Positions 1 through 64,000 of a DNA stretch of 64,000 nt are shown here, one piece after another. The notes below the pieces were generated by a model. The model was not told where the DNA came from. It made no database searches and saw only the letters and a list, made by a program, of their open reading frames with translations. Origin of the DNA: Capsulimonas corticalis (lineage in GTDB: Bacteria > Armatimonadota > Armatimonadia > Armatimonadales > Capsulimonadaceae); NCBI RefSeq assembly GCF_003574315.2, contig NZ_AP025739.1, positions 2,480,001-2,544,000 on the forward strand. Direction: 5' to 3'. The position numbers and the translations under genes are program-made. The number at the start of each line of letters is the position of its first letter. Position 1 is the stretch's first letter.

Positions 1-4
1 GACA

Positions 5-745
5 ATGACAACTTTCAAAACGGCCGCTGTGGTTCTCGTACTCGCCGGCGCGGGTGTCGGCGGCTTCTGGCAAATCGCTTCCGGGGCGCAGGCGGCGTCG
101 AAAGGCCCGATCATCGCGGTCTCCGGCCCCGTCCCCAAGATCGTCCAGCAGGCGGTCCATTCCGCCTACGCCGGCGACTTTTCTTCATTGAACTCGTCAC
201 TGGCGCCGGAGATGAAGAGCGTGCTGACAAAAGACGCCGTCTCCGGCACCAGCGCCCAGCTCAAGGCGCTGGGATCCATCAAGGATACATCTCTTGTTTC
301 CCGGCAAGCGATGGACGACAGCGAAGAGTATCGTTTCACGATCCACGCCGTGCTGGGAACGGCGGAAGGACGGCTCGATCAAACCTCGGACGGGAAGATC
401 TCGCTCTTCGAGCTCACTCCAGGAGCGATTTCTCCCGTGACATCCCCGCAAGCGCTGCTGGACCAAGCCGTCGCGCTGACCGTCGCCGGCGACGCCGCCG
501 CGCTGCGTGCGAAGTCCACTCCCCAAATGGCGAATCTTCTCACTCCCGACGCCGTTTCGTCGATACAGTCCCAGCTTCGCGCGTTCGGCTCCATTACAAA
601 AGTGACGATCGATCAAAAAACAAACGCCGGCGGGGCCATCACTGCCCAATTTCACATCGACTTCACCAGCGGCCAGGCGACCGGGACGCTGACAGAAGAC
701 GCGCAAAGCCGAATTGCCGGCCTGGAGTTTCACCTCGCTCTATGA
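5..745 (+). CDS. Secreted or membrane-anchored protein with a duplicated domain
   Basis: The 246-residue product starts with a hydrophobic segment (residues 7-30) that fits a signal peptide or anchor. The remainder holds two similar halves of about 100 residues. Both contain a stretch of the type 'AVxxxxAGDxxALxxxxxPxMxxxLTxDAVSxxxxQLxALGSI' (near residues 48-95 and 152-197), so the protein arose by internal duplication. The halves resemble the small alpha/beta folds of DUF3887 or NTF2-like proteins, but I cannot assign a family. Its 3' end overlaps the convergent phosphatase gene by 16 bp. The ATG lies 5 bases from the window edge, so no ribosome site is visible and an earlier start cannot be excluded. 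Confidence 0.75.
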   Translation: MTTFKTAAVVLVLAGAGVGGFWQIASGAQAASKGPIIAVSGPVPKIVQQAVHSAYAGDFSSLNSSLAPEMKSVLTKDAVSGTSAQLKALGSIKDTSLVSRQAMDDSEEYRFTIHAVLGTAEGRLDQTSDGKISLFELTPGAISPVTSPQALLDQAVALTVAGDAAALRAKSTPQMANLLTPDAVSSIQSQLRAFGSITKVTIDQKTNAGGAITAQFHIDFTSGQATGTLTEDAQSRIAGLEFHLAL

Positions 746-1419
746 TTGGGCCGGGCGTCTGCGCTCCATTGCTCCAGCAGCGCATGCTGCGCGGCGTTGA
801 TCTCGATCCCAGGCCGCGCAGCGCGCACGATCTGTATCGCCTCATCGATGGACGCCGCCTGACCGCACGCCGCCAGCGCCGCCGCGACGACTGTCGCCGA
901 GCGCCCATGCCCCAGCGCGCAGTGAACGTAAACGGGACCTGGGTGCGCGGCAATAGTCTCCACCATTTGCCGGAACCCTGGCAGAGACGGCGCGGCGGCG
1001 TCCATCGTCGGCAGACACAGATAAGCGCGTCCCGCGCGCACGTCCCTCGGCTCCCCAAACTCAGCCGTCAGATCCGCGACCAGCATGATACCGGGCGGCA
1101 GCTCCGCCGCCGAGCACCGTCGCCCCAGCCAGAGCCCCGGCGCGATCTCATGACATGACCTCTCACGCGTCAGCCGCTTTTGCAATTCCCACAATCCCCA
1201 GGTCACCAGGAGATACGGCAACAGCAAAACGACGCTCCCCCACGCCATCGTTCCCCCAGGCCGCTTGCCGAAGACACGCGGACCCACGGGAAGATACGCC
1301 GTCGACGCGAGAATCCAGCTTAGCCCGGACCATGCCAGCAGCCACGCCCCAGACCCCGCGCTGCGCGCGACGTACAACTGAGCGACTCCGATGACGGCGA
1401 GCGTGACGGCGTATTTCAT
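730..1419 (-). CDS. Membrane-anchored dual-specificity/tyrosine phosphatase
   Basis: The C-terminal half is a cysteine phosphatase domain. It carries the signature HCALGHGRS near residue 167, which is HCx5RS with the nucleophile Cys and the phosphate-binding Arg. An Asp in 'LPTMDAA' upstream could be the general acid. The N-terminal about 90 residues contain two or three hydrophobic segments, so the catalytic domain is probably held at the membrane facing the cytoplasm. This family dephosphorylates phosphotyrosine, phosphoserine or other phosphate monoesters; the substrate is unknown. The ATG directly follows the TGA of a short upstream ORF, which suggests co-transcription with the minus-strand run that includes the trp genes. 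Confidence 0.85.
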   Translation of the reverse strand: MKYAVTLAVIGVAQLYVARSAGSGAWLLAWSGLSWILASTAYLPVGPRVFGKRPGGTMAWGSVVLLLPYLLVTWGLWELQKRLTRERSCHEIAPGLWLGRRCSAAELPPGIMLVADLTAEFGEPRDVRAGRAYLCLPTMDAAAPSLPGFRQMVETIAAHPGPVYVHCALGHGRSATVVAAALAACGQAASIDEAIQIVRAARPGIEINAAQHALLEQWSADARPNHRAR

Positions 1420-1608
1420 TCATTCCGTCCCCTGAAACTCGGTGATGCGTACGACATCCGCTAGATTTAGATGCTCGAAGCAACCCTGGATCATGTTTGT
1501 CGCGCGCAGGTTCTCCAAATCAAAAATGCGCGGCCAGCTTGTAATAGTGCGGGAATTGGCCGCATAGCTCTCTTTGTTACGGCGCTTCCACTTTCGTCGC
1601 CTTGCCAT
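1420..1608 (-). CDS. Possible 62-residue basic protein
   Basis: This reading frame overlaps the last 32 bases of the S24-like gene. Its TGA abuts the ATG of the phosphatase with no gap (TGAATG), a spacing typical of coupled genes. The product starts with a very basic stretch (MARRRKWKRRNK) and continues with ordinary-looking sequence ending FDLENLRATNM...DVVRITEF. No family is recognised. The ribosome site (GGGAT) is weak. It may be a real small gene or a chance frame filling an otherwise empty 157-base gap. Confidence 0.3.
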   Translation of the reverse strand: MARRRKWKRRNKESYAANSRTITSWPRIFDLENLRATNMIQGCFEHLNLADVVRITEFQGTE

Positions 1609-1882
1609 AAATCCCGTTTGGCCCGACCCATCCGTTGATTCCGCCACGGTTATTCCCGATTTGGAAGCGCCCTTTGTCGATGGCTTTGACCAGATGCAAG
1701 TAGTCGTTCCCATGGACACGGACCAGCACAATATCGCCGACAGTGAGGGTGGCGGGATCGCAGGGTTCGACAGTCACGAGGTCGCCGTCGTTGACTTTGC
1801 CGTGCATGGAGTGTCCGCGCGGTTTGATCTGCACGGTCTCGCCTTTGCGTAAGGCTTCTTTGGCGGATAAGGCCCAGCTCAT
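1577..1882 (-). CDS. S24/S26-peptidase-like small protein
   Basis: This 101-residue protein contains GHSMHG near residue 23 and GDLVTVEPCDP...GDIVLVRVHGNDYLHLV after it. That is the fold signature of the S24/S26 (LexA/signal-peptidase) beta-barrel, in which the Ser of GxSM is the nucleophile. The catalytic Lys expected in the second motif is not obvious, since HGNDYLHLVK lacks the usual placement, so it may bind rather than cleave. There is no helix-turn-helix domain. A good ribosome site (AGGAG) precedes the ATG. The gene begins 10 bases after the trpF stop, as part of the same run. Function unknown. Confidence 0.7.
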   Translation of the reverse strand: MSWALSAKEALRKGETVQIKPRGHSMHGKVNDGDLVTVEPCDPATLTVGDIVLVRVHGNDYLHLVKAIDKGRFQIGNNRGGINGWVGPNGIYGKATKVEAP

Positions 1883-1892
1883 GAGGCGTCTC

Positions 1893-2534
1893 CTATTTCT
1901 CTCCCCGTACGGCGCGCACGAAGGCGGCCATTTTGGCGGGGTCTTTTACGCCGGGCGATGCTTCGACGCCTACAGTAACGTCCACGGCATAGGGGCGCAC
2001 GTTGACGACCGCCGCGCGGACGGTTTCTGGGGTCAGCCCGCCGGCGAGATAGATGCGTTTGCCGAATTGGTGGACTTCGCGGGCGAGCGACCAGCCGTAG
2101 GATTCTGGGTGGGGATGTCCCGCGGGGGCGGGCGCGTGGACGTTGAGCAGAAAGTTCTGCACGAGGCCGTTAAACGCGGCGATCGTGCGCAGGTCTTTGT
2201 CGCCGGTCAGGTGGAACGCTTTGACTTTGCGCCGCATGTCCCAGTTTTCGCGTATCACTTCCGGCCAAATGGCGTCGTCGTAATATTGGATTTGGTGGAA
2301 CCGGGCGAACAGCTCGGCGCTCGCCAGACGCCACTGGGGATGGGTATGACCGGCGAAGGCGCCGACACAAATGATCCGCGCGGGCAGCCGCGACGAGATC
2401 TCATAAAAGACATCCGGCAGGATCAGCCGCTCACTGTTCTCATCACAGACAAACCCCAGCATATCTGCGCCCGCATCCACCGCCGCCTTCGCGTCGTTCC
2501 AGCTGGTGATCCCGCAGATCTTGATGAGCGGCAT
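1893..2534 (-). CDS. trpF: Phosphoribosylanthranilate isomerase-like TrpF
   Basis: TrpF converts N-(5'-phosphoribosyl)anthranilate to the carboxyphenylamino-deoxyribulose phosphate in tryptophan synthesis. The 213-residue TIM barrel has the N-terminal KICGIT motif with the catalytic base Cys, the phosphate loop AGGLTPETV near residue 165, and VDVTVGVEASPGVKD in place of the usual VDVSSGVE. The strand-5 motif, normally LLD with the general-acid Asp, reads FLLNVHA, so Asp is replaced by Asn, and the usual GGTGxxFDW loop is altered to a Pro/His-rich sequence ending GW. Gene order places it downstream of trpD and trpC, from which it is separated by a large inverted repeat. It may be slow, specialised or divergent in mechanism. 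Confidence 0.85.
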   Translation of the reverse strand: MPLIKICGITSWNDAKAAVDAGADMLGFVCDENSERLILPDVFYEISSRLPARIICVGAFAGHTHPQWRLASAELFARFHQIQYYDDAIWPEVIRENWDMRRKVKAFHLTGDKDLRTIAAFNGLVQNFLLNVHAPAPAGHPHPESYGWSLAREVHQFGKRIYLAGGLTPETVRAAVVNVRPYAVDVTVGVEASPGVKDPAKMAAFVRAVRGEK

Positions 2535-2561
2535 TGGGGACCTATTTCCCTGTGCTTTCGT

Positions 2562-2782
2562 GACCTATTCCCCGGCGCTTTAGTGCGTCTGCCTGGCAAA
2601 CCCACCCCCGGCCTTCGGCCGACCCCTCCCGCCGACGGGAAGGGTGATTTCAGAGTGTGTTATAGCAGGCCGCTCCCGTAAGAGGCTATCTTACCAACCC
2701 TTCCCGTCGGCGGGAGGGGTCGGCCGAAGGCCGGGGGTGGGTTTGCCAGGAAGAGTGCGCGCGAAGCGCCGGGGAATAGGGA
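2562..2782. repeat. Long imperfect inverted repeat between trpC and trpF
   Basis: Arms of about 82-87 bp (2562-2643 and 2696-2782) are near-perfect reverse complements around a 52-base centre. Each arm also contains smaller palindromes (GGCCTTCGGCC; CCCTCCCGCCGACGGG). The outer ends read CCTATTCCCCGGCGCT, nearly the same as the outer end of the repeats flanking the DUF559 nuclease gene at 45.6-46.3 kb. The element fills the gap between the trpC stop (2790) and the trpF start (2534), where the run is otherwise tightly packed. It looks like a non-autonomous mobile element (MITE-like) and could form a strong hairpin in the trp transcript. Confidence 0.8.
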
Positions 2783-2789
2783 GTAACAC

Positions 2790-3578
2790 CTACCCCAGTA
2801 ACGCTCGCACCGCACCGCCAATATCCTCCGCGCGCATCAATGTTTCGCCGACGAGAATCGCGTGCGCGCCGGCTTCGCGGACGCGGGTGATGTCGGCTGG
2901 GGTTTTGATGCCGCTTTCGGCGACCAGGGTGGCGCCGGGGCCGACCATCGACGCCAGACGCTCGACGATGCCAAGGTCCGTGACGAAGGTGGAGAGGTCA
3001 CGGCTGTTGATGCCGATCAGGGTGGCGCCGGCGTGACTCGCCACCTGCATTTCGGAGACGCTGTGCACTTCCACCAGGGCTTGCAGGCCCAGGCTGCGGG
3101 CGACGGCGCTGTAGTCCTGGATCTGGTACGGCGTCAGAGCGCTTGCGATCAGCAGGATGGCGTCGGCGCCCAGCACGCGGGCTTCATAGATCTGGTAGGG
3201 ATCGACAGTGAAGTCCTTGCGCAGCAGCGGCAGATTGACGGATTTGCGGACGGCTTTTAAGAACTCGTCGTGGCCCTGGAAAAAGCGTTCGTCGGTGAGC
3301 ACGGAAAGGCAGTCGGCGCCGCTGTCTTCGTAGGTCCGGGCGATCTGAACGGCGTCGAAGTCGGCTCGGATCAGACCGGCGGTGGGCGAAGCCTTCTTGA
3401 CCTCGGCGATCAATGCGACCTTGCCCAGACGCGGGCGGCGCAGCGCGGCGGTGAAGTCGCGTGTCGGCGGCTGATCGGCGGCGCGGTCGCGGATCTCGGC
3501 AAACGGAACCTCGCGCCTTCGCTGCGCCATCTCCATCTTCTTGTGCGCCAGAATCGTCTGTAAAATCGTATCAGCCAT
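2790..3578 (-). CDS. trpC: Indole-3-glycerol-phosphate synthase
   Basis: This 262-residue TIM-barrel protein closes the indole ring in tryptophan synthesis. Visible motifs are IAEVKKASPTAG (catalytic Lys region, near residue 57), LRKDFTVDPYQIYEAR (general-acid Lys and following helix, near 119), GINSRDLSTF (near 189) and AESGIKTPADI (near 219). Length is normal for the family. The start overlaps the trpD stop by 8 bp, so the two are translationally coupled. GGGAG precedes the ATG. Nothing points to a fusion or damage. Confidence 0.96.
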   Translation of the reverse strand: MADTILQTILAHKKMEMAQRRREVPFAEIRDRAADQPPTRDFTAALRRPRLGKVALIAEVKKASPTAGLIRADFDAVQIARTYEDSGADCLSVLTDERFFQGHDEFLKAVRKSVNLPLLRKDFTVDPYQIYEARVLGADAILLIASALTPYQIQDYSAVARSLGLQALVEVHSVSEMQVASHAGATLIGINSRDLSTFVTDLGIVERLASMVGPGATLVAESGIKTPADITRVREAGAHAILVGETLMRAEDIGGAVRALLG

Positions 3579-4593
3579 TCGTAAACTCCCGCAATCGCTC
3601 CAGGGCGTCCTGCGCCGCGCCGCTGTCGATCAGCTCGCCGGCGCGCGCCACGCCATCTGACAGCGATTCTACCACACCGCCCACCATCAGCACGCCGGCC
3701 GCATTGAGAAGGGCGATTTCGCGGCGCGGTCCCCGGTCCTCGCCGCGCAGCACGCCAAGCAGAATCCGCGCGTTGTCTTCCGGCGTATCGCTCGCCGCCA
3801 GCTCATGGATGGTCGCGATCGGCAGGCCAAGCTCGGTGTCGGCGTCCAGAATGTAAGAGCGCACTTCACCGTCCTTGAGTTCGCTGACGGCGGTCTTGCC
3901 GAGCGTCGAAAGCTCATCCAGACCTTCCAGGCCATGCACTAATAAGGCGCGTTGGCTGCCGAGGTTGCGCAGTACGTGTGCGAGTGTCTCGCAGACGGCG
4001 CCGTCGTAGACGCCGATGAGTTGCACGCTGGCGCCGGCGGGGTTCGTGAGCGGTCCAAGCATGTTGAAGATCGTCCGGATGCCAATCTCCCGGCGCGGGC
4101 CGGCGGCGTACTTGAACGAGGGATGCATGGACGGCGCGAACAAAAAGCCGATGCCGACTTCCTCCACGCACCGGCCGACATCGTGGGGCGGCAGATCGAG
4201 CTTCACGCCCAGCGCCTCCAGAACGTCGGCGCTGCCGCACTTGCTGGTCGCCGCCCGGTTGCCGTGCTTCGCTACCGCAAGCCGCCCATCCGCCGCGACG
4301 ACCAGCGCCGCCGCCGTTGAGATATTGAAGGTCTTGAGGCTGTCGCCGCCGGTGCCGCAGGTATCCACGATGACCTTGTCGGTCTGCACGGGAACCTGCA
4401 CGGCGTACTCACGCATCACGCGCGCGAAACCCGTGATCTCGGCGATCGATTCGCCCTTCGCGCGCAGCGCCACCGCCAGAGCGGCGATCTGCGCGGGGGT
4501 CGCCGCGCCTTCCATGATCTGTGTCATGGCGCTGGCGGACTCTTCCTCGGTGAGGTCCTGCCGGTCGATCAGCTTCTGTATCGCATGTTTCAT
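3571..4593 (-). CDS. trpD: Anthranilate phosphoribosyltransferase
   Basis: TrpD joins anthranilate to phosphoribosyl pyrophosphate. The 340-residue protein has the helical N-terminal domain, then DTCGTGGDSLKTFNIST (near residue 81, phosphoribosyl-pyrophosphate loop) and KHGNRAATSKCGSADVLEALG (near 110), both diagnostic of the family. Length is typical. It starts 9 bases after the stop of the preceding hypothetical gene and overlaps trpC. The glutamine-amidotransferase partner of anthranilate synthase (trpG) is about 11 kb away in this window; trpE, trpB and trpA are not present. Confidence 0.97.
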   Translation of the reverse strand: MKHAIQKLIDRQDLTEEESASAMTQIMEGAATPAQIAALAVALRAKGESIAEITGFARVMREYAVQVPVQTDKVIVDTCGTGGDSLKTFNISTAAALVVAADGRLAVAKHGNRAATSKCGSADVLEALGVKLDLPPHDVGRCVEEVGIGFLFAPSMHPSFKYAAGPRREIGIRTIFNMLGPLTNPAGASVQLIGVYDGAVCETLAHVLRNLGSQRALLVHGLEGLDELSTLGKTAVSELKDGEVRSYILDADTELGLPIATIHELAASDTPEDNARILLGVLRGEDRGPRREIALLNAAGVLMVGGVVESLSDGVARAGELIDSGAAQDALERLREFTNG

Positions 4594-4602
4594 TGTCTTA
4601 GA

Positions 4603-5229
4603 TTAATCCATCTGCTGGCGCGCCAGCCCGCGAATGAGTTCGGCGCGCAGGTATTCGCCCTGGCCGTCCAGCGCCTCGGCGTCGAGGTCAAGCTGCAGTG
4701 AGACGCTTGGCTCGACTCCCTTGGCGACATCGCCTTGCAACACAGCCAGCGTTTTGGAGTTCACGGAGGTCTCCAGCGGCGGATCCTTGGGCAGCTTCTT
4801 ATAGAAGAAAGCCGAAATGGGCTCGGCGAGCGTTTCTCGCGTCCCGTCGTCGTGCTCCACGCTCATGATCAGCTTGCGCGGATCCAGCCGCACGGGATAG
4901 ATATCGGCGCGCGCGAGCCGCCACCGATAGGAGTTGATGAAGCGGCGCACGATTTCATCGCCCGTCTCCAGCGCGATTTCGCGCAGCGCCTCCACGTCGT
5001 CAATGTCCGAGACCTCGCGCTCCTGAACGAGCCGCAGGATCGTTCCCTTCCACCAGGCCCAGTCGCCGAACAGGCCCTGGCCGTCGGTGCCGTCACTGAG
5101 CGAGGGCGGGAAAAAGAGCGTGATATTCGCGCCGTGGAGATTGCAGATGAGAGGGTCCAGATCCGGCCCCTGCGCGCAAAAATCCAGCGCATAAGGCAGT
5201 TCAATCCGGATATCGGCGATGAGTTTCAA
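4603..5229 (-). CDS. Conserved-looking protein of unknown function upstream of trpD
   Basis: The frame extends to 5385, but the upstream part lies inside an inverted repeat. The best start is the TTG at 5229, which has GGAG seven bases ahead and gives 208 residues beginning MKLIADIRIELPYAL. The protein is acidic and soluble, with no signal peptide or membrane segment. Motifs such as FGDWAWWKGTILRL and SYRWRLARADIYPVRLDPR are visible, but I do not recognise a family. Its stop is 9 bases before trpD, so it is probably the first gene of the trp run. Any link to tryptophan metabolism is inference from position only. Confidence 0.75.
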   Translation of the reverse strand: MKLIADIRIELPYALDFCAQGPDLDPLICNLHGANITLFFPPSLSDGTDGQGLFGDWAWWKGTILRLVQEREVSDIDDVEALREIALETGDEIVRRFINSYRWRLARADIYPVRLDPRKLIMSVEHDDGTRETLAEPISAFFYKKLPKDPPLETSVNSKTLAVLQGDVAKGVEPSVSLQLDLDAEALDGQGEYLRAELIRGLARQQMD

Positions 5230-5291
5230 AGGGCGGGCTCCAGTAGTTTGACCCAGAGGCTCCGTCGCGACTGCGAATTTGAGATTCGAAT

Positions 5292-5450
5292 CGGGACCAT
5301 GGGTATAAAACCCACGTCTGGGAGACGCTGTGCGTCTAACCGTCCGTGCCGGACGGACAAAATATTTGTGTTCGATTGCCGGCATTTGCGTCCGGCACGG
5401 ACGCTTAGCGCCTTGCGCTCCCAGACGTGGGTTTTATACCCATGGTTCCG
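5292..5450. repeat. Inverted repeat of about 62-bp arms
   Basis: Left arm 5292-5354 and right arm 5389-5450 are imperfect reverse complements (CGGGACCATGGGTATAAAAC against its complement), separated by 34 bases. Shorter palindromes such as GTCCGTGCCGGAC lie within the arms. The repeat sits in the intergenic space between the start of the trp run and the end of the first glutaminase gene. It is probably a palindromic interspersed element. It contains ATG and stop codons only by chance. Confidence 0.75.
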
Positions 5451-5503
5451 AAAATGGTGAGGGAGCGGAAATTGTGCTGTTAGAGAAAGCGGCTGACAAT
5501 ATT

Positions 5504-5536
5504 TTACCCTCCCCCGGAACCGGGAGAGGGTAAAAG
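5504..5536. repeat. Short palindrome with REP-like sequence
   Basis: TTTTACCCTCCC and GGGAGAGGGTAAAA flank a short centre (CCGGAACC), forming a strong hairpin just beyond the stop codon of the first glutaminase-family gene (minus strand, stop at 5555). It may act as a transcript end for that gene. Its CCCTCCC/GGGAGAGGG pattern resembles the arms of the palindromic element at 46991-47140. Confidence 0.5.
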
Positions 5537-5554
5537 AGGGGCGAAGCGGGGAAG

Positions 5555-8143
5555 TTATTTCGCGGGAACCACATCGGCGAGGCCCAGGTCGGCGCTCTGG
5601 TCGCCGCCGGTTTGGCGGATATGGGCGGCGATGGTGACCGTCGCGCCGGGAGTCATGAGCGCCTGGGCGGCGGCGTAGGTGTCCAGCAGTTGGTACGAGC
5701 CGTTGGCGCCGCCTTCGGTAGCCGCGAGGACGCCGTTGACATAAATATCGACATCGTCGTCGTGGAGCACCAGGAATTGAAGGTCCGTAAACGGTCCTGC
5801 GGGCAGCGTCACGGTGCGGCGAATCCAGATATCGTCGGTCAGCCAGCTTGTCCCCAGCATCTTGATGCCGGACGTGCCGGCCTTGCCGAACGGCGCGGCG
5901 CCCGTTTTCCAGGACGTGTCGTCGAAGCCGGCTTTGTTCCAGTCGTCCGACGGACGGTCCGTCGTGTACTTCCAGCTCTGCGCGGTGTTCTCGGAGGTCG
6001 CGATGACGGGCTGGATGACCGGCGCCTCGGGAACATTCGCCCAGCCGCCGACCTTCGCGGTGTCCGCCGCCGACCACTTCTTCCAGATCGCCGGATCGGA
6101 GATCGCCTTGATGAAGAAGCCGCCGACGACCGGGCGGGCGCGGAACGCCGGGTTTGGCGGGGTGTCGTCCGTATTATAGGAGTCGACCAGGGGCAGGCGC
6201 TGATCCGTCACGTAAAGATAATCGTAGATCGGATTGGTGATTGTCTCGAAGTCGGCCTGGTTGTCGGCGAGCGTCGCGGTCCAGTACTCCCAGTCGGTCT
6301 TGGTCAGCTTGGTGCGCGAATCGAGCGGCAGACCGTACTGCTTCATCTGCGTCTTGTAGTACGCGATTTCCTTTTGAGCCGTATCGGCGGGGAAGACGTT
6401 CAGTCCCGAGATTTTATCCCAGACGAGGTTATATTTCTGGCTCCAGCTGTTGGGTTTGTCGAAGGCGAGACGAGAATGGTCGCCGTCGCTGGCCGCTTCG
6501 GTCCAGTGCAGCGCGTCGGCTTTCGCCAGCGCCTGATACTTATCGGCCGACGCCGCATCGCCGCGCATGCGGCAGAGGTCGCCATAGGCGGCGATGGCGA
6601 GGATCGCCTTGACCGCAAGATTCGAGTTATGGGCGAGATGTCCCATGAAGTCGTCGGTGCAGAGCTGGTCTTCCGGATCCAGACCGTACTTCTCCAGATA
6701 CTGCTCCCATTTGGTCAATTGCGGCCAGAAGCGCGAGGCGAAGTCGGGGTTGCCTTCTTGTTTGGCGATGGCGTCGCAGAGCAGGATCAGATTTCCGGAT
6801 TCTTCGACCGGCATCATATCGCCTTCGTTGGTCGAGTTTTCTCCGCCGCCGTAGACCTGACCGGTGGCTTTGGGATAAGTGCCAAGATCATGCGGGGCGA
6901 AGGGGAATTTCCAGCGGCTCGCGGCGCTGTAAAGCATGGCGGGCGCGGCGAGGGCCTTGGCGTAAGTCGGTCCCATCAGCAGGAACTGCGGGGCGGCGGG
7001 ATAGATGATATCCACGGTGGCGATACAGCCGTTGCTGCTGTTCTCTTTGGGGAAGATCAGCGGCTGCTTGTTGGGATCGGCGGCGAGCCCGCTTCCGGCG
7101 AGCGTCTGCCGGTAAGCCAGCGCGGTGACCTGGGCGTACTTCGCGCCGCCGACTTTGGTCATGTCCGCCATCATCGTCGCGTCGAAGTCGGCGCTGCGCT
7201 TGGTGAGGGAATCGTAGTCTTTTTCCGCCGCCTGGAGCAGATCGGACGGCGTTGCGCCGTTGCGCCGCCAGAACGGCTGGAGCTTCTGGCGGAAGAAGTT
7301 GATGGAGTAGATCTCGTCGTAGGCCAGGCTCAGGTGGCGCGAGACCGGCTTGCTCCCGACTTTGCCAAGGTCGAACGTAAAGGCGAGGACCGGCTGGTCG
7401 TCGGCGACGGCGCGCGGCTGGCGGGTGTCGTCTGAACTCGGGAGCGACCCATCGTTAATAAACGAAGTCAGCAGCTTGATATTGCCGCCGATGGCGGATT
7501 TGGACTGCTGAGCGTTCGCGGCGGCGTAGGCATATCCCCAGTCGATGCGTGTGTCGTCACCGGAGGGAACGAGATACGTCTGGTCTTTGGTCCCGACGCT
7601 GAGCGCCGTCAGCGGCCCGAACGTCTCGCGCTTCCAGACGACTTGCTGATTCGTTTCATTGACCGAGAGTTCCGAGCTGGTGCTGTCGTAGAGCGAAACA
7701 GTGTGCGAGCCGCCGTGCGACTTGACGTCCCAGGTCAGATAGGTGACGGGCCGGGCCAGTACGTCCAGGTCGTCGGGAAGCGAGGGAGTGGTGAAGGTGA
7801 GGGTGACGTGGACGGCGTCGTTCTCGAAATCGTAGATGCTGCGCGTCGGCAGAACCTTGACGCTGAGCTGCGGCAGCGCGGGAACGCCCGACGGCCCGGC
7901 GCCCATCAAACGATATGTTTTGCCGTCGATACGGATCAAGCTGACGAGCGCATGATCGCGCCCGGTCCAGTGCTTGGTCGTGCTGTCGTTGAGGTTGGTC
8001 GTGCGCGACCAGATGCTGAAGTTCGGATTGATGGCGACCAGCGGCGTCGCGGGCGGACGAAGGTCCTGCGCTCCCGCGCAGATCGGCAGCAGGGCCGAGA
8101 TCGCGGAGAGTGTGAAGACCGTCGCGGAATGCAAAAGCTTCAT
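5555..8143 (-). CDS. Secreted glutaminase A-like protein (DUF4965 family), copy 1
   Basis: The chosen ATG gives 862 residues beginning with a signal peptide (MKLLHSATVFTLSAISALLPICAGAQ). The central region resembles the fungal/bacterial glutaminase A family (DUF4964, DUF5127, DUF4965, DUF1793): LRPPATPLVAINPNFSIWS, TRIDWGYAYAA, AYDEIYSINFF, FKENSSNGCIATVDIIYP-like, EDQLCTDDFMGHLAHNSNLAVKAI and YNLVWDKISGLNVFP. The last about 150 residues form a jelly-roll-like module (WIRRTVTLPAG...VLHDDDVDIYVNGV) typical of carbohydrate-binding or GH2 sandwich domains. It is predicted to hydrolyse glutamine outside the cytoplasm, although some relatives have other substrates. A paralogue follows upstream. 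Confidence 0.88.
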   Translation of the reverse strand: MKLLHSATVFTLSAISALLPICAGAQDLRPPATPLVAINPNFSIWSRTTNLNDSTTKHWTGRDHALVSLIRIDGKTYRLMGAGPSGVPALPQLSVKVLPTRSIYDFENDAVHVTLTFTTPSLPDDLDVLARPVTYLTWDVKSHGGSHTVSLYDSTSSELSVNETNQQVVWKRETFGPLTALSVGTKDQTYLVPSGDDTRIDWGYAYAAANAQQSKSAIGGNIKLLTSFINDGSLPSSDDTRQPRAVADDQPVLAFTFDLGKVGSKPVSRHLSLAYDEIYSINFFRQKLQPFWRRNGATPSDLLQAAEKDYDSLTKRSADFDATMMADMTKVGGAKYAQVTALAYRQTLAGSGLAADPNKQPLIFPKENSSNGCIATVDIIYPAAPQFLLMGPTYAKALAAPAMLYSAASRWKFPFAPHDLGTYPKATGQVYGGGENSTNEGDMMPVEESGNLILLCDAIAKQEGNPDFASRFWPQLTKWEQYLEKYGLDPEDQLCTDDFMGHLAHNSNLAVKAILAIAAYGDLCRMRGDAASADKYQALAKADALHWTEAASDGDHSRLAFDKPNSWSQKYNLVWDKISGLNVFPADTAQKEIAYYKTQMKQYGLPLDSRTKLTKTDWEYWTATLADNQADFETITNPIYDYLYVTDQRLPLVDSYNTDDTPPNPAFRARPVVGGFFIKAISDPAIWKKWSAADTAKVGGWANVPEAPVIQPVIATSENTAQSWKYTTDRPSDDWNKAGFDDTSWKTGAAPFGKAGTSGIKMLGTSWLTDDIWIRRTVTLPAGPFTDLQFLVLHDDDVDIYVNGVLAATEGGANGSYQLLDTYAAAQALMTPGATVTIAAHIRQTGGDQSADLGLADVVPAK

Positions 8144-8321
8144 ATATGTAGCAGTCCCAATCTTGGTAAGCGTATTCGAATGCCAATATCTTACCACTCG
8201 TTCCGCCAAATGGGAATACCCAGAACGCACGAAAACCTTCGTGAAAAGCACATTTCTTATTGAAATATTTCAATCGGAGTGAAGAAGCTATGAGGCTGCT
8301 TGCTTTGTAAAACACAGAGAT

Positions 8322-8349
8322 CAGAGGCGGCGATGAGCCGCCGCCTCTG
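8322..8349 (-). terminator. Hairpin after the second glutaminase-family gene
   Basis: CAGAGGCGGCG and CGCCGCCTCTG pair around a short loop, 13 bases beyond the stop codon of the minus-strand gene ending at 8362. The following run is TCTCTGTGTTTT rather than a clean T tract, so it is a plausible but imperfect intrinsic terminator. Confidence 0.5.
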
Positions 8350-8361
8350 ACGAGAGAGGTG

Positions 8362-10917
8362 TTATTTCGCCGGCTGTACGTCGACGATTCCCAGGTCGAC
8401 GCCCTGGCCGCCGGTGGTCTGGTGGACATGGGCGGCGAGGGTGATCGCGGCGCCGGGTTTGATCAGCGCGCGCGCTTCGGGCGCGATGTCCAGCAGCGTG
8501 TAGCTGGTGGTCCAGCCGCCCTCGGTCGCGGCGAGGACGCCGTTGATATAGGCGTCGATATCCTCGTCATGGAACACGCTGAACTGCAGGTTGCGATAGG
8601 GGCCTGCCGGGAGCGTGACCGTGCGGCGGATCCAGATGTCGGCCGTTCCCCAGTCGGTATGGTGCGCGCCGTTGTTGCCGAAGCCCGCCGGGGCTTCCTT
8701 CCAGCTGGAGTCGTCGAAGTTCGCCGCCGTCCAGTTGTCCGCGGGCTTGTCGGTGGTGTAGCGCCAGGTCTGCGGCGTGGTCTCGGAGGTCGGGACGACA
8801 TCCTTGGTGACTGGCTTCGGAGGCAGCGGCGCCCATCCTGAGATTTTGGCGGTGTCGCGGCTCGCCCACTTCTTCCAAATGGCCTGGTCGGTCAGCGCCT
8901 TGATGAAGAAACCGCCGACGACCGGGCGGGCGTGCATGCCGTCGCTATGAATGTCGTCCGTGACGTACGAGTCCATGATCGGGGAGCGCGACGTGGTCGT
9001 GTTCAGGTAATCATAGATCGGCGTGATCACGGCTTCGAAGTCGGCCTGGTTATCGGCGAGCGTCGCGCTCCAGATCGACCAGTCGGTCTTCGTGATATGG
9101 GTGCGCGAGTCGAGAGGGACGCCGTACTTCTGCATCACCGTCTTGTAATAGGTGACTTCTTTCTGCCCCGTGTTGTCGGGGAAGACGTTCAGGCCGAGAA
9201 CTTTGTCCCAGACAAGATTGTACTTCTGGCTCCAGGTATTCGGCTTATCAAACGCCAGCAGCGAGTGGTCGCCAGCGTCGGCGACTTTCGCCCAGTGCGC
9301 CGCGTCCGCTTTGGCGATCGCCGAATACTTGTCGGCGTTGGCCGTCTCGCCGCGCATCCGGCACAGGTCGCTGTAGGCGGCCAGCGCGAGGATACCCTTG
9401 ATTGAGAGGTTCGCGTTGTGCGCCAGATGTCCCATAAAGTCGTCGGTGCAGAGCTGGTCCTCGGGGTCCAGGCCGTACTGCTCCAGATACTGAGCCCACT
9501 GCGTGATCTGCGGCCACCAGGGAGTCACGAAGTCCGCATTTCCTTCGGCTTTGGCGATGGCGTCGCAGTCGATCAGGATATTGCCGGATTCTTCGACCGG
9601 CATCTGCTCGCCGCCGTCGTCAGTGCCGCGCGCGACGGGGTAAGTGCCCAGGTCATGCGGGGAGTTGGGGAACTTCCAGTGGTCCGATGCGCCGTAGGCG
9701 AGCACCGGCGCGAGCGAGGCTTTCGCGAGCGTCGGGCTGAGCATGATCCAGATCGGCTCCATCGGGAAGATGACGTCCACGGTGGCGATATCGCCGTTGC
9801 TGGTGTTCTCCTTGGTGAAGAAGAGCGGCTTGCCGTTTTTGTCCGCCGCCAGGCCGTTTGCGGCGAAGCACTGGCGGTAGGCGAGGGCGGTGATCTGCGC
9901 GTACTTGGCGCCGCCGACTTTGGTCAGGTCGGCCATTAGCTCGGTGTCGAAGCTCGCGCAGCGCGTCTGCACGTCGGCGTAATCTTTTTCGGCCGCTTGC
10001 AGCATGGTGGACGGCGTGGCGCCGTTGCGGCGCCAGTAGGGGCGCAGGTTTTCGCCGAAGAACTTGACCGTGTAAATCTCATCGTAGGCCACGCTTATGT
10101 GGCGCGATACGGCGGTCTTGCCGACCTTGCCCAGATCGAAGGTGAACGCGAGGACGGGCTGATCGTCGGTGGTGGGACGCGGCATGCGGCTGTCATCCGT
10201 CGCCGTCAGCGCGCCGCTCTTGACGAACGACGCCGTCAGCGCGGCGTCGCCGCCAATCGCCGATTTCGACTGTGCGGAGTTCGCGGCCGCATAAGCGTAG
10301 CCCCAGTCGATGCGGGTGTCGTCTCCGGGCGGAGTCAGCAGGGTCTGCGCCTTGGTTCCGACGCTGAGCGCCGTCAGCGGTCCGAACGTCGCGCGCTTCC
10401 AGACGACCGGCTGTTCGGGAGTGTTCACGGCGAGCTGGGAGCTGGTGCTGTCGTAGAGGGAGACGGTGTGGGCGGCGCCGTCGACCGATTTGACTTCCCA
10501 GGTGATGTAAGAGAGCGGGCGGGACAGCACGTTCAGATCGCTCGGCAGCGCGGCCGTGGTGAACGTCATGGTGACGTGGACGGCGGCGTTTTCGAATTCG
10601 TAGATGCTGCGCGTCGGCAGCACTTTGAGGCCGACCTGCGGCAGCACGGGCGTGTCTACCGGGTCGTTGCCCATCAGACGGTAGGTCTGCCCATCGATGC
10701 GAATCAAGCTGACCAGGGCGTGGTCGCGCTTGGTCCAATGCTGCGTGGTCGCTTCATTGAGGTGATCCGCCGGGGACCAGACACTGAGATACGGGTTGAA
10801 GGTGACGAGCGGGACGGACGGCGGGCGAAGGTCAGTTTCCGCTCCCGCGCCGCGCAGCGGCAGGAGCGCCGACGCCGCCGCGAATGCGACGAATGTCTTG
10901 GACGCAAATGGTTTCAT
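8362..10917 (-). CDS. Secreted glutaminase A-like protein (DUF4965 family), copy 2
   Basis: This 851-residue protein aligns over its full length with the downstream copy, with the same signal peptide position, core motifs (TDLRPPSVPLVTFNPYLSVWS, EDQLCTDDFMGHLAHNANLSIKGI, YNLVWDKVLGLNVFP) and the same C-terminal jelly-roll module (WIRRTVTLPAGPYRNLQF). The two arose by tandem duplication and have since diverged. Both retain acidic and aromatic residues of the core, so both may be active, perhaps on different glutamine-containing substrates. No ribosome site precedes the ATG; instead a TATAAT box lies four bases upstream, suggesting leaderless translation. Confidence 0.88.
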   Translation of the reverse strand: MKPFASKTFVAFAAASALLPLRGAGAETDLRPPSVPLVTFNPYLSVWSPADHLNEATTQHWTKRDHALVSLIRIDGQTYRLMGNDPVDTPVLPQVGLKVLPTRSIYEFENAAVHVTMTFTTAALPSDLNVLSRPLSYITWEVKSVDGAAHTVSLYDSTSSQLAVNTPEQPVVWKRATFGPLTALSVGTKAQTLLTPPGDDTRIDWGYAYAAANSAQSKSAIGGDAALTASFVKSGALTATDDSRMPRPTTDDQPVLAFTFDLGKVGKTAVSRHISVAYDEIYTVKFFGENLRPYWRRNGATPSTMLQAAEKDYADVQTRCASFDTELMADLTKVGGAKYAQITALAYRQCFAANGLAADKNGKPLFFTKENTSNGDIATVDVIFPMEPIWIMLSPTLAKASLAPVLAYGASDHWKFPNSPHDLGTYPVARGTDDGGEQMPVEESGNILIDCDAIAKAEGNADFVTPWWPQITQWAQYLEQYGLDPEDQLCTDDFMGHLAHNANLSIKGILALAAYSDLCRMRGETANADKYSAIAKADAAHWAKVADAGDHSLLAFDKPNTWSQKYNLVWDKVLGLNVFPDNTGQKEVTYYKTVMQKYGVPLDSRTHITKTDWSIWSATLADNQADFEAVITPIYDYLNTTTSRSPIMDSYVTDDIHSDGMHARPVVGGFFIKALTDQAIWKKWASRDTAKISGWAPLPPKPVTKDVVPTSETTPQTWRYTTDKPADNWTAANFDDSSWKEAPAGFGNNGAHHTDWGTADIWIRRTVTLPAGPYRNLQFSVFHDEDIDAYINGVLAATEGGWTTSYTLLDIAPEARALIKPGAAITLAAHVHQTTGGQGVDLGIVDVQPAK

Positions 10918-10921
10918 TGGG

Positions 10922-10951
10922 ATTATACCTATCTTCGAGGTTACTGCCCAA
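10922..10951 (-). promoter_or_regulatory. Candidate promoter for a leaderless glutaminase-family gene
   Basis: On the minus strand TTGGGC, an 18-base spacer and TATAAT are followed by only CCCA before the ATG at 10917. Transcription would start at or within the initiation codon. The absence of a Shine-Dalgarno sequence agrees. Inferred from sequence alone. Confidence 0.45.
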
Positions 10952-11033
10952 TTTTACCATTCCACGCACAAAAGGACCATAGTCGAAACGCACACGCGTC
11001 TTCGTCAAAAGCACATCGTGAGCGGCCATTCTC

Positions 11034-12143
11034 TCAGCCGAGGATGGGGATTTCCGGCGCGATCGCCTCATTGAACACGCGCGCGGCTCCGTCTTCGGTG
11101 ACGGTGAAGATGTTTTCCAGGCGCACGCCGAACTTGCCGGGCAGATAGATCCCCGGCTCGATCGAGCAGCAGTTGCCCGGCTGTAGCTTGATGCGGTTGC
11201 CTTCGACGATGTAAGGGGACTCGTGGTCTTCCAGGCCGATGCCGTGTCCGGTGCGGTGCAGGAAGAAGTCGCCATAGCCGGCGTCGGCGATCACCTTGCG
11301 CGCGGCGGCGTCCACATCATGCCCGGTCGCGCCGGGCTGCACGGCGGCCACCGCCGCTTGATGCGCCGCGTAGACGATCTCGTAGACACGTTTGGCCTCA
11401 TCGCTGGCATGCTCGATGGCCGCGACGCGCGTGATGTCGCCGCAGTAGCCGTCGACCTTCGCGCCGAAGTCCAGCACCATCACGTCGCCGCTTTTGATGC
11501 GTGTTTTGCCGGTATGGTGGTGCGGCAGCGCTCCGTTCGCGCCCGCGCCGATGATCGATCCGAACGACGTGGTGTGTCCGCGCTCGTTCAGGCTCGTTTC
11601 AATCGCCAGTGCGACGCTGCGTTCGGTCGCGCCGATCTTGCAGGCGTCGTAGACGATGGGAATCAGCGAATCCGTGACATCGGCGGCGTGCTGCATCGCG
11701 GCCAGCTCCAGCGTATCCTTGGCGGCGCGCAGCGGTTCGATGGCCGAGCCGGCGAGTTTCAGCAGTGTGGTCGGCGCCAATCCCTGGATCTTCAATGCGA
11801 AGCGCGCGGGCATGCTTTCGTCGAGCCCGACGATTCCAATATCGAGCGTCAGGTCCACGAACACTTCCGCCAGCAACGTTTCCCAGCCGCCGGCGTCGTC
11901 CCAAACGCGCACGTCCGTGACGCCCGCCGGGTTCGCGCGCACCTGCTCCGCGTTGATCGCCGGCGTGATGAACAGCCACGGCTGGTCGTCCGGCACGATC
12001 AGCGCCAGCAGGCGCTCGTAGCCTTCCTCGCTGAATCCCGTCAGATAGCGCATCGCGGCGCCGGGCGTCAGGATCAGCGTGTCCAGTCCCTGAAGCGCCA
12101 TCTCTGTGCGCACGCGGCTCAATCGCTGTTCGTAGATGTTCAT
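11034..12143 (-). CDS. M24 family Xaa-Pro aminopeptidase
   Basis: The 369-residue protein has the two-domain layout of proline peptidases: an N-terminal creatinase-like domain (residues 1-130) and a C-terminal pita-bread domain. Metal ligands are visible in VLDFGAKVDGYCGDITR (two Asp), HRTGHGIGLEDHESP (His), EPGIYLPGKFGVRLEN (Glu) and the last Glu near the end of that motif. The enzyme removes N-terminal residues preceding proline, in the cytoplasm, since no signal peptide is present. It lies downstream of a TolB-like gene and upstream of the glutaminase-family pair, fitting a peptide-scavenging theme. PepP and PepQ are not distinguished. Confidence 0.93.
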   Translation of the reverse strand: MNIYEQRLSRVRTEMALQGLDTLILTPGAAMRYLTGFSEEGYERLLALIVPDDQPWLFITPAINAEQVRANPAGVTDVRVWDDAGGWETLLAEVFVDLTLDIGIVGLDESMPARFALKIQGLAPTTLLKLAGSAIEPLRAAKDTLELAAMQHAADVTDSLIPIVYDACKIGATERSVALAIETSLNERGHTTSFGSIIGAGANGALPHHHTGKTRIKSGDVMVLDFGAKVDGYCGDITRVAAIEHASDEAKRVYEIVYAAHQAAVAAVQPGATGHDVDAAARKVIADAGYGDFFLHRTGHGIGLEDHESPYIVEGNRIKLQPGNCCSIEPGIYLPGKFGVRLENIFTVTEDGAARVFNEAIAPEIPILG

Positions 12144-12176
12144 AGATGAGACGATTGTACCCCGCCGCGCCGCCGC

Positions 12177-13112
12177 TCACAAGTGCGGACGCCATGCGGG
12201 CGTGCTGTCGGTTGTGGAGCCGTCCGAGATTTGGCGCGGGTGGGCGCCATTGGCGTTCGCGACATAAATCTGGCTTTTGGTGTTGACCGCAACACGGCAG
12301 AATGCGATTTGCCGCCCATCCGGGGACCACGCGGGCGAGAAGTCATCGTACTGGGTGTGTATCCATTCCCGAAGACGGGATTTGCGATGAAGCCGCAGCA
12401 CGTAAATACGTGAGCGCCCATTGCGCTTCCAGGTGAACGCGATCTTTCGGCCGTCTGGGGACCATGCGGGCGCGTCGAAGTTGTGGCGCGCCATTGCCGG
12501 AAAGGCAGGGTGCGCGCCCGATCCATCGGCGCTGGCGATAAAGATTTGGGAGCGCCCTTGCGCGGGATCGAAATGGATGTAGGCGTAGCGGGAGCCGCTC
12601 GGGGACCATGTGGGAGATCCGTCTTCTCCGGGGCCATGGCTGAGCCGCTTGGCGCGTCCGCTGGAAACATTGAGCGAGTAGATCCTGTAATGTCCGATAG
12701 CGTCGTGATACGCGCTGAAGAGAATTGTCTTTCCATCGGGCGAAAATCGTGGATCGGCGCAAAGGTCTTTGCCATCCGTCAATCGGACTTTCCCGGTTCC
12801 ATCCGCATGAATCAGAAAGATCTGAAAGCGGCTTACCGACGGATCATAGCGCCGGAACGCGATCTTCGAGCCGTCCGGGCTCCACGACGGCGACGTTGGG
12901 TCTCCATAAACCGGCGCATCCGTGGTGATGTGCGTGACGCGCCCGTCGCGCGGCGACATCACGCACACCTGACCGACCCGATCGAAGGCGATCCGATCGG
13001 AGCGAGGGTGAGCGGGATGCGCCGCATGGTGAGCTTTCGCGGCGGCGCCAATGTTGACGCCGCCGCCGAGCAGTATCGCCGCCATCGTCCAATGAAACGA
13101 ATTGCGCGCCAC
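12177..13112 (-). CDS. Secreted TolB-like beta-propeller (PD40 repeats)
   Basis: I place the start at a GTG (13112) preceded by AAGGAG rather than at the TTG 24 bases earlier. The N-terminus is a signal sequence (WTMAAILLGGGVNIGAAAKA). Six PD40 repeats follow, each with a version of 'SPDGSKIAF' (SWSPDGSKIAFRR, RFSPDGKTILF, TWSPSGSRYAY, AWSPDGRKIAF, AWSPDGRQIAF), giving a six-bladed propeller like the C-terminal domain of TolB. It is probably periplasmic or exported and binds a partner rather than catalysing a reaction. It is paralogous to the next upstream gene. Confidence 0.85.
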   Translation of the reverse strand: MARNSFHWTMAAILLGGGVNIGAAAKAHHAAHPAHPRSDRIAFDRVGQVCVMSPRDGRVTHITTDAPVYGDPTSPSWSPDGSKIAFRRYDPSVSRFQIFLIHADGTGKVRLTDGKDLCADPRFSPDGKTILFSAYHDAIGHYRIYSLNVSSGRAKRLSHGPGEDGSPTWSPSGSRYAYIHFDPAQGRSQIFIASADGSGAHPAFPAMARHNFDAPAWSPDGRKIAFTWKRNGRSRIYVLRLHRKSRLREWIHTQYDDFSPAWSPDGRQIAFCRVAVNTKSQIYVANANGAHPRQISDGSTTDSTPAWRPHL

Positions 13113-13182
13113 AGGGTGCTCCTTAAGCTCTCGCAAAAAGGCTCGCGCCTTGGAGTTTGGAAAAACCGGATCGTCGTGTCGT

Positions 13183-14805
13183 TTATTGCACGCTCAGGAT
13201 CTCTCCCGTGTGCGAATCGATGCGAACCTCAGAGGCCCCCTGCGGCGCCTTATTGTTCCCTTTGCCGTCCATAGCCGCCAGGAACTTGCCTTGCAGAACG
13301 ATCGCGCCGCCCGAAATGTGCGACTGGAGCGCGTCCGTGGATTGCGCCTTGACGACGTGGCTCGTGGCGTACGGCAGCACGGAGGCGACGAGTCCCGTAG
13401 CGGCGTCGAAGCTGACAATAGCGTTCGTGGCGGTCGCGAGCGTTGAGCCGGCTCCAATCACACGCACGTAAGTGGACGTCAATCCATTCCAATACTTTAA
13501 TCCGGTGAGAGCATCGGACGCCGAAATCGTAAAGATCAGATTTGGCGCATTGGCGACGTCGGTGGGAAGCGCCGCAACTCTGGTTCCCGAAGGCGTCGTC
13601 GCGTCGAATGTCAGCAGACTGGTGATTGCCGTCCCTTGCTGGCTGTACAGGAATCCGGAAGCCGCGGTTCCGTAGTTGTAGCCTGCGGGCCCGACAAAGT
13701 AACGCTTGGTGATGAGCGTGGACCAGGAGGGAGTGGCGTCGTTCGCGGAGCCGTCGGAAATCCTTGCTGGCTGTGTCCCATCCGCATTGGCGACATAGAT
13801 TTGAGAATGTCCCGTGGAGTCCGTGCGGCTGAAGGTGATTTTACTGCCGTCCGGAGCCCATGCGGGGTAAAAATCATCATAACTCGAGGAGGTGAGGCCT
13901 TGTAAGCTGGCGCCGCTGACCAGCCCCGCATAGATGTGATAGTTGGAGCCGTTCTTCCAGACAAAGGCAATCTTGGTTCCATCGGGAGACCACGCCGGCT
14001 CAAAAAAGTCATAGGTAGCATAAGCCGAGAATACGGCGTGTGCTCCGGAACCATTCGCATTTGCAATATAGATTTGATAGTGTCCCGCCGTTGAGTCGTA
14101 ATGGACGTAAGCGTACTTGGAGCCATCCGGCGACCACGTGGGGTCATTATCAACGGATACTCCGGTGCTGAGGCGCGTCGCGGCTCCGCCGGTGGGGTTA
14201 ATCGAGTAGATCTGTTGTGCTCCGGCGCTGGAATTGTATGTGTCGTACAGAATGGCCGAGTTTGTGGGGGATGCGCTGGGGTTGAAGCAGTCGCTTGTCC
14301 CATCCGTCAGTCGCACCATTCCCGTTTTATCGGCGTTGATCGTGAAGATTTGGAAATGTGACACCGTAGTGTCATAACGTGAGAACGCGATCTTGGAGTT
14401 ATTGAGGAGCCACACCGGCGTTGTGGCGTTTGAATATGTGATGAGATCACTTGTGAGCTCGGCGGCGTTTGCGCCGTTGGGAGATATCGTGTAAACCTCT
14501 CCGTTGCGATCAAACGCGATCTGCGTGTAGCTAAGGTTCGGAGACTGTGCGGCTTGAAGCGTGGTGATGCTGGCGCCCGCCACCCCCGTGACAACGGTAT
14601 TCGCGGAAGCGCCGACAACCGGCGTTTGCAAGGCGCCGACCACATTCGCGGTCAGCGCGCCAAACGTTTGCGTCTGTTCTCCACCGGTCGGCGTGGAAGT
14701 GCTGCTGGAGGACGAGCCGCCGCCGCCGCCACATCCCGGCAGCGCGGTCACGCTGAGGAAAAGCGCCGATGCGGAAACAGCGCGGTAGAGTGAATTTCTT
14801 GTCAA
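13183..14805 (-). CDS. TolB-like propeller lipoprotein with extra C-terminal domain
   Basis: A TTG at 14805, preceded by GAAAGAGG, is the likely start (540 residues); an ATG at 14853 would add 16 residues. The N-terminus carries a lipobox-like ALPGCGGGGG followed by Ser-rich linker, so the protein is probably a lipoprotein. PD40 repeats (WSPDGSKYAYVHYD, AWSPDGTKIAFVWK, AWAPDGSKITFSR) make the propeller. The C-terminal about 150 residues form a separate, unrecognised domain ending EVRIDSHTGEILSVQ, with 'GAIVLQGKFLAAMDGKG' before it. Each repeat reports an 'SQIYVANADG' pattern shared with the downstream paralogue. Role unknown. Confidence 0.83.
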   Translation of the reverse strand: MTRNSLYRAVSASALFLSVTALPGCGGGGGSSSSSTSTPTGGEQTQTFGALTANVVGALQTPVVGASANTVVTGVAGASITTLQAAQSPNLSYTQIAFDRNGEVYTISPNGANAAELTSDLITYSNATTPVWLLNNSKIAFSRYDTTVSHFQIFTINADKTGMVRLTDGTSDCFNPSASPTNSAILYDTYNSSAGAQQIYSINPTGGAATRLSTGVSVDNDPTWSPDGSKYAYVHYDSTAGHYQIYIANANGSGAHAVFSAYATYDFFEPAWSPDGTKIAFVWKNGSNYHIYAGLVSGASLQGLTSSSYDDFYPAWAPDGSKITFSRTDSTGHSQIYVANADGTQPARISDGSANDATPSWSTLITKRYFVGPAGYNYGTAASGFLYSQQGTAITSLLTFDATTPSGTRVAALPTDVANAPNLIFTISASDALTGLKYWNGLTSTYVRVIGAGSTLATATNAIVSFDAATGLVASVLPYATSHVVKAQSTDALQSHISGGAIVLQGKFLAAMDGKGNNKAPQGASEVRIDSHTGEILSVQ

Positions 14806-15037
14806 TCGTGTGCCTCTTTCAAGATTGTGAAATGAGAGAACGCCAGGCATCATGAAGAGCGCCGACTGCTGTGAGCGTCCCCTTCATAACAAGATCGTCT
14901 GTTTGCGATGCGTGGCCGGCACAGATTTTCCGAATAGGAGTGTACCCAGTCCAGGCGGGAGCCTATGTATGGTATCTTTCAGATTCGGCTTGATCTCTAT
15001 TTATTGCAAAATAAAAGTGTTGCGTGGTAAAACAAAA

Positions 15038-15071
15038 ACGGCCGATCGCTCCTCAGAGAGCGATCGGCCGT
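15038..15071 (-). terminator. Intrinsic terminator of trpG
   Basis: A 14-bp stem (ACGGCCGATCGCTC with its complement) and a four-base loop are followed on the minus strand by TTTTTGTTTT. It lies about 40 bases beyond the trpG stop. The rest of the 14806-15109 interval holds nothing recognisable. Confidence 0.85.
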
Positions 15072-15109
15072 CGCAGCGCCGTAATGACGCGTGACTGGGG
15101 GAAACCTGG

Positions 15110-15679
15110 TCAGTTTTCCAGGAAATTCCGGATCATCTGTTTTCCATGCTCGGTCAGCACGGATTCCGGATGAAATTGCACCCCCTCCAGCGGCCACGTC
15201 TTATGCTTCAGTCCCATAATCTCCCCATCCGCCGATTCCGCCGTAATCTCCACGCTATCCGGCAGCGTCGCCCGCTCCACGATCAGCGAATGGTACCGAG
15301 TCGCCTCCAGCGGCGACGGCAGCCCGGCAAACACGCCCTTCCCGGTATGCGTGATCGCCGAAGTCTTCCCATGCATCAGCTTATCCGCCCGGATCACCTT
15401 GCCGCCGACCGCCTGCCCCAGCGCCTGCATTCCCAGGCAAACGCCAAAAATCGGAACCGTCGCCCCCAGCTCCCGGATCACCTCCAGCGTAATCCCCGCC
15501 TCATCCGGCGTCCCCGGCCCCGGCGATATTAAAATCTTCTCCGGCGCCAGCGCTTTAATGTCGGCGACCGTGAGCGTATCATTGCGGCGGACGTCTAGGT
15601 CCGCGCCCATCTCGCCCAGGTATTGGACAAGGTTGTAAGTGAAAGAGTCGTAGTTATCGATGACGAGCACTTTTGACAT
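15110..15679 (-). CDS. trpG: Anthranilate synthase glutamine amidotransferase subunit
   Basis: The product supplies ammonia from glutamine to anthranilate synthase (or aminodeoxychorismate synthase). The ATG at 15679 gives 189 residues starting [23 protein letters not shown], the family's N-terminus. The class I amidotransferase triad is present: Cys in [12 protein letters not shown] (near residue 79) and His/Glu in [11 protein letters not shown] near the C-terminus. The gene stands alone, away from trpE and from trpDCF. It could serve both tryptophan and folate synthesis (TrpG/PabA). Confidence 0.93.
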
Positions 15680-15750
15680 AATATCTGTTTCCTTAAGCGT
15701 ATCAAATGTGAGTTTGCAATGTCGTGACGTATCCGCGCCCATTCCCGCGT

Positions 15751-16671
15751 TCAACGCCACCAGTGATTCTCTGGCAGCAGGCGAACGTCAGAGTGCATGA
15801 CGTTTTCAAACCACGCTTTCATCTGCGTTTTCATGACCAAGTACTCCGAAGCCGCATGCGATGTCCCGATCAGCGACATGGGCGTCGTCTTGGCATACTC
15901 CATGATTCGGGCGTCGCGCGATCGGCCAATTTCGTTGTCGATATGATTTCGGATTTCGCCGGTCACATACGTCTGCGCTCCCTTGGATTGCGCCTCCTCG
16001 TAGAGCTCGACGCGTGTTCCGGCGCCGGCGACGATCGCAATGCGCGTGAGTTCGTTATGCTTCGCGCCGAGGAACTCCTCATAGGGAAGGTCCATCGCCG
16101 CGATGAGCTCGGCGATCAAAGTGTCGGTGCTGCGCGGCGCGAGTTCACAGATTGCTCCGTACGGTCCGTGTTCCCCGTCGTAAACATGGTCCACGATTGT
16201 CGCCCCAATTATCTCGATAATCGCTGCTGTCGTGCCAATTTGCCAGTTCAAGTCCATCGGTATATGGCACGAATAGTACGACAGACCGCGTTCGCGCATC
16301 GCCTGAAGCTGCGCCTCGGGGATGGGAATGATGAACGGTTCTGGCTGCGATTTGCCCCGAGGATCGCCCATCCGCATGTCGAGAGCATGATGCGAAAAGA
16401 ACAGATCGCCAGGCCGCGCCTGCTGGATAAATCGATCGATGACGATTTCACTTGGGAACACGCCGCAGAATACAGCGCCGACATCTTCGTGACCACGTAT
16501 CGTAAGCCCGTTGAACCGAGTGCAAAACTCTGGCTCGAAGTAGCCGCGCCAATCGACACCGAGAGGCTCATAAGTCATCGGCACAAACTGCCGAAACGCG
16601 GGATCGCTGTCGACTTGCTTGATCTTGAAGAGGTCATCAAGCGCGCTTACGATGTGTGCGAGCTTTTGCAT
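15751..16671 (-). CDS. Nif3-like dinuclear metal centre protein
   Basis: This 306-residue protein matches the Nif3/YqfO family. Metal-binding motifs are [10 protein letters not shown] near residue 93, [13 protein letters not shown] near 134 and [13 protein letters not shown] near 272, which supply the His, Asp and Glu ligands; IVAGAGT and [17 protein letters not shown] are also typical. The start at 16671 has AAAGGAG in the correct place, better than the ATG 18 bases earlier. Family members form hexameric rings; the biochemical role is still unclear, although some are linked to GTP cyclohydrolase-like or tRNA-related functions. Confidence 0.88.
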
Positions 16672-16782
16672 GGCGATCTCCTTTCCCAAAATTATCTCCG
16701 ACTGAACAGATCAATGGTATTTTAGATATCATGCCTGTCGCTCTATGATATATATTTTGTAGACGCGCACTTAGCGTATCGC

Positions 16783-17424
16783 CTAGCGGCGCGGATCGCC
16801 CGTATGGTGGCCCAATCGCTCCAAGGCGCTGGCGACTCTGTCAGGGTAGTAAAACGCCCACAGGTCCATGCCGTGAGATCCGCTTTCGCGACACGCGTCA
16901 TTTTCGATATATAAGATACTCTCGATCGTGTCCAGGAAAACACTGTCGACTTGACGCCGTCCGATTTCGTCGGGTTTACCGTGGATCGGAATAATATCGA
17001 ACCACAGATAACATATCTCGTTGAGCGCGTCGGATTCGGGAGCGCCTCCGGGCTGCTCATAAAAAACATACGACGAACACCGCTGAGCAAAGCATTGTCG
17101 GAACAGCTGCTCCATCGCCTCAATACATCGCTTCCGACTTGGCCAGGGAACGGCTTCGTCCAGCAGCGCATACATATGATTTGAGCCGGTGTTGCTTGCC
17201 AAGAGCCAAAAACCTTGATTGAGCTGAGCGTTTGAGAACGGCGCCAGCACATCGCCGGCGTTTTCGAACAGCGCCGTCATGTACTCAACAACCTGGGCGT
17301 TATGCTCCTCCTCATTCCAGGACGGCGTATTCAAGTCCCAATGCCAGGCTGGTACGCTGAAGGGATGGTCGAATATGTACGCCACCCATTCCTCAAAGGT
17401 GTTAATTGAAAGTAGTTGGCACAT
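16783..17424 (-). CDS. Hypothetical protein in the accessory region
   Basis: The ATG at 17424 gives 213 residues starting MCQLLSINTFEEWVAYIFDHP. The protein is acidic, aromatic-rich and soluble, without signal peptide or membrane segments. The pattern (TFEEWVAYIFDHPF, VVEYMTALFENAGDVLAPFSNAQLNQGFWLLASN, EAVPWPSRKRCIEAMEQLFRQCFA) resembles small bacterial immunity-type proteins, but I do not recognise the family. It is the most downstream of a minus-strand group of orphan genes that differ in composition from their surroundings. Confidence 0.75.
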   Translation of the reverse strand: MCQLLSINTFEEWVAYIFDHPFSVPAWHWDLNTPSWNEEEHNAQVVEYMTALFENAGDVLAPFSNAQLNQGFWLLASNTGSNHMYALLDEAVPWPSRKRCIEAMEQLFRQCFAQRCSSYVFYEQPGGAPESDALNEICYLWFDIIPIHGKPDEIGRRQVDSVFLDTIESILYIENDACRESGSHGMDLWAFYYPDRVASALERLGHHTGDPRR

Positions 17425-17460
17425 CGTTCGTTCACCCCTCGGCTCGGCCGAATTCCCCAA

Positions 17461-17898
17461 TTACTTTATTCGTAGACGAGCGTTCAATGTATAATCTATA
17501 TTTTTGAAACCAATGTCCTCAAACTCGAATAGGATTCTCATATCAAGTGCGGCTGCTAGAATATTATCTGTCAGATTATCGAAATCAATGCGCGTGACAT
17601 CGACTGGGTTGTGCGCGGATCGTAGGTAGATCGATCCTTCGATATATCCTTCCTCCGGGTTGACAGGAAATATAAATGCAGTATTGGTCAATTCTGTGAT
17701 CGTTTTATCACCAAAATCAATCCAATCGAGCCGGATCGATGTCTTTACGCGTTCATCGTCTAATTCGAAAGGGACAATTGGAATTTCAATATTGTATAAG
17801 TCCTTGTCCGCATTCATAGGCTTGATTATACCGATTTCACAACTTAGGAAATGAACAGGAAAATCGACAATCTCGTCAATTTTATTGGTTTCAGACAT
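17461..17898 (-). CDS. Hypothetical AT-rich small protein
   Basis: The 145-residue product has no signal peptide. It appears beta-rich and acidic (FPVHFLSCEIG, IDWIDFGDKTITEL-like, AFIFPVNPEEGYIEGSIYLR). The gene is noticeably richer in A and T than neighbouring genes, which suggests recent acquisition. It ends 37 bases before the next gene's start on the same strand. Function unknown; an immunity role is conceivable from context only. Confidence 0.65.
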   Translation of the reverse strand: MSETNKIDEIVDFPVHFLSCEIGIIKPMNADKDLYNIEIPIVPFELDDERVKTSIRLDWIDFGDKTITELTNTAFIFPVNPEEGYIEGSIYLRSAHNPVDVTRIDFDNLTDNILAAALDMRILFEFEDIGFKNIDYTLNARLRIK

Positions 17899-17979
17899 TC
17901 ATTACCTCGTTAGTCATAAGACTGTCAGCTAGTTCTAAGTGATAATCATATCGCAAAAAACTCGAAGCAATGACGGTCC

Positions 17980-18492
17980 TTAGGATCTGCATTGTAAATT
18001 AAACTCATCTCTTGCCTTTTGCAGCTTCGCCCTAATGACGGGATCGTCTGACCGATAGTTAAGACCGAGAGTCTTTTGATAATGGATGAGAAGCTTGAAT
18101 CTCAAATCCTGAGTGAATGGGTGGACAACAGCATTGCAGTCTTCGCCGTAAAATACGTCGCACCCTTCTAGACGCGCTTCTAACCATTCTGCAATTTTGA
18201 TAAATAGCGGGAGATCTCCCCGTTCGTAACCAACTCCAAAATAGTCCTTATAGAGGTTAAGGTTCAGCCATAATCCCGAGCGAATGTAAGTCTCGTGGGG
18301 CGGTGTGAAGTAGCTCAAATAACATTTGAGATCCTCTGAATCAATCGCAGCAATCGGGCCGCCGATATAGAAGTCATCGGACGGATCGATAGGGAGCGTC
18401 GGCTCCATCGTCAGTTGCTGCCATAGGCTTTCCGGCGTGCCTCCCAATGGAAGGGCCTCCACGCGAAATATCATTTCAGCCCCAAGGGCCAT
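17980..18492 (-). CDS. Hypothetical protein behind a structured RNA leader
   Basis: The product has 170 residues, starts MALGAEMIFRVEALPLGGTP and contains FYIGGPIAAIDSEDL, YFGVGYERGDLPLFIKIAEWLEARLEGCDVFYGEDC and FKLLIHYQKTLG. It is soluble and resembles small immunity-type proteins, but no family is recognised. AGGAA precedes the ATG. Directly upstream sits a promoter / structured RNA / intrinsic terminator cassette (18526-18707). If the terminator can be bypassed, this gene would be its regulated target. Confidence 0.7.
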   Translation of the reverse strand: MALGAEMIFRVEALPLGGTPESLWQQLTMEPTLPIDPSDDFYIGGPIAAIDSEDLKCYLSYFTPPHETYIRSGLWLNLNLYKDYFGVGYERGDLPLFIKIAEWLEARLEGCDVFYGEDCNAVVHPFTQDLRFKLLIHYQKTLGLNYRSDDPVIRAKLQKARDEFNLQCRS

Positions 18493-18525
18493 GGCGATTT
18501 CCTCAATATGGACAACTCAAACAAA

Positions 18526-18707
18526 AAGCCGGACACTCCATCAATGGGGAATGTCCGGCTTCTGTATTCTACGCTCTTCGCAACAAAATGTCAGGCGTGT
18601 ACAGGCGACGGCATCCCCAGCGGTGTGGGGCGCCACCATCGGCGGATTTGTGTTTGCGCGCCTGTGATCATGGGGTTATGATACTGGATAGGGACGGGTC
18701 CTGTCAA
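18526..18707 (-). ncRNA. Structured RNA cassette, copy 1 (promoter, three-way junction, terminator)
   Basis: Read on the minus strand, TTGACA (18702-18707), an 18-base spacer and TATCAT (18678-18683) form a sigma-70-type promoter. The transcript then folds as P1 ACAGGCG/CGCCTGT (18659-18665 with 18601-18607), enclosing P2 CCGCC/GGTGG (18641-18645 with 18633-18637) and P3 CCCC/GGGG (18627-18630 with 18615-18618, written as plus-strand positions). It ends in a 14-bp terminator stem (18526-18561) followed by TTTTTG. About 110 bp is nearly identical to a second copy at 19.7-19.9 kb. I know no RNA class with this fold. It may be a small RNA or a leader controlling the gene starting at 18492. Confidence 0.65.
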
Positions 18708-18800
18708 GATCATCCACAACATCGCACTCCGTCGCCGTCGCTTTCGGCGGCGCCTTGCTGACCGCCGCCAGTGTCATATGATCGTCCTTTTGAATCAACG

Positions 18801-19397
18801 TCAGTATAGATAATGCTTGCGTGGTTTTCCCATCCATGCGCGCATAAACCGAGAGTCCGCGTAGTGTGTGACCCAATCTTTTCCATCGATCGGTATCCCG
18901 ACGACTCGGCCGGGCATCCTCTTCACCATATTGCGAAATGCGGGCTCGCAATCCTCCGACCAACGCGCTCTCTTGCGCAAGGCCGTGTGATCGTAAGGGC
19001 ATTCGAGCGGCAGGGGCGGCCATAGACACGACTCAAAGTCGACAATTCCGTCGATAATCTCGGAGATGGCCGCAACAATCTCGCCGAGGATGCGGTCGTT
19101 ATGCTCGCCGGAGCAGATCGAGGAGCAGCCAATATATTGGCGCGGCGCAAACCCAAACGCTTCCGCGAATAGATGATTGTGCGAAGAACCTGGGTTCCAT
19201 TCGCATGGCTCCACGCCTACCCAGAAGAGGCCCGGCAGTGGCAGCGTGACTTTCCAAGTCTTGCTTCTGAGATTCCGAACCTGATATTCGTTCCCATCAT
19301 GACCTGTGCTGATGCTGTCCATATACCGATCCAGCGCCTCGTGTTGGGTCTCATCGAGTTCGCGGGCGACGAGTATTGAGCAACTTGGTCCACCCAC
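18801..19397 (-). CDS. DUF6368-like protein
   Basis: This 198-residue protein begins MGGPSCSILVAREL and continues with TWKVTLPLPGLFWVGVEPCEWNPGSSHNHLFAEAFGFAPRQ and RILGEIVAAISEIIDGIVDF. It ends with VVGIPIDGKDWVTHYADSRFMRAWM. The start and overall pattern agree with my memory of the DUF6368 family, which is common beside contact-dependent toxin systems; the match was not checked. No signal peptide is present. A good ribosome site (GGAGGAGAT) precedes the ATG. A cassette of promoter, RNA and terminator begins about 95 bases after its stop. Confidence 0.6.
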   Translation of the reverse strand: MGGPSCSILVARELDETQHEALDRYMDSISTGHDGNEYQVRNLRSKTWKVTLPLPGLFWVGVEPCEWNPGSSHNHLFAEAFGFAPRQYIGCSSICSGEHNDRILGEIVAAISEIIDGIVDFESCLWPPLPLECPYDHTALRKRARWSEDCEPAFRNMVKRMPGRVVGIPIDGKDWVTHYADSRFMRAWMGKPRKHYLY

Positions 19398-19410
19398 GGT
19401 ATCTCCTCCT

Positions 19411-19487
19411 TTCCGTTACGTCGGCGTGTCGAGTCGTCCCGTCGCCGCTGAAACGGACGAGCCAATTGAGTGTATGGCGCCGCTCAA
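19411..19487 (-). pseudogene. Remnant of a DUF4272 gene
   Basis: On the minus strand this stretch encodes ERRHTLNWLVRF followed by a run ending in DVT. That matches the C-terminus of the intact DUF4272 gene at 22793 (KERHHALNWLVRF...DDVDTPT). The DNA also shares TACGTCGGCGTGTCGA with the end of that gene (22794-22809). Only about 80 bases remain, out of frame with any start, so it is a gene fragment. It shows that a DUF4272 paralogue once lay here. Confidence 0.6.
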
Positions 19488-19503
19488 AGTTAGGCGACTG
19501 AAG

Positions 19504-19659
19504 TCATGCGGCATCACAAGCCGCCGCCACTTCTGACCAATTTGATGTCTCCCCAAGTCCCATTTCCGACTGGCCTAGTGCCTCAGGAATCAAGCTGGCG
19601 CACGTGGCTCGCAGGCGGAGGAGTGCTTCTTCGGGCGCCACTTCAAGAGCGAACGTCAT
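19504..19659 (-). CDS. Possible 51-residue protein behind RNA cassette copy 2
   Basis: A strong GGAGGAG lies nine bases ahead of an ATG at 19659. The frame encodes 51 residues (MTFALEVAPEEALLRLRATC...NWSEVAAACDAA) and reads like ordinary protein, with a Leu/Ala-rich amphipathic helix. It may be a complete small protein or the surviving 5' end of a gene whose 3' part is the DUF4272 remnant just beyond. Its position directly downstream of the second RNA cassette parallels the gene at 17980-18492. The bases between 19660 and 19710 hold only the end of the cassette. Confidence 0.4.
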   Translation of the reverse strand: MTFALEVAPEEALLRLRATCASLIPEALGQSEMGLGETSNWSEVAAACDAA

Positions 19660-19710
19660 TGTCTTACGCTCCTCCCATTACTGCACTCCTTGTACCTCAG
19701 AAACAAAAAT

Positions 19711-19891
19711 AGCCGGACTTCCCTGTTGTGCAAGGATGCCCGGCTTCTGTAAACTTCGCAAAATCGGATTGATCTTAGGCGTATACAGGCGACGGCATCC
19801 CCAGCGGTGTGGGGCGCCACCATCGGCGGGTCTGTGTTTGCGCGCCTGTGATCATGGGATTATGATACTGGATAGGGACGGGTTCTGTCAA
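19711..19891 (-). ncRNA. Structured RNA cassette, copy 2
   Basis: Same design as the first copy: TTGACA (19886-19891), an 18-base spacer and TATCAT (19862-19867), then the P1/P2/P3 three-way junction with all pairing bases unchanged, and a terminator hairpin (about 19711-19745) followed by ATTTTTG. The promoter and junction part are nearly identical to copy 1. The terminator stem has a different sequence that still pairs (AGCCGGGC with GTCCGGCT), so structure is kept while sequence drifts. It starts 27 bases after the methyltransferase stop on the same strand. Confidence 0.65.
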
Positions 19892-19917
19892 GGCGGCGAT
19901 TGGGGCAGTTCCGAGGT

Positions 19918-20610
19918 TCATCCGGCATTCGTGTGGGCGCTGAAGATAATCCAGGTGGTGGGGCTGTTTCCGGTCATGCCGCCCTGCGCCGTTTCTATGT
20001 GATCGATGGTGAAATTGGCTTCGCGGAGCAGGGCCGCGAAGTTATCTTCCTGCCAGAAGATGAACTGTCGTTCGATGCCTATGCCGTATTTGTCGTCGTG
20101 GATCATTTGCGGACCCTGCGGCCCCATCTTAAGCGAGATCCGCGTGCGGCCGCTGGGCGTGAGGATACGATGTAAGTCATGGAGGAAGGTAGGGACATCG
20201 CTTTCGGGGACGTGAATGAGAGAGGCGGAGATCCACGCGCCGTCGAAGGATTGGGCGGCGAAAGCTGTTCCGATCTCTCGCATGTCTAAACGGAGGAACG
20301 CTGGGTTGTCCGATGACGATCTTTCCCTTGACGATCTTTCCCTGGCGATTTGGATCATGGCTTCGGAATAATCGATGGCGGTGACTGCAAATCCCAGATC
20401 TGCGAATTGCTGCGCGTGTATGCCGGGGCCGCAGCCGAGATCGATGAGGCGGGGTCCGGCGAGACTTTCCGCGAATGTCCGAAGATGAGGAGGGACTTCA
20501 ATCTGACGGTTCTCCAAGGTCTTCTTTGTAAACGCTCGCGCCACTTCGATGTCTTCGTAGACCCGTCGCGTGGCGGATTGTCCGTCGAGTTTTTCGTCCG
20601 AGTGTGTCAT
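19918..20610 (-). CDS. Class I SAM-dependent methyltransferase
   Basis: The ATG at 20610 gives 230 residues beginning MTHSDEKLDGQSATRRVYED. SAM-binding motif I is LIDLGCGPGIHAQQF (near residue 54), with the acidic residue of motif II in AVTAIDYSEAM, then FLRLDMREIG and FDGAWISASLIHVPESD. The fold is the Methyltransf_11/25 type that methylates small molecules; no substrate can be deduced. The divergent ADP-ribosylglycohydrolase gene starts 104 bases away, so the two probably share a control region. The upstream reading frame to 20808 is not needed. Confidence 0.88.
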   Translation of the reverse strand: MTHSDEKLDGQSATRRVYEDIEVARAFTKKTLENRQIEVPPHLRTFAESLAGPRLIDLGCGPGIHAQQFADLGFAVTAIDYSEAMIQIARERSSRERSSSDNPAFLRLDMREIGTAFAAQSFDGAWISASLIHVPESDVPTFLHDLHRILTPSGRTRISLKMGPQGPQMIHDDKYGIGIERQFIFWQEDNFAALLREANFTIDHIETAQGGMTGNSPTTWIIFSAHTNAG

Positions 20611-20713
20611 CTGATATTTTTCTCTATGGGCGACGGCGCGCACAACGCGGTTTGTTTCTTGATCTGCAATAATGGAGCCATATTGATCGCGTTTCGTCGG
20701 AAAGAGTACCCAA

Positions 20714-21622
20714 ATGCAAGAAGACCCGCATATTTCGCGACTTGATCGGGCGTTCGCGTCGCTTGAAGGCGTGAGCGTCGGCGATGCGTTCGGCAGCCTT
20801 TTCTTCAATTTGCCGGAGATCGTTGAGCCGAAGATCGAGCGGCGCGAGACTCCGGAGGGAGTTTGGCTGTTTACGGACGATACGATGATGGCGCTGTCCG
20901 TCTACAATATGCTGCGCGATCAAGGGGCGGTCCTGCCGGACTTGCTGGCGGCGGACTTCGCCGCGCGTTACGACAACACGCGGGGGTATGGCCCGACGAT
21001 GCATGGGCTGCTTGCCGATATCGCCGTTTGGCCGTCGCGATGGCGTACGCTGGCCGGCGCGCAGTTCGGCGGCCGAGGATCGTTTGGCAACGGCTCCGCG
21101 ATGCGCGTTGCCCCGATCGGAGCATACTTTGCGGACGATCTGGGCAAGGTGGCGGAGCAGGCCGAGCTGTCGTCGATCACCACGCATACGAATTCCGAAG
21201 CCATCGCGGGTGCGGTCGCCGTTGCGGTGGGCGCGGCGATTGCCGCAAGTCTTTCGGGCGGCGGCCGGCCAGGGCGCGCCGAATTTCTGAGCGCCGTCAT
21301 CGCGCACGTTCCCGACAGCGAAGTGCGCGCGCGTCTGCGCCTGGCGCGGGATATGGACGACGGCGCGTCCGTGCGCCACGCCGTTGCGGTGCTCGGCAAC
21401 GGCGTCGGCATCTCGGCCCAGGACACCGTCCCCTTCAGCCTCTGGTGCGCGGGCGAGCGCCTGGACAGCTACGAAGAAGCGCTCTGGCTGACCGTCTCCG
21501 GCCTCGGCGACCGCGACACCACATGCGCCATTGTCGGCGGCGTTGTCGCCTGCTATACCGGCGCCGACGGCATCCCCGCCGAATGGCGCCGCCGACGCGA
21601 ACCGCTGCCCGATTGGAGATAG
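20714..21622 (+). CDS. ADP-ribosylglycohydrolase family protein
   Basis: This 302-residue protein matches the DraG/ARH fold. Metal-site motifs are TDDTMM near residue 55, GNGSAMRVAPIG near 124, THTNSEAIAGA near 156 and DRDTTCAIVGGVVA near 263, which carry the Thr/Asp ligands of the two magnesium ions. Such enzymes remove ADP-ribose from proteins or nucleic acids. In an accessory region, a plausible role is to reverse an ADP-ribosylating toxin or phage effector; that is inference. A ribosome-site-like GGAAAGAG precedes the ATG. Confidence 0.9.
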   Translation: MQEDPHISRLDRAFASLEGVSVGDAFGSLFFNLPEIVEPKIERRETPEGVWLFTDDTMMALSVYNMLRDQGAVLPDLLAADFAARYDNTRGYGPTMHGLLADIAVWPSRWRTLAGAQFGGRGSFGNGSAMRVAPIGAYFADDLGKVAEQAELSSITTHTNSEAIAGAVAVAVGAAIAASLSGGGRPGRAEFLSAVIAHVPDSEVRARLRLARDMDDGASVRHAVAVLGNGVGISAQDTVPFSLWCAGERLDSYEEALWLTVSGLGDRDTTCAIVGGVVACYTGADGIPAEWRRRREPLPDWR

Positions 21623-21653
21623 CGTCGATGAGCTCCCCTAACGCTTGCGCTCG

Positions 21654-22184
21654 TTAGCCGTGTCCTTGTTTTTCAGAAACCAGGCGGAATTGTGTGATTA
21701 CGTTGTCTCCAAGATGGAATAACGGAGAAAGCGGATCGTGGTTATTCCCAAGCGCGTCCCAGTTCGCCTCGTATGTGTGGACGGCTTCCGGCGTGAGAAC
21801 GTAAAATCGCACGTGATTCTGTTTGGGCAACGGAAAAGATTGCGTCGTCTGCATAAGAGTGAGATAATCCCCTGCGGCGGCGATCAACGCCAGGCCGGCG
21901 TTTCGGACGCTGTCATGCCCAACTCCGCCTAAAAGCCCGCCGCCGCCGCTGTAGTAAATGCTGACGCTGCCTTCACACATCGTCATGAGGGTCGCGGAAC
22001 CGCTGGAAGTCGCAAGATCCATCAAGACCCCGTAAGGCTCCCCGGGCTTTGCATTAAGCCCGATGTCTTCCGGCTTTGTCTTAAGCGCAAACTCACGCAT
22101 CCCGTGATATACTTCTGGACCGCTCTTAGGCTTCGCCTCGCCGGCTTCAGCCGCCCCCTCTTTTTTCTTCGAAAACGGCCACAT
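21654..22184 (-). CDS. Hypothetical cytoplasmic protein
   Basis: The ATG at 22184, with AAGGA eight bases ahead, gives a 176-residue product. The N-terminus is basic (MWPFSKKKEGAAEAGEAK), then a globular domain follows with PYGVLMDLATSSGSATLMTMCEGSVSIYYSGGGGLLGG and NAGLALIAAAGDYL. A small, Gly-rich turn and two short hydrophobic stretches are seen, but no signal peptide. I do not recognise the family. It is convergent with the ADP-ribosylglycohydrolase gene and lies 34 bases past the next gene's stop-to-start gap on its own strand. Confidence 0.7.
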   Translation of the reverse strand: MWPFSKKKEGAAEAGEAKPKSGPEVYHGMREFALKTKPEDIGLNAKPGEPYGVLMDLATSSGSATLMTMCEGSVSIYYSGGGGLLGGVGHDSVRNAGLALIAAAGDYLTLMQTTQSFPLPKQNHVRFYVLTPEAVHTYEANWDALGNNHDPLSPLFHLGDNVITQFRLVSEKQGHG

Positions 22185-22217
22185 CACTTCATTCCTTTTC
22201 TGTTGGTTTTGTTGATG

Positions 22218-22739
22218 TTAGTTGCTGGGCGAGGGCATCTTTTTGCCGTCAACAAACATCGTCTCGTTTTGGAAAGTCTCACTGAGCAGACGCCATTTTC
22301 CCGCTTGCTTCACCCATTTATCCAAATAATAGCCGCCGCCTGTCAGATGATGTGTCGCCCCTTTAGGCCCGAACTCTCCAGTCATGTCTTTTTGTATGAG
22401 GTCGCCTTTTTGAAAGATATTTACGAGAGCGACATTGCCAGATACCGCCAGCTTCGTAATCGTGGTTTTTATCTGGATGGTGCGTACTCTCTCTTTATCT
22501 CCGCCAGCCGCCATGGTGTGCTTTGCTCTGAGCATCAGCTCATCACGGTATGGACCTTTCGCCAGAGTATCGTCGATCGCGGAGATTAGCTGCTGACCTC
22601 CGCTTCCGCTCAAAGCCTGATCCATGCGATGATAGCTCGCGTTCAACTCTTTTCGTACTCCCGCATCGTCATTTCGCGCCTGGGATGTCGCTGTTACCGA
22701 TAGCAGTAAGAAAACTGCGGCTGCCCAATGTTTTCGCAT
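22218..22739 (-). CDS. Secreted NTF2-like protein
   Basis: The ATG at 22739 gives 173 residues with a clear signal peptide (MRKHWAAAVFLLLSVTATSQA). The mature part is a single alpha/beta domain in the SnoaL/DUF4440 style: helix (KELNASYHRMDQALSGSG), then strands IQIKTTITKLAVSGNVALVNIFQKG, GATHHLTGGGYYLDKWVKQAGKWRLLSETFQNE. Such proteins commonly bind small ligands; no catalytic residue stands out. The long upstream extension of the frame overlaps the DUF4272 gene and is not coding. Confidence 0.75.
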   Translation of the reverse strand: MRKHWAAAVFLLLSVTATSQARNDDAGVRKELNASYHRMDQALSGSGGQQLISAIDDTLAKGPYRDELMLRAKHTMAAGGDKERVRTIQIKTTITKLAVSGNVALVNIFQKGDLIQKDMTGEFGPKGATHHLTGGGYYLDKWVKQAGKWRLLSETFQNETMFVDGKKMPSPSN

Positions 22740-22792
22740 TTGTTTGTTCCTGATTCTGATGGTGAGTTGTTTTATTGCTTTGATCGGCTTTT

Positions 22793-23815
22793 TTACGTCG
22801 GCGTGTCGACATCGTCCCAGTCGCTGTTTTGGAATCGAACCAGCCAGTTGAGGGCGTGGTGGCGTTCCTTGACCACGCTCGCATTCACGTTTGCCGGGGG
22901 CGCTTGCCGCTGGACGCGGGCTTCTGTAACGGCCCAGTGCAGACGGTAGTGGAGGTCGAGCGCGTCGAGGATCTCTGCGGCGGGGCGCAGGGTGGCGGAT
23001 TGGACAAATGCTTTTGTGTTGTTGTCCAGCGCGCCGCGCGCGGCTTGGGGCACATCGCAGATTTGCGACGGCCAGGGGAGGCTGTCCGATAAGCGGAGCG
23101 CCCACTGGAGGACGGCCAGCGCTTCGTAGCGCCAGGCGAAGTTGATGATGTCCTGTTTGATTGGGGAGGCGGCAAAGAGAAAGTGGCGCTCCGCCGGCGT
23201 CAGACCTTCAAAGCCGACGGGACAGCGGTTTCTTAACTCGGCGATGGGGAGCGGGTCGTTCTCATTCAGGGATTCGGCGCGTACGCAGGGAATGAACAGA
23301 CCCAGCGATCTCAGGGCGACCTCGGACGGCGTGCGCAGTTGGACTTCCTCGGCGCTGATGAGCGGCGGCAGCGAGCGCGCCGTGGGAACGCCGGATGCGG
23401 TGAGGGTCGCATTGGTGCGCGCCTTGCGTTCGGCGGCGTCCGCCGGATAGGGGACCTGCGCTGCGGGATCGCTTTCGCCATTGGCGCCGACGAGGATACG
23501 CCCTTCGGAGTCGCGCACCGCGCCGTCCGGTGTGAACAAGATCCCGTTCGCGCGGCGCGCCCAATGCGCGAGCGCAGCCAGATCCGCGTCCTCCACATTC
23601 ATGCTGAATTGATTCCGTGTGCGCTCGATATGGAGGAGCACATGGTAGAGCGTCTGCGTCATCGTCTCGCTTCGGTTTCGAACGTATCCGCCGAAGCCGT
23701 TGAGGTGGCCGGCCAGCGCGGGTTCGCCGTGGCCGCGGCTCCCCAGAAGCGCATGCGGGAAGTCGGGAGCGGGCGGGGCGCCTAACGTCGAGTAAATGTT
23801 GATAAGTGTAGTCAT
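22793..23815 (-). CDS. DUF4272 domain protein
   Basis: The 340-residue protein contains a DUF4272-type C-terminal half. Recognisable parts are LRSLGLFIPCVRAES, FAWRYEALAVLQWALRLSDSLPWPSQICDV, ILDALDLHYRLHWAV and KERHHALNWLVRFQNSDWDDVDTPT. The N-terminal half has a plain alpha/beta pattern (LYHVLLHIERTRNQFSM...ALAHWARRANGILFTPDGAV). Function is unknown, and members often occur beside toxins or in small orphan-gene groups. Its ATG overlaps the TGA of the metallo-hydrolase gene (ATGA), so it is translationally coupled to it. A fragment of a second copy survives at 19.4 kb. Confidence 0.78.
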   Translation of the reverse strand: MTTLINIYSTLGAPPAPDFPHALLGSRGHGEPALAGHLNGFGGYVRNRSETMTQTLYHVLLHIERTRNQFSMNVEDADLAALAHWARRANGILFTPDGAVRDSEGRILVGANGESDPAAQVPYPADAAERKARTNATLTASGVPTARSLPPLISAEEVQLRTPSEVALRSLGLFIPCVRAESLNENDPLPIAELRNRCPVGFEGLTPAERHFLFAASPIKQDIINFAWRYEALAVLQWALRLSDSLPWPSQICDVPQAARGALDNNTKAFVQSATLRPAAEILDALDLHYRLHWAVTEARVQRQAPPANVNASVVKERHHALNWLVRFQNSDWDDVDTPT

Positions 23816-24792
23816 TGAGGTTGTCCGTGATGGTGTTGAGTTTCGTCTGTCTCCTGCGCCAGAAAGGAGCGTACAAGATGCGTGCGGGACATGTCCGAGC
23901 CGGTGAGCAGCGCCAGCCAGCCGTCGTGGAACGAGAGATGGTTCACGGCGCTCTTCTGATCGAAGACGAACGCGACGACTTCCGCGAGGGAGCGCGCGGT
24001 GGCCTCGGCTTCACGGACCCGGCCTTGCAGCCCGAGCAGAAAGTCGCGCTTGCGCGTAAGAATTTCCTCGACGCTTTCGGCGTCCGTGAGGGTAAGTCCA
24101 TGGGCGTCAAAGAGGCATCGGGGGCGCAGCGCGATTACCTGCTCCAGACTGCGGATCCAGGCGGGGCCGTCGACTTCGCGGAGCTGGCTGTCGATGTCGG
24201 CGGCGATATAGAGATCTCCGCTGAACAGCCAGCCCTCCGACGGTTCGTAAAGACACACATGGTCCGGGGAGTGGCCGGGCGTGTGCAGAACGGTGAAGAT
24301 GCGCTCGCCCGTACTCACGGTTTCCGGGATCGGGCGGGCGCGGGAGCTGGTTGGCGGTCCGAACATAAAGTTTCGATACCAGGCGCGCTCCGATGGGTAG
24401 CGGATCTCCGCGAGGGCGAGCGGGTGGGCGTAGAGCGCGGTCGTCGCCGCAAACAGATCGTTGTTTCCAACATGGTCTTCATGGTGATGCGTGTTCACGA
24501 CGGCGGTGATGGCGGCGCCCATCCCCAGTCGCTTCAATGTCTGGTCCAGGCATTGGCGCGCCCAGGGGAACCCGGTATCCACGATCAGAGCGCGGTCGAT
24601 CACGTAACTCACCGAGTAATCGTATCCTCCGCCCAGACGCGACACGGCCTTCGTCACAAGGTTATCGATTCGAATGCAGAGGACGCCGGGGACCGGTTCG
24701 GTGACCTGCGCTCGGAGCGGCACAAGCGGCGTGCGTCGAAAAGCCGCTTCCAGCGGACGCCAGGCGAGGCGGCGGACCCATGCGCCGATCAT
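23812..24792 (-). CDS. MBL-fold metallo-hydrolase
   Basis: The ATG at 24792 gives 326 residues. The metallo-beta-lactamase motifs are intact: THHHEDHVGN (near residue 103), HTPGHSPDHV (near 171), FSGDLYIAAD and DAHGLTLTD. The two-metal hydrolase substrate is unknown. The start overlaps the desaturase stop by 4 bases (ATGA) and the stop overlaps the DUF4272 start in the same way, so all three form one tightly coupled operon. No signal peptide is visible. It could hydrolyse a lipid or thioester made by the neighbouring desaturase, but this is inference. Confidence 0.9.
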   Translation of the reverse strand: MIGAWVRRLAWRPLEAAFRRTPLVPLRAQVTEPVPGVLCIRIDNLVTKAVSRLGGGYDYSVSYVIDRALIVDTGFPWARQCLDQTLKRLGMGAAITAVVNTHHHEDHVGNNDLFAATTALYAHPLALAEIRYPSERAWYRNFMFGPPTSSRARPIPETVSTGERIFTVLHTPGHSPDHVCLYEPSEGWLFSGDLYIAADIDSQLREVDGPAWIRSLEQVIALRPRCLFDAHGLTLTDAESVEEILTRKRDFLLGLQGRVREAEATARSLAEVVAFVFDQKSAVNHLSFHDGWLALLTGSDMSRTHLVRSFLAQETDETQHHHGQPQ

Positions 24793-25610
24793 GTCGCGCT
24801 CCGTTTCCGGAACGGCGTCAGCGTGATGGGAACGACTCCGGCTCTGTCGAAATAGGGATCCAAGCGCCGCGCCAACTCCGGCCATTTTTGATGCGGAACC
24901 GACGGATACAGATGATGCTCCAGATGATATAGGTGCTCCAGGGCGACGATCGACGCCACGCGCCCTCGGAAGAGCCGGGTCTGAAACAGCGGCGACCGTC
25001 CCGCGGCGTCGTGGGGAATATACGCCGTGATCACCGGAATGATCCAGCTTCCCATGACGATCAGCACGGCGTAGACCAGCGGCGCCGACGTGACCGGCCA
25101 CAGCGCAATCGCGGCGCTCGCCAGCGCCATCACGCCCAGCCCCTCCCCAATAATCCAAGCGCGGTCCCGCTTCGCCCGGCGGATCGCCCAGAACCACACG
25201 CGCGGCTGGAGAGTCACGCCATCGACCAGCGCCCCCAGCAGCGACATCCGCGCCGCGCGGCCCTCCAAATCATCCTCATGCGGAAACCGCGCATGGTGGT
25301 GCAGGTGAACCAGGCGATAAGCATGACCGCTGCGCAGCGTCAGCAGCTCAATCGCGCACAGCATTCGATCATTCCATCGCCGCGACATCCCCAAATTGCG
25401 ATGCACCAGATCGTGGGAGATCGACCCATACGTGACAAAGCTCAGATACATCAGCGCCAGCACCGCCGCCGGCCACCAGCGCGCCCCCGCAAACCCCGCA
25501 TAAGCAGCGACGCAAAGAAACGGAACCGCCAGCCCCCAGACCCGCTGACGAATCGTGATCCGCGTCAGATCCTCCCCCAATTGCGAAAGCGGAGGCAGCG
25601 GCTGTGTCAT
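24789..25610 (-). CDS. Membrane fatty-acid desaturase / hydroxylase family protein
   Basis: This 273-residue integral membrane protein has three His boxes that bind the di-iron site: HDLVH (near residue 65), HLHHH (near 102) and HLEHH (near 234). Hydrophobic segments before, between and after them (VWGLAVPFLCVAAYAGFAG, AVLALMYLSFV, ALASAAIALWPV, YAVLIVMGSWIIPVITAYI) give the usual four-helix arrangement. It most likely desaturates or hydroxylates a lipid; a carotenoid substrate is also possible. It heads the coupled operon with the metallo-hydrolase and DUF4272 genes. Confidence 0.88.
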   Translation of the reverse strand: MTQPLPPLSQLGEDLTRITIRQRVWGLAVPFLCVAAYAGFAGARWWPAAVLALMYLSFVTYGSISHDLVHRNLGMSRRWNDRMLCAIELLTLRSGHAYRLVHLHHHARFPHEDDLEGRAARMSLLGALVDGVTLQPRVWFWAIRRAKRDRAWIIGEGLGVMALASAAIALWPVTSAPLVYAVLIVMGSWIIPVITAYIPHDAAGRSPLFQTRLFRGRVASIVALEHLYHLEHHLYPSVPHQKWPELARRLDPYFDRAGVVPITLTPFRKRSAT

Positions 25611-25804
25611 GAGGATTCTCTTTTCTCCGTAAAGCGCCGGAAACTGCCTTCGCGATCTCGGATAGACATAACGATCAAATTGGATACAGACGCCATGAAT
25701 GCTATTCCCGAGTTTTCCGCCACTTGCGGTTGGTATGTTACCTGCGTGAGATTAGTGGAGCCTTGCGCGGAGCAGTTCCATTCGTGAAAACTGAAGCGGC
25801 TTAA

Positions 25805-26242
25805 TCATTGTTTATCCTGATGGTTATGGTCGTCCCCGCGAGCCCATGATTGCTTCGGATGTTTGCGCGGCGCTCCCTGCGCCGATGGATGCTTCGAGGA
25901 CGAGGCTTGAGAGCTATTCTTGTTCGGAGTGGTCTGAATCGGGCGCCCCACGATGGATTGTGACGCGGCGTAGCTGAAAAACCACATCCCCGCAATTACG
26001 GCGACGATTGACAATCCCGTGGTAATGCGCAGGAACTTAGAGCGCGTGATAAAGATCGAATAGACAAGCCCGCCCAGGAACGATGTCAATTCGAGAATAA
26101 TGATCCAAACGGTCTTCTTGGATTTTGAGAACTCATCGGTAATGGCGCAGTCGATCAAGCAGTGCAGCGAATGTCCGAAGATAAAGACAAAAATGAAAGC
26201 GACCGCCAAATATGCAAGCGGCGTGGTGAAGATTTGCGTCAT
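25805..26242 (-). CDS. Small membrane protein with His-rich tail
   Basis: The 145-residue product has three or four membrane segments: LAYLAVAFIFVFIFGHSLHCL, VWIIILELTSFLGGLVYSIF and ITTGLSIVAVIAGMWFFSYA. The tail is hydrophilic and rich in Ser, Lys and His (NKNSSQASSSKHPSAQ... DDHNHQDK). The N-terminal region resembles PLDc_N-like small membrane proteins (GGLVYSIF). Function unknown. It begins 7 bases after the NHL gene's stop and is likely its co-transcribed partner. Confidence 0.75.
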   Translation of the reverse strand: MTQIFTTPLAYLAVAFIFVFIFGHSLHCLIDCAITDEFSKSKKTVWIIILELTSFLGGLVYSIFITRSKFLRITTGLSIVAVIAGMWFFSYAASQSIVGRPIQTTPNKNSSQASSSKHPSAQGAPRKHPKQSWARGDDHNHQDKQ

Positions 26243-26248
26243 ATCGGG

Positions 26249-27247
26249 TTAATCGCCACCTCGCCGGAACACCTGGATTTCTCGGTTCGTCGTAATGTAG
26301 ACGTCGCCGTGAGCGCCAATAGCCATGGCGTTTGGCCGCTGGACGGGAAACGCGGCGATGCGCTTTCCGTTCCTGTCGTAGACTCGAACGCGGTTTGTTC
26401 CGTAGGTCGCCGGGTTCGGCCCCACTTCGTACACGTCTCGGACCGACTCCGCGACATAAAGGCGCCCGGATGTTTGATCCGTGGCGATCCCCACAATCGA
26501 CCCCGCGATGTCGGGCGAAACGTGCTTTCCGACCCTCCCATGAACATCTATACGGACGATCACATCCTCGACCACTTCCCCGGACGCCGGCGGACCCGCG
26601 AGGCGCTTGCGCCGGGTATCCCATGTCGCCTCTGCCCAGTACCCTTGCCGATCCGCGCTGAGATGTGTCGCGCCGCTGGTCTGGAACGTTGGACCAATCG
26701 AACGGGGGCGCCGCAGCGCAGCCGAATAGCGGACGAGCCGTCGCCCCGTCGCCGCCGGCAGCACAAGGATAATTCCGCCGCCGGGAGCGCTCGCGGCGCC
26801 GAAGATCCCGGAGTTTTCGGAGAGACGCAGTTCATTTCGAAAATGACCGTCACGATCGAACCGCTCGACGCGCGGCGGGCCGGACATTTCCGGGCCGCCG
26901 CCGATCCCGGACGATTTCTCATGATAACCCGTGTCGGTGACATAAACGTCGCCCGCCCCATCCGCCACGACAAAGTTGGCGCTGAGCAGCTTCCCCGGTC
27001 CGCGTCCAAGCCCGCCGAAACGCCCGAGAAATCGACCGCGACCGTCGAACATGGAAACCGAGCTTCGATTGTGATCCGTCACATACACACGTCCCGTCGC
27101 CCGGTCGACCGCGATCCCCCACGGCTGGCCGAAACGGCCCTGACCAAACGCACGAACCCGTTGGCGCGCCGGCCGCGCCGACGCAGGGATCGTCCCCACA
27201 AGGCACAGTCCAATTCCAATAGTACATAAAGCCAGAATACGCCCCAT
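26249..27247 (-). CDS. Secreted NHL-repeat beta-propeller protein
   Basis: The ATG at 27247 gives 332 residues with a signal peptide (MGRILALCTIGIGLCLVGTIPASA). NHL-type repeats follow: QPWGIAVDRATGRVYVTDHNRSSVSMFD, KLLSANFVVADGAGDVYVTDTGYH, IVGIATDQTSGRLYVAESVRDV and RPNAMAIGAHGDVYITTN. They form a propeller whose role is normally binding. A TTG 21 bases earlier overlaps the DUF302 gene's stop and would add seven residues. With the DUF302 gene before and a membrane protein after it, all in the same direction, this is probably a three-gene unit. Confidence 0.82.
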   Translation of the reverse strand: MGRILALCTIGIGLCLVGTIPASARPARQRVRAFGQGRFGQPWGIAVDRATGRVYVTDHNRSSVSMFDGRGRFLGRFGGLGRGPGKLLSANFVVADGAGDVYVTDTGYHEKSSGIGGGPEMSGPPRVERFDRDGHFRNELRLSENSGIFGAASAPGGGIILVLPAATGRRLVRYSAALRRPRSIGPTFQTSGATHLSADRQGYWAEATWDTRRKRLAGPPASGEVVEDVIVRIDVHGRVGKHVSPDIAGSIVGIATDQTSGRLYVAESVRDVYEVGPNPATYGTNRVRVYDRNGKRIAAFPVQRPNAMAIGAHGDVYITTNREIQVFRRGGD

Positions 27248-27264
27248 GGTCTCACGTCTCACTC

Positions 27265-27672
27265 TCAAGGCTGACCTTCACGGCGGATCGCCGCCTCAAT
27301 CAGCGCGGCAGTGGGGCCGAAGGGCGGCGCCGGCAGCCCGTGCCGCTGCTGGAGATACTCGGGGCTATTGTAACTGACCCAAACCACTCCCTCGGCGTCC
27401 TCCCAGACAAGCGCCTTCAGCGGCAAGTCGATCGCCAGCGACGGATACTCGACCATCAGCGGCGTTCCCGCCGCCGGATTGCCGAAGAGAACCAATTCCA
27501 TCGGCCGCATCTCCAAACCGCTCTTGCGCGCGGCCTCCGCCTGATCAATCCGGGCGAAGATCTGCATCCCGTGAGATTGAAAGGCTTCGATGAGGCGGTC
27601 AGTGGTCATCGAAACAGAATCCGCGCTTTGTTTGTTTACTAGTCCATGATCATCGTTAGCAAGCATGTGCAT
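27265..27672 (-). CDS. DUF302 family protein
   Basis: This 135-residue protein shows the DUF302 pattern: SVSMTTDRLIEAFQSHGMQIFARIDQAEAARKSGLEMRPMELVLFGNPAAGTPLM, followed by SLAIDLPLKALVWEDAEGVVWVSYNSPEYL. It is soluble, with no signal peptide. The family is often fused to or near redox and stress proteins, and its role is not known. AGGAG precedes the ATG. The gene starts 12 bases after the stop of the gyrase-B-like gene. Confidence 0.88.
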   Translation of the reverse strand: MHMLANDDHGLVNKQSADSVSMTTDRLIEAFQSHGMQIFARIDQAEAARKSGLEMRPMELVLFGNPAAGTPLMVEYPSLAIDLPLKALVWEDAEGVVWVSYNSPEYLQQRHGLPAPPFGPTAALIEAAIRREGQP

Positions 27673-27684
27673 ATTTCTCCTGCG

Positions 27685-28770
27685 TCATGTATATTCCAAT
27701 GTTCGTTTCAGACGCTCATCGGACTCCCAATGATCTGTGATTGTTTTGCGGACAAAGGATGCAATTTGTGCTTGAATTCCTTCATTGCCAAGCTCCGATC
27801 TGGTCGGGCCGAAATACTGAGGGCAGCGAATCCGAACTGAGATTGCCGCAGTATAACCAGGTCCGGCAAGATCTCGGTCGCGTCTCTCATTGAGATCGTT
27901 AATTTCCGCCATGACCTCCTGAAATCCTTGATGAAAACCTATGGCATGCGTCCCGCCGCCATAGGTAAAGTTCAGATTCGCGGCGGACATGATCGTCACG
28001 CCTGGCTCTCGGTGGAATTGCAGAGCAAAGTCAATCTCTATGGCGTCGCCATTCGTGTCTTGTTGCGTAGATTGACCGCGAATGGTCTTTCCCTCCGGAG
28101 TGTAGGGCGCATTCAGATACGAAACAAGATGGGCAACGCCATGCTCGTGTTTGTATGTCTCCGGCTGTTTTCCGCGGACTTGATCGTGAAAATGATAGGC
28201 GGCTTCGCGCAGCAGCGGTCCGGTCGTTGCGAGAAATCGCTCCACATCGTCGGGCGAGATCTGAGATGCACCGAAGATCTCGGGATCCGGCATCCAATGA
28301 AATGTGATTTCATCGCAGTCAATCAGATCGAATGGGGATGATTGAGTGACAGGCGTCCCGCGCTCCCATCGAAATGAATGTTCGATCTTTCCACGCTTGA
28401 CAGAAATCGTAAGCCACTGGGAGAGACTATTGACCAACGAAAGGCCGATGGTAGAATCTCCCAAACGATAGTCTTTTGTTTCCGGCCAGAGATTAAGATC
28501 TTGCGCCAGTGACTGAACCGATCTTGTTTGAGTGGTCGGCCGCGTTCTCATTTCGTCCGGACGAGCATTCCGTCCCGTCATGGAAATGGAATGGTCGGGG
28601 TGAAGGACAATGTCCAGATCGGAAAAGGCTCCGGAAAATACTTCATTGGCAAAATAGCAATGGACGATGGACAGCAAATGGAAGACGCCGCGATGATCTG
28701 TATAGCCAACATACATTAACGGCCGTCTCCGCACGTGTTCGATTGTCTCTCGATAGTCGGGTTTACTCAT
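27685..28770 (-). CDS. Gyrase-B-like protein lacking ATP-site residues and TOPRIM domain
   Basis: The 361-residue product aligns from end to end with the GHKL ATPase and transducer domains of GyrB. It shares RETIEHVRRRPLMYVGYTD with GyrB's AVRKRPGMYIG, then IGLSLVNSLSQWLTISV with GVSVVNALSQ, GVAHLVSYLN with GIKAFVEYLN, FTYGGGTHAIGFHQGF with PQRDGGTHLAGFRAA, and TAAISVRI...PTRSELGN with AVVSVKV...QTKDKL. The N-box Glu/Asn of EVVDNAIDE, the DDGRGIP loop and the GLHGVG loop are all replaced, and QTK reads PTR. No TOPRIM or tail follows. ATPase activity is unlikely. The ATG overlaps the upstream SUKH gene (ATGA). Confidence 0.75.
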   Translation of the reverse strand: MSKPDYRETIEHVRRRPLMYVGYTDHRGVFHLLSIVHCYFANEVFSGAFSDLDIVLHPDHSISMTGRNARPDEMRTRPTTQTRSVQSLAQDLNLWPETKDYRLGDSTIGLSLVNSLSQWLTISVKRGKIEHSFRWERGTPVTQSSPFDLIDCDEITFHWMPDPEIFGASQISPDDVERFLATTGPLLREAAYHFHDQVRGKQPETYKHEHGVAHLVSYLNAPYTPEGKTIRGQSTQQDTNGDAIEIDFALQFHREPGVTIMSAANLNFTYGGGTHAIGFHQGFQEVMAEINDLNERRDRDLAGPGYTAAISVRIRCPQYFGPTRSELGNEGIQAQIASFVRKTITDHWESDERLKRTLEYT

Positions 28771-29897
28771 AATGTCTTGTTTATCCGAGACCTTTCCGAT
28801 GTCTCGGAGCTTCCGACGCCTTCGAGACGTTGCAGGCATTCGGTGAAGTTCGCGGCGTACGGCTCAAAATAGTTCATTTCGTGAAGATAGATGACGACGG
28901 AGGGCTCGGTTACGTCGCCGCTAAAGTCAAAGCAAAGACAGTCGCCGTGCAGCGTCTCGGCAAACATGACGCCGTCGATCTCGTTTGTTTCTTCATCCTC
29001 CGATCTCAATACGCCACGGCGATAATGGACGTAATCGAGATCGCTGGGCTCAAGCAATTGAACGGTGAAGCCTTCTTGTTCATCCACATGGAAGTACGAT
29101 TTCGGCCCGTGCGCTGTGACAAACTCAAGATAGGAGCGCGGCGGGGCGGGGCGATTCGAAGCCTGGCCCGAGTAGATCGTCGCAAGGCTGCTGCGTTTAC
29201 TCTCCGACGGCGGTTCCGTGCGCCGCCCCTGTTCGATCAGCAGCGCTCTCTTCTTGGCAATCCATTGCTGGTCCGCGGATGTTGGCTTGGTCTCCGATCC
29301 GCAGGTCGCCTCTACCAGACCTTTGAGCTTAAGCTGCTTTAGCAGATGATATAGTCTGGGTGAAATCAGCAGATGCCGATAAATCCAATCTTGCTCCGTC
29401 CAATCTTTCGACCACTCCCGAACGCTGGAGCTCCAATGCGCCGCCTTGAAAATCTCCGCGTCGCCGGAGACTGGAGCAAGCGTTTGGGAATAATCGTATT
29501 GTGAACCCCAATGCGCGGACTTTGGCTCGCCGCATGCGGAGCATCGTTCGATATCCGCCTTCGCTTGTCCGGTATCGATCCATCCATTGGGAACGGCTAA
29601 AAACCAGGAGGATTGCTCGCCAGTTTTGCGCAGGACCGTCGGATAAAAAGCGCATTGACCGGGAATGACGATTTCCAGAACGTCCTTGGCGCGCTGCCTG
29701 ACGAGGAAATTGCCTAATTCGGCGGGGGCCAGGTCGTTTGGATTTTTCGTTCTGGCGTCAATCAAGCGATACGGCTGCGGTACGAAATCGATATCTGGGA
29801 AATGGCATCGCTCACATCGCTGCGGGAGAGGGTTGACGAGTACGCTGTTCCGCGAATCCATGCGCGTGTCGGAGCCCGTGAGGGAAAGATATGTCAT
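28767..29897 (-). CDS. Two-domain protein: CxxC domain and SUKH (SMI1/KNR4) domain
   Basis: This 376-residue protein has a N-terminal domain with CERCH (residue 28) and CSACG (near 139), resembling the double-CXXCG proteins of myxobacteria and possibly binding zinc. From about residue 255 comes a SUKH-type domain: PPRSYLEFVTAHGPKSYFHV, EIDGVMFAETLHGDCLCFDFSG and YFEPYAANFTECLQRL. SUKH proteins commonly neutralise nuclease or other toxins, and no toxin gene is seen beside it. It overlaps the acetyltransferase stop and the gyrase-like start, each by ATGA, so the three are translated together. Confidence 0.72.
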   Translation of the reverse strand: MTYLSLTGSDTRMDSRNSVLVNPLPQRCERCHFPDIDFVPQPYRLIDARTKNPNDLAPAELGNFLVRQRAKDVLEIVIPGQCAFYPTVLRKTGEQSSWFLAVPNGWIDTGQAKADIERCSACGEPKSAHWGSQYDYSQTLAPVSGDAEIFKAAHWSSSVREWSKDWTEQDWIYRHLLISPRLYHLLKQLKLKGLVEATCGSETKPTSADQQWIAKKRALLIEQGRRTEPPSESKRSSLATIYSGQASNRPAPPRSYLEFVTAHGPKSYFHVDEQEGFTVQLLEPSDLDYVHYRRGVLRSEDEETNEIDGVMFAETLHGDCLCFDFSGDVTEPSVVIYLHEMNYFEPYAANFTECLQRLEGVGSSETSERSRINKTL

Positions 29898-30394
29898 TCG
29901 GCTTGTCCTGAAATCTCCGAAGAGTCGAATAGCAGCAAAGGCCCCGTGTCGGCCCGGCTTTCCTCGTACGCTCCGTGTGAATACTCCCCGATCACTCGCT
30001 TCCAGAACTGCTGGGCAGGCAGATTGTTCGCCTCCTGGGAGACGCTCCAGCGGCCATGGAATCTATCGAACAACTGGCGGGCCGCCGCGCGGCCAACGCC
30101 CGCGCGGCGATATTTTCGAAGGACGAAAAATTCGGCCATGCTGTATACCGCCGGCCCGGGCGGGGAATCGAGCGTCCGGACGAGGGCAAAGCCGGCCAAA
30201 GCGTCGCTAACGCGAATAAAGAAGGCGTATCGGCCTTCTTCCGTCCAGTAGTGGTCCAAATATCGGTAGCCGTAAAGCCCCTGGGCGTCGAGGTCACGGT
30301 GGTCGAACTCGCTGGCGTCGTACTCGTAAAGCTCTAGCAGGCGCCTCAGAACCGGCTTCATCGTGTAAGCGGCGGGGACGACTTGGATGTTCAT
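29894..30394 (-). CDS. GNAT family N-acetyltransferase
   Basis: The 166-residue protein has the GNAT core. FALVRTLDSPPGPAVYSMAEFFVLRKYRRAGVGRAAARQLFDRF carries the acetyl-CoA loop (RxxGxG/A), and an aromatic-rich N-terminal half (LYEYDASEFD...YLDHYWTEEGRYAFFIR) probably forms the substrate side. The C-terminal portion ends with EYSHGAYEESRADTGPLLLFDS. The acceptor is unknown. The start lies 10 bases after the thioredoxin-like gene's stop and its stop overlaps the SUKH gene. Confidence 0.85.
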   Translation of the reverse strand: MNIQVVPAAYTMKPVLRRLLELYEYDASEFDHRDLDAQGLYGYRYLDHYWTEEGRYAFFIRVSDALAGFALVRTLDSPPGPAVYSMAEFFVLRKYRRAGVGRAAARQLFDRFHGRWSVSQEANNLPAQQFWKRVIGEYSHGAYEESRADTGPLLLFDSSEISGQAE

Positions 30395-30404
30395 CGTGTC
30401 TCGA

Positions 30405-31268
30405 TTATTTGTAAATCATGACGACGCGGGCGGTGAAGCTTTTGCCGACGCCGTGGTCCACGCCGATGACATTGACGTGCGCGCCGATATCGATGCTGGT
30501 CTGCGTGGCGTCGGTTTTTCCGGTTTGCAGGCGCGTGGTCTTCGTGATGAGGATTTTCTTCTTGCGCGGCTTGTCGAACTCCTCCACCTCGCCGGTCGGA
30601 TGCAAAATGGCGGTTGCGTCCATCTGCAAGGTAAGGTTGTCGTCGGATTTTCCGGTGATGACGCCCGTGAAGGCCCGCTCGCCGTCCTGAAGCGACGATC
30701 GGAGCGCGCTCAGCCGCTCCGGTTTGACGCGCTCCGTTTCCGTCTGCGCGCCCAGCGCGCGGATCGCCGTGACGATCTCCTGTTCGCTCATCGTGACGTG
30801 GCCGTCGGCGATACTCCCGTTTTGATCGATGATATACGTCGTGGGAATCCCCCAGACGTGATAATCGTCCATGATCGGACTGTACTTGTCGGAATCGCCG
30901 CTGGTGTCCAGGGCGTAGTTGAACGTATAGGGGTGCGAGCGGATCCACTTGCTGGCGTCGTCGGGCGAATCCTGCACGCAAAGAGCCAGCACGACGATGT
31001 CGGACTTGTACTGATCCAGAATGCTTTGCAGATGCGGCATCGCCGCGTTGCAGGGCGGACACCAGGACGCCCAGAAATCCAGCACGACGATCTTGCCGCG
31101 ATAGTCGGCAAGGTGGACCTTCGCCCCCGTCCAGCCGGCCACCGTGAAGTCGGGGGCGAGAACGCCCGCCGGCAGCGGCGGCATTTCATCCCGTTTCGCC
31201 AATGTGGGCGCGACCGCCAGCAGCGTGAGCGCGAGCGCCGGTAAAAGGGCGCGCAAAGATCGGTTCAT
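30405..31268 (-). CDS. Exported TlpA-like thioredoxin family protein
   Basis: A signal peptide (MNRSLRALLPALALTLLAVAPTLA) precedes a TlpA/ResA-like domain with redox motif FWASWCPPCNAAMPHL (near residue 66) and the cis-Pro strand VWGIPTTYIIDQNG. These periplasmic proteins reduce disulfides, for example in cytochrome c assembly. The last about 100 residues (ERAFTGVITGKSDDNLTLQMDATAILHP...VNVIGVDHG) form a separate beta-rich domain that I cannot name. A good sigma-70 promoter lies upstream (31336-31364). It may head the transcript that continues into the GNAT, SUKH and gyrase-like genes. Confidence 0.88.
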   Translation of the reverse strand: MNRSLRALLPALALTLLAVAPTLAKRDEMPPLPAGVLAPDFTVAGWTGAKVHLADYRGKIVVLDFWASWCPPCNAAMPHLQSILDQYKSDIVVLALCVQDSPDDASKWIRSHPYTFNYALDTSGDSDKYSPIMDDYHVWGIPTTYIIDQNGSIADGHVTMSEQEIVTAIRALGAQTETERVKPERLSALRSSLQDGERAFTGVITGKSDDNLTLQMDATAILHPTGEVEEFDKPRKKKILITKTTRLQTGKTDATQTSIDIGAHVNVIGVDHGVGKSFTARVVMIYK

Positions 31269-31335
31269 GAAGAAACTCCTGTCACGTCAAAGCAGGGGAG
31301 GGCGGGCGCGGACAGATGTCCGTCACTGTGATTTC

Positions 31336-31364
31336 ACTATACAGGGCGGGCTGGGATCTGTCAA
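31336..31364 (-). promoter_or_regulatory. Sigma-70-type promoter of the TlpA-like gene
   Basis: On the minus strand TTGACA (31359-31364), a 17-base spacer and TATAGT (31336-31341) match the consensus closely. It lies about 68 bases upstream of the ATG at 31268. Confidence 0.7.
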
Positions 31365-31401
31365 CGGAGCCTTTCTTCCTGAAGTCGTCGAATGCCCTGC
31401 G

Positions 31402-32538
31402 TTATGCAGGCGTTTCGGGCTCCTGTGATCGTTCATATCCGCTTGAAATCTGGACGTCACACGTTTCCGCATCTTCCTCCATAAAGCGCAGGAGCCTATG
31501 GCCTTCGGCGGACAATTCTTCTTTCACTGCCTGAGGAAGCGGGGCGAACGGCTTGAGGATCAAGGTCGCCGAACGCTTTTTTCGCTCGGTGGTCCATGTG
31601 CCCGCGACATACCCGTCCACCAGGAACGTCGCCAGGACGCGCAGGTTCTTTGTGACGACGAGCGGGCGATATTCGTCGGCGATGACGCGCGATCGGTCGG
31701 CGTGAGCCAGTAAGGCGCTGTCAAATTCGGGGAGAAAGCGCGCCGGCGCGGCGTCGCCGGCTTCAGGGCGCGGGGCATTGGGAATGTCGAACAGCTCGCG
31801 CTTGCGCTCGTCACGGAAGGCTTGAAGCTGGTGGCGGAGCCTCTCAAAGATCGCCTTGGCGCCCTTGAGTCCGGACCAGGTTTGGAAATCCGCGACGGAG
31901 GCGGGGCCGAACGCCGCGAGGTAACGCAGGGCAAGATCGTCCTGCGCCTCGGCGGGAGAGGGATGAGCGCCGAGCCAGGTCTCCACGAGCGTGAACTGCG
32001 CCGCCGAAGGGTAGCCCCAGGGCGCGTCGGTCGGGGCCATAACCAGGGGAAGGTGCAGGCGGACGGCGTAGGCGAGCGCGCGTGTGTCGCATTCCGGGTC
32101 CGCCGCCGCGTAGGCATTGCGCAGATCGTCAAACGTGCTGGGCGCGTTCCCGAAGAACTCGCGCGCTCCGGCGAGAAGCGCCGCCATGTCCACGTCCGCC
32201 ATCCGATCTTTCAGGACCGACTGCATGCCGCCGGTCAGGACCGGCTGGATCGCGGTGCGCCACTCCAGAAAGTCGCGGGCGCTCATCAAATGAATCGTCG
32301 CGCGCATCATCGTGGCCCGCACGGCCAAACGCGCGCGCAGCAGCGCATTCAGATCCTCGCGCGCAAACGACTCCAGGCGCGTCCACAGCCCCACATACGG
32401 CGGCTTCGCCTCCTGCGCCTGCAAAGCGGCCAGATGCTCGATCGCCGCCAGCGCCGTCGCCGGCTCCCGGCGCAGCAGCCACTGCCGGGCGAGCAGGGCG
32501 CGGTTCAGTTCCGTCTGAGTGATTGTGTCCGCCGGCAT
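31402..32538 (-). CDS. Winged-helix DNA-binding domain protein (AlkZ-like)
   Basis: This 378-residue protein matches the winged-helix (HTH_42, DUF1006) family. LNRALLARQWLL at the start and AIEHLAALQAQEAKPPYVGLWTRLESF near residue 35 are characteristic, as are TIHLMSARDFLEW and RFLPEFDSALLAHADRSRVI. Members such as AlkZ unhook interstrand cross-linked bases, and related ones are DNA repair or resistance proteins. The key catalytic Gln pair (QxQ) of AlkZ appears as QAQ. The ATG at 32538, seven bases after AAGGA, is preferred to one six bases earlier. Confidence 0.85.
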   Translation of the reverse strand: MPADTITQTELNRALLARQWLLRREPATALAAIEHLAALQAQEAKPPYVGLWTRLESFAREDLNALLRARLAVRATMMRATIHLMSARDFLEWRTAIQPVLTGGMQSVLKDRMADVDMAALLAGAREFFGNAPSTFDDLRNAYAAADPECDTRALAYAVRLHLPLVMAPTDAPWGYPSAAQFTLVETWLGAHPSPAEAQDDLALRYLAAFGPASVADFQTWSGLKGAKAIFERLRHQLQAFRDERKRELFDIPNAPRPEAGDAAPARFLPEFDSALLAHADRSRVIADEYRPLVVTKNLRVLATFLVDGYVAGTWTTERKKRSATLILKPFAPLPQAVKEELSAEGHRLLRFMEEDAETCDVQISSGYERSQEPETPA

Positions 32539-32902
32539 GCGCATTCCTTATTCTCTCACCGTTGGGTTTTCTGTATGGAAGCACAGAGTGGAGATCGAGG
32601 AATTAGACATCGGGCAGCCTTGTACCTGCCGGCCCCGGGATGTGGCTGATTTTTGTTACGCTCGCCTTCCTGCTTCAGCTATGGGACGGGAGCTGCAAAG
32701 TGGGTGTAACCAATTATTACGAATAATCGTAGGGGTGTGACTGTAAAAAATACTGTGATTGACGAAAGCTTTCATGGAATATTCGGTCGGGCAGGTGTTG
32801 CCACAAATGCGCGCTATGCTCCGCCGAAGTTCTGACAGCCCTTTTGCGATGCAGAGCAAAGTGATTGTCTGGCGGTAGACGGATTAGAAAAGGAAAGTGA
32901 AC

Positions 32903-33796
32903 ATGAATTCTCTCTTCACGAACAGCCTCAAAACCCTGGCGGCCGGCTTAGTCCTCGCCGCGTCGGCGCACTCAGCGCTGGCGACCGGCCTGGCTCACAC
33001 CTATGTATCCGGCACGGGAAATGACAGCAACGCCGGCGACCGCACCACGCCGTGCGCCACGTTCCAGGCGGCGCTCGCCAACACGCTGCCGGGCGGCGTC
33101 ATCACTGCGCTGGACGCCGGGGATTACGGGCCGGTGAATATTACCCAGGCCGTGACGATTGACGGTTCCGGGGTGCAGGCAAGCATCGTGATCTCCAGCA
33201 GTTCGGGCACAGGCATTACGGTCAATACCGCGTCTTCCGACACGATTATTCTGCGCCACCTCTCGATCACCGGCCTGCCCGGGACATACACCGGGATCAT
33301 CGCCTACGCCGGGAATATGGTTATCGACGACTGCAAGATTTCCGGATTTCCAACTTATGGACTGAAAGTGGGCGGCGTCAGCACGGCGGTGGTGGATAAC
33401 ACGATCATTACCGGCAACTATGAGGGAATTCGGGCGAACAGCACGGGCATGGTGTCCCTGCGCAATGTCACGCTGCAAGGCAACCATAGCGCCCTGGAAT
33501 GCGAAGGGGGACCGCTTGACATCAGTCATTCTCACATTACTCAGAACGTGACGATTGGCCTGTATGCCTTTGGCAGTACGCTGACTGCATCGGACTGCAT
33601 GATTTCTGGAAATGGGACCGGGGTCTTTGCAGACACGAACTCAGTGATCCGTTTGATCGACAACGATATTCTCAACAACACCATTGGCATCGACACGACT
33701 GGCCCCGGCACAGTCTCCACATCCGGCAACAACCACAAGGCGGGCAATGGGACGCCGGGCGCTCCGACCCCCGGCAAAGCCATCGTCCAGCAATAA
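32903..33796 (+). CDS. Secreted right-handed beta-helix protein, copy 1
   Basis: The product has a signal peptide (MNSLFTNSLKTLAAGLVLAASAHSALA) and then repeats typical of a right-handed parallel beta-helix: TIILRHLSITGL, MVIDDCKISGF, TAVVDNTIITGN, SLRNVTLQGN, ISHSHITQN, LTASDCMISGN and VIRLIDNDILNN. Such folds usually bind or cleave polysaccharides, but no catalytic residue is evident. AAGGA precedes the ATG. It is the first of three tandem paralogues whose starts are 955 bases apart. The 358-base interval upstream (32545-32902) holds no gene that I can support. Confidence 0.85.
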   Translation: MNSLFTNSLKTLAAGLVLAASAHSALATGLAHTYVSGTGNDSNAGDRTTPCATFQAALANTLPGGVITALDAGDYGPVNITQAVTIDGSGVQASIVISSSSGTGITVNTASSDTIILRHLSITGLPGTYTGIIAYAGNMVIDDCKISGFPTYGLKVGGVSTAVVDNTIITGNYEGIRANSTGMVSLRNVTLQGNHSALECEGGPLDISHSHITQNVTIGLYAFGSTLTASDCMISGNGTGVFADTNSVIRLIDNDILNNTIGIDTTGPGTVSTSGNNHKAGNGTPGAPTPGKAIVQQ

Positions 33797-34844
33797 AGCA
33801 ATCGTGGCGGAATACTCCCCGCTTTCACAAGGGAGCGAGGGATTGAAGGAACTGAGCATGAAAACCATTTTTACACACAGTCTCAAAACCCTGGCGGTCG
33901 GCTTGGCCGTCGCCGCGTCGGCGCACTCGGCGCTGGCGACCGGCCTGGCTCACACCTATGTGTCCGGCACGGGAAACGACAGCAACGCTGGCGACCGCAC
34001 CACGCCGTGCGCCACGTTCCAGGCGGCGCTCGCCAATACGCTGCCGGGCGGCGTCATCACGGCGTTGGACGCTGGGGACTACGGGCCTATCACCATCAAT
34101 CAGGCGGTGACCATTGATGGTTCTGGGGCGCAGGCAAGTATTGTGATCTCCGCCAATTCGGCCACGGCGATCACGATCAATGGCGCGTCTTCCGATACGA
34201 TCATTCTGCGTCATCTCTCCATTACCGGCCTGCCCGGTACGTTTACCGGGGTCAAGGTCAACACTGGTAATCTGATTCTGGATGATTGCAAGATTTCCGG
34301 GTTCCAAAGTTACGGACTGAACATGACCGGCGCCGGAACGGCGGTGGTGGATGACACGATCATTACCGGCGAGTATGATGGTGTCAGCGCGAACAGCACA
34401 GGCACGATGTCCCTGCGCAATGTCACGCTGCAAGGCAACCAATATGCTTTGGACGCTGAAGGCGGACCGCTTGACATCAGTCATTCACATATTACTCAGA
34501 GCGCGTCTGTCGGCGTGTATGCCTACGCCAGCACGCTGACCATATCGGACTGCATGATTTCCGGAAGCGGGACTGGAGTCTTTGCAGACTCGGACTCAGT
34601 GATCCGTTTGATCGACAACGATATTCTCAACAACACCATTGGCATCGACACGACTGGCCCCGGCACAGTCTCCACATCCGGCAACAACCACAAGGCGGGC
34701 AATGGGACGCCGGGCGCTCCGACCCCCGGCAAAGCCATCGTCCAGCAATAAAGCAATCGTGGCGGAATACTCCCCGCTTTCACAAGGGAGCGAGGGATTG
34801 AAGGAACTGAGCATGAAAACCATTTTTACACACAGTCTCAAAAC
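33640..34844. repeat. Tandem duplication with a 955-bp period
   Basis: Start codons of the three beta-helix genes lie at 32903, 33858 and 34813, exactly 955 bases apart. The interval 33640-33889 and its copy 34595-34844 (250 bases, covering the end of one gene, the spacer and the next signal peptide) read as identical. The identity of the non-coding spacer as well as the coding ends points to a recent duplication or conversion. Confidence 0.85.
33858..34751 (+). CDS. Secreted right-handed beta-helix protein, copy 2
   Basis: The 297-residue protein (start MKTIFTHSLKTLAVGLAVAASAHSALA) is very similar to copy 1 in its signal peptide and in the AGDRTTPCATFQAALANTLPGGVITALDAGDYGP start of the mature part. 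It differs chiefly in the middle blades (TITGLPGTFTGVKV, LILDDCKISGFQSYGLN). The same repeat units follow to the end, with an identical tail (NNHKAGNGTPGAPTPGKAIVQQ). No ligand can be inferred from sequence. The ATG has no clear ribosome site of its own beyond AAGGA about eight bases ahead. Confidence 0.85.
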   Translation: MKTIFTHSLKTLAVGLAVAASAHSALATGLAHTYVSGTGNDSNAGDRTTPCATFQAALANTLPGGVITALDAGDYGPITINQAVTIDGSGAQASIVISANSATAITINGASSDTIILRHLSITGLPGTFTGVKVNTGNLILDDCKISGFQSYGLNMTGAGTAVVDDTIITGEYDGVSANSTGTMSLRNVTLQGNQYALDAEGGPLDISHSHITQSASVGVYAYASTLTISDCMISGSGTGVFADSDSVIRLIDNDILNNTIGIDTTGPGTVSTSGNNHKAGNGTPGAPTPGKAIVQQ

Positions 34845-35736
34845 TCTGGCGGTCGGTTTGGCCCTCGCCGCGCCGGCGCACTCGGCGCTGGCGACCGGCT
34901 TGGCTCACACCTACGTGTCCGGCACGGGAAACGACAGCAACGCCGGCGACCGCACCACGCCGTGCGCCACGTTCCAGGCGGCTCTCGCCAATACGCTGCC
35001 GGGCGGCGTCATTACCGCGCTGGACGCCGGGGATTACGGGCCGGTGAATATTACCCAGGCCGTGACGATTGATGGCTCGGGGACGCAGGCAAGCATCGTC
35101 ACTGAGTCGACAACGGCGATTTCGATCAACGCGGCGGCTTCGGATACCATTATCTTACGGGGCCTCGCCATTACCAATGTCCCCAATGGCGATCCCTGCA
35201 ACGGCGTCGAACTGGATTCCGGGAATATGATTGTGGATGGGTGCAAAATCTCCGGTTATCTTGGCCCCTGTAATGGGATTTATGTCCATCACGATGGCAA
35301 CACCGTAGTGATAAACACAAGCGTGACAGGATGCGGCGAGGGCGTCTTCAAAGACAGGCCCGGCGCGGGCTTGCTGTCTCTGCGGAACGTAACCCTGCAA
35401 GGCAACGGCCTCGGCCTGGATGCGGAAGGGACCCAAACGGACATTAGCCATTCGCAGATCACGCAGAACTCAGGCTATGGCGTGTACGCCTATCGGGGGA
35501 CGCTGAGTGTTTCCGGCTGCATGATTTCGGGCAATGGCACAGGGGTCTATTCCGACGACGGCTCGGTTGTTCGCTTGATCAACAACGATATTCTGAACAA
35601 TACGACGGGGATTTTCATTATCGACGCCAGCAATGGCGGAACCCCTGGCATTGTATCCTCCACGGGGAGCAACCGCAAGGCCGGAAACGCCACCCCGGGC
35701 GGCGTGTCGCCGGGCAAAGTCATCGTCCAGCAGTAA
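34813..35736 (+). CDS. Secreted right-handed beta-helix protein, copy 3
   Basis: This copy has 307 residues. Its first 75 residues, including the signal peptide, are almost those of copy 2. The middle has changed completely (IVTESTTAISINAAAS, NVPNGDPCNGVELD, YLGPCNGIYVHHDGNTVVINTSVTGCGEG), and the blades then return to the common pattern (LSLRNVTLQGNGLG, ISHSQITQNSGY, VSGCMISGNGTGVYS). The extra Cys residues in the middle are absent from copies 1 and 2, so disulfides may stabilise it. The variable middle with conserved ends suggests selection for different ligands. A terminator follows. Confidence 0.85.
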   Translation: MKTIFTHSLKTLAVGLALAAPAHSALATGLAHTYVSGTGNDSNAGDRTTPCATFQAALANTLPGGVITALDAGDYGPVNITQAVTIDGSGTQASIVTESTTAISINAAASDTIILRGLAITNVPNGDPCNGVELDSGNMIVDGCKISGYLGPCNGIYVHHDGNTVVINTSVTGCGEGVFKDRPGAGLLSLRNVTLQGNGLGLDAEGTQTDISHSQITQNSGYGVYAYRGTLSVSGCMISGNGTGVYSDDGSVVRLINNDILNNTTGIFIIDASNGGTPGIVSSTGSNRKAGNATPGGVSPGKVIVQQ

Positions 35737-35755
35737 GCAGCGTACAGAAAACATC

Positions 35756-35818
35756 AAAGCAGGTCAGGGCCTCCTGGAAGTTTGGCGACTTTCAGAAGAC
35801 TCCCTGACCTGCTTTTTT
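35756..35818 (+). terminator. Intrinsic terminator after the beta-helix cluster
   Basis: AAAGCAGGTCAGGG pairs with CCCTGACCTGCTTT, enclosing a second small stem (CTGGAAG/CTTTCAG) and ending in TTTTTT. It lies 20 bases beyond the copy 3 stop, between convergent genes. Confidence 0.85.
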
Positions 35819-35830
35819 GCCGGAAGCAAA

Positions 35831-36868
35831 TTAATTTGCCGCGCCGCCAGTGCGCATTCCCGTACCGACTGCCTGCCAGAATGTGGCGTCCTCGCGGCCA
35901 AGCGCCCACACCGACACGCCGCCCAGCTTCGTGGACGACGCCAGCTTCGCCTTTTGCTGGATGCTCGCGGGATCTTCATACCAGACGATATGGCTGTCGC
36001 CATTCACCGTATACGTAAAATTCGGGGAGCCGGACACGGCGTCGCGCTGCGGCGTGGCGTGATTCGACTGAACGACCGCGTTGATTCCGTTCCAGGGGAT
36101 CGATGTCCCGGTCTTTTTTGTCAGGTTCCAATCGTAGCCATAGGCGGCGAGGCCCAGGCTGAGCTTGGACGGGGGCACGACGGAGACTGCGTAATGGGTA
36201 GCCTCCGTGACCCAATCGATGCTCGCCACCGGGCCGGGGGCGGACCAGGGACCGTGCTGGTCGTAGGCCATGAACTGGACGATATCCACGTCCTTGCCGA
36301 TGCTGCTCAGGTTGAACGCGCCGTTCCAGGAATTCGTGGGGTCGTCCTTGGTCTGCGCGGGAACGGAGATAACTGTTTTGAATCCGGCCGCGCGCATGCT
36401 GGAGGAGACCTTGTGGACAAAGGCGCAGAACGCCGCGCGGTCCGTGTTCGGCACGCCTTCCAGATCGATGTTCACGCCTTTGAAATGGTTTGCCCGGAGC
36501 AGCGCGAGCGTGTCCGAAATCATCTGCGCCGTCGCCGCGGGGCTGGTGATGACGGCGTGGACGATCGCGGGTTCGAAGTCGGTTTTGCCGAAGTTCGAGA
36601 GGCAGGCGTAAGTGGCGATATGCAGGGACTTTGCCCGCGCCAGCGCCTTGATGGGAACGTCGCCGCTCACCGTTCCCGTACTGGAGAGCTTAAACGTATC
36701 CGCCGACATCTGATTGAACGACTTGGGATAGCTCACAAGCGAGTTGTCCGAGCCGCCGTCGGCGGTGTAATAGCCCAGGATCGCCGGCTTCGCCATGGCG
36801 GAGGGGGCGACGGCGGCAAGCAGCGCGCTGAGAGCCAGACTGACGCGAACAATATGGTTGATTTTCAC
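35831..36868 (-). CDS. Secreted glycoside hydrolase family 18 protein
   Basis: I prefer the GTG at 36868 (AGGA eight bases ahead) over the TTG at 36874. The 345-residue product has a signal peptide (IVRVSLALSALLAAVAPSAMA) and a GH18 TIM barrel. Core motifs are ILGYYTADGG, SLHIATYACLSNFGKTDF, FKGVNIDLEGV (the DxE pair with the catalytic Glu, near residue 152), VDIVQFMAYDQHG and KLSLGLAAYGYDW. GVSVWALGREDATFW closes the barrel. Family members cleave chitin or spore/cell-wall glycans. This domain layout is like YaaH-type peptidoglycan or chitin enzymes without LysM modules. Confidence 0.9.
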   Translation of the reverse strand: MKINHIVRVSLALSALLAAVAPSAMAKPAILGYYTADGGSDNSLVSYPKSFNQMSADTFKLSSTGTVSGDVPIKALARAKSLHIATYACLSNFGKTDFEPAIVHAVITSPAATAQMISDTLALLRANHFKGVNIDLEGVPNTDRAAFCAFVHKVSSSMRAAGFKTVISVPAQTKDDPTNSWNGAFNLSSIGKDVDIVQFMAYDQHGPWSAPGPVASIDWVTEATHYAVSVVPPSKLSLGLAAYGYDWNLTKKTGTSIPWNGINAVVQSNHATPQRDAVSGSPNFTYTVNGDSHIVWYEDPASIQQKAKLASSTKLGGVSVWALGREDATFWQAVGTGMRTGGAAN

Positions 36869-36912
36869 GGCCAAAATCCTACTTTCACTATTCTTATAGA
36901 AGACTTGATATT

Positions 36913-36941
36913 ATAGTATTAGATTTTGCTGTGATTGTCAA
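36913..36941 (-). promoter_or_regulatory. Sigma-70-type promoter of the GH18 gene
   Basis: On the minus strand TTGACA (36936-36941), a 17-base spacer and TACTAT (36913-36918) lie 45 bases upstream of the start codon. The surrounding DNA is AT-rich. Confidence 0.65.
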
Positions 36942-37000
36942 GACTTCTAGAATTATTGTTTCTGTCCATTTCCTTTCTCAGGATATGGAGAGGAGGTCTC

Positions 37001-37267
37001 GTGGAAATCGTCTTAGTTGGAGTCTGCGCTGTCCTCGCCGCGCTCTTTTTTTACTTGCAGATCATCATTGTTCGAGACGCTTTTAAAGAGAGCCTGTGGA
37101 AGGGTGTACTCAGCTTTTTCTTTTTTCCCTATTGGATGGCGTATGCGCTTTATGAGTTCAACCACAGAGATCGGGTCAAGATCTTTCTGATCGCCTCCGC
37201 TTGCGGAATTATCGGAGTGCCCGGGATGCTCTGGGTGCTAATAATATTCTTGACACGGGGTGGATAA
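37001..37267 (+). CDS. Small membrane protein
   Basis: The GTG at 37001 follows AGGAGG by four bases, which defines the start better than earlier codons. The 88-residue product has three membrane segments: VEIVLVGVCAVLAALFFYLQII, VLSFFFFPYWMAYALYEF and IFLIASACGIIGVPGMLWVLIIF. A charged loop (NHRDRVK) separates the second and third. Function unknown. It is convergent with the pyroglutamyl peptidase gene, whose stop is two bases away. Confidence 0.7.
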   Translation: MEIVLVGVCAVLAALFFYLQIIIVRDAFKESLWKGVLSFFFFPYWMAYALYEFNHRDRVKIFLIASACGIIGVPGMLWVLIIFLTRGG

Positions 37268-37269
37268 GG

Positions 37270-37863
37270 TTATGGTGTGCTCATCGCCGCTTCAATGGCG
37301 ATGCGAACGCCGGCGATCATCTGCTCTAGAGGCAGGGAGGGCTGGCCTTTGGCGGAGTTTTCCGTTGCTTGCGGGAGGTGGAGGAAGCCGGCCCGGCAGT
37401 CGATCTTGTGTGTTTCGATGTGGCGGAGGGTCTGGTAGAGGATGTGGTTGCAGAGAAAGCTCCCGGCGTAGCCGTGACGGCGGACGGGGAGGTGGGCGCG
37501 TTCTTCGATGGCGGCGCAGATGGGATCGATCGGGAGAGTGGAGAAGTAAGCGGCGGGGCCGTCTTCGGCGATGGGCGGCAGCGCTTTGGATCCGTCGGCG
37601 ATGCGGTGGTTGACGGCGAACATCTCCACATCGATCGAGCCGATTCCGGCGCTCAGGCCGAGCGAGATCACGACGGACGGTTTCCACTCATCGATCGCGG
37701 CGAAGACGCGCCGGGTGTCTTCGCCGAACACGACCGGAAGCGTCAGGCTGACGACGCGCGCATTCCCGATGGTCTCTCCGTTCAGGCGTTCGGCGATGAG
37801 CTGAGAAGGGTTGACGGCGTTATCGTGAAACGGCTCGAAGCCTGTCAGCAATACTGTCCTCAT
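37270..37863 (-). CDS. pcp: Pyroglutamyl-peptidase I
   Basis: Pcp removes N-terminal pyroglutamate from peptides in the cytoplasm. The 197-residue protein has VLLTGFEPFHDNAVNPSQ at its start and the C15 nucleophile in GYAGSFLCNHILYQTL (near residue 135). FGEDTRRV and LSAGIGSIDVEMFAVNHRI precede it, and a late His in GFLHLPQ completes the triad with a Glu. Length is normal, slightly short. It adds to the peptide-degrading content of the window. Confidence 0.9.
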   Translation of the reverse strand: MRTVLLTGFEPFHDNAVNPSQLIAERLNGETIGNARVVSLTLPVVFGEDTRRVFAAIDEWKPSVVISLGLSAGIGSIDVEMFAVNHRIADGSKALPPIAEDGPAAYFSTLPIDPICAAIEERAHLPVRRHGYAGSFLCNHILYQTLRHIETHKIDCRAGFLHLPQATENSAKGQPSLPLEQMIAGVRIAIEAAMSTP

Positions 37864-37881
37864 GCGTCTGATCGAATTCCT

Positions 37882-39141
37882 CTAATTTTTGATAAAGACG
37901 GCCATGACCGCCATATCCGACATTTCGTTTTCTTCCAGCGACTTCAGGATCCGCTTCAAGTAGGGCGGGTTGTGCTCGATGGCCTTGGCGAAGGATTGGA
38001 ATAGCTTGACGATCTGCGGCTCTCCGAAGGATGATTGATAGTAGCCGGACATGCCGACCAGAAGGCTGCGCAGCATGGCGAAGTGCGCGGCCATCAGCAC
38101 GAATTCGCTATAAACGCTCTTTTCCTCGTAGTACACGCTCTTTTGCGGTCCGAATGGAAACAGCAGCTTGAAAACGTAATTCACGAGGTAGTTCTCGAAG
38201 ATATGCTCGCGCTGGTCCATGAACGGCTTGTAATATTGCTCGTACGCGGCGGCGTAGCGGGCGGCGCCGTCGTCGATACTGGTGTCCGGAGTGTACCCGA
38301 TCCCCTCCATGCACTCGTAATAGCAGTCGACAAACCGGGTGCTGACACTGTCCGAGAAGATCCGATGCTCCATCGACTGCGCCAGAAAGTTGAGCTGCAC
38401 GGCGGGATGAACGCCGACGCCCGCCAGAGTCTCGTCAAATCCCCGCAGGGCAAGAAGATCCGTATAAGACTGCATCAGATCCGGAACGCCGTCGGTCGTC
38501 TGATCGATGATGTGCTGGTTCAATTGATCGCAGAACAGGCCCAGGACAATCAGGCGCTCCCACACGCGATACTCCCGATTTTGCAGCAGCGAGACGATAA
38601 ACGCGCGAACCTCCCAGAAGTAGCGATAAGGCTTGGGCGCGTCGGCGAAGTCGTCCGAATTCAGGATTGGGAAATCCGTAAAGCGCTCGTCCTGATCCTC
38701 GGTGATCTGATCGAACTGCATCGGCTCGGGATTGAGGAGAACGACGCGCGCCGCTTCCGGGCAGGAAAGATAAAGGGAGCGCTCGACAACCCCATTGACC
38801 GTGCTCATGGCGCGCGGAAACATCGCGCAGGTGCGCGAGAGGGCGCGCTCACCTAAGATCTGCTGGATGGCGCAGAGACGCTCGTCGGTGAGAAACGGGC
38901 AGTGCCCGTCTTTCACCACCACCTGCGCGTAGGTGGCGTCACTAGTCGACTCGGGGTTCACCGCGATCCCCGTATCGATGATCGGCTTCAAGTCGGGGTG
39001 ACTGCACTCCTGATACTTTCCATACGTCTCCTTGTCAATCACGACGCCCATGCCCGCGCAGCAGGTGTCCTCGCAATCGGAGCCGATACAGCGGAAATCG
39101 GCGAAATACCGAGGCTGAAGCAATTTGATGGATCGTCGCAT
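37882..39141 (-). CDS. Flagellin lysine-N-methylase-like protein (FliB family)
   Basis: This 419-residue protein has the Cys cluster CIGSDCEDTCCAG near residue 18, plus GHCPFLTDERLCAIQ and LSRTCAMFPRAM, characteristic of FliB, which carries an Fe-S or Zn-type cluster and methylates lysines of flagellin with SAM. The remainder is helical. No flagellar gene is in the window, so the substrate is uncertain and the name is a family assignment only. AAGGAG precedes the ATG. Confidence 0.85.
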   Translation of the reverse strand: MRRSIKLLQPRYFADFRCIGSDCEDTCCAGMGVVIDKETYGKYQECSHPDLKPIIDTGIAVNPESTSDATYAQVVVKDGHCPFLTDERLCAIQQILGERALSRTCAMFPRAMSTVNGVVERSLYLSCPEAARVVLLNPEPMQFDQITEDQDERFTDFPILNSDDFADAPKPYRYFWEVRAFIVSLLQNREYRVWERLIVLGLFCDQLNQHIIDQTTDGVPDLMQSYTDLLALRGFDETLAGVGVHPAVQLNFLAQSMEHRIFSDSVSTRFVDCYYECMEGIGYTPDTSIDDGAARYAAAYEQYYKPFMDQREHIFENYLVNYVFKLLFPFGPQKSVYYEEKSVYSEFVLMAAHFAMLRSLLVGMSGYYQSSFGEPQIVKLFQSFAKAIEHNPPYLKRILKSLEENEMSDMAVMAVFIKN

Positions 39142-39258
39142 TTCCCACTCCTTCGTGGCCGCCGCCGGCTTCCTTGCCGAAGCGCGCTACATCTTCAGCG
39201 TTTCAACAATCGAAACCGTTCCGAAAGTTCAGTATCAAAGACTGAGTTTCTGACGGTT

Positions 39259-40227
39259 CTAAGCGGTCGGCGCTTCGGCGGGGTCGACGAAGGCGTCGAT
39301 CTGCGTGATCTCCATCTGGCTCAGCCGGAAATCGGCCGCGCCGATGATTCCCGCGATCTGGTTCGGGCGGCGCGCGCCGACGATGGCGGCGGTGACGACC
39401 GGGTCGCGCAGGGTCCAGGCGATGGCGATTTCGCCGGGCGTGCGTCCATGGTCGGAGCCGATCTCGCGCAGAAGCTCCACCAACTCCAGGTTGCTCGACA
39501 GCTTCGGCTCCTGGAAATTCTCATTACGGCTGCGCCAGTCGTCGGCTCCCAGTTTCTCCGCGCGCTCCTTGGTGAAGGAGCCGCTGAGCAGACCCGACTG
39601 CATGGGCGAGTAAACGAGGACGCCGATATTGTTCTCGGCGGCGTAGGGAAGGATCTCGTCCTCGATCTCGCGCGCCAGCAGCGAGTAGGGCGGCTGGAGC
39701 GAAGTGATGGGCGCGATCACCTGCGCGCGCTTCATCTGGGCGGCGCTGAAGTTGGAGACGCCGATCCAGCGGACCTTGCCTTCGGATTTCAATTCGGCCA
39801 GCGTCGTCCAGGCTTCCTCGATCTCTTCGTCGGGGCGCGGCCAGTGGATCTGGTACAGATCGATGGCGTCGGTTTGCAGCCGCTTTAAGCTGCCTTCGAT
39901 TTCCCGTCGGATCGAATCGGCTTTCAGGCGGCTGGTCACTGCGCCTTGATCGTCCCAAACACGCGAGCACTTCGTAAAGACATAAGGCTTATTGGTGACG
40001 CCTTGCAGGGCTTTGGCGACGATCTCTTCCGAGTGGCCGAGGCCGTAAACGGCGGCGGTGTCGATCCAGTTGATCCCGGCGTCCAGCGCTGCGCGAATGG
40101 CGCCGACGGAATCCTGATCGTCCTGCTCGCCCCAGCCGAACGCCCAGCCCGCGCCGCCGATGGCCCAGGCGCCGAAACCGATGGGCGTGATCTCTAAGTC
40201 GCTGTTTCCCAGCCGACGTGTCTGCAT
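39259..40227 (-). CDS. Aldo/keto reductase
   Basis: This 322-residue TIM-barrel enzyme reduces carbonyl compounds using NADPH. Motifs are MQTRRLGNSDLEITPIGFGAWAIG, the catalytic Asp/Tyr region in WIDTAAVYGLGHSEEIVAKAL (near residue 56), the Lys in FTKCSRVW and the His in YQIHWPRPDEEIEEAW. The NADP-binding end is PGEIAIAWTLRDPVVTAAIVGARRPNQI. The tetrad Asp, Tyr, Lys, His is intact. Substrate unknown. AAGGAGAG lies ahead of the ATG. Confidence 0.93.
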   Translation of the reverse strand: MQTRRLGNSDLEITPIGFGAWAIGGAGWAFGWGEQDDQDSVGAIRAALDAGINWIDTAAVYGLGHSEEIVAKALQGVTNKPYVFTKCSRVWDDQGAVTSRLKADSIRREIEGSLKRLQTDAIDLYQIHWPRPDEEIEEAWTTLAELKSEGKVRWIGVSNFSAAQMKRAQVIAPITSLQPPYSLLAREIEDEILPYAAENNIGVLVYSPMQSGLLSGSFTKERAEKLGADDWRSRNENFQEPKLSSNLELVELLREIGSDHGRTPGEIAIAWTLRDPVVTAAIVGARRPNQIAGIIGAADFRLSQMEITQIDAFVDPAEAPTA

Positions 40228-40319
40228 TCGCGTTCTCTCCTTGTGTGCTCTCTCGCTCCATGGTACCCAGAACTCAGCGCGGCGCGTTCAGGGATCGTGG
40301 TTTTGGGTATGATGCGCTC

Positions 40320-40988
40320 ATGCAGACTCAACAGCTTTCTCTCGTCCACCTGGTTCGTCCGGCGATGCAGGCGTCCGGCGACGGCCTTGCGCCGCCGCTA
40401 TTGGTCCTCGTTCACGGCTATGGCAGCAATGAACAGGATCTGATGGCGCTCGCCGGCTATTTCGACCCACGCTTTCTGATCGTCAGCGTCCGCGCGCCGC
40501 GCACGCTGGGGCAGGGGAGTTACGCCTGGTTCGATCTGGAGTTTTCGCCGGAAGGGATCAAAGCGGATCCGGAGCAGATGGCCGAGGGCCTGAGCATGCT
40601 GACCGCCTTTCTGAAAGAACTGCCGGACGCCTACGCGCACGATCCCAATCGCGTTCTGATCGGCGGCTTCAGCCAGGGCGCGATCCTGAGCATCGGGGTG
40701 CTGCTCCACCAGCCCCAGTCCGTCGGCGGCGTCATCGCTCTGAGCGGACGCCTTTGGCCGGGCGGCCTCGAGATCGCCGACCGAGGAGCCCTCGCCGGCA
40801 AGCCCATCCTGGTAACACACGGGATCTACGACACTGTCCTGCCCATCGCCAACGGGCGCGAGATCCAGAGCGCCCTTTCTCAGCTTCCCGTCGAATTGAC
40901 GTATCGCGAATATCCCATGGCGCACGAAATCAACCAGGACGCCCTGCGCGACGTGCTGGCGTGGCTGGGAACATGGATGAGACAGTAA
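40320..40988 (+). CDS. Phospholipase/carboxylesterase (alpha/beta hydrolase)
   Basis: The ATG at 40320 gives 222 residues. The fold is the small carboxylesterase type: LLVLVHGYGSNEQDLMALA with the oxyanion hole, RVLIGGFSQGAILSIGVLL with the nucleophile Ser in GFSQG (near residue 116), HGIYDTVLPIANG with the Asp, and MAHEINQDALRDV with the His. These enzymes hydrolyse short-chain or lysophospholipid esters. No signal peptide. The longer upstream frame overlaps the divergent reductase and is not coding. Confidence 0.92.
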   Translation: MQTQQLSLVHLVRPAMQASGDGLAPPLLVLVHGYGSNEQDLMALAGYFDPRFLIVSVRAPRTLGQGSYAWFDLEFSPEGIKADPEQMAEGLSMLTAFLKELPDAYAHDPNRVLIGGFSQGAILSIGVLLHQPQSVGGVIALSGRLWPGGLEIADRGALAGKPILVTHGIYDTVLPIANGREIQSALSQLPVELTYREYPMAHEINQDALRDVLAWLGTWMRQ

Positions 40989-41002
40989 CGCTCGATGACA
41001 AA

Positions 41003-41044
41003 ACAGCCCGCGCGTTCCAATCCAGGAACGCGTGGGCTGTTTTT
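41003..41044. terminator. Bidirectional intrinsic terminator
   Basis: ACAGCCCGCGCGTTCC and GGAACGCGTGGGCTGT pair around AATCCA, with TTTTT on the plus strand and AAAAC (TTTTGT on the minus strand) on the other side. It can end both the esterase gene and the convergent pilin gene. Confidence 0.85.
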
Positions 41045-41063
41045 ATGGAAGAATTCCGTCGGC

Positions 41064-41864
41064 TTAGATCAAGCTGAACGTCATCGTCGCCGAGTTGGAG
41101 CCAAAGCCATTGTCCATCGCGCCGGTTCCCGTGGCGCGCTCCGTCGGCGAATTCGCCTGCGGATCGGTGGCGTTCACCGCATTCTGTCCGCTGGAGACGC
41201 GCGTGGGCAGAAGGAACTTCGCATGGCCGTCGGCGGCGATATAATTCGCGCCGCCGGTGTGGACGGGCGGCAGGCTGGTAAAGTGGCGGCTCGGATACAC
41301 GCCGGTGACGTAAGTGGCGTCGGCGGTTTGATTCGAGAGCGGCGTGCCAAATCCGAGGCCGACGCCGGATTTGATTTCATTGGGGTCCGTGAGGACAACC
41401 TCGTTATTGTTGTTGATTTCGAAACACATCAAGGTCGAAGCCGGCGCGGACATCGTCGCAATCGACTGCGTGATCATGTCCTTGTTGAAGCCGTAGGAAA
41501 CGACCGAGGCGTTTGGGATCGTGGTGGACGGCGATGTCGGATCGTCGGGACACTTGAAGGCGCCGGTGCTCTTGACGTACTGATACACTTTGCCGGCCCA
41601 GCCGGGATAAACCTTGTTATCCGTGGCCGGGAGGCCGGGATAATTCATGTTGTATCCCGGAAATGTTTCGTCATTATCCTGGACATATTGCATCATCGCC
41701 AGACCCAGCTGCTTTTCATTGGAGAGGCAGCTGATCTGACGCGCCTTCTCACGCGCCTTCGCGAAGACGGGGAAAAGGATGGCGGCGAGAATCGCGATAA
41801 TGGCTATGACGACGAGCAGTTCAATCAAGGTAAAACCTTGAGCGGATTGGCGGCGTGACTTCAT
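41064..41864 (-). CDS. DUF1559 type IV-pilin-like protein A
   Basis: The ATG at 41864 gives 266 residues. The prepilin signal [26 protein letters not shown] near residue 11 is cleaved before Phe by a prepilin peptidase and methylated, leaving the hydrophobic helix that packs the pilus. [36 protein letters not shown] follows, as in other Armatimonadota-type proteins, and [17 protein letters not shown] supplies the terminal H-x9-DG motif. The middle domain is individually variable. It is exported, but its partners (pilus assembly genes) are not in this window. Confidence 0.9.
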
Positions 41865-42144
41865 GAAATTCCTCTTTCCGTGGGCGCGGCGCGCTCCCCA
41901 ATGCGCCTTTGGCTGAGCCATATTTTGGGGGAGCGGAAACGTTTGGTCTCTCTCTGCAACCATAGAGAGATTATTCGTAAAAATGTTTCGGCTTTCTATT
42001 AGACCACATTTTCAATTTTTTGTTCACTCCTAAATTTACCGGAGTTTTCATAAATCCCCAGGAAATTTCGCCTGTGAATTTTCTTTCGGGAAATACCGAC
42101 AATCAAATGGAAATTCCATTGCAAAAGCAGGGAGACGGTCGATC

Positions 42145-43545
42145 TTGAATGTTCTAATAGCGGAAGATGACGGTGTATCGGCGATGGTGCTGCGCAAAGC
42201 CCTGGAGAAGCGCGAGCACTACGTCGCGCACGCCGAGGATGGCGAACAGGCCTGGCGGCTTCTCCGGGAGCAGCCGTTTGATCTCGTGATCTCCGACTGG
42301 ATGATGCCGGCGATGGACGGGCTGGAGCTCTGCCGGCGAATCCGTCAGAGGGACGCGTCCGAATACACCTACGTTCTGATGCTGACGGCCAAGGGACTGC
42401 GGGAGGATCGTCTGGAGGGGCTAGGGGCCGGCGCCGACGACTTCCTGATCAAGCCCCTGGACCACGCCGAGCTTGGCGCGCGTCTCAACACCGCCGAACG
42501 TGTCCTGAAAATGCAGTCCGACTTGCAGCTGCGCACTCAGGAGACAAAAGAAGCGCTTCAGATGCAGGAGGCGGCGAATTGGCGTTTCGCGGAACTGTAT
42601 ATGGGGCTGCCCGTGGCCTGTATCGCTTTTGATATCCATGGCCGGATCCGCGAGTGGAATCGCGCCAGTGAAGTCCTGTTTGGCGCGTCGGCGGGACAGA
42701 TGTTCGAGCGCCCCGTGTGGGAGGCGTTGCACACCGCCGATTGCTGGGACGACCAGGAGGCGCTGGTGCGCGGTATCGTCGCCGGCGACTGCGTGGAGAA
42801 CGATGAGTGGATCTTTCGCCACCCCGAGCACGGCGACAGGTATCTGACACGCCGCCTCTTCCCGCTGCGCAGTATCGGCGGCGAGATCGTGGGGGGAATC
42901 GGGATCCATCAGGATATTACGCAGCGCAAGCATGCGGAGCGTCAAGTGGAAGAGCAGATGCAGCGCATCCACGTCTACGCCACGGAGCTGGAAACCCGCA
43001 CGGCGTTGCTGGAGGCGGCGAACGCGCGGCTCCAGGCGCTGGCGACGACGGACGGGTTGACGGGCATCTACAACCATCGCGCCTTTCAGGAGCGATTGAC
43101 GGTCGAAGTGCAGCGCGCCCATCGTTATAACACCGAGCTGTCGCTGGTGCTTCTGGACGTCGACCACTTCAAAAGCTATAACGACACCTTCGGCCATCCG
43201 GCCGGTGATCGGGTTCTGGCGCGCGTCGCCGGCTCGCTGATGGGATCGGTGCGCGTCATGGACTTTGTCGCCCGTTACGGCGGCGAGGAGTTCGCGGTGA
43301 TCCTGCCCGAGACCGGCGGCATGGGCGCGCGCCTGGCCGCGGAGCGCTTCCGCGCCGCGCTCACCGCGCAGCCATGGCCGAAGCGCCCCGTAACCGCCAG
43401 CTACGGCGTCGGAAGACTCCAGCCCGGCATGGACGCCGCCGAGCTCATCGCTTCCGCCGACAGGGCGCTCTATGGAGCGAAAAAAGCGGGCCGAGACTGT
43501 GTCGTCGTGTTCGGTGAAGAGACCGCCGGAGCCGCGAGCGAGTAG
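42145..43545 (+). CDS. Response regulator with PAS and GGDEF domains
   Basis: This 466-residue protein makes the second messenger cyclic di-GMP in response to a partner histidine kinase. A receiver domain is at 1-120, with Asp in ISDWMMPAMDGLEL and Lys in LIKPLD. A PAS domain follows (ACIAFDIHGRIREWNRASEVLFG...GIHQDITQRKHAE), then a coiled linker and the GGDEF domain (LQALATTDGLTGIYNHRAFQERL, LDVDHFKSYNDTFGHPAGD, ARYGGEEF). The inhibitory RxxD site (RVMD) five residues ahead of GGEEF is intact, so product feedback is expected. The start is TTG with GGAG ten bases ahead. The kinase is not encoded nearby. Confidence 0.93.
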   Translation: MNVLIAEDDGVSAMVLRKALEKREHYVAHAEDGEQAWRLLREQPFDLVISDWMMPAMDGLELCRRIRQRDASEYTYVLMLTAKGLREDRLEGLGAGADDFLIKPLDHAELGARLNTAERVLKMQSDLQLRTQETKEALQMQEAANWRFAELYMGLPVACIAFDIHGRIREWNRASEVLFGASAGQMFERPVWEALHTADCWDDQEALVRGIVAGDCVENDEWIFRHPEHGDRYLTRRLFPLRSIGGEIVGGIGIHQDITQRKHAERQVEEQMQRIHVYATELETRTALLEAANARLQALATTDGLTGIYNHRAFQERLTVEVQRAHRYNTELSLVLLDVDHFKSYNDTFGHPAGDRVLARVAGSLMGSVRVMDFVARYGGEEFAVILPETGGMGARLAAERFRAALTAQPWPKRPVTASYGVGRLQPGMDAAELIASADRALYGAKKAGRDCVVVFGEETAGAASE

Positions 43546-43557
43546 CCCGCGGCGGCG

Positions 43558-44625
43558 TTATTTCAAATTCGATTGCAGGATCGCCAGCCGCCACGGGATC
43601 TGTCCGTAATCCTTCGCGTATCCCTCGGCGTCGACGCCCTGGATCAGCATGCGCAGGCCCAGCGGATCAACCTCCAGATGCTGGTCGATTCCGTCTCGGA
43701 ACAGCTCGCCGTGGCTGATGCTTTCCGTCCATTGACCGGCGGGCTGGGCGACATTATTCTGCGACGCAAAGGGTTTGTCCCATGTCGCCGCCACCGGCGT
43801 CCACTCCCCGTCCAGCGTTTTGGCCGAATAGGCTTTGTAATATCGTTTCCCCGGGCCGAGCGCCTCAATCACGGTAAGGTACTGGTCCGTCCCCTTGACC
43901 TTATACGTGTGGCCCGCCTCGAAGATATCCCCTTTGATCGTCAGCACAGGCTCGCTCCAGCCGCGCGGGAAGTCCGCGAGCCTGGTTTGCGCCCGGTACA
44001 TCTCGCCATTGTCGCGGGTGAAGAAGAGATACGCATTGGCGTCGTCGCAGATGATCCAGAAGTCGATCCAGGAGCCGGCGAACTTCACGGCGGCGGCGCT
44101 CGCCGAATCGTAGAGCGGTTCGGGTTTGGTCCATCCGCGCCAATTGCCCACATCGCTGTTCGTGGACAGCGCCGGAACGCGATTGGCGTCAACCTTGGAG
44201 CCGGGCGAATATTGATAAAGGAGACACCATTTCTTCTGCGGCGCGAAGTAGAACACTTCGGGGGCGCAGAAGTAATCGTCCGTGATCGGCAGCAGGCGGC
44301 GTTCGCCGGCGCCGACATCGCTCCAGTCCTTGAAGGTCAGATATTCGATCTGCTGCGGCCGGTTCTTGCCGCGCACCGTGCAGAACACATGCCACCGGCC
44401 TTTTGCCCAAACAAACGACGGGTCCTTGATGGAGTAGAAGTGATCGCCGCCCTGATCCAGCGGTCCCGCCAGCGGCTCGGTCGCGGTCCACGAAAGATCG
44501 CCCGCCATGAGCTTTTGGATCGCCCGATCGCGCGCCTCGGGATCGGCGCTCGCCCGCCGCGCGCCTGCGATTGTCAGCGCCAGCGCGGCGCCCAGTCCCG
44601 CGGCTATCCATGGTGAAAATTTCAC
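43558..44625 (-). CDS. Secreted GH62-like alpha-L-arabinofuranosidase
   Basis: A GTG at 44625 preceded by AGGAGAGG gives 355 residues with a signal peptide (KFSPWIAAGLGAALALTIAGARRASA). The five-bladed propeller of family GH62 is indicated by SIKDPSFVWAKGRWHVFCT (Asp near residue 67), FCAPEVFYFAPQKKWCLLYQY, WIDFWIICDDANAYLFFT and DIFEAGHTYKVKGTDQYLTVIEALG (with the Glu). It would release arabinose from arabinoxylan outside the cell. Length fits the family. Confidence 0.85.
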   Translation of the reverse strand: MKFSPWIAAGLGAALALTIAGARRASADPEARDRAIQKLMAGDLSWTATEPLAGPLDQGGDHFYSIKDPSFVWAKGRWHVFCTVRGKNRPQQIEYLTFKDWSDVGAGERRLLPITDDYFCAPEVFYFAPQKKWCLLYQYSPGSKVDANRVPALSTNSDVGNWRGWTKPEPLYDSASAAAVKFAGSWIDFWIICDDANAYLFFTRDNGEMYRAQTRLADFPRGWSEPVLTIKGDIFEAGHTYKVKGTDQYLTVIEALGPGKRYYKAYSAKTLDGEWTPVAATWDKPFASQNNVAQPAGQWTESISHGELFRDGIDQHLEVDPLGLRMLIQGVDAEGYAKDYGQIPWRLAILQSNLK

Positions 44626-44799
44626 ATCCCTCTCCTGTTCCCCATCGAAACGATGACCCGCCGACAATTACGTCGCCCTCCATTTGTATTCCTGCCGCGA
44701 AGTCGTTCCCCGAAAAACAAATTTTCCGTGGCGGTCTGTCTCGCCGCTGAGATCGGACGTGCAGGAAGTCATGAGAACGGCGGCGAACGGGAGGTTATG

Positions 44800-45609
44800 A
44801 TGAAACTTGGCGTAACCACTCTGGGATGTCCGAATTGGACCATGGATGAAATCCTGACAAATGTGAAGGCGTACGGCTACGACGGCGTGGAGCTGCGCGG
44901 GATCGGGCCGGACCTGGACCTGACGAAATCTCCGCACTTTGCGACGGACGCCGAGACCGCGCGGACCCGGCGGCGCTTCGCCGACGCGGGCCTCGAAATC
45001 TCGGCGCTCGATTCCTCGGTCGTTCTGGCGCAGGCCGAATCTGCCCAGCGCGACGCCGCCTTGCAGCATGGCCGCGAGACCATCGATCTGGCCGCTCGCC
45101 TCGGCGTTCCATACGTGCGCGTCTTCGGCGGCGGCGACGCTATGCGCCACGATGACGCCGAAGACCTCGTCGCCGCCGGCCTCGCCGAGCTTGGCGAATA
45201 CGCTCTGGGCACAGGCGCGGACATCTCCGTCCTGCTCGAAACCCACGACGCCTTCAGCACCGGCGCCCAGGTCGCCGCCGCCGTCGCGCGCGCCGCTCAC
45301 CCCCGCGCCGCCGCCCTCTGGGACCTGCACCACCCCGCGCGCCACGGCGAAGCCCCCGCCGAATCCTACCACGCCCTCGCGCCCTACACCCGCTCCACCC
45401 ATGTGAAAGACAGCATCGCCGGCGGAACCTACTGCCTGTGCGGCGACGGCGATATCCCCCTGCGCGAAATGATCGCCCTGCTGCGCGCCGGCGGCTACGA
45501 CGGATATGTGACATTGGAGTGGGAGAAGCGCTGGATCCCGGAGCTGCTGGAGCCCGAAGTGGCGTTTCCGCAGTACGCGAAGGTGCTGCGGGAGTGGCTG
45601 GGGGAGTAA
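44800..45609 (+). CDS. Sugar-phosphate isomerase/epimerase (AP-endonuclease-2 TIM barrel)
   Basis: The second of two adjacent ATGs (44800, five bases after GGGAGG) gives 269 residues. The TIM barrel (MKLGVTTLGCPNWTMDEILTNVKAYGYDGVELRGIG) carries metal ligands in VLLETHDAFSTGAQV (Glu), ALWDLHHPARHGEAP (Asp, His) and YVTLEWEKRW (Glu), plus RSTHVKDSIAGG. Such enzymes isomerise sugars or related polyols, sometimes inositol-derived. The gene is followed directly by the DUF559 element, whose left end begins at the stop codon. Confidence 0.88.
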   Translation: MKLGVTTLGCPNWTMDEILTNVKAYGYDGVELRGIGPDLDLTKSPHFATDAETARTRRRFADAGLEISALDSSVVLAQAESAQRDAALQHGRETIDLAARLGVPYVRVFGGGDAMRHDDAEDLVAAGLAELGEYALGTGADISVLLETHDAFSTGAQVAAAVARAAHPRAAALWDLHHPARHGEAPAESYHALAPYTRSTHVKDSIAGGTYCLCGDGDIPLREMIALLRAGGYDGYVTLEWEKRWIPELLEPEVAFPQYAKVLREWLGE

Positions 45610-46290
45610 TCCCTATTCCCCCACTCGCTTAGGCTCGTCTCCCCTTTTTCCCAACAAGCTGCTTCGCAGGGTAAAAGGGGTGCTGATAACTACCGTCCAT
45701 TCACTCGTCACAAGGCCGTGAGGATGATTAGGCTTATTGGAGTTCGTTAGTTTTGTGAAGGGTTTGTATGAATCCAGAAGATCCTCGAATTGCTCGTGGG
45801 GAGCATGCATTAGTAAAGCGTGAGTTGGCGCGAGAATTTCGACGTGATCCGACGCCGACGGAGCGAAAGCTCTGGATGCATTTGCGTGGCAGCCGTCTTC
45901 AGGGCCTGCACTTTCGTCAGCAGCAGGTCATTGACGGCTTCATTGTAGACTTCTTCTGCCATTCTGCAAATCTTGTGGTGGAAGTTGACGGAGGCGTGCA
46001 TCTGAACCAGCAAGAATACGATCAAGAGCGAGACGCCGTCCTCGTTGCTCGCGGTCTCCATATCCTGCGGGTTCCTGCGTCTGACGTAGAAAGCCGCATC
46101 TACGACGTTCTCACCAGAATCAAACAGGCGGCTGCGCAGATGCTACCCAGTCCCCAAACCGAATCATAACCTAATTTCCTCACGGCTCGTGACGAGTGAA
46201 TGGACGGCAGTGATCAGCACCCCTTTTACTCTGCGAAGCAGCTTGTTGGGAAAAAGGGGAAAGCGCTTTAGCGCCGGGGGAATAGGGACT
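45605..46290. mobile_element. DUF559 nuclease element with long terminal inverted repeats
   Basis: Inverted repeats of about 120 bp (45605-45732 and 46170-46290) bracket a single DUF559 gene. They match over almost the full length, sharing for example CCCAACAAGCTGCTTCGCAG and GTAAAAGGGGTGCTGAT, with a few mismatches. The left end sits on the isomerase stop codon and the right end on the stop codon of the convergent phosphatase gene. The outer end (CCCTATTCCCCCGGCGCT on the right) is shared with the non-coding inverted repeat in the trp operon. No target duplication is seen. A mobile or selfish unit is the simplest explanation. Confidence 0.7.
45768..46169 (+). CDS. DUF559 endonuclease-like protein
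   Basis: This 133-residue protein is of the DUF559 type, related to very-short-patch-repair nucleases (PD-(D/E)xK fold). Visible features are FRRDPTPTERKLWMHLRG at the start, then FIVDFFCHSANLVVEVDGGVH (near residues 58-78) with Asp, Glu and Asp at the likely active site, YDQERDAVLVARGLHILRVPASDV and a short C-terminal helix. Enzyme activity has not been shown for most members. GAAGGG precedes the ATG. Its stop is directly followed by the right inverted repeat, and nothing else is enclosed between the repeats. Confidence 0.88.
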   Translation: MNPEDPRIARGEHALVKRELAREFRRDPTPTERKLWMHLRGSRLQGLHFRQQQVIDGFIVDFFCHSANLVVEVDGGVHLNQQEYDQERDAVLVARGLHILRVPASDVESRIYDVLTRIKQAAAQMLPSPQTES

Positions 46291-46981
46291 ACCGCCGCAT
46301 CTTCGTAAACCACCCGGGCGAGAATGACGCCGGGCGCGCTGAGTATGTGGTCTCACCCGGAAGGGCGATAGCGCTGAGGAAGCCGCCCATGCCGCAGCCG
46401 GTGTCGATCCCGATGTAGCCTTTGGTCAGGGCGTGCGTGACTTTGGGCATCGGCGTGTGTCCGCGAATGACGGTCTGCGTCCAAACGCGTCTTTCGACTC
46501 CGGTCACGCGCTCCCAGCGCCAGCGCGTGGGAACCTGCCGCTCTAAAGGCTGGGCCAAATCCCATCCGGCGTGGGTGAAGATGTAATCGTCAGTGATGTA
46601 AAACGGCAGCGTCCAGCTCTCCGCTTGAAAGTAGAAACGGGCGTGCGATTCCGGGAGGGATGTGGGATCACCGGGCCGGATCGGGTATCCCGCCGCCTCA
46701 TAGGAATCCAAAGTCGTTTGGCCGCCCATGCCGGTCATCACGCTCATGTCCCCCGACTCCAGAAAGAACATCATCGCTTCTTCGTGGTTGCCCTGGAGGC
46801 AGATCTTGCGGCAGCGGTCGAATTGAAGGACTTGTTCGACGCAGTCGAAGGGGTTTCGGCCCTGACGGTTGATCAGGTCGCCGAGGAAGATCACAAGGTC
46901 GGTGGGCTGGAGGGGGAGTTTGGCGAGAAGAGTTCGGAGGGCGTCGGATTCGCCGTGGACGTCGCCGATGGCGTAGATCAT
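46289..46981 (-). CDS. Serine/threonine-type metallophosphoesterase
   Basis: The ATG at 46981 gives 230 residues beginning MIYAIGDVHGESDALRTLL. It has the calcineurin-type metal motifs GDVHG, FLGDLINRQGRNP (in place of GDxVDRG), LQGNHEEAM, FTHAGWDL and VIRGHTPMP. The family dephosphorylates proteins or diadenosine polyphosphates (PrpA/ApaH class) in the cytoplasm. The upstream ATG at 46999 lies inside a palindromic element and is less likely. Its stop is the insertion point of the DUF559 element. Confidence 0.9.
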   Translation of the reverse strand: MIYAIGDVHGESDALRTLLAKLPLQPTDLVIFLGDLINRQGRNPFDCVEQVLQFDRCRKICLQGNHEEAMMFFLESGDMSVMTGMGGQTTLDSYEAAGYPIRPGDPTSLPESHARFYFQAESWTLPFYITDDYIFTHAGWDLAQPLERQVPTRWRWERVTGVERRVWTQTVIRGHTPMPKVTHALTKGYIGIDTGCGMGGFLSAIALPGETTYSARPASFSPGWFTKMRR

Positions 46982-46990
46982 GGGGTAGGA

Positions 46991-47140
46991 GGCCCTCATC
47001 CCCCGGCCCCTTCTCCCAATTCTGGGAGAAGGGGAGCAAGAGTTTTGTTTTTGTTAGGATCAAAAATCCTAAGCTGAAATCTCAATGTAATCCGACTCCC
47101 CCTCTCCCAGAATTGGGAGAGGGGGCTGGGGGTGAGGGCC
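46991..47140. repeat. Palindromic element of nested hairpins
   Basis: Arms 46991-47037 and 47095-47140 are inverted copies (GGCCCTCATCCCCCGGCCCC against GGGGCTGGGGGTGAGGGCC). Each arm also contains its own hairpin (CTTCTCCCAATTCTGGGAGAAG). Such GC-rich repeats are abundant in several bacterial phyla. It occupies the space between the phosphatase start and the aldolase stop. The CCCTCCC/GGGAG pattern is similar to the shorter palindrome at 5504 and to the arms at 2.6 kb. Confidence 0.75.
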
Positions 47141-47146
47141 GCGTTC

Positions 47147-48106
47147 TTACTTCTTGCTCAGAGCCAGTTCGCGGACGCTGTCCAGTTGGCCGGCGGAGCC
47201 GAGGGCTTCGGAGCGGCTGACGATGAACTTGGCGTACTCGGGGATGAAGATCTTGCCCGAGCTGCGAAGGTCGAAGTCTTCGGGCTTCGCCAGGAAGAAC
47301 TCGCGCAGAACGCGGGTCCAGACGAGGCGGCCGTCGGTGTCGATGTTGACCTTGCAGACGCCCAGCTTCGCGGCGGGCAGGTACTGCTTGATGTCGACGC
47401 CCTTGGCGCCTTCCTTCAGCTTACCGCCGGCGGCGTTGATGCGCGCGACTTCGTCTTCCGGGACCGAGCTGGAGCCGTGCATGACGAGCGGGACGCCGGG
47501 GAGCTGCTTCTGGATCTCGCCGACCACGTCGAAGTGGATGCCCTGGCCGCCGGTGAACTTGTAGGCGCCGTGCGAGGTGCCGATGGCGCAGGCCAGGCTG
47601 TCGCAGCCGGTCTGCTCGACGAAGATCTTCGCTTCGTCGGGATCGGTCAGGTGCGCGTTCTTCTCATCGACCTGGATGTCTTCCTCGACGCCGCCCAGCT
47701 GGCCGAGCTCGGCCTCGACGCTGATGCCCTTGGCGTGGGCGCGCTCGACGACGCGCTTGGTGATGGCGACGTTCTCTTCGAACGGATCGTGGGACGCGTC
47801 GATCATGACCGAGGAGTAGAACCCGCTGTCGATACAGTCGTAACAGGTCTGCTCATCGCCATGGTCGAGGTGGACCGCGAAGACGGCTTCCGGGAAGATC
47901 TCGTCGCAGGCCCGGATGATGCCTTCGAGCATTCGCTTGTCGGTATAAGCGCGGGCGCCTTTCGAGATCTGAATGATGAAGGGGGACTTGGCGTCGATGT
48001 TGCCCTTGAAAAGGCCCATCGCCTGTTCCGCATTGTTGATGTTGTAGGCGCCGACGGCATACTTCCCATACGCATGCTCGAAAAGCAGCTTCGTGGTGAC
48101 GATCAT
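47147..48106 (-). CDS. fba: Class II fructose-bisphosphate aldolase
   Basis: The enzyme interconverts fructose 1,6-bisphosphate and two triose phosphates in glycolysis and gluconeogenesis. The 319-residue TIM barrel has zinc ligands in AVHLDHGDEQ (His, near residue 84), EAELGQLGGVEED, AIGTSHGAYKF (His) and VMHGSSSVPEDEV (His). The start MIVTTKLLFEHAYGKYAVGAYNINNAEQ is typical. This is the clearest housekeeping gene of the right half. No ribosome-site oddity was seen. Confidence 0.95.
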   Translation of the reverse strand: MIVTTKLLFEHAYGKYAVGAYNINNAEQAMGLFKGNIDAKSPFIIQISKGARAYTDKRMLEGIIRACDEIFPEAVFAVHLDHGDEQTCYDCIDSGFYSSVMIDASHDPFEENVAITKRVVERAHAKGISVEAELGQLGGVEEDIQVDEKNAHLTDPDEAKIFVEQTGCDSLACAIGTSHGAYKFTGGQGIHFDVVGEIQKQLPGVPLVMHGSSSVPEDEVARINAAGGKLKEGAKGVDIKQYLPAAKLGVCKVNIDTDGRLVWTRVLREFFLAKPEDFDLRSSGKIFIPEYAKFIVSRSEALGSAGQLDSVRELALSKK

Positions 48107-48301
48107 TTTCCCGATATCTCCTCATAGACGGCCGCAAAACGGCGCGTGTGAAATGCAGTAATTCGCCCAAGATTATACCTCAAGGTCGCCAGGATTGCGG
48201 TGTTGTCGGACGCATTGCGCTTCATCCCAGGGAATCCGGGGGATTCTTCTTTCTCCCCCGCCGACGTATCGCCCGCGGCGAATCCGGGTACACTTCCCAT
48301 C

Positions 48302-48928
48302 ATGTCCACCATCGCTTTGCCCAAAGCCGCGCACGGCGCGCGGCCGCTGCCTCGGGAATTTTATCTGGAGCCGACCCTCACCGTCGCCCGCCGTCTTCTG
48401 GGACAGATCGTCGTTCGGACGCTGCCCACGGGAGAGCGTCTTTCCGGAATCATCGTCGAAACCGAAGGGTATTTGGTGGGCGATCCGGCCTGTCATTCGT
48501 ATCGCGGCAAGACGCCGCGCAATGCGAGCATGTTTGGGCCGCCAGGGCATGCGTATGTGTATCTTTCCTACGGGATGCACCAGATGCTCAACCTTGTCTG
48601 CCAGGATGAGGGCGTGGCCGAGGCGGTGCTGGTGCGGGCGCTGGAGCCTCTGGAGGGCGTCGAGACAATGCGCTCGCTGCGCGGCGGAATCACGAACAGC
48701 ATTCAGCTGACCAATGGTCCCGGCAAGCTGGCGGCCGCGATCGCGCTCACGCGTCAGGAAGACGACGGCGTGGATGTGACCGATCCCAAGAGCCGCTTGC
48801 AAATCATCCCCGGACAGATCGTTCCCGATTCCGAGATCGTGGACTCCAAGCGCATTGGCATTACGCAGGGCGCCGATCTGCCGTGGCGCTACTACCTACG
48901 CGGCAACGCGTATGTCTCGCGGAAGTAG
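48302..48928 (+). CDS. mpg: DNA-3-methyladenine glycosylase (AAG/MPG type)
   Basis: Removes alkylated or deaminated purines in base-excision repair. The ATG at 48302 gives 208 residues. AAG motifs are FYLEPTLTVARRLLGQIVVRT, IVETEGYLVGDPACHSYRGKTPRNASMFG (catalytic Glu and His) and HAYVYLSYGMHQMLNLVCQDEGVAEAVLVRALEP. GPGKLAAAIAL and DSKRIGITQGADLPWRYYLRGN end it. The enzyme is monofunctional and cytoplasmic. The DUF92 gene begins 8 bases after the stop, so they are co-transcribed. Confidence 0.95.
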   Translation: MSTIALPKAAHGARPLPREFYLEPTLTVARRLLGQIVVRTLPTGERLSGIIVETEGYLVGDPACHSYRGKTPRNASMFGPPGHAYVYLSYGMHQMLNLVCQDEGVAEAVLVRALEPLEGVETMRSLRGGITNSIQLTNGPGKLAAAIALTRQEDDGVDVTDPKSRLQIIPGQIVPDSEIVDSKRIGITQGADLPWRYYLRGNAYVSRK

Positions 48929-48936
48929 GCGGCGCG

Positions 48937-49695
48937 ATGAACGCCCTGATGCTGGCGGCGGTCCCCGCCGCCGCCCTTGTCGCGGGTCTGGCTTACAAAG
49001 CGCGTGCGCTGACGGTTTCCGGCGCGGCGGCGGCGACCGTGGTGGGAGCGGCGGCGTTCGGTCTCGGCGGCGGCCTCGGCGCGGGGGCGCTGCTCGTCTT
49101 TTTCGTGACTTCCAGCGCGCTCAGCCGCTGGCGGCGGCGTGAAAAGGAAGCGCTGCAATTTGAGAAAGGCGGCCGGCGCGACGCGGGGCAAGTCCTGGCG
49201 AACGGCGGCGTCGCCGCCGCGGCGCTTCTGATCGGCCTGATTGTCCCCGGCGGGGCTCACGGGGCGAACCTGGCCTTTCTCGCCGCGCTCGCCGCCGCCA
49301 ACGCCGACACGTGGGCGACGGAGATCGGCGCCGCGATAGGCGGAACTCCCGTTTCCCTGCGTGATTTTCGTCCCGCGCCCCCCGGAACGTCCGGCGCCGT
49401 CAGCGCGGCGGGAACGCTGGCGGCTCTCGCCGGAGCGCTGCTGCCCGCCCTCTTCGCTCCGACTCGCGACATTCTCCTCGTCACGCTGGCCGGATTCGCC
49501 GGCTCCCTGATCGACACCCTCCTTGGCGCAACCCTCCAGGCCCAGTGGCGCGACCCGCAAAACCCCGCGCGATGGACCGAACGCCGCCCCGGCGCCGCCG
49601 CGCCGGACCGGGGGCTGCTTGCCGTCAACAACGACTGGGTGAACTTCCTCTGCACGCTCGCCGCCGCCCTCATCGCCATTCTTTTCGCCCGCTAG
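48937..49695 (+). CDS. DUF92 family membrane protein
   Basis: The 252-residue integral membrane protein has six or seven hydrophobic segments. GADTWATEIG-like motif NADTWATEIGAAIGG (near residue 121) and ARWTERRPGAAAPDRGLLAVNNDWVNFLCTL identify the DUF92/TMEM19 family. Plant relatives (VTE6) phosphorylate phytyl phosphate, so a lipid kinase role is possible. The gene is immediately downstream of the glycosylase gene. The 434-base interval after it (49696-50129) contains only the promoter of the next gene. Confidence 0.88.
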   Translation: MNALMLAAVPAAALVAGLAYKARALTVSGAAAATVVGAAAFGLGGGLGAGALLVFFVTSSALSRWRRREKEALQFEKGGRRDAGQVLANGGVAAAALLIGLIVPGGAHGANLAFLAALAAANADTWATEIGAAIGGTPVSLRDFRPAPPGTSGAVSAAGTLAALAGALLPALFAPTRDILLVTLAGFAGSLIDTLLGATLQAQWRDPQNPARWTERRPGAAAPDRGLLAVNNDWVNFLCTLAAALIAILFAR

Positions 49696-50014
49696 CCTAA
49701 TGATATCCAGGAACCACCGAGTTTGGAATTGTCCCATATGTGATTCTTGTACAATTCGAATCAAGAGAGTGCAATTAACAATCTCTGGTTTCAAGCCTCT
49801 CTGACTCTCTCTCCATTATTCTCAAAGGAATGTTCCAAACGACGCGATTGCACTGTACAAAACTTAATCAAAACTTAACATTTCGACGGATCAGGAGCGG
49901 CTTTGGGATGCTATAATTAATCGTTCTTCGGAGCGGAAACACACACGGCGCTCACAATGGAATTTAAAGGAAGCCTGAATATCGAACGATTGAATAAATA
50001 TTTATATTGATGGA

Positions 50015-50043
50015 TTGTCGAAATAGAAATTGCATGTTATAAT
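50015..50043 (+). promoter_or_regulatory. Promoter of DUF1559 gene B
   Basis: TTGTCG (50015-50020), a 17-base spacer and TATAAT (50038-50043) lie about 87 bases upstream of the pilin ATG at 50130, in an AT-rich stretch. A second TATAAT at 49912 has no good partner. Confidence 0.6.
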
Positions 50044-50129
50044 GGCGTTAGATTTCCGTAATCGTTTACGGGAATCATGCTCGTCACTTTGTTTGTAGAT
50101 CATTTCTGTATTAAAAAAGGAGCAGTACC

Positions 50130-51026
50130 ATGGCCCGCCGAATCAATCGCCCTAACGGCTTTACCCTTATTGAACTGCTTGTCGTCATCGCCATTATAGC
50201 GATTCTCGCAGCAATACTCTTTCCCGTCTTTGCAAAGGCGCGTGAGAAGGCCCGTCAGACCGCCTGTTCGAGCAACCTGCGCCAAATTGGCCTGGCGATG
50301 ATGCAGTACGTGCAGGATTCCGATGAGACCTTCCCGACATCGTGGGCCAAGGGCTGGGTCGGCGACGCCAATTTCTTCGTGCAGCCGTACATGAAAAACA
50401 CGCAGGTTCTGATCTGCCCGTCCCGCCAGATCTCCGTCCAGGCCGCCGACGCCGTTTGCGGCCCGTCCGCCGGCGACTCCTACGGCACTTACTACATGCT
50501 TCCCGGCCAGCGCGATAATCCGGTCGGCTCCCCTTATCTGTGGGGCTACGGATTCAACATGGGAATTCAGTGGACCGACGGCACCGGCTTGTTCGATGAC
50601 GGCTCGACCACCGCTCCGAACGGCGGCTCGCAGGTTCCGGTCACGATCGGCGGCGTGACGATCATGGCGGATGTTCGCAGCAACCCGAAGCTTGGCAAGA
50701 CGCTGGCGTCGGTCGCCGCGCCGTCGTCGATGTTCATGGAGGCGGATACGAATGAACTGCCTTTGATGAGCATGACTCTCGACGCGATGCGCACCACCAA
50801 CGACGATCCGGCCAGCAAGTGCGAAACGCTGCTCCGCTCCGGCTCGCCGCACCACACCGGCGGCAACGACTTCCTTTATGTCGACGGTCACGTCAAGTAC
50901 CTCAAGTACACGGGACAGAAGACCAACTACGGCGGCCAGCCCGGCTCCGTGGCGAACCTCTGCCAGTACTTCCGTGATTACGACGGCGGCAACAACCCCG
51001 GCAACTGCCAGACCAACGGTTTCTAA
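50130..51026 (+). CDS. DUF1559 type IV-pilin-like protein B
   Basis: The 298-residue product begins [18 protein letters not shown] with the full prepilin helix, then [60 protein letters not shown] near the end is the DUF1559 signature (H-x9-DG). The middle contains several Cys that are not in the other copies, e.g. LICPSR and ADAVCGPS. A clear ribosome site (AAAGGAG) precedes the ATG. It has its own promoter and terminator, so it is a single-gene unit. Its exact place on the cell surface is not known. Confidence 0.92.
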
Positions 51027-51053
51027 AAAACCGCCATATAAAAAGCAATCGCC

Positions 51054-51084
51054 AAGCGGAGAGGATCTGATCCTCTCCGCTTTT
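51054..51084 (+). terminator. Intrinsic terminator of DUF1559 gene B
   Basis: AAGCGGAGAGGA and TCCTCTCCGCTT form a 12-bp stem with a short loop, followed by TTTTG. It lies 28 bases beyond the stop codon. Confidence 0.85.
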
Positions 51085-51254
51085 GCGCCGTATGCCGCGC
51101 TTCGAATGTTAACTCCCGATTAAGTTTTCGCAAAATACGAGCGTTCCAAAGAATCCTGTTGACTTGCTCGCCTGCCGTCGGTAGACTCAATAGCTGACGA
51201 CGGCCGCACTCATAACAACCGACGGGCTCGACCCCTCTGCGGGAGGCGATCTCC

Positions 51255-51715
51255 ATGAATTCTTTAAAAGTCGTCGAAATCATTGATCTGTCCAAGAGCT
51301 TTGACATCGCGTATCCGAAGACGGTCAGCGTTGCGTCGAACGGCCTCGATAAGATTTATGTCTATGAGCGCGTGAGTCAAAGCATTCTGTGCGTTCAAGA
51401 CCAGACAGAAGCGGATTAAGCCAGGGCAGGTCATCGGAGGGGAAGCCGGTCACGGGGTGGCGTGTTTTACTTTCCGATGTGGCGTCTTCGGAAGAGGCGC
51501 AGGCGTTATTTCTCTTGTATAACCATCCGGGACGCGGGAACCACCTTTTGATGTACCGGTGGGGGCAAGGGACGGTGGTGTTCCCGCTGCCATGGGACGT
51601 CCGCAGTATCTGCACGCATGGGGATCAACTGATCGCTTGCGGCGATTGGTCTGTCTTTGTCTTTCGCATGCCGCGATGGGAATTGGGAGCGCCGCTGGAG
51701 ACGCTCTTTTCCTAG
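51255..51715 (+). pseudogene. Probably frameshifted small gene
   Basis: An ATG at 51255 after GGGAGG opens a frame of 54 codons (MNSLKVVEIIDLSKSFDIAYPKTVSV...DKIYVYERVSQSILCVQDQTEAD) that stops at 51419. Good coding sequence then continues in another frame to 51715 (VTGWRVLLSDVASSEEAQALFLLYNHPGRG...THGDQLIACGDWSVFVFRM). Neither part has a normal start in that second frame. Together they would make a protein of about 150 residues with beta-propeller-like strands. A single-base frameshift near 51400 is the likely cause. No family is recognised. The two parts could be separate small genes. Confidence 0.45.
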
Positions 51716-51753
51716 AATTATTATTGCGCTTGGCGCCGATGGGAGCTTCTTTT

Positions 51754-54258
51754 ATGACCTTGACGAATCGATATGGCCGCACGATGCTGCGCGCCGGCGC
51801 GGCGGCGCTCGGGGTTACAGCGGCGGGGCTGTCGCTGCATGCGGCGATTGTCTCCAGGCTTGCCCGTTTGCCCAACGTTCCGCAGGACGGCGGGGCGGCG
51901 AGGCTGCTTCCCAATGGCTGGCGGGTGTCGCCGGCGGGGCGGCAGATCGATCTGCCGGGGGATATGCCGCAGACGATGCTGGTCAGCCCGGACGGCAAGT
52001 ATCTGCTTGTGAACACGGCGGGTTACCATACGCATAGCGTCAACGTGATCGATCTGGCGACGGAGAAGCTCGCGCAGAGCGTGGAGGTCGGCAAGGACTG
52101 GTACGGCATGTGCCTGGACTCAGAAGGCGATGACGTCTTCTTATCCGGAGGGGGCAAGCCCGACGACGGCTTTCTGAAAGACGCGGCGGCCCGAAAGGCG
52201 ACGCCCGCGCAGCTTGCGGCGATGCGCGAGCCCGTCATGCGCCTCGCCTTTGCAAACGGCGCGCTGGCGCCCAAGGCCGGACTGTCCGTCGCGGGATTGG
52301 ATGAGAGTGGGCGGTGGATTTCCGGGCTCGCCTGTGGGCGGGACGAATCCATCTACGTCGCGAACCTGGGCGGCGATATGGTTTACCGGGTCGCCGGCAA
52401 GCCGCGCGCCGTGGCGGCGTCGGCCCATGTCGGCCGGCGGCCCTACGCAATCTCGCTGGCGCGCGACGGCGCCACGCTGGCGGTGTCCAACTGGGCCGAC
52501 GGCACGGTAAGCCTGCTGGACGCCGGTACGCTGAAGCAGAAGGCGCTCGTGACGGTGGGCAGCCACCCGAACGCGGTGCTGTGGTCCAAAGACGGCCGGC
52601 TGTTCGTCTCGTGCTCGGGAGACAACACCGTGCGTGTCCTCCGCGGCGGCGCCGTGGTGGAGACGATCAAGACATCGATCGATCCCAGCGCGCTGGTCGG
52701 CTCGACCCCCGATGCGCTTGCGCAGTCGCCGGACGGCAAGCGGCTCTATGTCGCCAACGCCGATAACAACAATGTCGCCGTGATCGATACTTCCAGCGCC
52801 AAGGAAAGCCGCGTCACGGGGTTCATCCCGACCGGCTGGTACCCGTCGTCGCTCGCGATCTCTCCGGATGGGAAGCGACTGTTCGTTGGGGTGGGCAAGG
52901 GATTGCAGTTCCGCGCCAACGCCACCCACGACACGAAGGTCACATCTCCTGAATCCGTGCAGCATTACGATTACATCGGCGACTGCCTGAGCGGCGCGGT
53001 CTCGGTCGTGCCCGTTCCCAGCGCCACACAGCTTGCGGCGTATACCAAGCAAGTCATCGCGAACACGCCGCACCCGGACACCTCGGCGCCCGACGCGCGC
53101 GCTGCGCGCGTCGCAAAGGCCGGCTTCGCCAAAATCAAGCACGTTGTCTATATTATCCGCGAAAACCGGACCTACGACGAAGTCTTCGGCGACCTGCCGC
53201 AGGGCAACGGCCGGGCCGATCTGTGCCTCTTCGGCCGCAATATCACGCCGAACGGACATGCGCTGGCGGAGCAGTACACGCTGCTCGACAATCTCTACTG
53301 CAACGGCGAAGTTTCCGAGGATGGGCATCGCTGGTGCGACGCCGCCTACGCCACGGATTACACCGAGCGGATGTGGCCCAACGGATACAGCGGCCGGGGC
53401 GAGCCAGACGACGACGATGGTCTGGTCGATTCCCCGGCGGGATACCTGTGGGACAACTGCGCGCGCCATGGCGTCAGCTACGAAGCCTACGGCGAATCGT
53501 CGTCGTTCAAGTCCAGCCCCAACACGCCGCCTTTGTTTACCGGGCCCAAGACGCTGGCCGGGCACTCCAACTTTGAATACTCGCAGATCCCCTGGTTTGG
53601 CGGTCCGCGCGATCTGGGCCGCTCGGATATCTTCATTCGGGATTTGAAGGCGGCGGAGAGCAATGGCGAGTGGCCGCAGCTAATGATCCTGGGGCTGCCG
53701 GAGGACCATACGCAAGGTCTGGAAGCGGACGCGTTCACGCCCACCGCGCATGTCGCCGAGAACGACCTGGCGCTCGGAAAAATTGTGGAGGCGGTCAGCC
53801 ACTCGAAGTTCTGGAGCAGCACCGCCATCTTCGTCATTGAGGACGACGCGCAGGATGGACCGGACCATGTGGACGCCCACCGGACGGTCGGCCTCGTCAT
53901 CTCCCCGTATGTGCGGCGCGGCGTGGACAGCACCCTTTACTCCACGGCGTCTTTCGTCCACACGATGGAGCTGATGCTGAAGCTGCCGCCGATGACGCAG
54001 TTCGACGCCGGCGCGACCCCGCTCTACAACAGCTTCAGCGACCAGCCCATCCTCACCGCGTACGAGCCGCGCAAGGCCCAGGTGGACCTGGAGGCGCGCA
54101 ATCCCAAATCGGGCGATGGGGCGACCGCCAGCGCCAAACTGGACCTCACCGCTCCCGACCGCGCCGACCCGACCGCGTTGAACGCCATCCTCTGGCATGC
54201 GCTGCGCCCCGGCGTCCCGCAGCCCGCCCCCATCCGAAGCGCCTCGCTGGTCCGGTAA
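51754..54258 (+). CDS. YncE-like beta-propeller fused to phosphoesterase domain
   Basis: The ATG at 51754 gives 834 residues. A twin-Arg-free hydrophobic start (LRAGAAALGVTAAGLSLHAAIV) suggests export or anchoring. Residues about 60-420 hold YVTN repeats (TMLVSPDGKYLLVNTAGYHTHSVNVIDLA, DALAQSPDGKRLYVANADNNNVAVIDTS). The C-terminal phosphoesterase (PF04185-type) begins KHVVYIIRENRTYDEVFGDLPQG and continues with EVSEDGHRWCDAAY, DDDGLVDSPAGYLWDN and IEDDAQDGPDHVDAHRTVGLVISPYVRRG, holding the metal-binding Asp and His residues. It is predicted to hydrolyse phosphate esters outside the cytoplasm. Confidence 0.88.
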   Translation: MTLTNRYGRTMLRAGAAALGVTAAGLSLHAAIVSRLARLPNVPQDGGAARLLPNGWRVSPAGRQIDLPGDMPQTMLVSPDGKYLLVNTAGYHTHSVNVIDLATEKLAQSVEVGKDWYGMCLDSEGDDVFLSGGGKPDDGFLKDAAARKATPAQLAAMREPVMRLAFANGALAPKAGLSVAGLDESGRWISGLACGRDESIYVANLGGDMVYRVAGKPRAVAASAHVGRRPYAISLARDGATLAVSNWADGTVSLLDAGTLKQKALVTVGSHPNAVLWSKDGRLFVSCSGDNTVRVLRGGAVVETIKTSIDPSALVGSTPDALAQSPDGKRLYVANADNNNVAVIDTSSAKESRVTGFIPTGWYPSSLAISPDGKRLFVGVGKGLQFRANATHDTKVTSPESVQHYDYIGDCLSGAVSVVPVPSATQLAAYTKQVIANTPHPDTSAPDARAARVAKAGFAKIKHVVYIIRENRTYDEVFGDLPQGNGRADLCLFGRNITPNGHALAEQYTLLDNLYCNGEVSEDGHRWCDAAYATDYTERMWPNGYSGRGEPDDDDGLVDSPAGYLWDNCARHGVSYEAYGESSSFKSSPNTPPLFTGPKTLAGHSNFEYSQIPWFGGPRDLGRSDIFIRDLKAAESNGEWPQLMILGLPEDHTQGLEADAFTPTAHVAENDLALGKIVEAVSHSKFWSSTAIFVIEDDAQDGPDHVDAHRTVGLVISPYVRRGVDSTLYSTASFVHTMELMLKLPPMTQFDAGATPLYNSFSDQPILTAYEPRKAQVDLEARNPKSGDGATASAKLDLTAPDRADPTALNAILWHALRPGVPQPAPIRSASLVR

Positions 54259-54290
54259 ACCATCGGTCCATAAGCGGAACTCCGCCAAGC

Positions 54291-54324
54291 GGGCTGTCCA
54301 GATTAACTGGACAGCCCTTTTTTT
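54291..54324 (+). terminator. Intrinsic terminator of the phosphoesterase gene
   Basis: GGGCTGTCCAG, loop ATTAA and CTGGACAGCCC are followed by eight T residues. It lies about 30 bases beyond the stop. Confidence 0.92.
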
Positions 54325-54417
54325 GTCCTGGCGTGATGGAAGGGGCGTATTGACCTGAGGCGAATTTGATTTTGTGCCGACAATGGAGTGTCTTATTATT
54401 TTGGAAAAAGGACAGCC

Positions 54418-55452
54418 ATGTTGGAATTCGCCAAGATCAACGGCCGGCAGGACGCCCCGCTGGAAGCTATCTACAGCAGCATTACCGATTCGCTGCTGGT
54501 GCTGGATCGGGATCTGCGCGTTGTCGAGGCAAACGATCCGCTGCTGCGGCGTCTGGGGCGGACGCGCACGGAAGTCGTCGGCTTTTCCTGGCGCAGTGCG
54601 TTTCCCGAGCTTGCCGACATCGGGCGCGAGCATGACCTCACGGCGGTGCTGGAGACCGGGCGCACTCATCGCGGGCGCATCCCATTGCGCGATATGTCTC
54701 GCGGCGAATCCCTGCTTTTTGAGATCATCACCTATCCCATTTGCAGCGCCGACGGCAATGTGACCCACCTGCTGGAGTACGCGCGTGAGGTCACGGAGGA
54801 GGTCCGCCTGCACCTGGACATCCTGGAGCAGAACCACGATCTGCTGGACCATCGGGAGCGGCTGGAGCGCGCGGCGAGGGAGGCCGAGCAGACCAATCAG
54901 GAGCTGGCTCAGAAAATCGCGGCGCTGGAGGAGCTGAACAAGCGGCTGGAGCGGATGGCGGTCATCGATATCATGACCGACCTGCCCAATCATCGGGCGT
55001 TTCAGGAGCGGCTGGAGTATGAGGTGAAAAAGGGCAATCGTCATCAGCGCGACTTCACGCTGCTGCTGATCGATGTGGATGACTTCAAGCGATACAACGA
55101 CGATTTTGGGCATCAGGAGGGCGACCTGGTGCTGGCGCAGGTCGCCGCGCTGATGCGCGAGTGCGTGCGCGCCATCGACCTGCCCGCGCGATACGGCGGT
55201 GAGGAGTTCGCGATCCTGCTTCCCGAGACCAACGAAGCCGGCGGAGCGATCGTCGCCGAGCGCCTCGTGCGGCTGATCGGCGAGCATTCGTTTCGGCGCC
55301 GGCCGGTGACGGTCAGTATCGGCGTCGCCCAGCATCCCGTCGACGCCGCCGAAGGCTCCGCCATCGTCGAATGCGCCGACCGGGCGATGTACGCCGCCAA
55401 GCGCGGGGGCAAAAACAATTATCGAATCTGGAGCGAGATCGCCGAAGGGTAA
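54418..55452 (+). CDS. PAS-GGDEF diguanylate cyclase
   Basis: The ATG at 54418, with AAAAAGGA upstream, gives 344 residues. A PAS domain (IYSSITDSLLVLDRDLRVVEANDPLLRRLGR) is followed by a coiled coil (LEQNHDLLDHRERLERAAREAEQTNQELAQKIAALEELNKRLE) and a GGDEF domain (IDVDDFKRYNDDFGHQEGD, ARYGGEEFAILLPET). The RxxD inhibitory site (RAID) is present. There is no membrane segment or receiver domain, so the PAS domain is the likely sensor. It is similar in its catalytic half to the response regulator at 42 kb. Confidence 0.93.
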   Translation: MLEFAKINGRQDAPLEAIYSSITDSLLVLDRDLRVVEANDPLLRRLGRTRTEVVGFSWRSAFPELADIGREHDLTAVLETGRTHRGRIPLRDMSRGESLLFEIITYPICSADGNVTHLLEYAREVTEEVRLHLDILEQNHDLLDHRERLERAAREAEQTNQELAQKIAALEELNKRLERMAVIDIMTDLPNHRAFQERLEYEVKKGNRHQRDFTLLLIDVDDFKRYNDDFGHQEGDLVLAQVAALMRECVRAIDLPARYGGEEFAILLPETNEAGGAIVAERLVRLIGEHSFRRRPVTVSIGVAQHPVDAAEGSAIVECADRAMYAAKRGGKNNYRIWSEIAEG

Positions 55453-55475
55453 TTCCGGCGATTTCGCTTTTTTGT

Positions 55476-56729
55476 TTAGAGCTTCGGCGCGAATGTCTTG
55501 TCGATCTTTTGCGGCTGAATGCTCAGGTCCGAGTCGTCGAACGTGAAGACGTAGAAGTGATTGGGCTGCGCGCCGATCAAGTCGTTGTCGCTGGTCACGA
55601 CCAGCTGATGCTTTCCGTTCGCCAGATCGGGGCCAAAGGCGATCCCTTCGATCTTTTCCGGGAAATCGGCCTTGGCGAGCCCGAACTTCGGATCCAGGGT
55701 ATCGATAAAGAGCGATTTATGGACGGGGATGACGCCGTCCGGCGCGCCGGAAGCGGGGAGCGAGGCGACGCCGCTGATGTCGGTGGCGCCCGCGACATCA
55801 ATCAGGAAGATCTTCTTGAAGCCGGCGTCGAGCGCGCCTTTGCCGTCCCGCTCGATCACCAGGAATTGGTGGTCGTTCACCGCCAGGATCTCGTTGACCC
55901 CGTTTTTCTTATCATCCATCGGATAGAGATATTCCCGCGTCGCATTCGTCTTCAGGTCGTAGCTAAGAATGCGGTTGTTGACGCCGGCTTTTTTGCCGTC
56001 GGCCGTGACGGCGTGATCCTGAAGCAGCGGACTTTGCATGATCCCGTAGAGCTTGCTTCCGTCGGGAACAATCGCCAGCCCCTCCATCCCCCGATTCGCC
56101 ACGCGTCCGCTCGTGTTGCCCGAAATCTCTTTGTCGCCGTCGGCGCTTGGGTGAGCGATCGCGAACTTCGCCGGGACATCCAGCGTGCGGATGCGCTTGC
56201 CGCTGGGATCGAACTCATCAATGTAAGGGCCGTATTCGTCCGAAATGAAGAAGTTTCCGTCGCGGCTCACCCGGATGCCCTCGGGATCCAGTCGCATAGA
56301 GGCGGCGGGGTGCGCGGTATCGAAGTCACCCGAAAAGCCCTTAAACTGCTGTCCCTTCTCATCATGGAGCAGGATCGTCGCCAGCAGCGTCGGCGTAACA
56401 GTCTTTGCCCCGGCGTCCGTCACGATATCGAACACCTGAAAACGATCGTCGTAACGCGCCTCGCCGTTGGAGAAGCCCCGGTCATTGATCGCGACATAGC
56501 GATTCCCGGAACCGGTGTAAGCGATACCCGACCCAAACGAGCCAAGCTGCGCCTTGACGTCGGTCCCGCCGGGCGTGTACGTTCCGGAAAGACCGGATTT
56601 ATCCGTCGCCGTGCCCGAGATCGTCGTGGATCCGAGCAGCGCGATATCCGCCCGCGAAGGCTGCGCGAACGCCGAGAGCGCCGCCAGAGCAGCGGCGGCG
56701 CGGAGAGTGGGGTGGGCAAGGGAATGCAT
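55476..56729 (-). CDS. Secreted esterase-like phytase family protein
   Basis: The 417-residue product has a signal peptide (RAAAALAALSAFAQPSRA) and matches the 'esterase-like activity of phytase' fold. Motifs are GSGIAYTGSGNRYVAINDRG, LDPEGIRVSRDGNFFISDEYGPYIDEFDPSGKRIRTL, NRGMEGLAIVPDGSKLYGIMQSPL and EKIEGIAFGPDLANGKHQLVVTSDND. A beta-propeller with calcium-dependent phosphate hydrolysis is the expectation for phytases, although the broader family includes untested members. It faces away from the phosphoesterase genes. Confidence 0.87.
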   Translation of the reverse strand: MHSLAHPTLRAAAALAALSAFAQPSRADIALLGSTTISGTATDKSGLSGTYTPGGTDVKAQLGSFGSGIAYTGSGNRYVAINDRGFSNGEARYDDRFQVFDIVTDAGAKTVTPTLLATILLHDEKGQQFKGFSGDFDTAHPAASMRLDPEGIRVSRDGNFFISDEYGPYIDEFDPSGKRIRTLDVPAKFAIAHPSADGDKEISGNTSGRVANRGMEGLAIVPDGSKLYGIMQSPLLQDHAVTADGKKAGVNNRILSYDLKTNATREYLYPMDDKKNGVNEILAVNDHQFLVIERDGKGALDAGFKKIFLIDVAGATDISGVASLPASGAPDGVIPVHKSLFIDTLDPKFGLAKADFPEKIEGIAFGPDLANGKHQLVVTSDNDLIGAQPNHFYVFTFDDSDLSIQPQKIDKTFAPKL

Positions 56730-56879
56730 GGAAAACTCCTGTGGGAAATCGGACGGAAGTTTACCAGAGGAATGTTAAGGCAGTGTTAAGACGGGCGAAA
56801 AGCATATGGACTTAGCATGAGTTGAAAAGTTTAGTCAAAGCCATGCGGTGTGGCGCAGCTTACTGGCGTGAATAAATTT

Positions 56880-57560
56880 TTAATTTGAGTTGACTTGGAC
56901 ATTTTTGATCCGCGTCTTTAGCTCCGCTGTTTGATTGTACACATCTCTCCAGACATTTAAGCTTTCATCGGCGCTGGATGTTAGTTGCAAGCACTCATCC
57001 GATCCGTTTTTAACAGGATTCTTCAGCAGGCTTATAATATCCGCATAGATTTTGTCTTTTTCGTTGGATGTTTTAAATAAATCCGCCTTCAGCTCATTTT
57101 CATCAATTGGTTTTCCATGATCATCAGTAATGGGCGAAATGTCATCCATTGCATTGATGATGGCGAGCATGCTCTTTTGTGTCCGGCTCACTTGATCTCT
57201 AATCCCATACGCTTGTTTATTAAGCGTTTTCTGATAGTCTGCCTTAATATATTTGTTTTGACCTAAGTGGTTGGGGATATCATGAACGCTGTGATTAAAC
57301 TCCTGCTTGCTCTCAAAAAGAGTTTCGGCGCTCTTCTCCAGTTTTTTTGCAAGAGGCTCAAGCTTCTTCTTGTTCTTCTTTATCCTTATCTCGTTTTCAT
57401 GTTTGACCGCCCAGGTCCTTAAATAGTCGATAAACTCAAGCATGTGTCTGCCCGCATTGATCACGGGGTTGCCAGTATCATTTGTACCTGCCATACATAC
57501 TGTTGAGGAAGATATGATTACGAGGCCAATCATGGCTGACAACACGAATTTTTTATACAT
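56880..57560 (-). CDS. AT-rich secreted protein of unknown function
   Basis: This 226-residue protein has a signal peptide (MYKKFVLSAMIGLVIISSSTVCMA) and a long helical mature part rich in Lys, Glu and Asn (HENEIRIKKNKKKLEPLAKKLEKSAETLFESKQ). The gene is far richer in A and T than its neighbours, suggesting horizontal transfer. No family is recognised. It has a strong coiled-coil tendency, and ends with TAELKTRIKNVQVNSN. Confidence 0.75.
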   Translation of the reverse strand: MYKKFVLSAMIGLVIISSSTVCMAGTNDTGNPVINAGRHMLEFIDYLRTWAVKHENEIRIKKNKKKLEPLAKKLEKSAETLFESKQEFNHSVHDIPNHLGQNKYIKADYQKTLNKQAYGIRDQVSRTQKSMLAIINAMDDISPITDDHGKPIDENELKADLFKTSNEKDKIYADIISLLKNPVKNGSDECLQLTSSADESLNVWRDVYNQTAELKTRIKNVQVNSN

Positions 57561-57570
57561 TTGCTATGAC

Positions 57571-57810
57571 TCACTTTGATGATCTAGAATGCCAAATCCC
57601 AAGCCCGATGCAAAGACACGTCCAAATCACACACGAATCGATGAACCATGTCGCGAAGTTAGGTTCCACGCCGGGCAGGTTTGCAATATAATCGCATACT
57701 ACGTACGAAACGCCAACCCCAATCACAATTAACCCAGTGACTGTTGCCGAAATTTGAAAGGTAGAAGCAGGCTTCTTCCCTTCTGTCTTCTCTGCCTCTT
57801 GCTCGCTCAT
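57571..57810 (-). CDS. Small membrane protein
   Basis: The 79-residue product has a charged start (MSEQEAEKTEGKKPASTF) and two membrane segments (ISATVTGLIVIGVGVSYVVCDYIA and WFIDSCVIWTCLCIGLGIW). It lies 10 bases before the AT-rich secreted protein gene on the same strand and is also relatively AT-rich. They were probably acquired together. Confidence 0.65.
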   Translation of the reverse strand: MSEQEAEKTEGKKPASTFQISATVTGLIVIGVGVSYVVCDYIANLPGVEPNFATWFIDSCVIWTCLCIGLGIWHSRSSK

Positions 57811-57968
57811 ACTATCCTCCGCGGATGTGATAGATTTTTCGACCTTTTTTTATACCTCATCAGGTATGGTCACTTACAAGCTAAGACTTTACTATTGTGC
57901 ATATCTCTGATAGGTCCTTCCTATTCGTCAAATGTTGTATAAAATCCTATTTTCTTGCTAATCCTGGG

Positions 57969-58721
57969 TTACGCCGTCTCAAACCATTCCAGTCCGCCTG
58001 GCAACGGCGCGGCGGCGTATTCGATGTGGATTACGCGCCGGTGGCCGGGAACGGCGGCGTCGGAGGATGCGTGCAGGAGCAGTGGCCGCATGAGCAGCGC
58101 GCCGCCGCGCGGGACCGGGCAGACAATCTCCGGGATACGGGAGCGCCATTCTGGAATGGCGCCGGCCGAGAGGCGTCCCGCCAAGTGCGATCCCGGGAGG
58201 ACGCGCAGCGGCCCATTCTCCAGAGCGCATTCGTCAAGATGCAGCCGGAGGGTAATCATCTTCTCCAGCACCTCGGTCGGCGGCTGCACGTGGACCACTC
58301 CCGACTTGAGCGACCACGGCCCAAAGCCCGGCGCTTCGCGCCGCTCCCGGACTGCGATCGAAAGATCCTGATGCCAGATGACGCGCCAGTTGGCGTCGGC
58401 CGTTTTATCAAACAAAATTCCCCGCACTGGAAAGTAGTCCGGCCCAAGGATCGCCGCCGCCAGCCCGAGCGCCTTCGGCGAACGCGCCAGAGCGCGCACG
58501 CCCGGCGCCTCGTCCAGCAGATTTCGGATCGCATAAACGTCCGAACCCTTGCGCTGGCCCGCCGCCGACCCCGCAGTGGCGATTTCCTGGATTAGCGCGT
58601 GGATGGTCATATCGGTCAGCACATCGGGCGCGATGGCGTATCCACGAGCGGCGATTTCCAGTGCGAGGCGATTTTTGGTTTCGACTGTCTGGCTGGAGTG
58701 CGGCGGAGTTGGTTTCGTCAT
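57969..58721 (-). CDS. Phytanoyl-CoA dioxygenase family protein
   Basis: This 250-residue protein is a non-haem iron and 2-oxoglutarate-dependent oxygenase of the PhyH type. The iron ligands are WHQDLS (His and Asp, near residue 116) and a distal His in LLHASSDAAVPGHRRVIHIEYA (near 217); an Arg in HRRV is expected to bind 2-oxoglutarate. The start MTKPTPPHSSQTVETKNRLALEIAARGYAIAPDVL is a helical region. The substrate is unknown, perhaps a lipid or secondary metabolite. Confidence 0.88.
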   Translation of the reverse strand: MTKPTPPHSSQTVETKNRLALEIAARGYAIAPDVLTDMTIHALIQEIATAGSAAGQRKGSDVYAIRNLLDEAPGVRALARSPKALGLAAAILGPDYFPVRGILFDKTADANWRVIWHQDLSIAVRERREAPGFGPWSLKSGVVHVQPPTEVLEKMITLRLHLDECALENGPLRVLPGSHLAGRLSAGAIPEWRSRIPEIVCPVPRGGALLMRPLLLHASSDAAVPGHRRVIHIEYAAAPLPGGLEWFETA

Positions 58722-58770
58722 GCAGTGTTATATCTGAACGCATTGAGGGAGAGTTCAAGTATCACACATG

Positions 58771-58804
58771 AAAAAGGCTCCGGCAGTGACGCCTGGAGCC
58801 TTTT
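58771..58804. terminator. Intrinsic terminator of the Ig-like protein gene
   Basis: AAAAAGGCTCC and GGAGCCTTTT pair around GGCAGTGACGCCT; on the minus strand the stem is followed by TTTTTCATG. It ends the gene stopping at 58824. Confidence 0.75.
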
Positions 58805-58823
58805 CGTGAACGGGGCGTGTCGG

Positions 58824-59639
58824 TTATCGCGCCGTGGGAACGGCGAGGCCGCCCGCGAACTCGAACGGGATTTTCTTGTCGCCGCTGGAATAAACGCCAT
58901 CGACGATCAGGAAGAGATTGCCGCTGGTCGGCAGGACATTGTCGAGCACGAAGGTGAACGGTACGACGACGCCTGGGTCCACCTTATCGGTCGAGCTCGG
59001 GAGCTTGGGCTGCAGCAGCGTCGTTTTTCGGCCGCTGGGATCGTCGTAGGCGGAAATCGCCGTCACGGCGAGGCTGCGGATCTGCGCGGTCCCGTCATTC
59101 TTGAGCGGAAACAGCACCTGAAGCGTTCCGGCGCTGGACAGCGTGAGCGTCGGCGCGGCGGCGGAGAGATGTCCAGCGCCCACATTCGTGGCGGCCTTGA
59201 CGGTAGTGTTGACTGTCAGCAGGGAGACGGGTTTTCCGGAGTCATCATACACGAGCGCTCTTAGCTGATAGGAGCCTGCCGGGACATCGTTCAGGACGAA
59301 GGTATACGGCGCCGCCGTGGCGGTTCCCACCTTTTGACTGCCGTTATAAAATTCGATTTTGCCGATCTTGACAGTGCTCTTCGATCTCGGGGTCGCGGTG
59401 ATCGTAATCGCCGCGGGCGCGGTAAACTTCTGTTCGGACGTCGGACTGGTCAGGTCGCAAGGCCGTTCGCTTTCCGAGGGCGCGGGATAGGCGCGGAATG
59501 TATTGCCGCCCACGGATTGCGCATGCACCGCCGTCGCCGCGCCGCAGGTCATCGCCAAGCACAGCGCCGCCACTTTGGGAGCCATTCGCTTTGCGGAAAA
59601 AGCAAGTCGCGACTGAGTTGATGTGTTATAGTGAAGCAT
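58824..59639 (-). CDS. Secreted protein with Ig-like domain
   Basis: The ATG at 59639, after AAAGGA, gives 271 residues with a signal peptide (MAPKVAALCLAMTCGAATAVHA). An Ig-like domain of the Big_7 type follows (DLTSPTSEQKFTAPAAITITATP...VKIGKIEFYNGSQKVGTATAAPYTFVLNDVPAGSYQLRALVYDDSGKPV). The C-terminal half (LTLSSAGTLQVLFPLKNDGTAQIRSLAVTAI) looks like a second beta-sandwich. It is likely a cell-surface or adhesion component. No enzymatic motif is seen. Confidence 0.82.
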   Translation of the reverse strand: MLHYNTSTQSRLAFSAKRMAPKVAALCLAMTCGAATAVHAQSVGGNTFRAYPAPSESERPCDLTSPTSEQKFTAPAAITITATPRSKSTVKIGKIEFYNGSQKVGTATAAPYTFVLNDVPAGSYQLRALVYDDSGKPVSLLTVNTTVKAATNVGAGHLSAAAPTLTLSSAGTLQVLFPLKNDGTAQIRSLAVTAISAYDDPSGRKTTLLQPKLPSSTDKVDPGVVVPFTFVLDNVLPTSGNLFLIVDGVYSSGDKKIPFEFAGGLAVPTAR

Positions 59640-59916
59640 AGGGAATCCTTTGAAACTCATCTGGAATTATCCGAACGACAGTGTCCTGTGGGCAGGTGTG
59701 CTTGATGCTTGGCAAGGTTCGCGGAAGCGATCTTAGCGCCGGCCTGCTTTATTCTCGGAATTGGCCCTGTGGCGCGTCACTCCTGAAAGTACCAGAGTAT
59801 TGCGTCCGCAAGCCGATTTTCGGATCGGACAAAGGATCACAGCGGTTCGGCGTCGTATTCATCACTGCGTTGTGAATTTGACGGCGTCGGCGTGTGGCGG
59901 GATAGGAGACGGGCTT

Positions 59917-60972
59917 ATGGTGGAGAAGATCCGGGTGGGGATGGTCGGTTTCGGCTTGGCGGGGCGGGTGTTTCATGCGCCGGTCATCCAGTCCGTGCCG
60001 GACTTGCAGCTGACGCACGTTGTGGAGCGGCACGGCGAGGAATCGAGACGCGTCTATCCGGAGGTCGAGATCGTGCGCGATGTCGAGCATCTATTGGAGG
60101 ATGACGAGATCGATCTCATCGTCGTGACGACGCCCAATGTTTCGCACTTCGAGATCGCGCGCAGCGCGTTGCTCGCGGACAAGCATGTCGTGGTCGAAAA
60201 GCCGTTCACGATTACGTCGGAAGAGGCGCGCGAACTGACTGTCCTGTCACACCGGCAGGGACGCGTGCTGAGCGTCCACCAGAATCGCCGCTGGGACGGA
60301 GACTTTTTGACGGTGCGCCGCGTGCTCGAAGCCAATTTGCTCGGGCGTCTTGTGGAGTACGAGTCCCACTTCGACCGTTACCGCAGCCAGCCCCGCGCGG
60401 GCGCCTGGCGCGAGGAAGCGCAGCCCGGCGCCGGTCTGCTCTACGATCTCGGCCCGCACTTGATCGACCAGGCGCTCATTCTCTTCGGGGCGCCGCAGCT
60501 CGTGTCGGCGGATATCCGTACACAGCGCGACGGCGGCAAGACGGATGACTATTTCGACCTGACGCTGCATTACGCGGAGCACGGCGCGCGTCTGAAAGCC
60601 GGCGTGCTGGTGCGCGAGCCAACGCCGCGCTACGCGCTCCACGGCGTCGACGGCTCGTTCGTCAAGTATGGCCTGGACCCACAAGAAGACGCGCTCAAAC
60701 GAGGACTGGTCCCCAGTGAAACGCCGGGCTGGGGCGAAGACCCCGAGGAGCGCTGGGGCGTGCTGAACGCGCAGGCCGGCGGCCTGCACGTGCGCGGCAA
60801 GGTCGAAACGCTTCCCGGCTGCTATCCCGGTTACTACCAGAACGTCGCCGACGCGATCCACGGCCGCGCGCCGCTGGAGGTGACGCCCGAAGACGCCACC
60901 ATGACCATGCGTGTGATCGAGCTGGCGATCGAAAGCAGCCGCGAAAAGATGGCGCTGGCGTTTGAGGAGTAG
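59917..60972 (+). CDS. Gfo/Idh/MocA family oxidoreductase
   Basis: The ATG at 59917, preceded by AGGAG, gives 351 residues. The N-terminal Rossmann domain has IRVGMVGFGLAGRVFHAPVIQSV for NAD(P), then TTPNVSHFEIARSALLADKHVVVEKPFTIT with the catalytic EKP Lys. The C-terminal domain has LLYDLGPHLIDQALILFG, with the His of the catalytic site. It oxidises or reduces a sugar or cyclitol; the exact substrate is unknown. It closely matches the YulF/MviM class of putative dehydrogenases. Confidence 0.92.
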   Translation: MVEKIRVGMVGFGLAGRVFHAPVIQSVPDLQLTHVVERHGEESRRVYPEVEIVRDVEHLLEDDEIDLIVVTTPNVSHFEIARSALLADKHVVVEKPFTITSEEARELTVLSHRQGRVLSVHQNRRWDGDFLTVRRVLEANLLGRLVEYESHFDRYRSQPRAGAWREEAQPGAGLLYDLGPHLIDQALILFGAPQLVSADIRTQRDGGKTDDYFDLTLHYAEHGARLKAGVLVREPTPRYALHGVDGSFVKYGLDPQEDALKRGLVPSETPGWGEDPEERWGVLNAQAGGLHVRGKVETLPGCYPGYYQNVADAIHGRAPLEVTPEDATMTMRVIELAIESSREKMALAFEE

Positions 60973-60979
60973 GGGCGCC

Positions 60980-61378
60980 CTACGCCGCCGGGGATTTGTG
61001 CAGGTGCGCCATCTTCCAAACGCCGTCTTGTTTGACGAACACCCGCGTCTCATTGATGCGGGAGAACTCCGCCGGGCCAGTCGCCGAAAGCGTCGTCTTG
61101 AGCAGCGTGTAGCAGACGATCGCCGTGTCGCCATGGACCTGGACGCGCGGGGTGAGCATATCCAGGCGCGACGGGCTGCCGTTGCCGCCGCCCCGGATGA
61201 GATCCAGATGGAAATCCAGCCCGTCCACACGGTACGGGGCGATGTACCATTCGAACGCCGACATATCCTCGGTGCTGTGCGCGCGATGCGCTTCCGGATC
61301 CGCCGTATACATGGCGTGCAGCATCTTCCGCGTGATCGCCAGCACCTCCGCCTCCACGGCCTTGTCTTCTGATGTCAT
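60980..61378 (-). CDS. NTF2-like small protein (SnoaL/CaMKII-association type)
   Basis: The 132-residue product is a single alpha/beta domain: EVLAITRKMLHAMYTADPEAHRAHSTEDMSAFEWYIAPYRVDGLDFHLDLIRGG, then RLDMLTPRVQVHGDTAIVCYTLLKTT and NETRVFVKQDGVWKMAHLHKSP. The pattern of conserved residues is that of CaMKII_AD/DUF4440-like proteins. It has no signal peptide. The two stop codons of it and the oxidoreductase are convergent and 7 bases apart. Confidence 0.82.
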   Translation of the reverse strand: MTSEDKAVEAEVLAITRKMLHAMYTADPEAHRAHSTEDMSAFEWYIAPYRVDGLDFHLDLIRGGGNGSPSRLDMLTPRVQVHGDTAIVCYTLLKTTLSATGPAEFSRINETRVFVKQDGVWKMAHLHKSPAA

Positions 61379-61441
61379 GGGAGCCTCCTCAACGGTTTCC
61401 CGCTCAGTATCCCATAATTTTTTCGAAATCGCGCTCTGCCG

Positions 61442-61687
61442 CTATTGCGGAGGCGGTCCCGAGGCGACGCCGGCCGGGCCGATGATCTTTCCGTCTTTGA
61501 ACCGCTCGGGATGCATTTTCTTGAAATAGTCGGCCTGGGCTTGCATGGCGCTGGCGCGCTGCTCGCTGCTGACCGGCTGCGGATGGCTAAATTCCGCCGG
61601 GAAGGCGCTTTCTGACTTTTTGGAGCATCCCGCGGCGGCGAGCAAGCAGGAGCCGGCGAGAAGACCTATCACCAATTCGCGGCGCAT
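61442..61687 (-). CDS. Small lipoprotein
   Basis: The ATG at 61687 gives 81 residues. The N-terminus MRRELVIGLLAGSCLLAAAGCSKK is a lipoprotein signal with lipobox AAAGC. The mature part is short and helical (VSSEQRASAMQAQADYFKKMHPERFKDGK) and ends in a Pro-rich tail. The same strand holds a DUF1559 pilin gene 66 bases upstream. In several bacteria of this type a small lipoprotein accompanies such pilins, which suggests a shared transcript here; function unknown. Confidence 0.72.
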   Translation of the reverse strand: MRRELVIGLLAGSCLLAAAGCSKKSESAFPAEFSHPQPVSSEQRASAMQAQADYFKKMHPERFKDGKIIGPAGVASGPPPQ

Positions 61688-61752
61688 GGAAGTTACCTCG
61701 TCTTGCGCGGCCGAACCTGACGGTTCGGCCGCGTCGTCGTGTACGATTGTGA

Positions 61753-62568
61753 TTATTGTCGCGTGCAGTTCCACATATTCGTCGGCTCGGTCCCGTCCGG
61801 ATCGCCTTTTGGGTTGGTCAGCGCCGGACGCATCGATTTGACATGGCCGTCGCAGAACAAGAAGTTGGCGAGGGTCTTACTGGAGTGCTTTGTCGAAACC
61901 GATCCATTCGCCCCCAACGGGTAAGCCGCCGTCGGACTGAGCGAGCCGTTGGGGATATCCTGGGGGCCGTAAAGGTCCCACCAGCTGTAGCCTGTGGTGA
62001 CGGAGCTCAAGCCGGCGAACGAGGGCGTGCCGCCCGTCAGGTACGCCACGCCGTCGTCGGTGTGCTTCTCGTGGATCATGATCGACTCCGCCGGGCGTCC
62101 GACGGCGGCCATGCTCTGCACATCGTGCTGGATCCATCCGCTGTGTCCCATCCCCATCACGCCCAGCATAGTGTTGGCGCCCGTGGAGTTGAGGTAATGC
62201 GAGTAGCCGTTGGCGCTGTAGGAAATGGCGACGCCGTTGCCGGTGTAGACGCTGCCGGCGTTATAGATGATATTGCCGCTGTCGTCCGGGCATCGGAAGA
62301 CGCCGTAGCTTTTGACATAAGGCTGCAAGGTCGTCGCCCAGCTATACTGCCAGTTGTCGTTGAGGCCCTGCGGAAACATCTCGTCCGAGTCCTGCACGTA
62401 CTGCATGACCGCGACGCCGAGCTGTTTCATATTGCTGACGCACGAGATTTGGCGGGCCTTTTCGCGGGCCTGGGCGAACACCGGGAAAAGGATCGCAGCG
62501 AGAATAGCAATTATAGCGATAACAACGAGTAATTCAATCAAAGTAAAGCCACGTTTGTTCTGTTTCAT
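61753..62568 (-). CDS. DUF1559 type IV-pilin-like protein C
   Basis: The 271-residue product begins [16 protein letters not shown] with the prepilin helix and [40 protein letters not shown]. The C-terminal signature is [21 protein letters not shown], where the gap between His and DG is two residues longer than usual. AGGAGA precedes the ATG. The gene is divergent from copy D with a 621-base control region between them. Confidence 0.92.
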
Positions 62569-62713
62569 GAGTGTGTCTCCTGATCGATCGATCCCAAGCT
62601 TTCGCTGGGGCGATGAGCGCGCATTCGGCCGGCTTGCGCCGCGCCAATTTGAAAGGAATGATACCGTGAGTTGTCGATAGCGATTGTGTCATCACCTCTC
62701 TTTCACTGAATCG

Positions 62714-62742
62714 AGTATATCACTGGAATCCGCGCTTGTCAA
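62714..62742 (-). promoter_or_regulatory. Promoter of DUF1559 gene C
   Basis: On the minus strand TTGACA (62737-62742), a 17-base spacer and TATACT (62714-62719). The -10 region reads AGTGATATACTC, the same 12 bases as in the divergent promoter of gene D. The transcript leader is about 140 bases. The rest of 62569-63189 is AT-rich with many TATAT steps and contains no gene that I can support. Confidence 0.75.
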
Positions 62743-62993
62743 GAGATTTTGTATATCAATTTATTAAAATCATACTAGTGTCACATATATATCCTATATT
62801 AGTATGATATATACGATCGTTTCTGAAGGCGAGGCGCAACGCTGCCGCGAGAGGGGAGAAAAACGCGGGGTTCTGGGAGACTTGGAAATTCCCTGCGCAC
62901 ACTGAGAGGCATTCTAGAAACACAGTTTTATATATCACTTATATATCAATGTTAATTTATGTATGATCTATATAGGTTGATTTCATGTTTTTC

Positions 62994-63022
62994 TTGACAT
63001 CTGACATGCGAAGTGATATACT
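62994..63022 (+). promoter_or_regulatory. Promoter of DUF1559 gene D
   Basis: TTGACA (62994-62999), a 17-base spacer and TATACT (63017-63022). The leader before the ATG at 63190 is about 160 bases. The AGTGATATACTC overlap with the opposite promoter suggests common control. Confidence 0.75.
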
Positions 63023-63189
63023 CAGTCCTGTAGATACGCAAATGGTCTGTAGAGCGAATGACGTTGATGCCCGCATTCCTACTGTTCTCACCCCCGGCAA
63101 GACGATCCGCGGATACTGCCGACAGGCAGCGCCTCATTTGATTTATCTCAGTCGCCTAATATGTTCTTAAATCCAAACGGAGAAATGTT

Positions 63190-64000
63190 ATGAAACGAAC
63201 CCTGCGTGGTTTCACGCTGATTGAGCTGCTCGTTGTGATCGCGATTATTGCGATTCTTGCTGCAATTTTGTTCCCCGTCTTTGCCCAGGCTCGCGAAAAG
63301 GCGCGGCAAATCAGCTGCTCGTCCAATCTGAAGCAATTGGGTCTGGGGATCCTGCAATACGTTCAGGACAGCGATGAAGTCTTCCCGCCGGCGATGGACG
63401 ACGGTCATCAATGGTCCGACAGCTCCACCGCGCATTGGCAGCAGAAGATCCTGCCCTATATCAAAGCCAACGGCGTGTTCGGTTGTCCGGACGATCCCGG
63501 CGCCGGCCAGGTTGATGCCGCCAATCCATGGAAGGGCGTGATTACTTCCTACGCTGTCAATGGAGTCATCGGTTATTACGGAGACTTTGGCTACCGGCAG
63601 GCGCTGATCGGGGTTATGGGGATATCCGACGCAGGGAACACCTGGTATCCCGCGAACTATCCGGCGGCGCCGCTTTCGAAGATCGGCCGCCCCTCGGATA
63701 CGATCTTGATTGCCGAGCGCCATCAGAGCGATCTCCAGGCGGAAACGCCCGTGGACACCGGTCTCAATGGGAATTGGTCGAACTTTGCCAATGGCGGCGT
63801 CATCGCCGGTCAGCCGTGGGCGTTCGGCACATCTCTTCCGGACAGCACCCGCCCCGCCGCGCAATATCCGAACGGACCGAATGGCGGCGTTTCCGCGCAT
63901 CATTCGGGGAACCTGATGGCGAACTTCCTCTTTGTGGACGGTCACGTGAAGTCGATGCGCCCAAGCCAGACAAATCCGCAGCCCGCCACGGGCTACGATT
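63190..64000 (+). CDS. DUF1559 type IV-pilin-like protein D (runs off the window)
   Basis: An ATG at 63190 follows GGAGAAATGTT. At least 270 residues are encoded, with no stop before the window ends. [56 protein letters not shown] and [27 protein letters not shown] give the full set of family features, so only a short tail is missing. It is more similar to gene C than to A or B at both ends, consistent with a divergent duplicated pair. Confidence 0.92.

What the first reader, a model, noticed from the sequence alone, without database searches (positions are those of the whole stretch)
45605..46290. DUF559 nuclease gene enclosed by about 120-bp inverted repeats: a possible one-gene mobile element
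The repeats at 45605-45732 and 46170-46290 are reverse complements over about 120 bp. They enclose nothing but a DUF559 (Vsr-like nuclease) gene and lie exactly between the stop codons of two unrelated convergent genes. DUF559 proteins are widespread but have no accepted role. A single-ORF unit with long repeats suggests the nuclease mobilises, or is carried by, the repeat, much as RAYT transposases relate to REP sequences.
Basis: partly seen in the sequence, partly recalled or inferred. Interest (0 to 1): 0.85.

Follow-up and report, generated by a model that had tools for sequence, protein, structure and literature searches.

The report
Nuclease gene paired with palindromic repeats
A small DNA-cutting-enzyme gene sits between two mirror-image repeats that are scattered through the genome, and across many bacteria each lineage of this enzyme travels with its own repeat, which points to an overlooked class of very small mobile DNA elements.

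Summary
In detail: 75 bp at 95% complementarity (about 125 bp at 87%) bracket only a DUF559 gene. The arm recurs 43 times in the genome, mostly as gene-less inverted pairs. The genome's two other full-length DUF559 genes are bracketed by two unrelated arms that are also repeated genome-wide. Across 95 DUF559 loci from many phyla, 59% have matching repeats on both sides, against 4% of 155 neighbouring genes and 13% of 23 PIN genes. Repeats follow the nuclease lineage, not the host: 0 of 21 divergent same-genome pairs share them, versus 75-96% of similar proteins at unrelated sites in different genomes. Clean empty sites exist in Deinococcus operons. The predicted fold matches gonococcal NGO0050, homing endonuclease I-Bth0305I and Vsr. 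Best reading: a RAYT/REP-like two-part mobile system built on an unrelated PD-(D/E)XK nuclease. That the nuclease itself drives the movement is inferred, not shown, and this locus's own empty site was not tested. In passing, small GIY-YIG nucleases look REP-associated too.

The parts
45607..46291 (+). whole unit: left arm, DUF559 gene, right arm (family A of this genome)
45607..45731 (+). left arm, repeated 43 times genome-wide; contains smaller palindromes (CCCCTTTTTCCC...GGGTAAAAGGGG)
45768..46169 (+). DUF559 (PF04480) Vsr-fold PD-(D/E)XK nuclease gene, 133 aa; D61, E72, D74, D85, R88 invariant and H78 nearly so in 49 homologues
46170..46291 (-). right arm, inverted copy of the left arm (87% over 127 bp; 75-bp core 95%)
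44803..45609 (+). upstream flanking gene, xylose-isomerase-like TIM barrel (PF01261); its stop codon TAA is the tip of the left arm
46289..46999 (-). downstream flanking gene, calcineurin-like phosphoesterase (PF00149); its stop codon is the tip of the right arm
2588..2754 (.). gene-less element of family B, whose cognate DUF559 gene lies elsewhere in this genome (L041); arms 2588-2645 / 2697-2754

Best explanation
The unit is one gene-bearing copy of a two-part selfish element. Part one is a small single-domain Vsr-fold PD-(D/E)XK nuclease (DUF559). Part two is the palindromic repeat that flanks its gene and is also dispersed without the gene. Each DUF559 lineage has its own cognate repeat. 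The nuclease most likely recognises and nicks or cuts its own palindrome, as duplex or as extruded hairpin, and host replication or repair then copies the arms, with or without the gene, into a new site without a target duplication. It thus works like RAYT/REP but with an unrelated enzyme. Shown here: the structure, the genome-wide gene-less copies, the lineage-specific pairing, movement of the whole unit to REP-free sites in relatives, and the predicted fold with conserved acidic residues. Inferred: cleavage of the repeat by the nuclease, and that this step drives the movement.
For: Arms recur genome-wide: families A, B and C have 43, 88 and 25 matches, with no match for the reversed C control pattern. 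All three full-length DUF559 genes of the genome are bracketed, each by a different arm (arm-to-arm scores 7-9); the genome's two weaker domain hits were not examined. Flank matches of score 20 or more: 59% of 95 DUF559 loci, 3.9% of 155 other genes in the same loci, 3 of 23 PIN genes; hairpins 4.2 per kb next to DUF559 against about 0.35 further away. Pairing follows the nuclease: 0 of 21 same-genome pairs below 65% identity share flank repeats, whereas 75% (65-80% identity) and 96% (80% or more) of pairs in different genomes with unrelated outer flanks do. The clade-II repeat occurs 24, 56, 1, 21 and 2 times in the five cyanobacterial genomes with a clade-II DUF559, and 0, 0, 6, 0 and 0 times in the five without. 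Movement: 95-97% identical units in unrelated contexts, ending exactly at the repeat ends. In Deinococcus the hpa operon carries the unit at different positions in D. proteolyticus, strain NW-56 and D. aetherius, and none in D. deserti and D. ficus; paaD|paaZ is filled in D. psychrotolerans and empty in QL22. Fold: 3hrl Z 16.5, I-Bth0305I Z 12.5, Vsr Z 9.9.
Against: About 40% of sampled DUF559 genes have no matching flanks by this test. Family A arms also bracket an IS3-family IS and a 168-aa ORF of no known family. The protein has no known strand-transfer or ligation activity. A shuffle test did not support shared inner ends between gene-less and gene-bearing elements. The only functional study found of a DUF559 protein proposes mismatch repair (VsrA of Caulobacter, PMC12907096). 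No target duplication was seen.
Confidence: 0.62

Rival explanations
1. Homing-type element: the nuclease cuts pre-existing gene-less palindromes and its gene is copied into them by break repair, so that the palindrome is the target rather than the moving unit.
For: One of the closest solved folds is the catalytic domain of homing endonuclease I-Bth0305I. The gene sits in the middle of an otherwise gene-less palindrome, and other insertions (IS3, the 168-aa ORF) also sit inside such palindromes.
Against: Orthologous empty sites in D. deserti, D. ficus and QL22 hold no palindrome, so arms and gene arrived together. Gene-less copies are themselves dispersed to many sites, which homing alone does not explain.
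Confidence: 0.15
2. Passenger: DUF559 is cargo of palindromic elements that are moved in trans by another enzyme such as a RAYT or an IS transposase.
For: Family A arms also carry an unrelated ORF and an IS. The genome encodes four complete Y1 (RAYT-type) transposases.
Against: The two RAYT genes with inverted flanks have their own, unrelated arms. Repeats follow DUF559 lineage within and between genomes, which a passenger would not require.
Confidence: 0.12
3. Housekeeping nuclease (very-short-patch mismatch repair or genome maintenance) whose neighbourhood merely collects palindromic repeats.
For: Caulobacter VsrA, a DUF559 protein, acts in a DNA-damage phenotype linked to cytosine methylation (PMC12907096). 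E. coli ycjD is widespread (3364 of 5426 genomes).
Against: Patchy distribution, movement between operon positions, lineage-specific flanking repeats, and low repeat rates at other small genes such as PIN.
Confidence: 0.08

Closest known systems
RAYT / TnpA-REP with REP, BIME or TIRYT repeats (PMC3733652, PMC6006769)
   Same: single small gene flanked by palindromic repeats that are also dispersed without the gene; cognate repeat families; insertion without visible target duplication
   Different: enzyme is a Vsr-fold PD-(D/E)XK nuclease, not a HUH/Y1 transposase; this genome's own RAYTs use other arms
Vsr mismatch endonuclease; E. coli YcjD; gonococcal NGO0050 (3hrl)
   Same: same fold and family; NGO0050 model match Z 16.5 and YcjD is itself a DUF559 protein (PMC1189080)
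   Different: known as orphan or repair nucleases; no link to repeats found in the held papers
Free-standing homing endonuclease I-Bth0305I (EDxHD)
   Same: fold (Z 12.5); single-gene selfish nuclease
   Different: homes to one gene sequence; here the unit carries its own dispersed repeat and enters palindrome-free sites
MITE with autonomous partner
   Same: gene-less inverted-repeat elements sharing ends with a gene-bearing element
   Different: no DDE transposase and no target duplication seen; arms are themselves built of small palindromes
CGTC-tagged REPs without known transposase (PMC3733652)
   Same: palindromic repeat families with no assigned enzyme
   Different: DUF559 goes with GC-rich CCCYTCCC-type palindromes; CGTC-type repeats turned up next to small GIY-YIG nucleases instead

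Membership tests
DUF559 (PF04480) nuclease family | match over the family's curated cut-off | tested here: met
   E 2e-30, 105.3 bits against cut-off 20.6
Vsr-type PD-(D/E)XK fold | fold and conserved acidic/His residues | tested here: met
   pLDDT 87.6; Vsr 1cw0 Z 9.9, I-Bth0305I Z 12.5, 3hrl Z 16.5; D61, E72, D74, D85 invariant and H78 in 48 of 49
Vsr-type PD-(D/E)XK fold | DNA cleavage | not testable with these tools
   needs protein
RAYT / REPtron | HUH/Y1 tyrosine transposase (PF01797) | tested here: not met
   Pfam scan gives only DUF559/REase; Y1 genes of this genome lie elsewhere
RAYT / REPtron | gene flanked by repeats that are dispersed elsewhere in the genome | tested here: met
RAYT / REPtron | GTAG-tagged repeat end | tested here: inconclusive
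   some family A tips read GTAG/GTAA, others do not; not counted
classical transposon / MITE | terminal inverted repeats | tested here: met
classical transposon / MITE | target-site duplication | tested here: inconclusive
   none seen at L251 against empty sites or at family A copies by eye; not tested systematically
classical transposon / MITE | DDE, serine or tyrosine transposase inside the unit | tested here: not met
   only DUF559 inside the unit
homing endonuclease element | empty allele carries the uninterrupted recognition sequence (here, a palindrome) | tested here: not met
   D. deserti, D. ficus and QL22 empty sites have no palindrome; tested only in Deinococcus, not at this locus

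The most novel reading that the evidence does not exclude
There is a broad class of HUH-free nuclease-palindrome selfish systems in bacteria. DUF559 nucleases partner GC-rich CCCYTCCC-type palindromes, and small stand-alone GIY-YIG nucleases partner CGTC-type REPs or tRNA ends. Each nuclease lineage spreads its own repeat family, which would explain many orphan REP families, including the repeat next to ycjD in nearly all E. coli genomes.
Probability: 0.42. Interest if true: 0.93.

Novelty: new variant of a known kind. Interest (0 to 1): 0.85.

Why it matters
DUF559 proteins are widespread and, apart from a proposed repair role in Caulobacter, unexplained. Many palindromic repeat families have no known mobilising enzyme (CGTC REPs explicitly so, PMC3733652). 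Lineage-specific pairing makes the question directly testable, for example in E. coli: does YcjD bind or cut the repeat beside its gene, present at a median of 19 places per genome? If true, REP-like repeats would have arisen around at least two unrelated enzyme folds, and small nuclease genes in genome annotations would need to be read as mobile elements.

Tried and rejected
(1) GIY-YIG genes were meant as a negative control but showed the same flanking repeats (12 of 18). They were replaced by PIN genes (3 of 23), and the surprise was kept as a lead. (2) Shared inner ends between gene-less and gene-bearing elements: visible by eye in families B and C, not significant by shuffling; the statement in my notebook is withdrawn. 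(3) CGTC-type REPs next to DUF559: none at the strict pattern, and 0 of 44 on both sides with a looser one. (4) RAYT as mobiliser of arms A, B and C: its arms are unrelated. (5) Clean empty site for Anabaena/Dolichospermum unit L094: right edge exact, left flank not conserved. (6) E. coli ycjD as an empty-site case: it alternates with the eef operon, so it is not clean. (7) Automated empty-site search among the fetched loci gave nothing clean. (8) ssDNA folding of single arms: strong only for family B (z -3.0). (9) 168-aa ORF in a family A element: no Pfam, NCBIfam or PADLOC match.

Full report
OBSERVATION. The window is 2480001-2544000 of a single-contig 7.65-Mb genome. Arms at 45607-45731 and 46170-46291 are reverse complements (75-bp core at 95%, about 127 bp at 87%) and form the longest inverted pair in the window. 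The only gene inside is DUF559 (PF04480, 2e-30). Both neighbouring genes end on the arm tips: their stop codons TAA and TAG are the first bases of the arms.

THE ARM IS A GENOME-WIDE REPEAT. One arm has 43 matches, mostly as inverted pairs forming elements of roughly 250-270 bp without a gene. A few pairs enclose something else: two copies of one IS3-family IS inserted inside the element (L036, L038) and one ORF of 168 aa without any family match (L039).

EVERY FULL-LENGTH DUF559 GENE OF THIS GENOME HAS ITS OWN REPEAT. The family search gives five matches, three of them full-length; the two short, weak ones were not examined further. The two full-length genes besides the window's are bracketed by other inverted repeats: a 38-bp arm between argB and argJ (L040) and a 52-bp arm (L041). 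These arms have 25 matches (0 for the reversed control) and 88 matches in the genome, again largely as short inverted pairs. The three arms are unrelated to each other (alignment scores 7-9), and the proteins are 39-48% identical. One family B gene-less element lies in this window at 2588-2754. RAYT-type Y1 transposases exist in the genome, and two of the four complete ones have inverted flanks, but of another sequence.

THE PATTERN IS GENERAL. In 95 DUF559 loci with full flanks (own phylum and named genomes from many phyla) the 500 bp on the two sides share a match of score 20 or more in 59%, in inverted (36%) or direct (42%) orientation. The figure is 3.9% for 155 other genes in the same loci, and about 1 in 100 for GC-matched mispaired flanks. 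Perfect 8-bp-stem hairpins occur at 4.2 per kb within 200 bp of DUF559 and about 0.35 per kb further away. A further set of 19 loci from the same phylum gave 47%, and 12 loci from the plasmid collection 58%. Small PIN genes in genomes of the same phylum gave 3 of 23 and 0.33 hairpins per kb (Fisher p = 0.0003 against 26 of 44 DUF559). Limits: loci were the best-scoring or motif-retrieved ones, related loci are not independent, and control genes came from a simple ORF caller.

THE REPEAT FOLLOWS THE NUCLEASE. Using only flanks outside the ORF, 21 same-genome pairs of DUF559 proteins below 65% identity never share a flank repeat. Pairs in different genomes whose outer flanks are unrelated share it in 75% of cases at 65-80% identity (n = 245) and 96% at 80% or more (n = 107) (first version). 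In ten cyanobacterial genomes the clade-II repeat was found 24, 56, 1, 21 and 2 times in the five with a clade-II DUF559, and 0, 0, 6, 0 and 0 times in the five without. Pairs are not independent, so these are strong tendencies rather than exact probabilities.

MOVEMENT. In Anabaena and Dolichospermum the same 570-650-bp unit (repeat, gene, repeat) is 95-97% identical at unrelated sites, and homology ends at the repeat ends. For L094 the right-flank gene was found in ten genomes: two carry the unit and eight do not, with homology stopping within about 30 bp of the unit's edge and in the best case 2 bp from it. In the Deinococcus hpa operon the unit lies between hpaB and the oxidoreductase in D. 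proteolyticus (a remnant in D. wulumuqiensis), between the oxidoreductase and hpaE in strain NW-56 (nucleases 87.5% identical, neighbours 80-90%), and near the VOC gene in D. aetherius. It is absent from D. deserti and D. ficus, whose junctions are tight and hold no palindrome. In the paa operon it is present in D. psychrotolerans and absent in strain QL22. So arms and gene enter repeat-free sites together. No target duplication was seen, but this was not tested systematically.

PROTEIN. The model (pLDDT 87.6) matches gonococcal NGO0050 (3hrl, Z 16.5, itself a DUF559-like protein), the homing endonuclease I-Bth0305I catalytic domain (Z 12.5) and Vsr (Z 9.9). D61, E72, D74, D85 and R88 are invariant in 49 homologues and H78 is present in 48. 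E. coli YcjD is a DUF559 protein already placed in the PD-(D/E)XK superfamily (PMC1189080). The repeat beside ycjD occurs in 5376 of 5426 E. coli genomes, at a median of 19 places.

MECHANISM. I favour a RAYT/REP-like system with a different enzyme: the nuclease nicks or cuts its own palindrome, and host replication or repair copies arms with or without the gene. Homing into existing palindromes is less likely because the Deinococcus empty sites lack them. A passenger role is less likely because the repeat tracks the nuclease. The catalytic step is inferred. I found no paper linking DUF559 or YcjD to repeats, but only open-access papers were searchable. The one functional study found proposes mismatch repair for Caulobacter VsrA (PMC12907096).

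NOT DONE. The isomerase/phosphatase site of this window could not be compared with relatives, so insertion at this very locus is inferred. The comparison of repeat sequence classes (CCCYTCCC next to DUF559, CGTC type next to GIY-YIG) used patterns chosen after seeing the data and is a lead only.

Noticed in passing
L285-L314 (GIY-YIG loci, own phylum): Small stand-alone GIY-YIG nuclease genes, meant as a negative control, are also flanked by repeats (12 of 18 with full flanks). Some flanks are CGTC-type REPs (CGTCATTCCCGCGAAAGCGGGAATCCA in L304, a similar one in L293), others are duplicated tRNA 3' ends (L300, L305, L308). CGTC REPs are described as lacking a transposase (PMC3733652).
   Followed up: partly
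L250:1992-2040 and E. coli genomes: The palindrome downstream of ycjD occurs in 5376 of 5426 E. coli genomes at a median of 19 places (range 2-34); ycjD itself is in 3364 and is replaced by the eef efflux operon in at least some of the others.
   Followed up: partly
window 47000-47132: Another gene-less inverted pair of palindromes (CCCCCGGCCCCTTCTCCCAATTCTGGGAGAAGGGG) just upstream of the phosphoesterase gene; it resembles DUF559-type repeats of other species, but no cognate gene was found here.
   Followed up: no
window 5291-5451: Inverted pair TCGGGACCATGGGTATAAAACCCACGTCTGGGAG with 93 bp between the arms; by eye it resembles the arms of this genome's RAYT genes (L261) rather than DUF559 arms.
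   Followed up: no
L170 (window about 2560-2790): By eye, the family B element sits in the centre of a family A-like palindrome (outer CCTATTCCCCGGCGC.. / ..GCGCCGGGGAATAGGG), a nested insertion.
   Followed up: no
L036 and L038 (genome 1441109-1442712 and 2048450-2050049): Nearly identical IS3-family insertion sequences inside two family A palindromic elements, as known for ISs that target REPs.
   Followed up: partly
L039:757-1263 (-): 168-aa ORF of no known family enclosed by family A arms.
   Followed up: partly
L149, L152, L156, L163, L168 (Nostoc): In these Nostoc loci the DUF559 reading frame can run through the upstream repeat arm, so the repeat would be translated as the N-terminus.
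   Followed up: no
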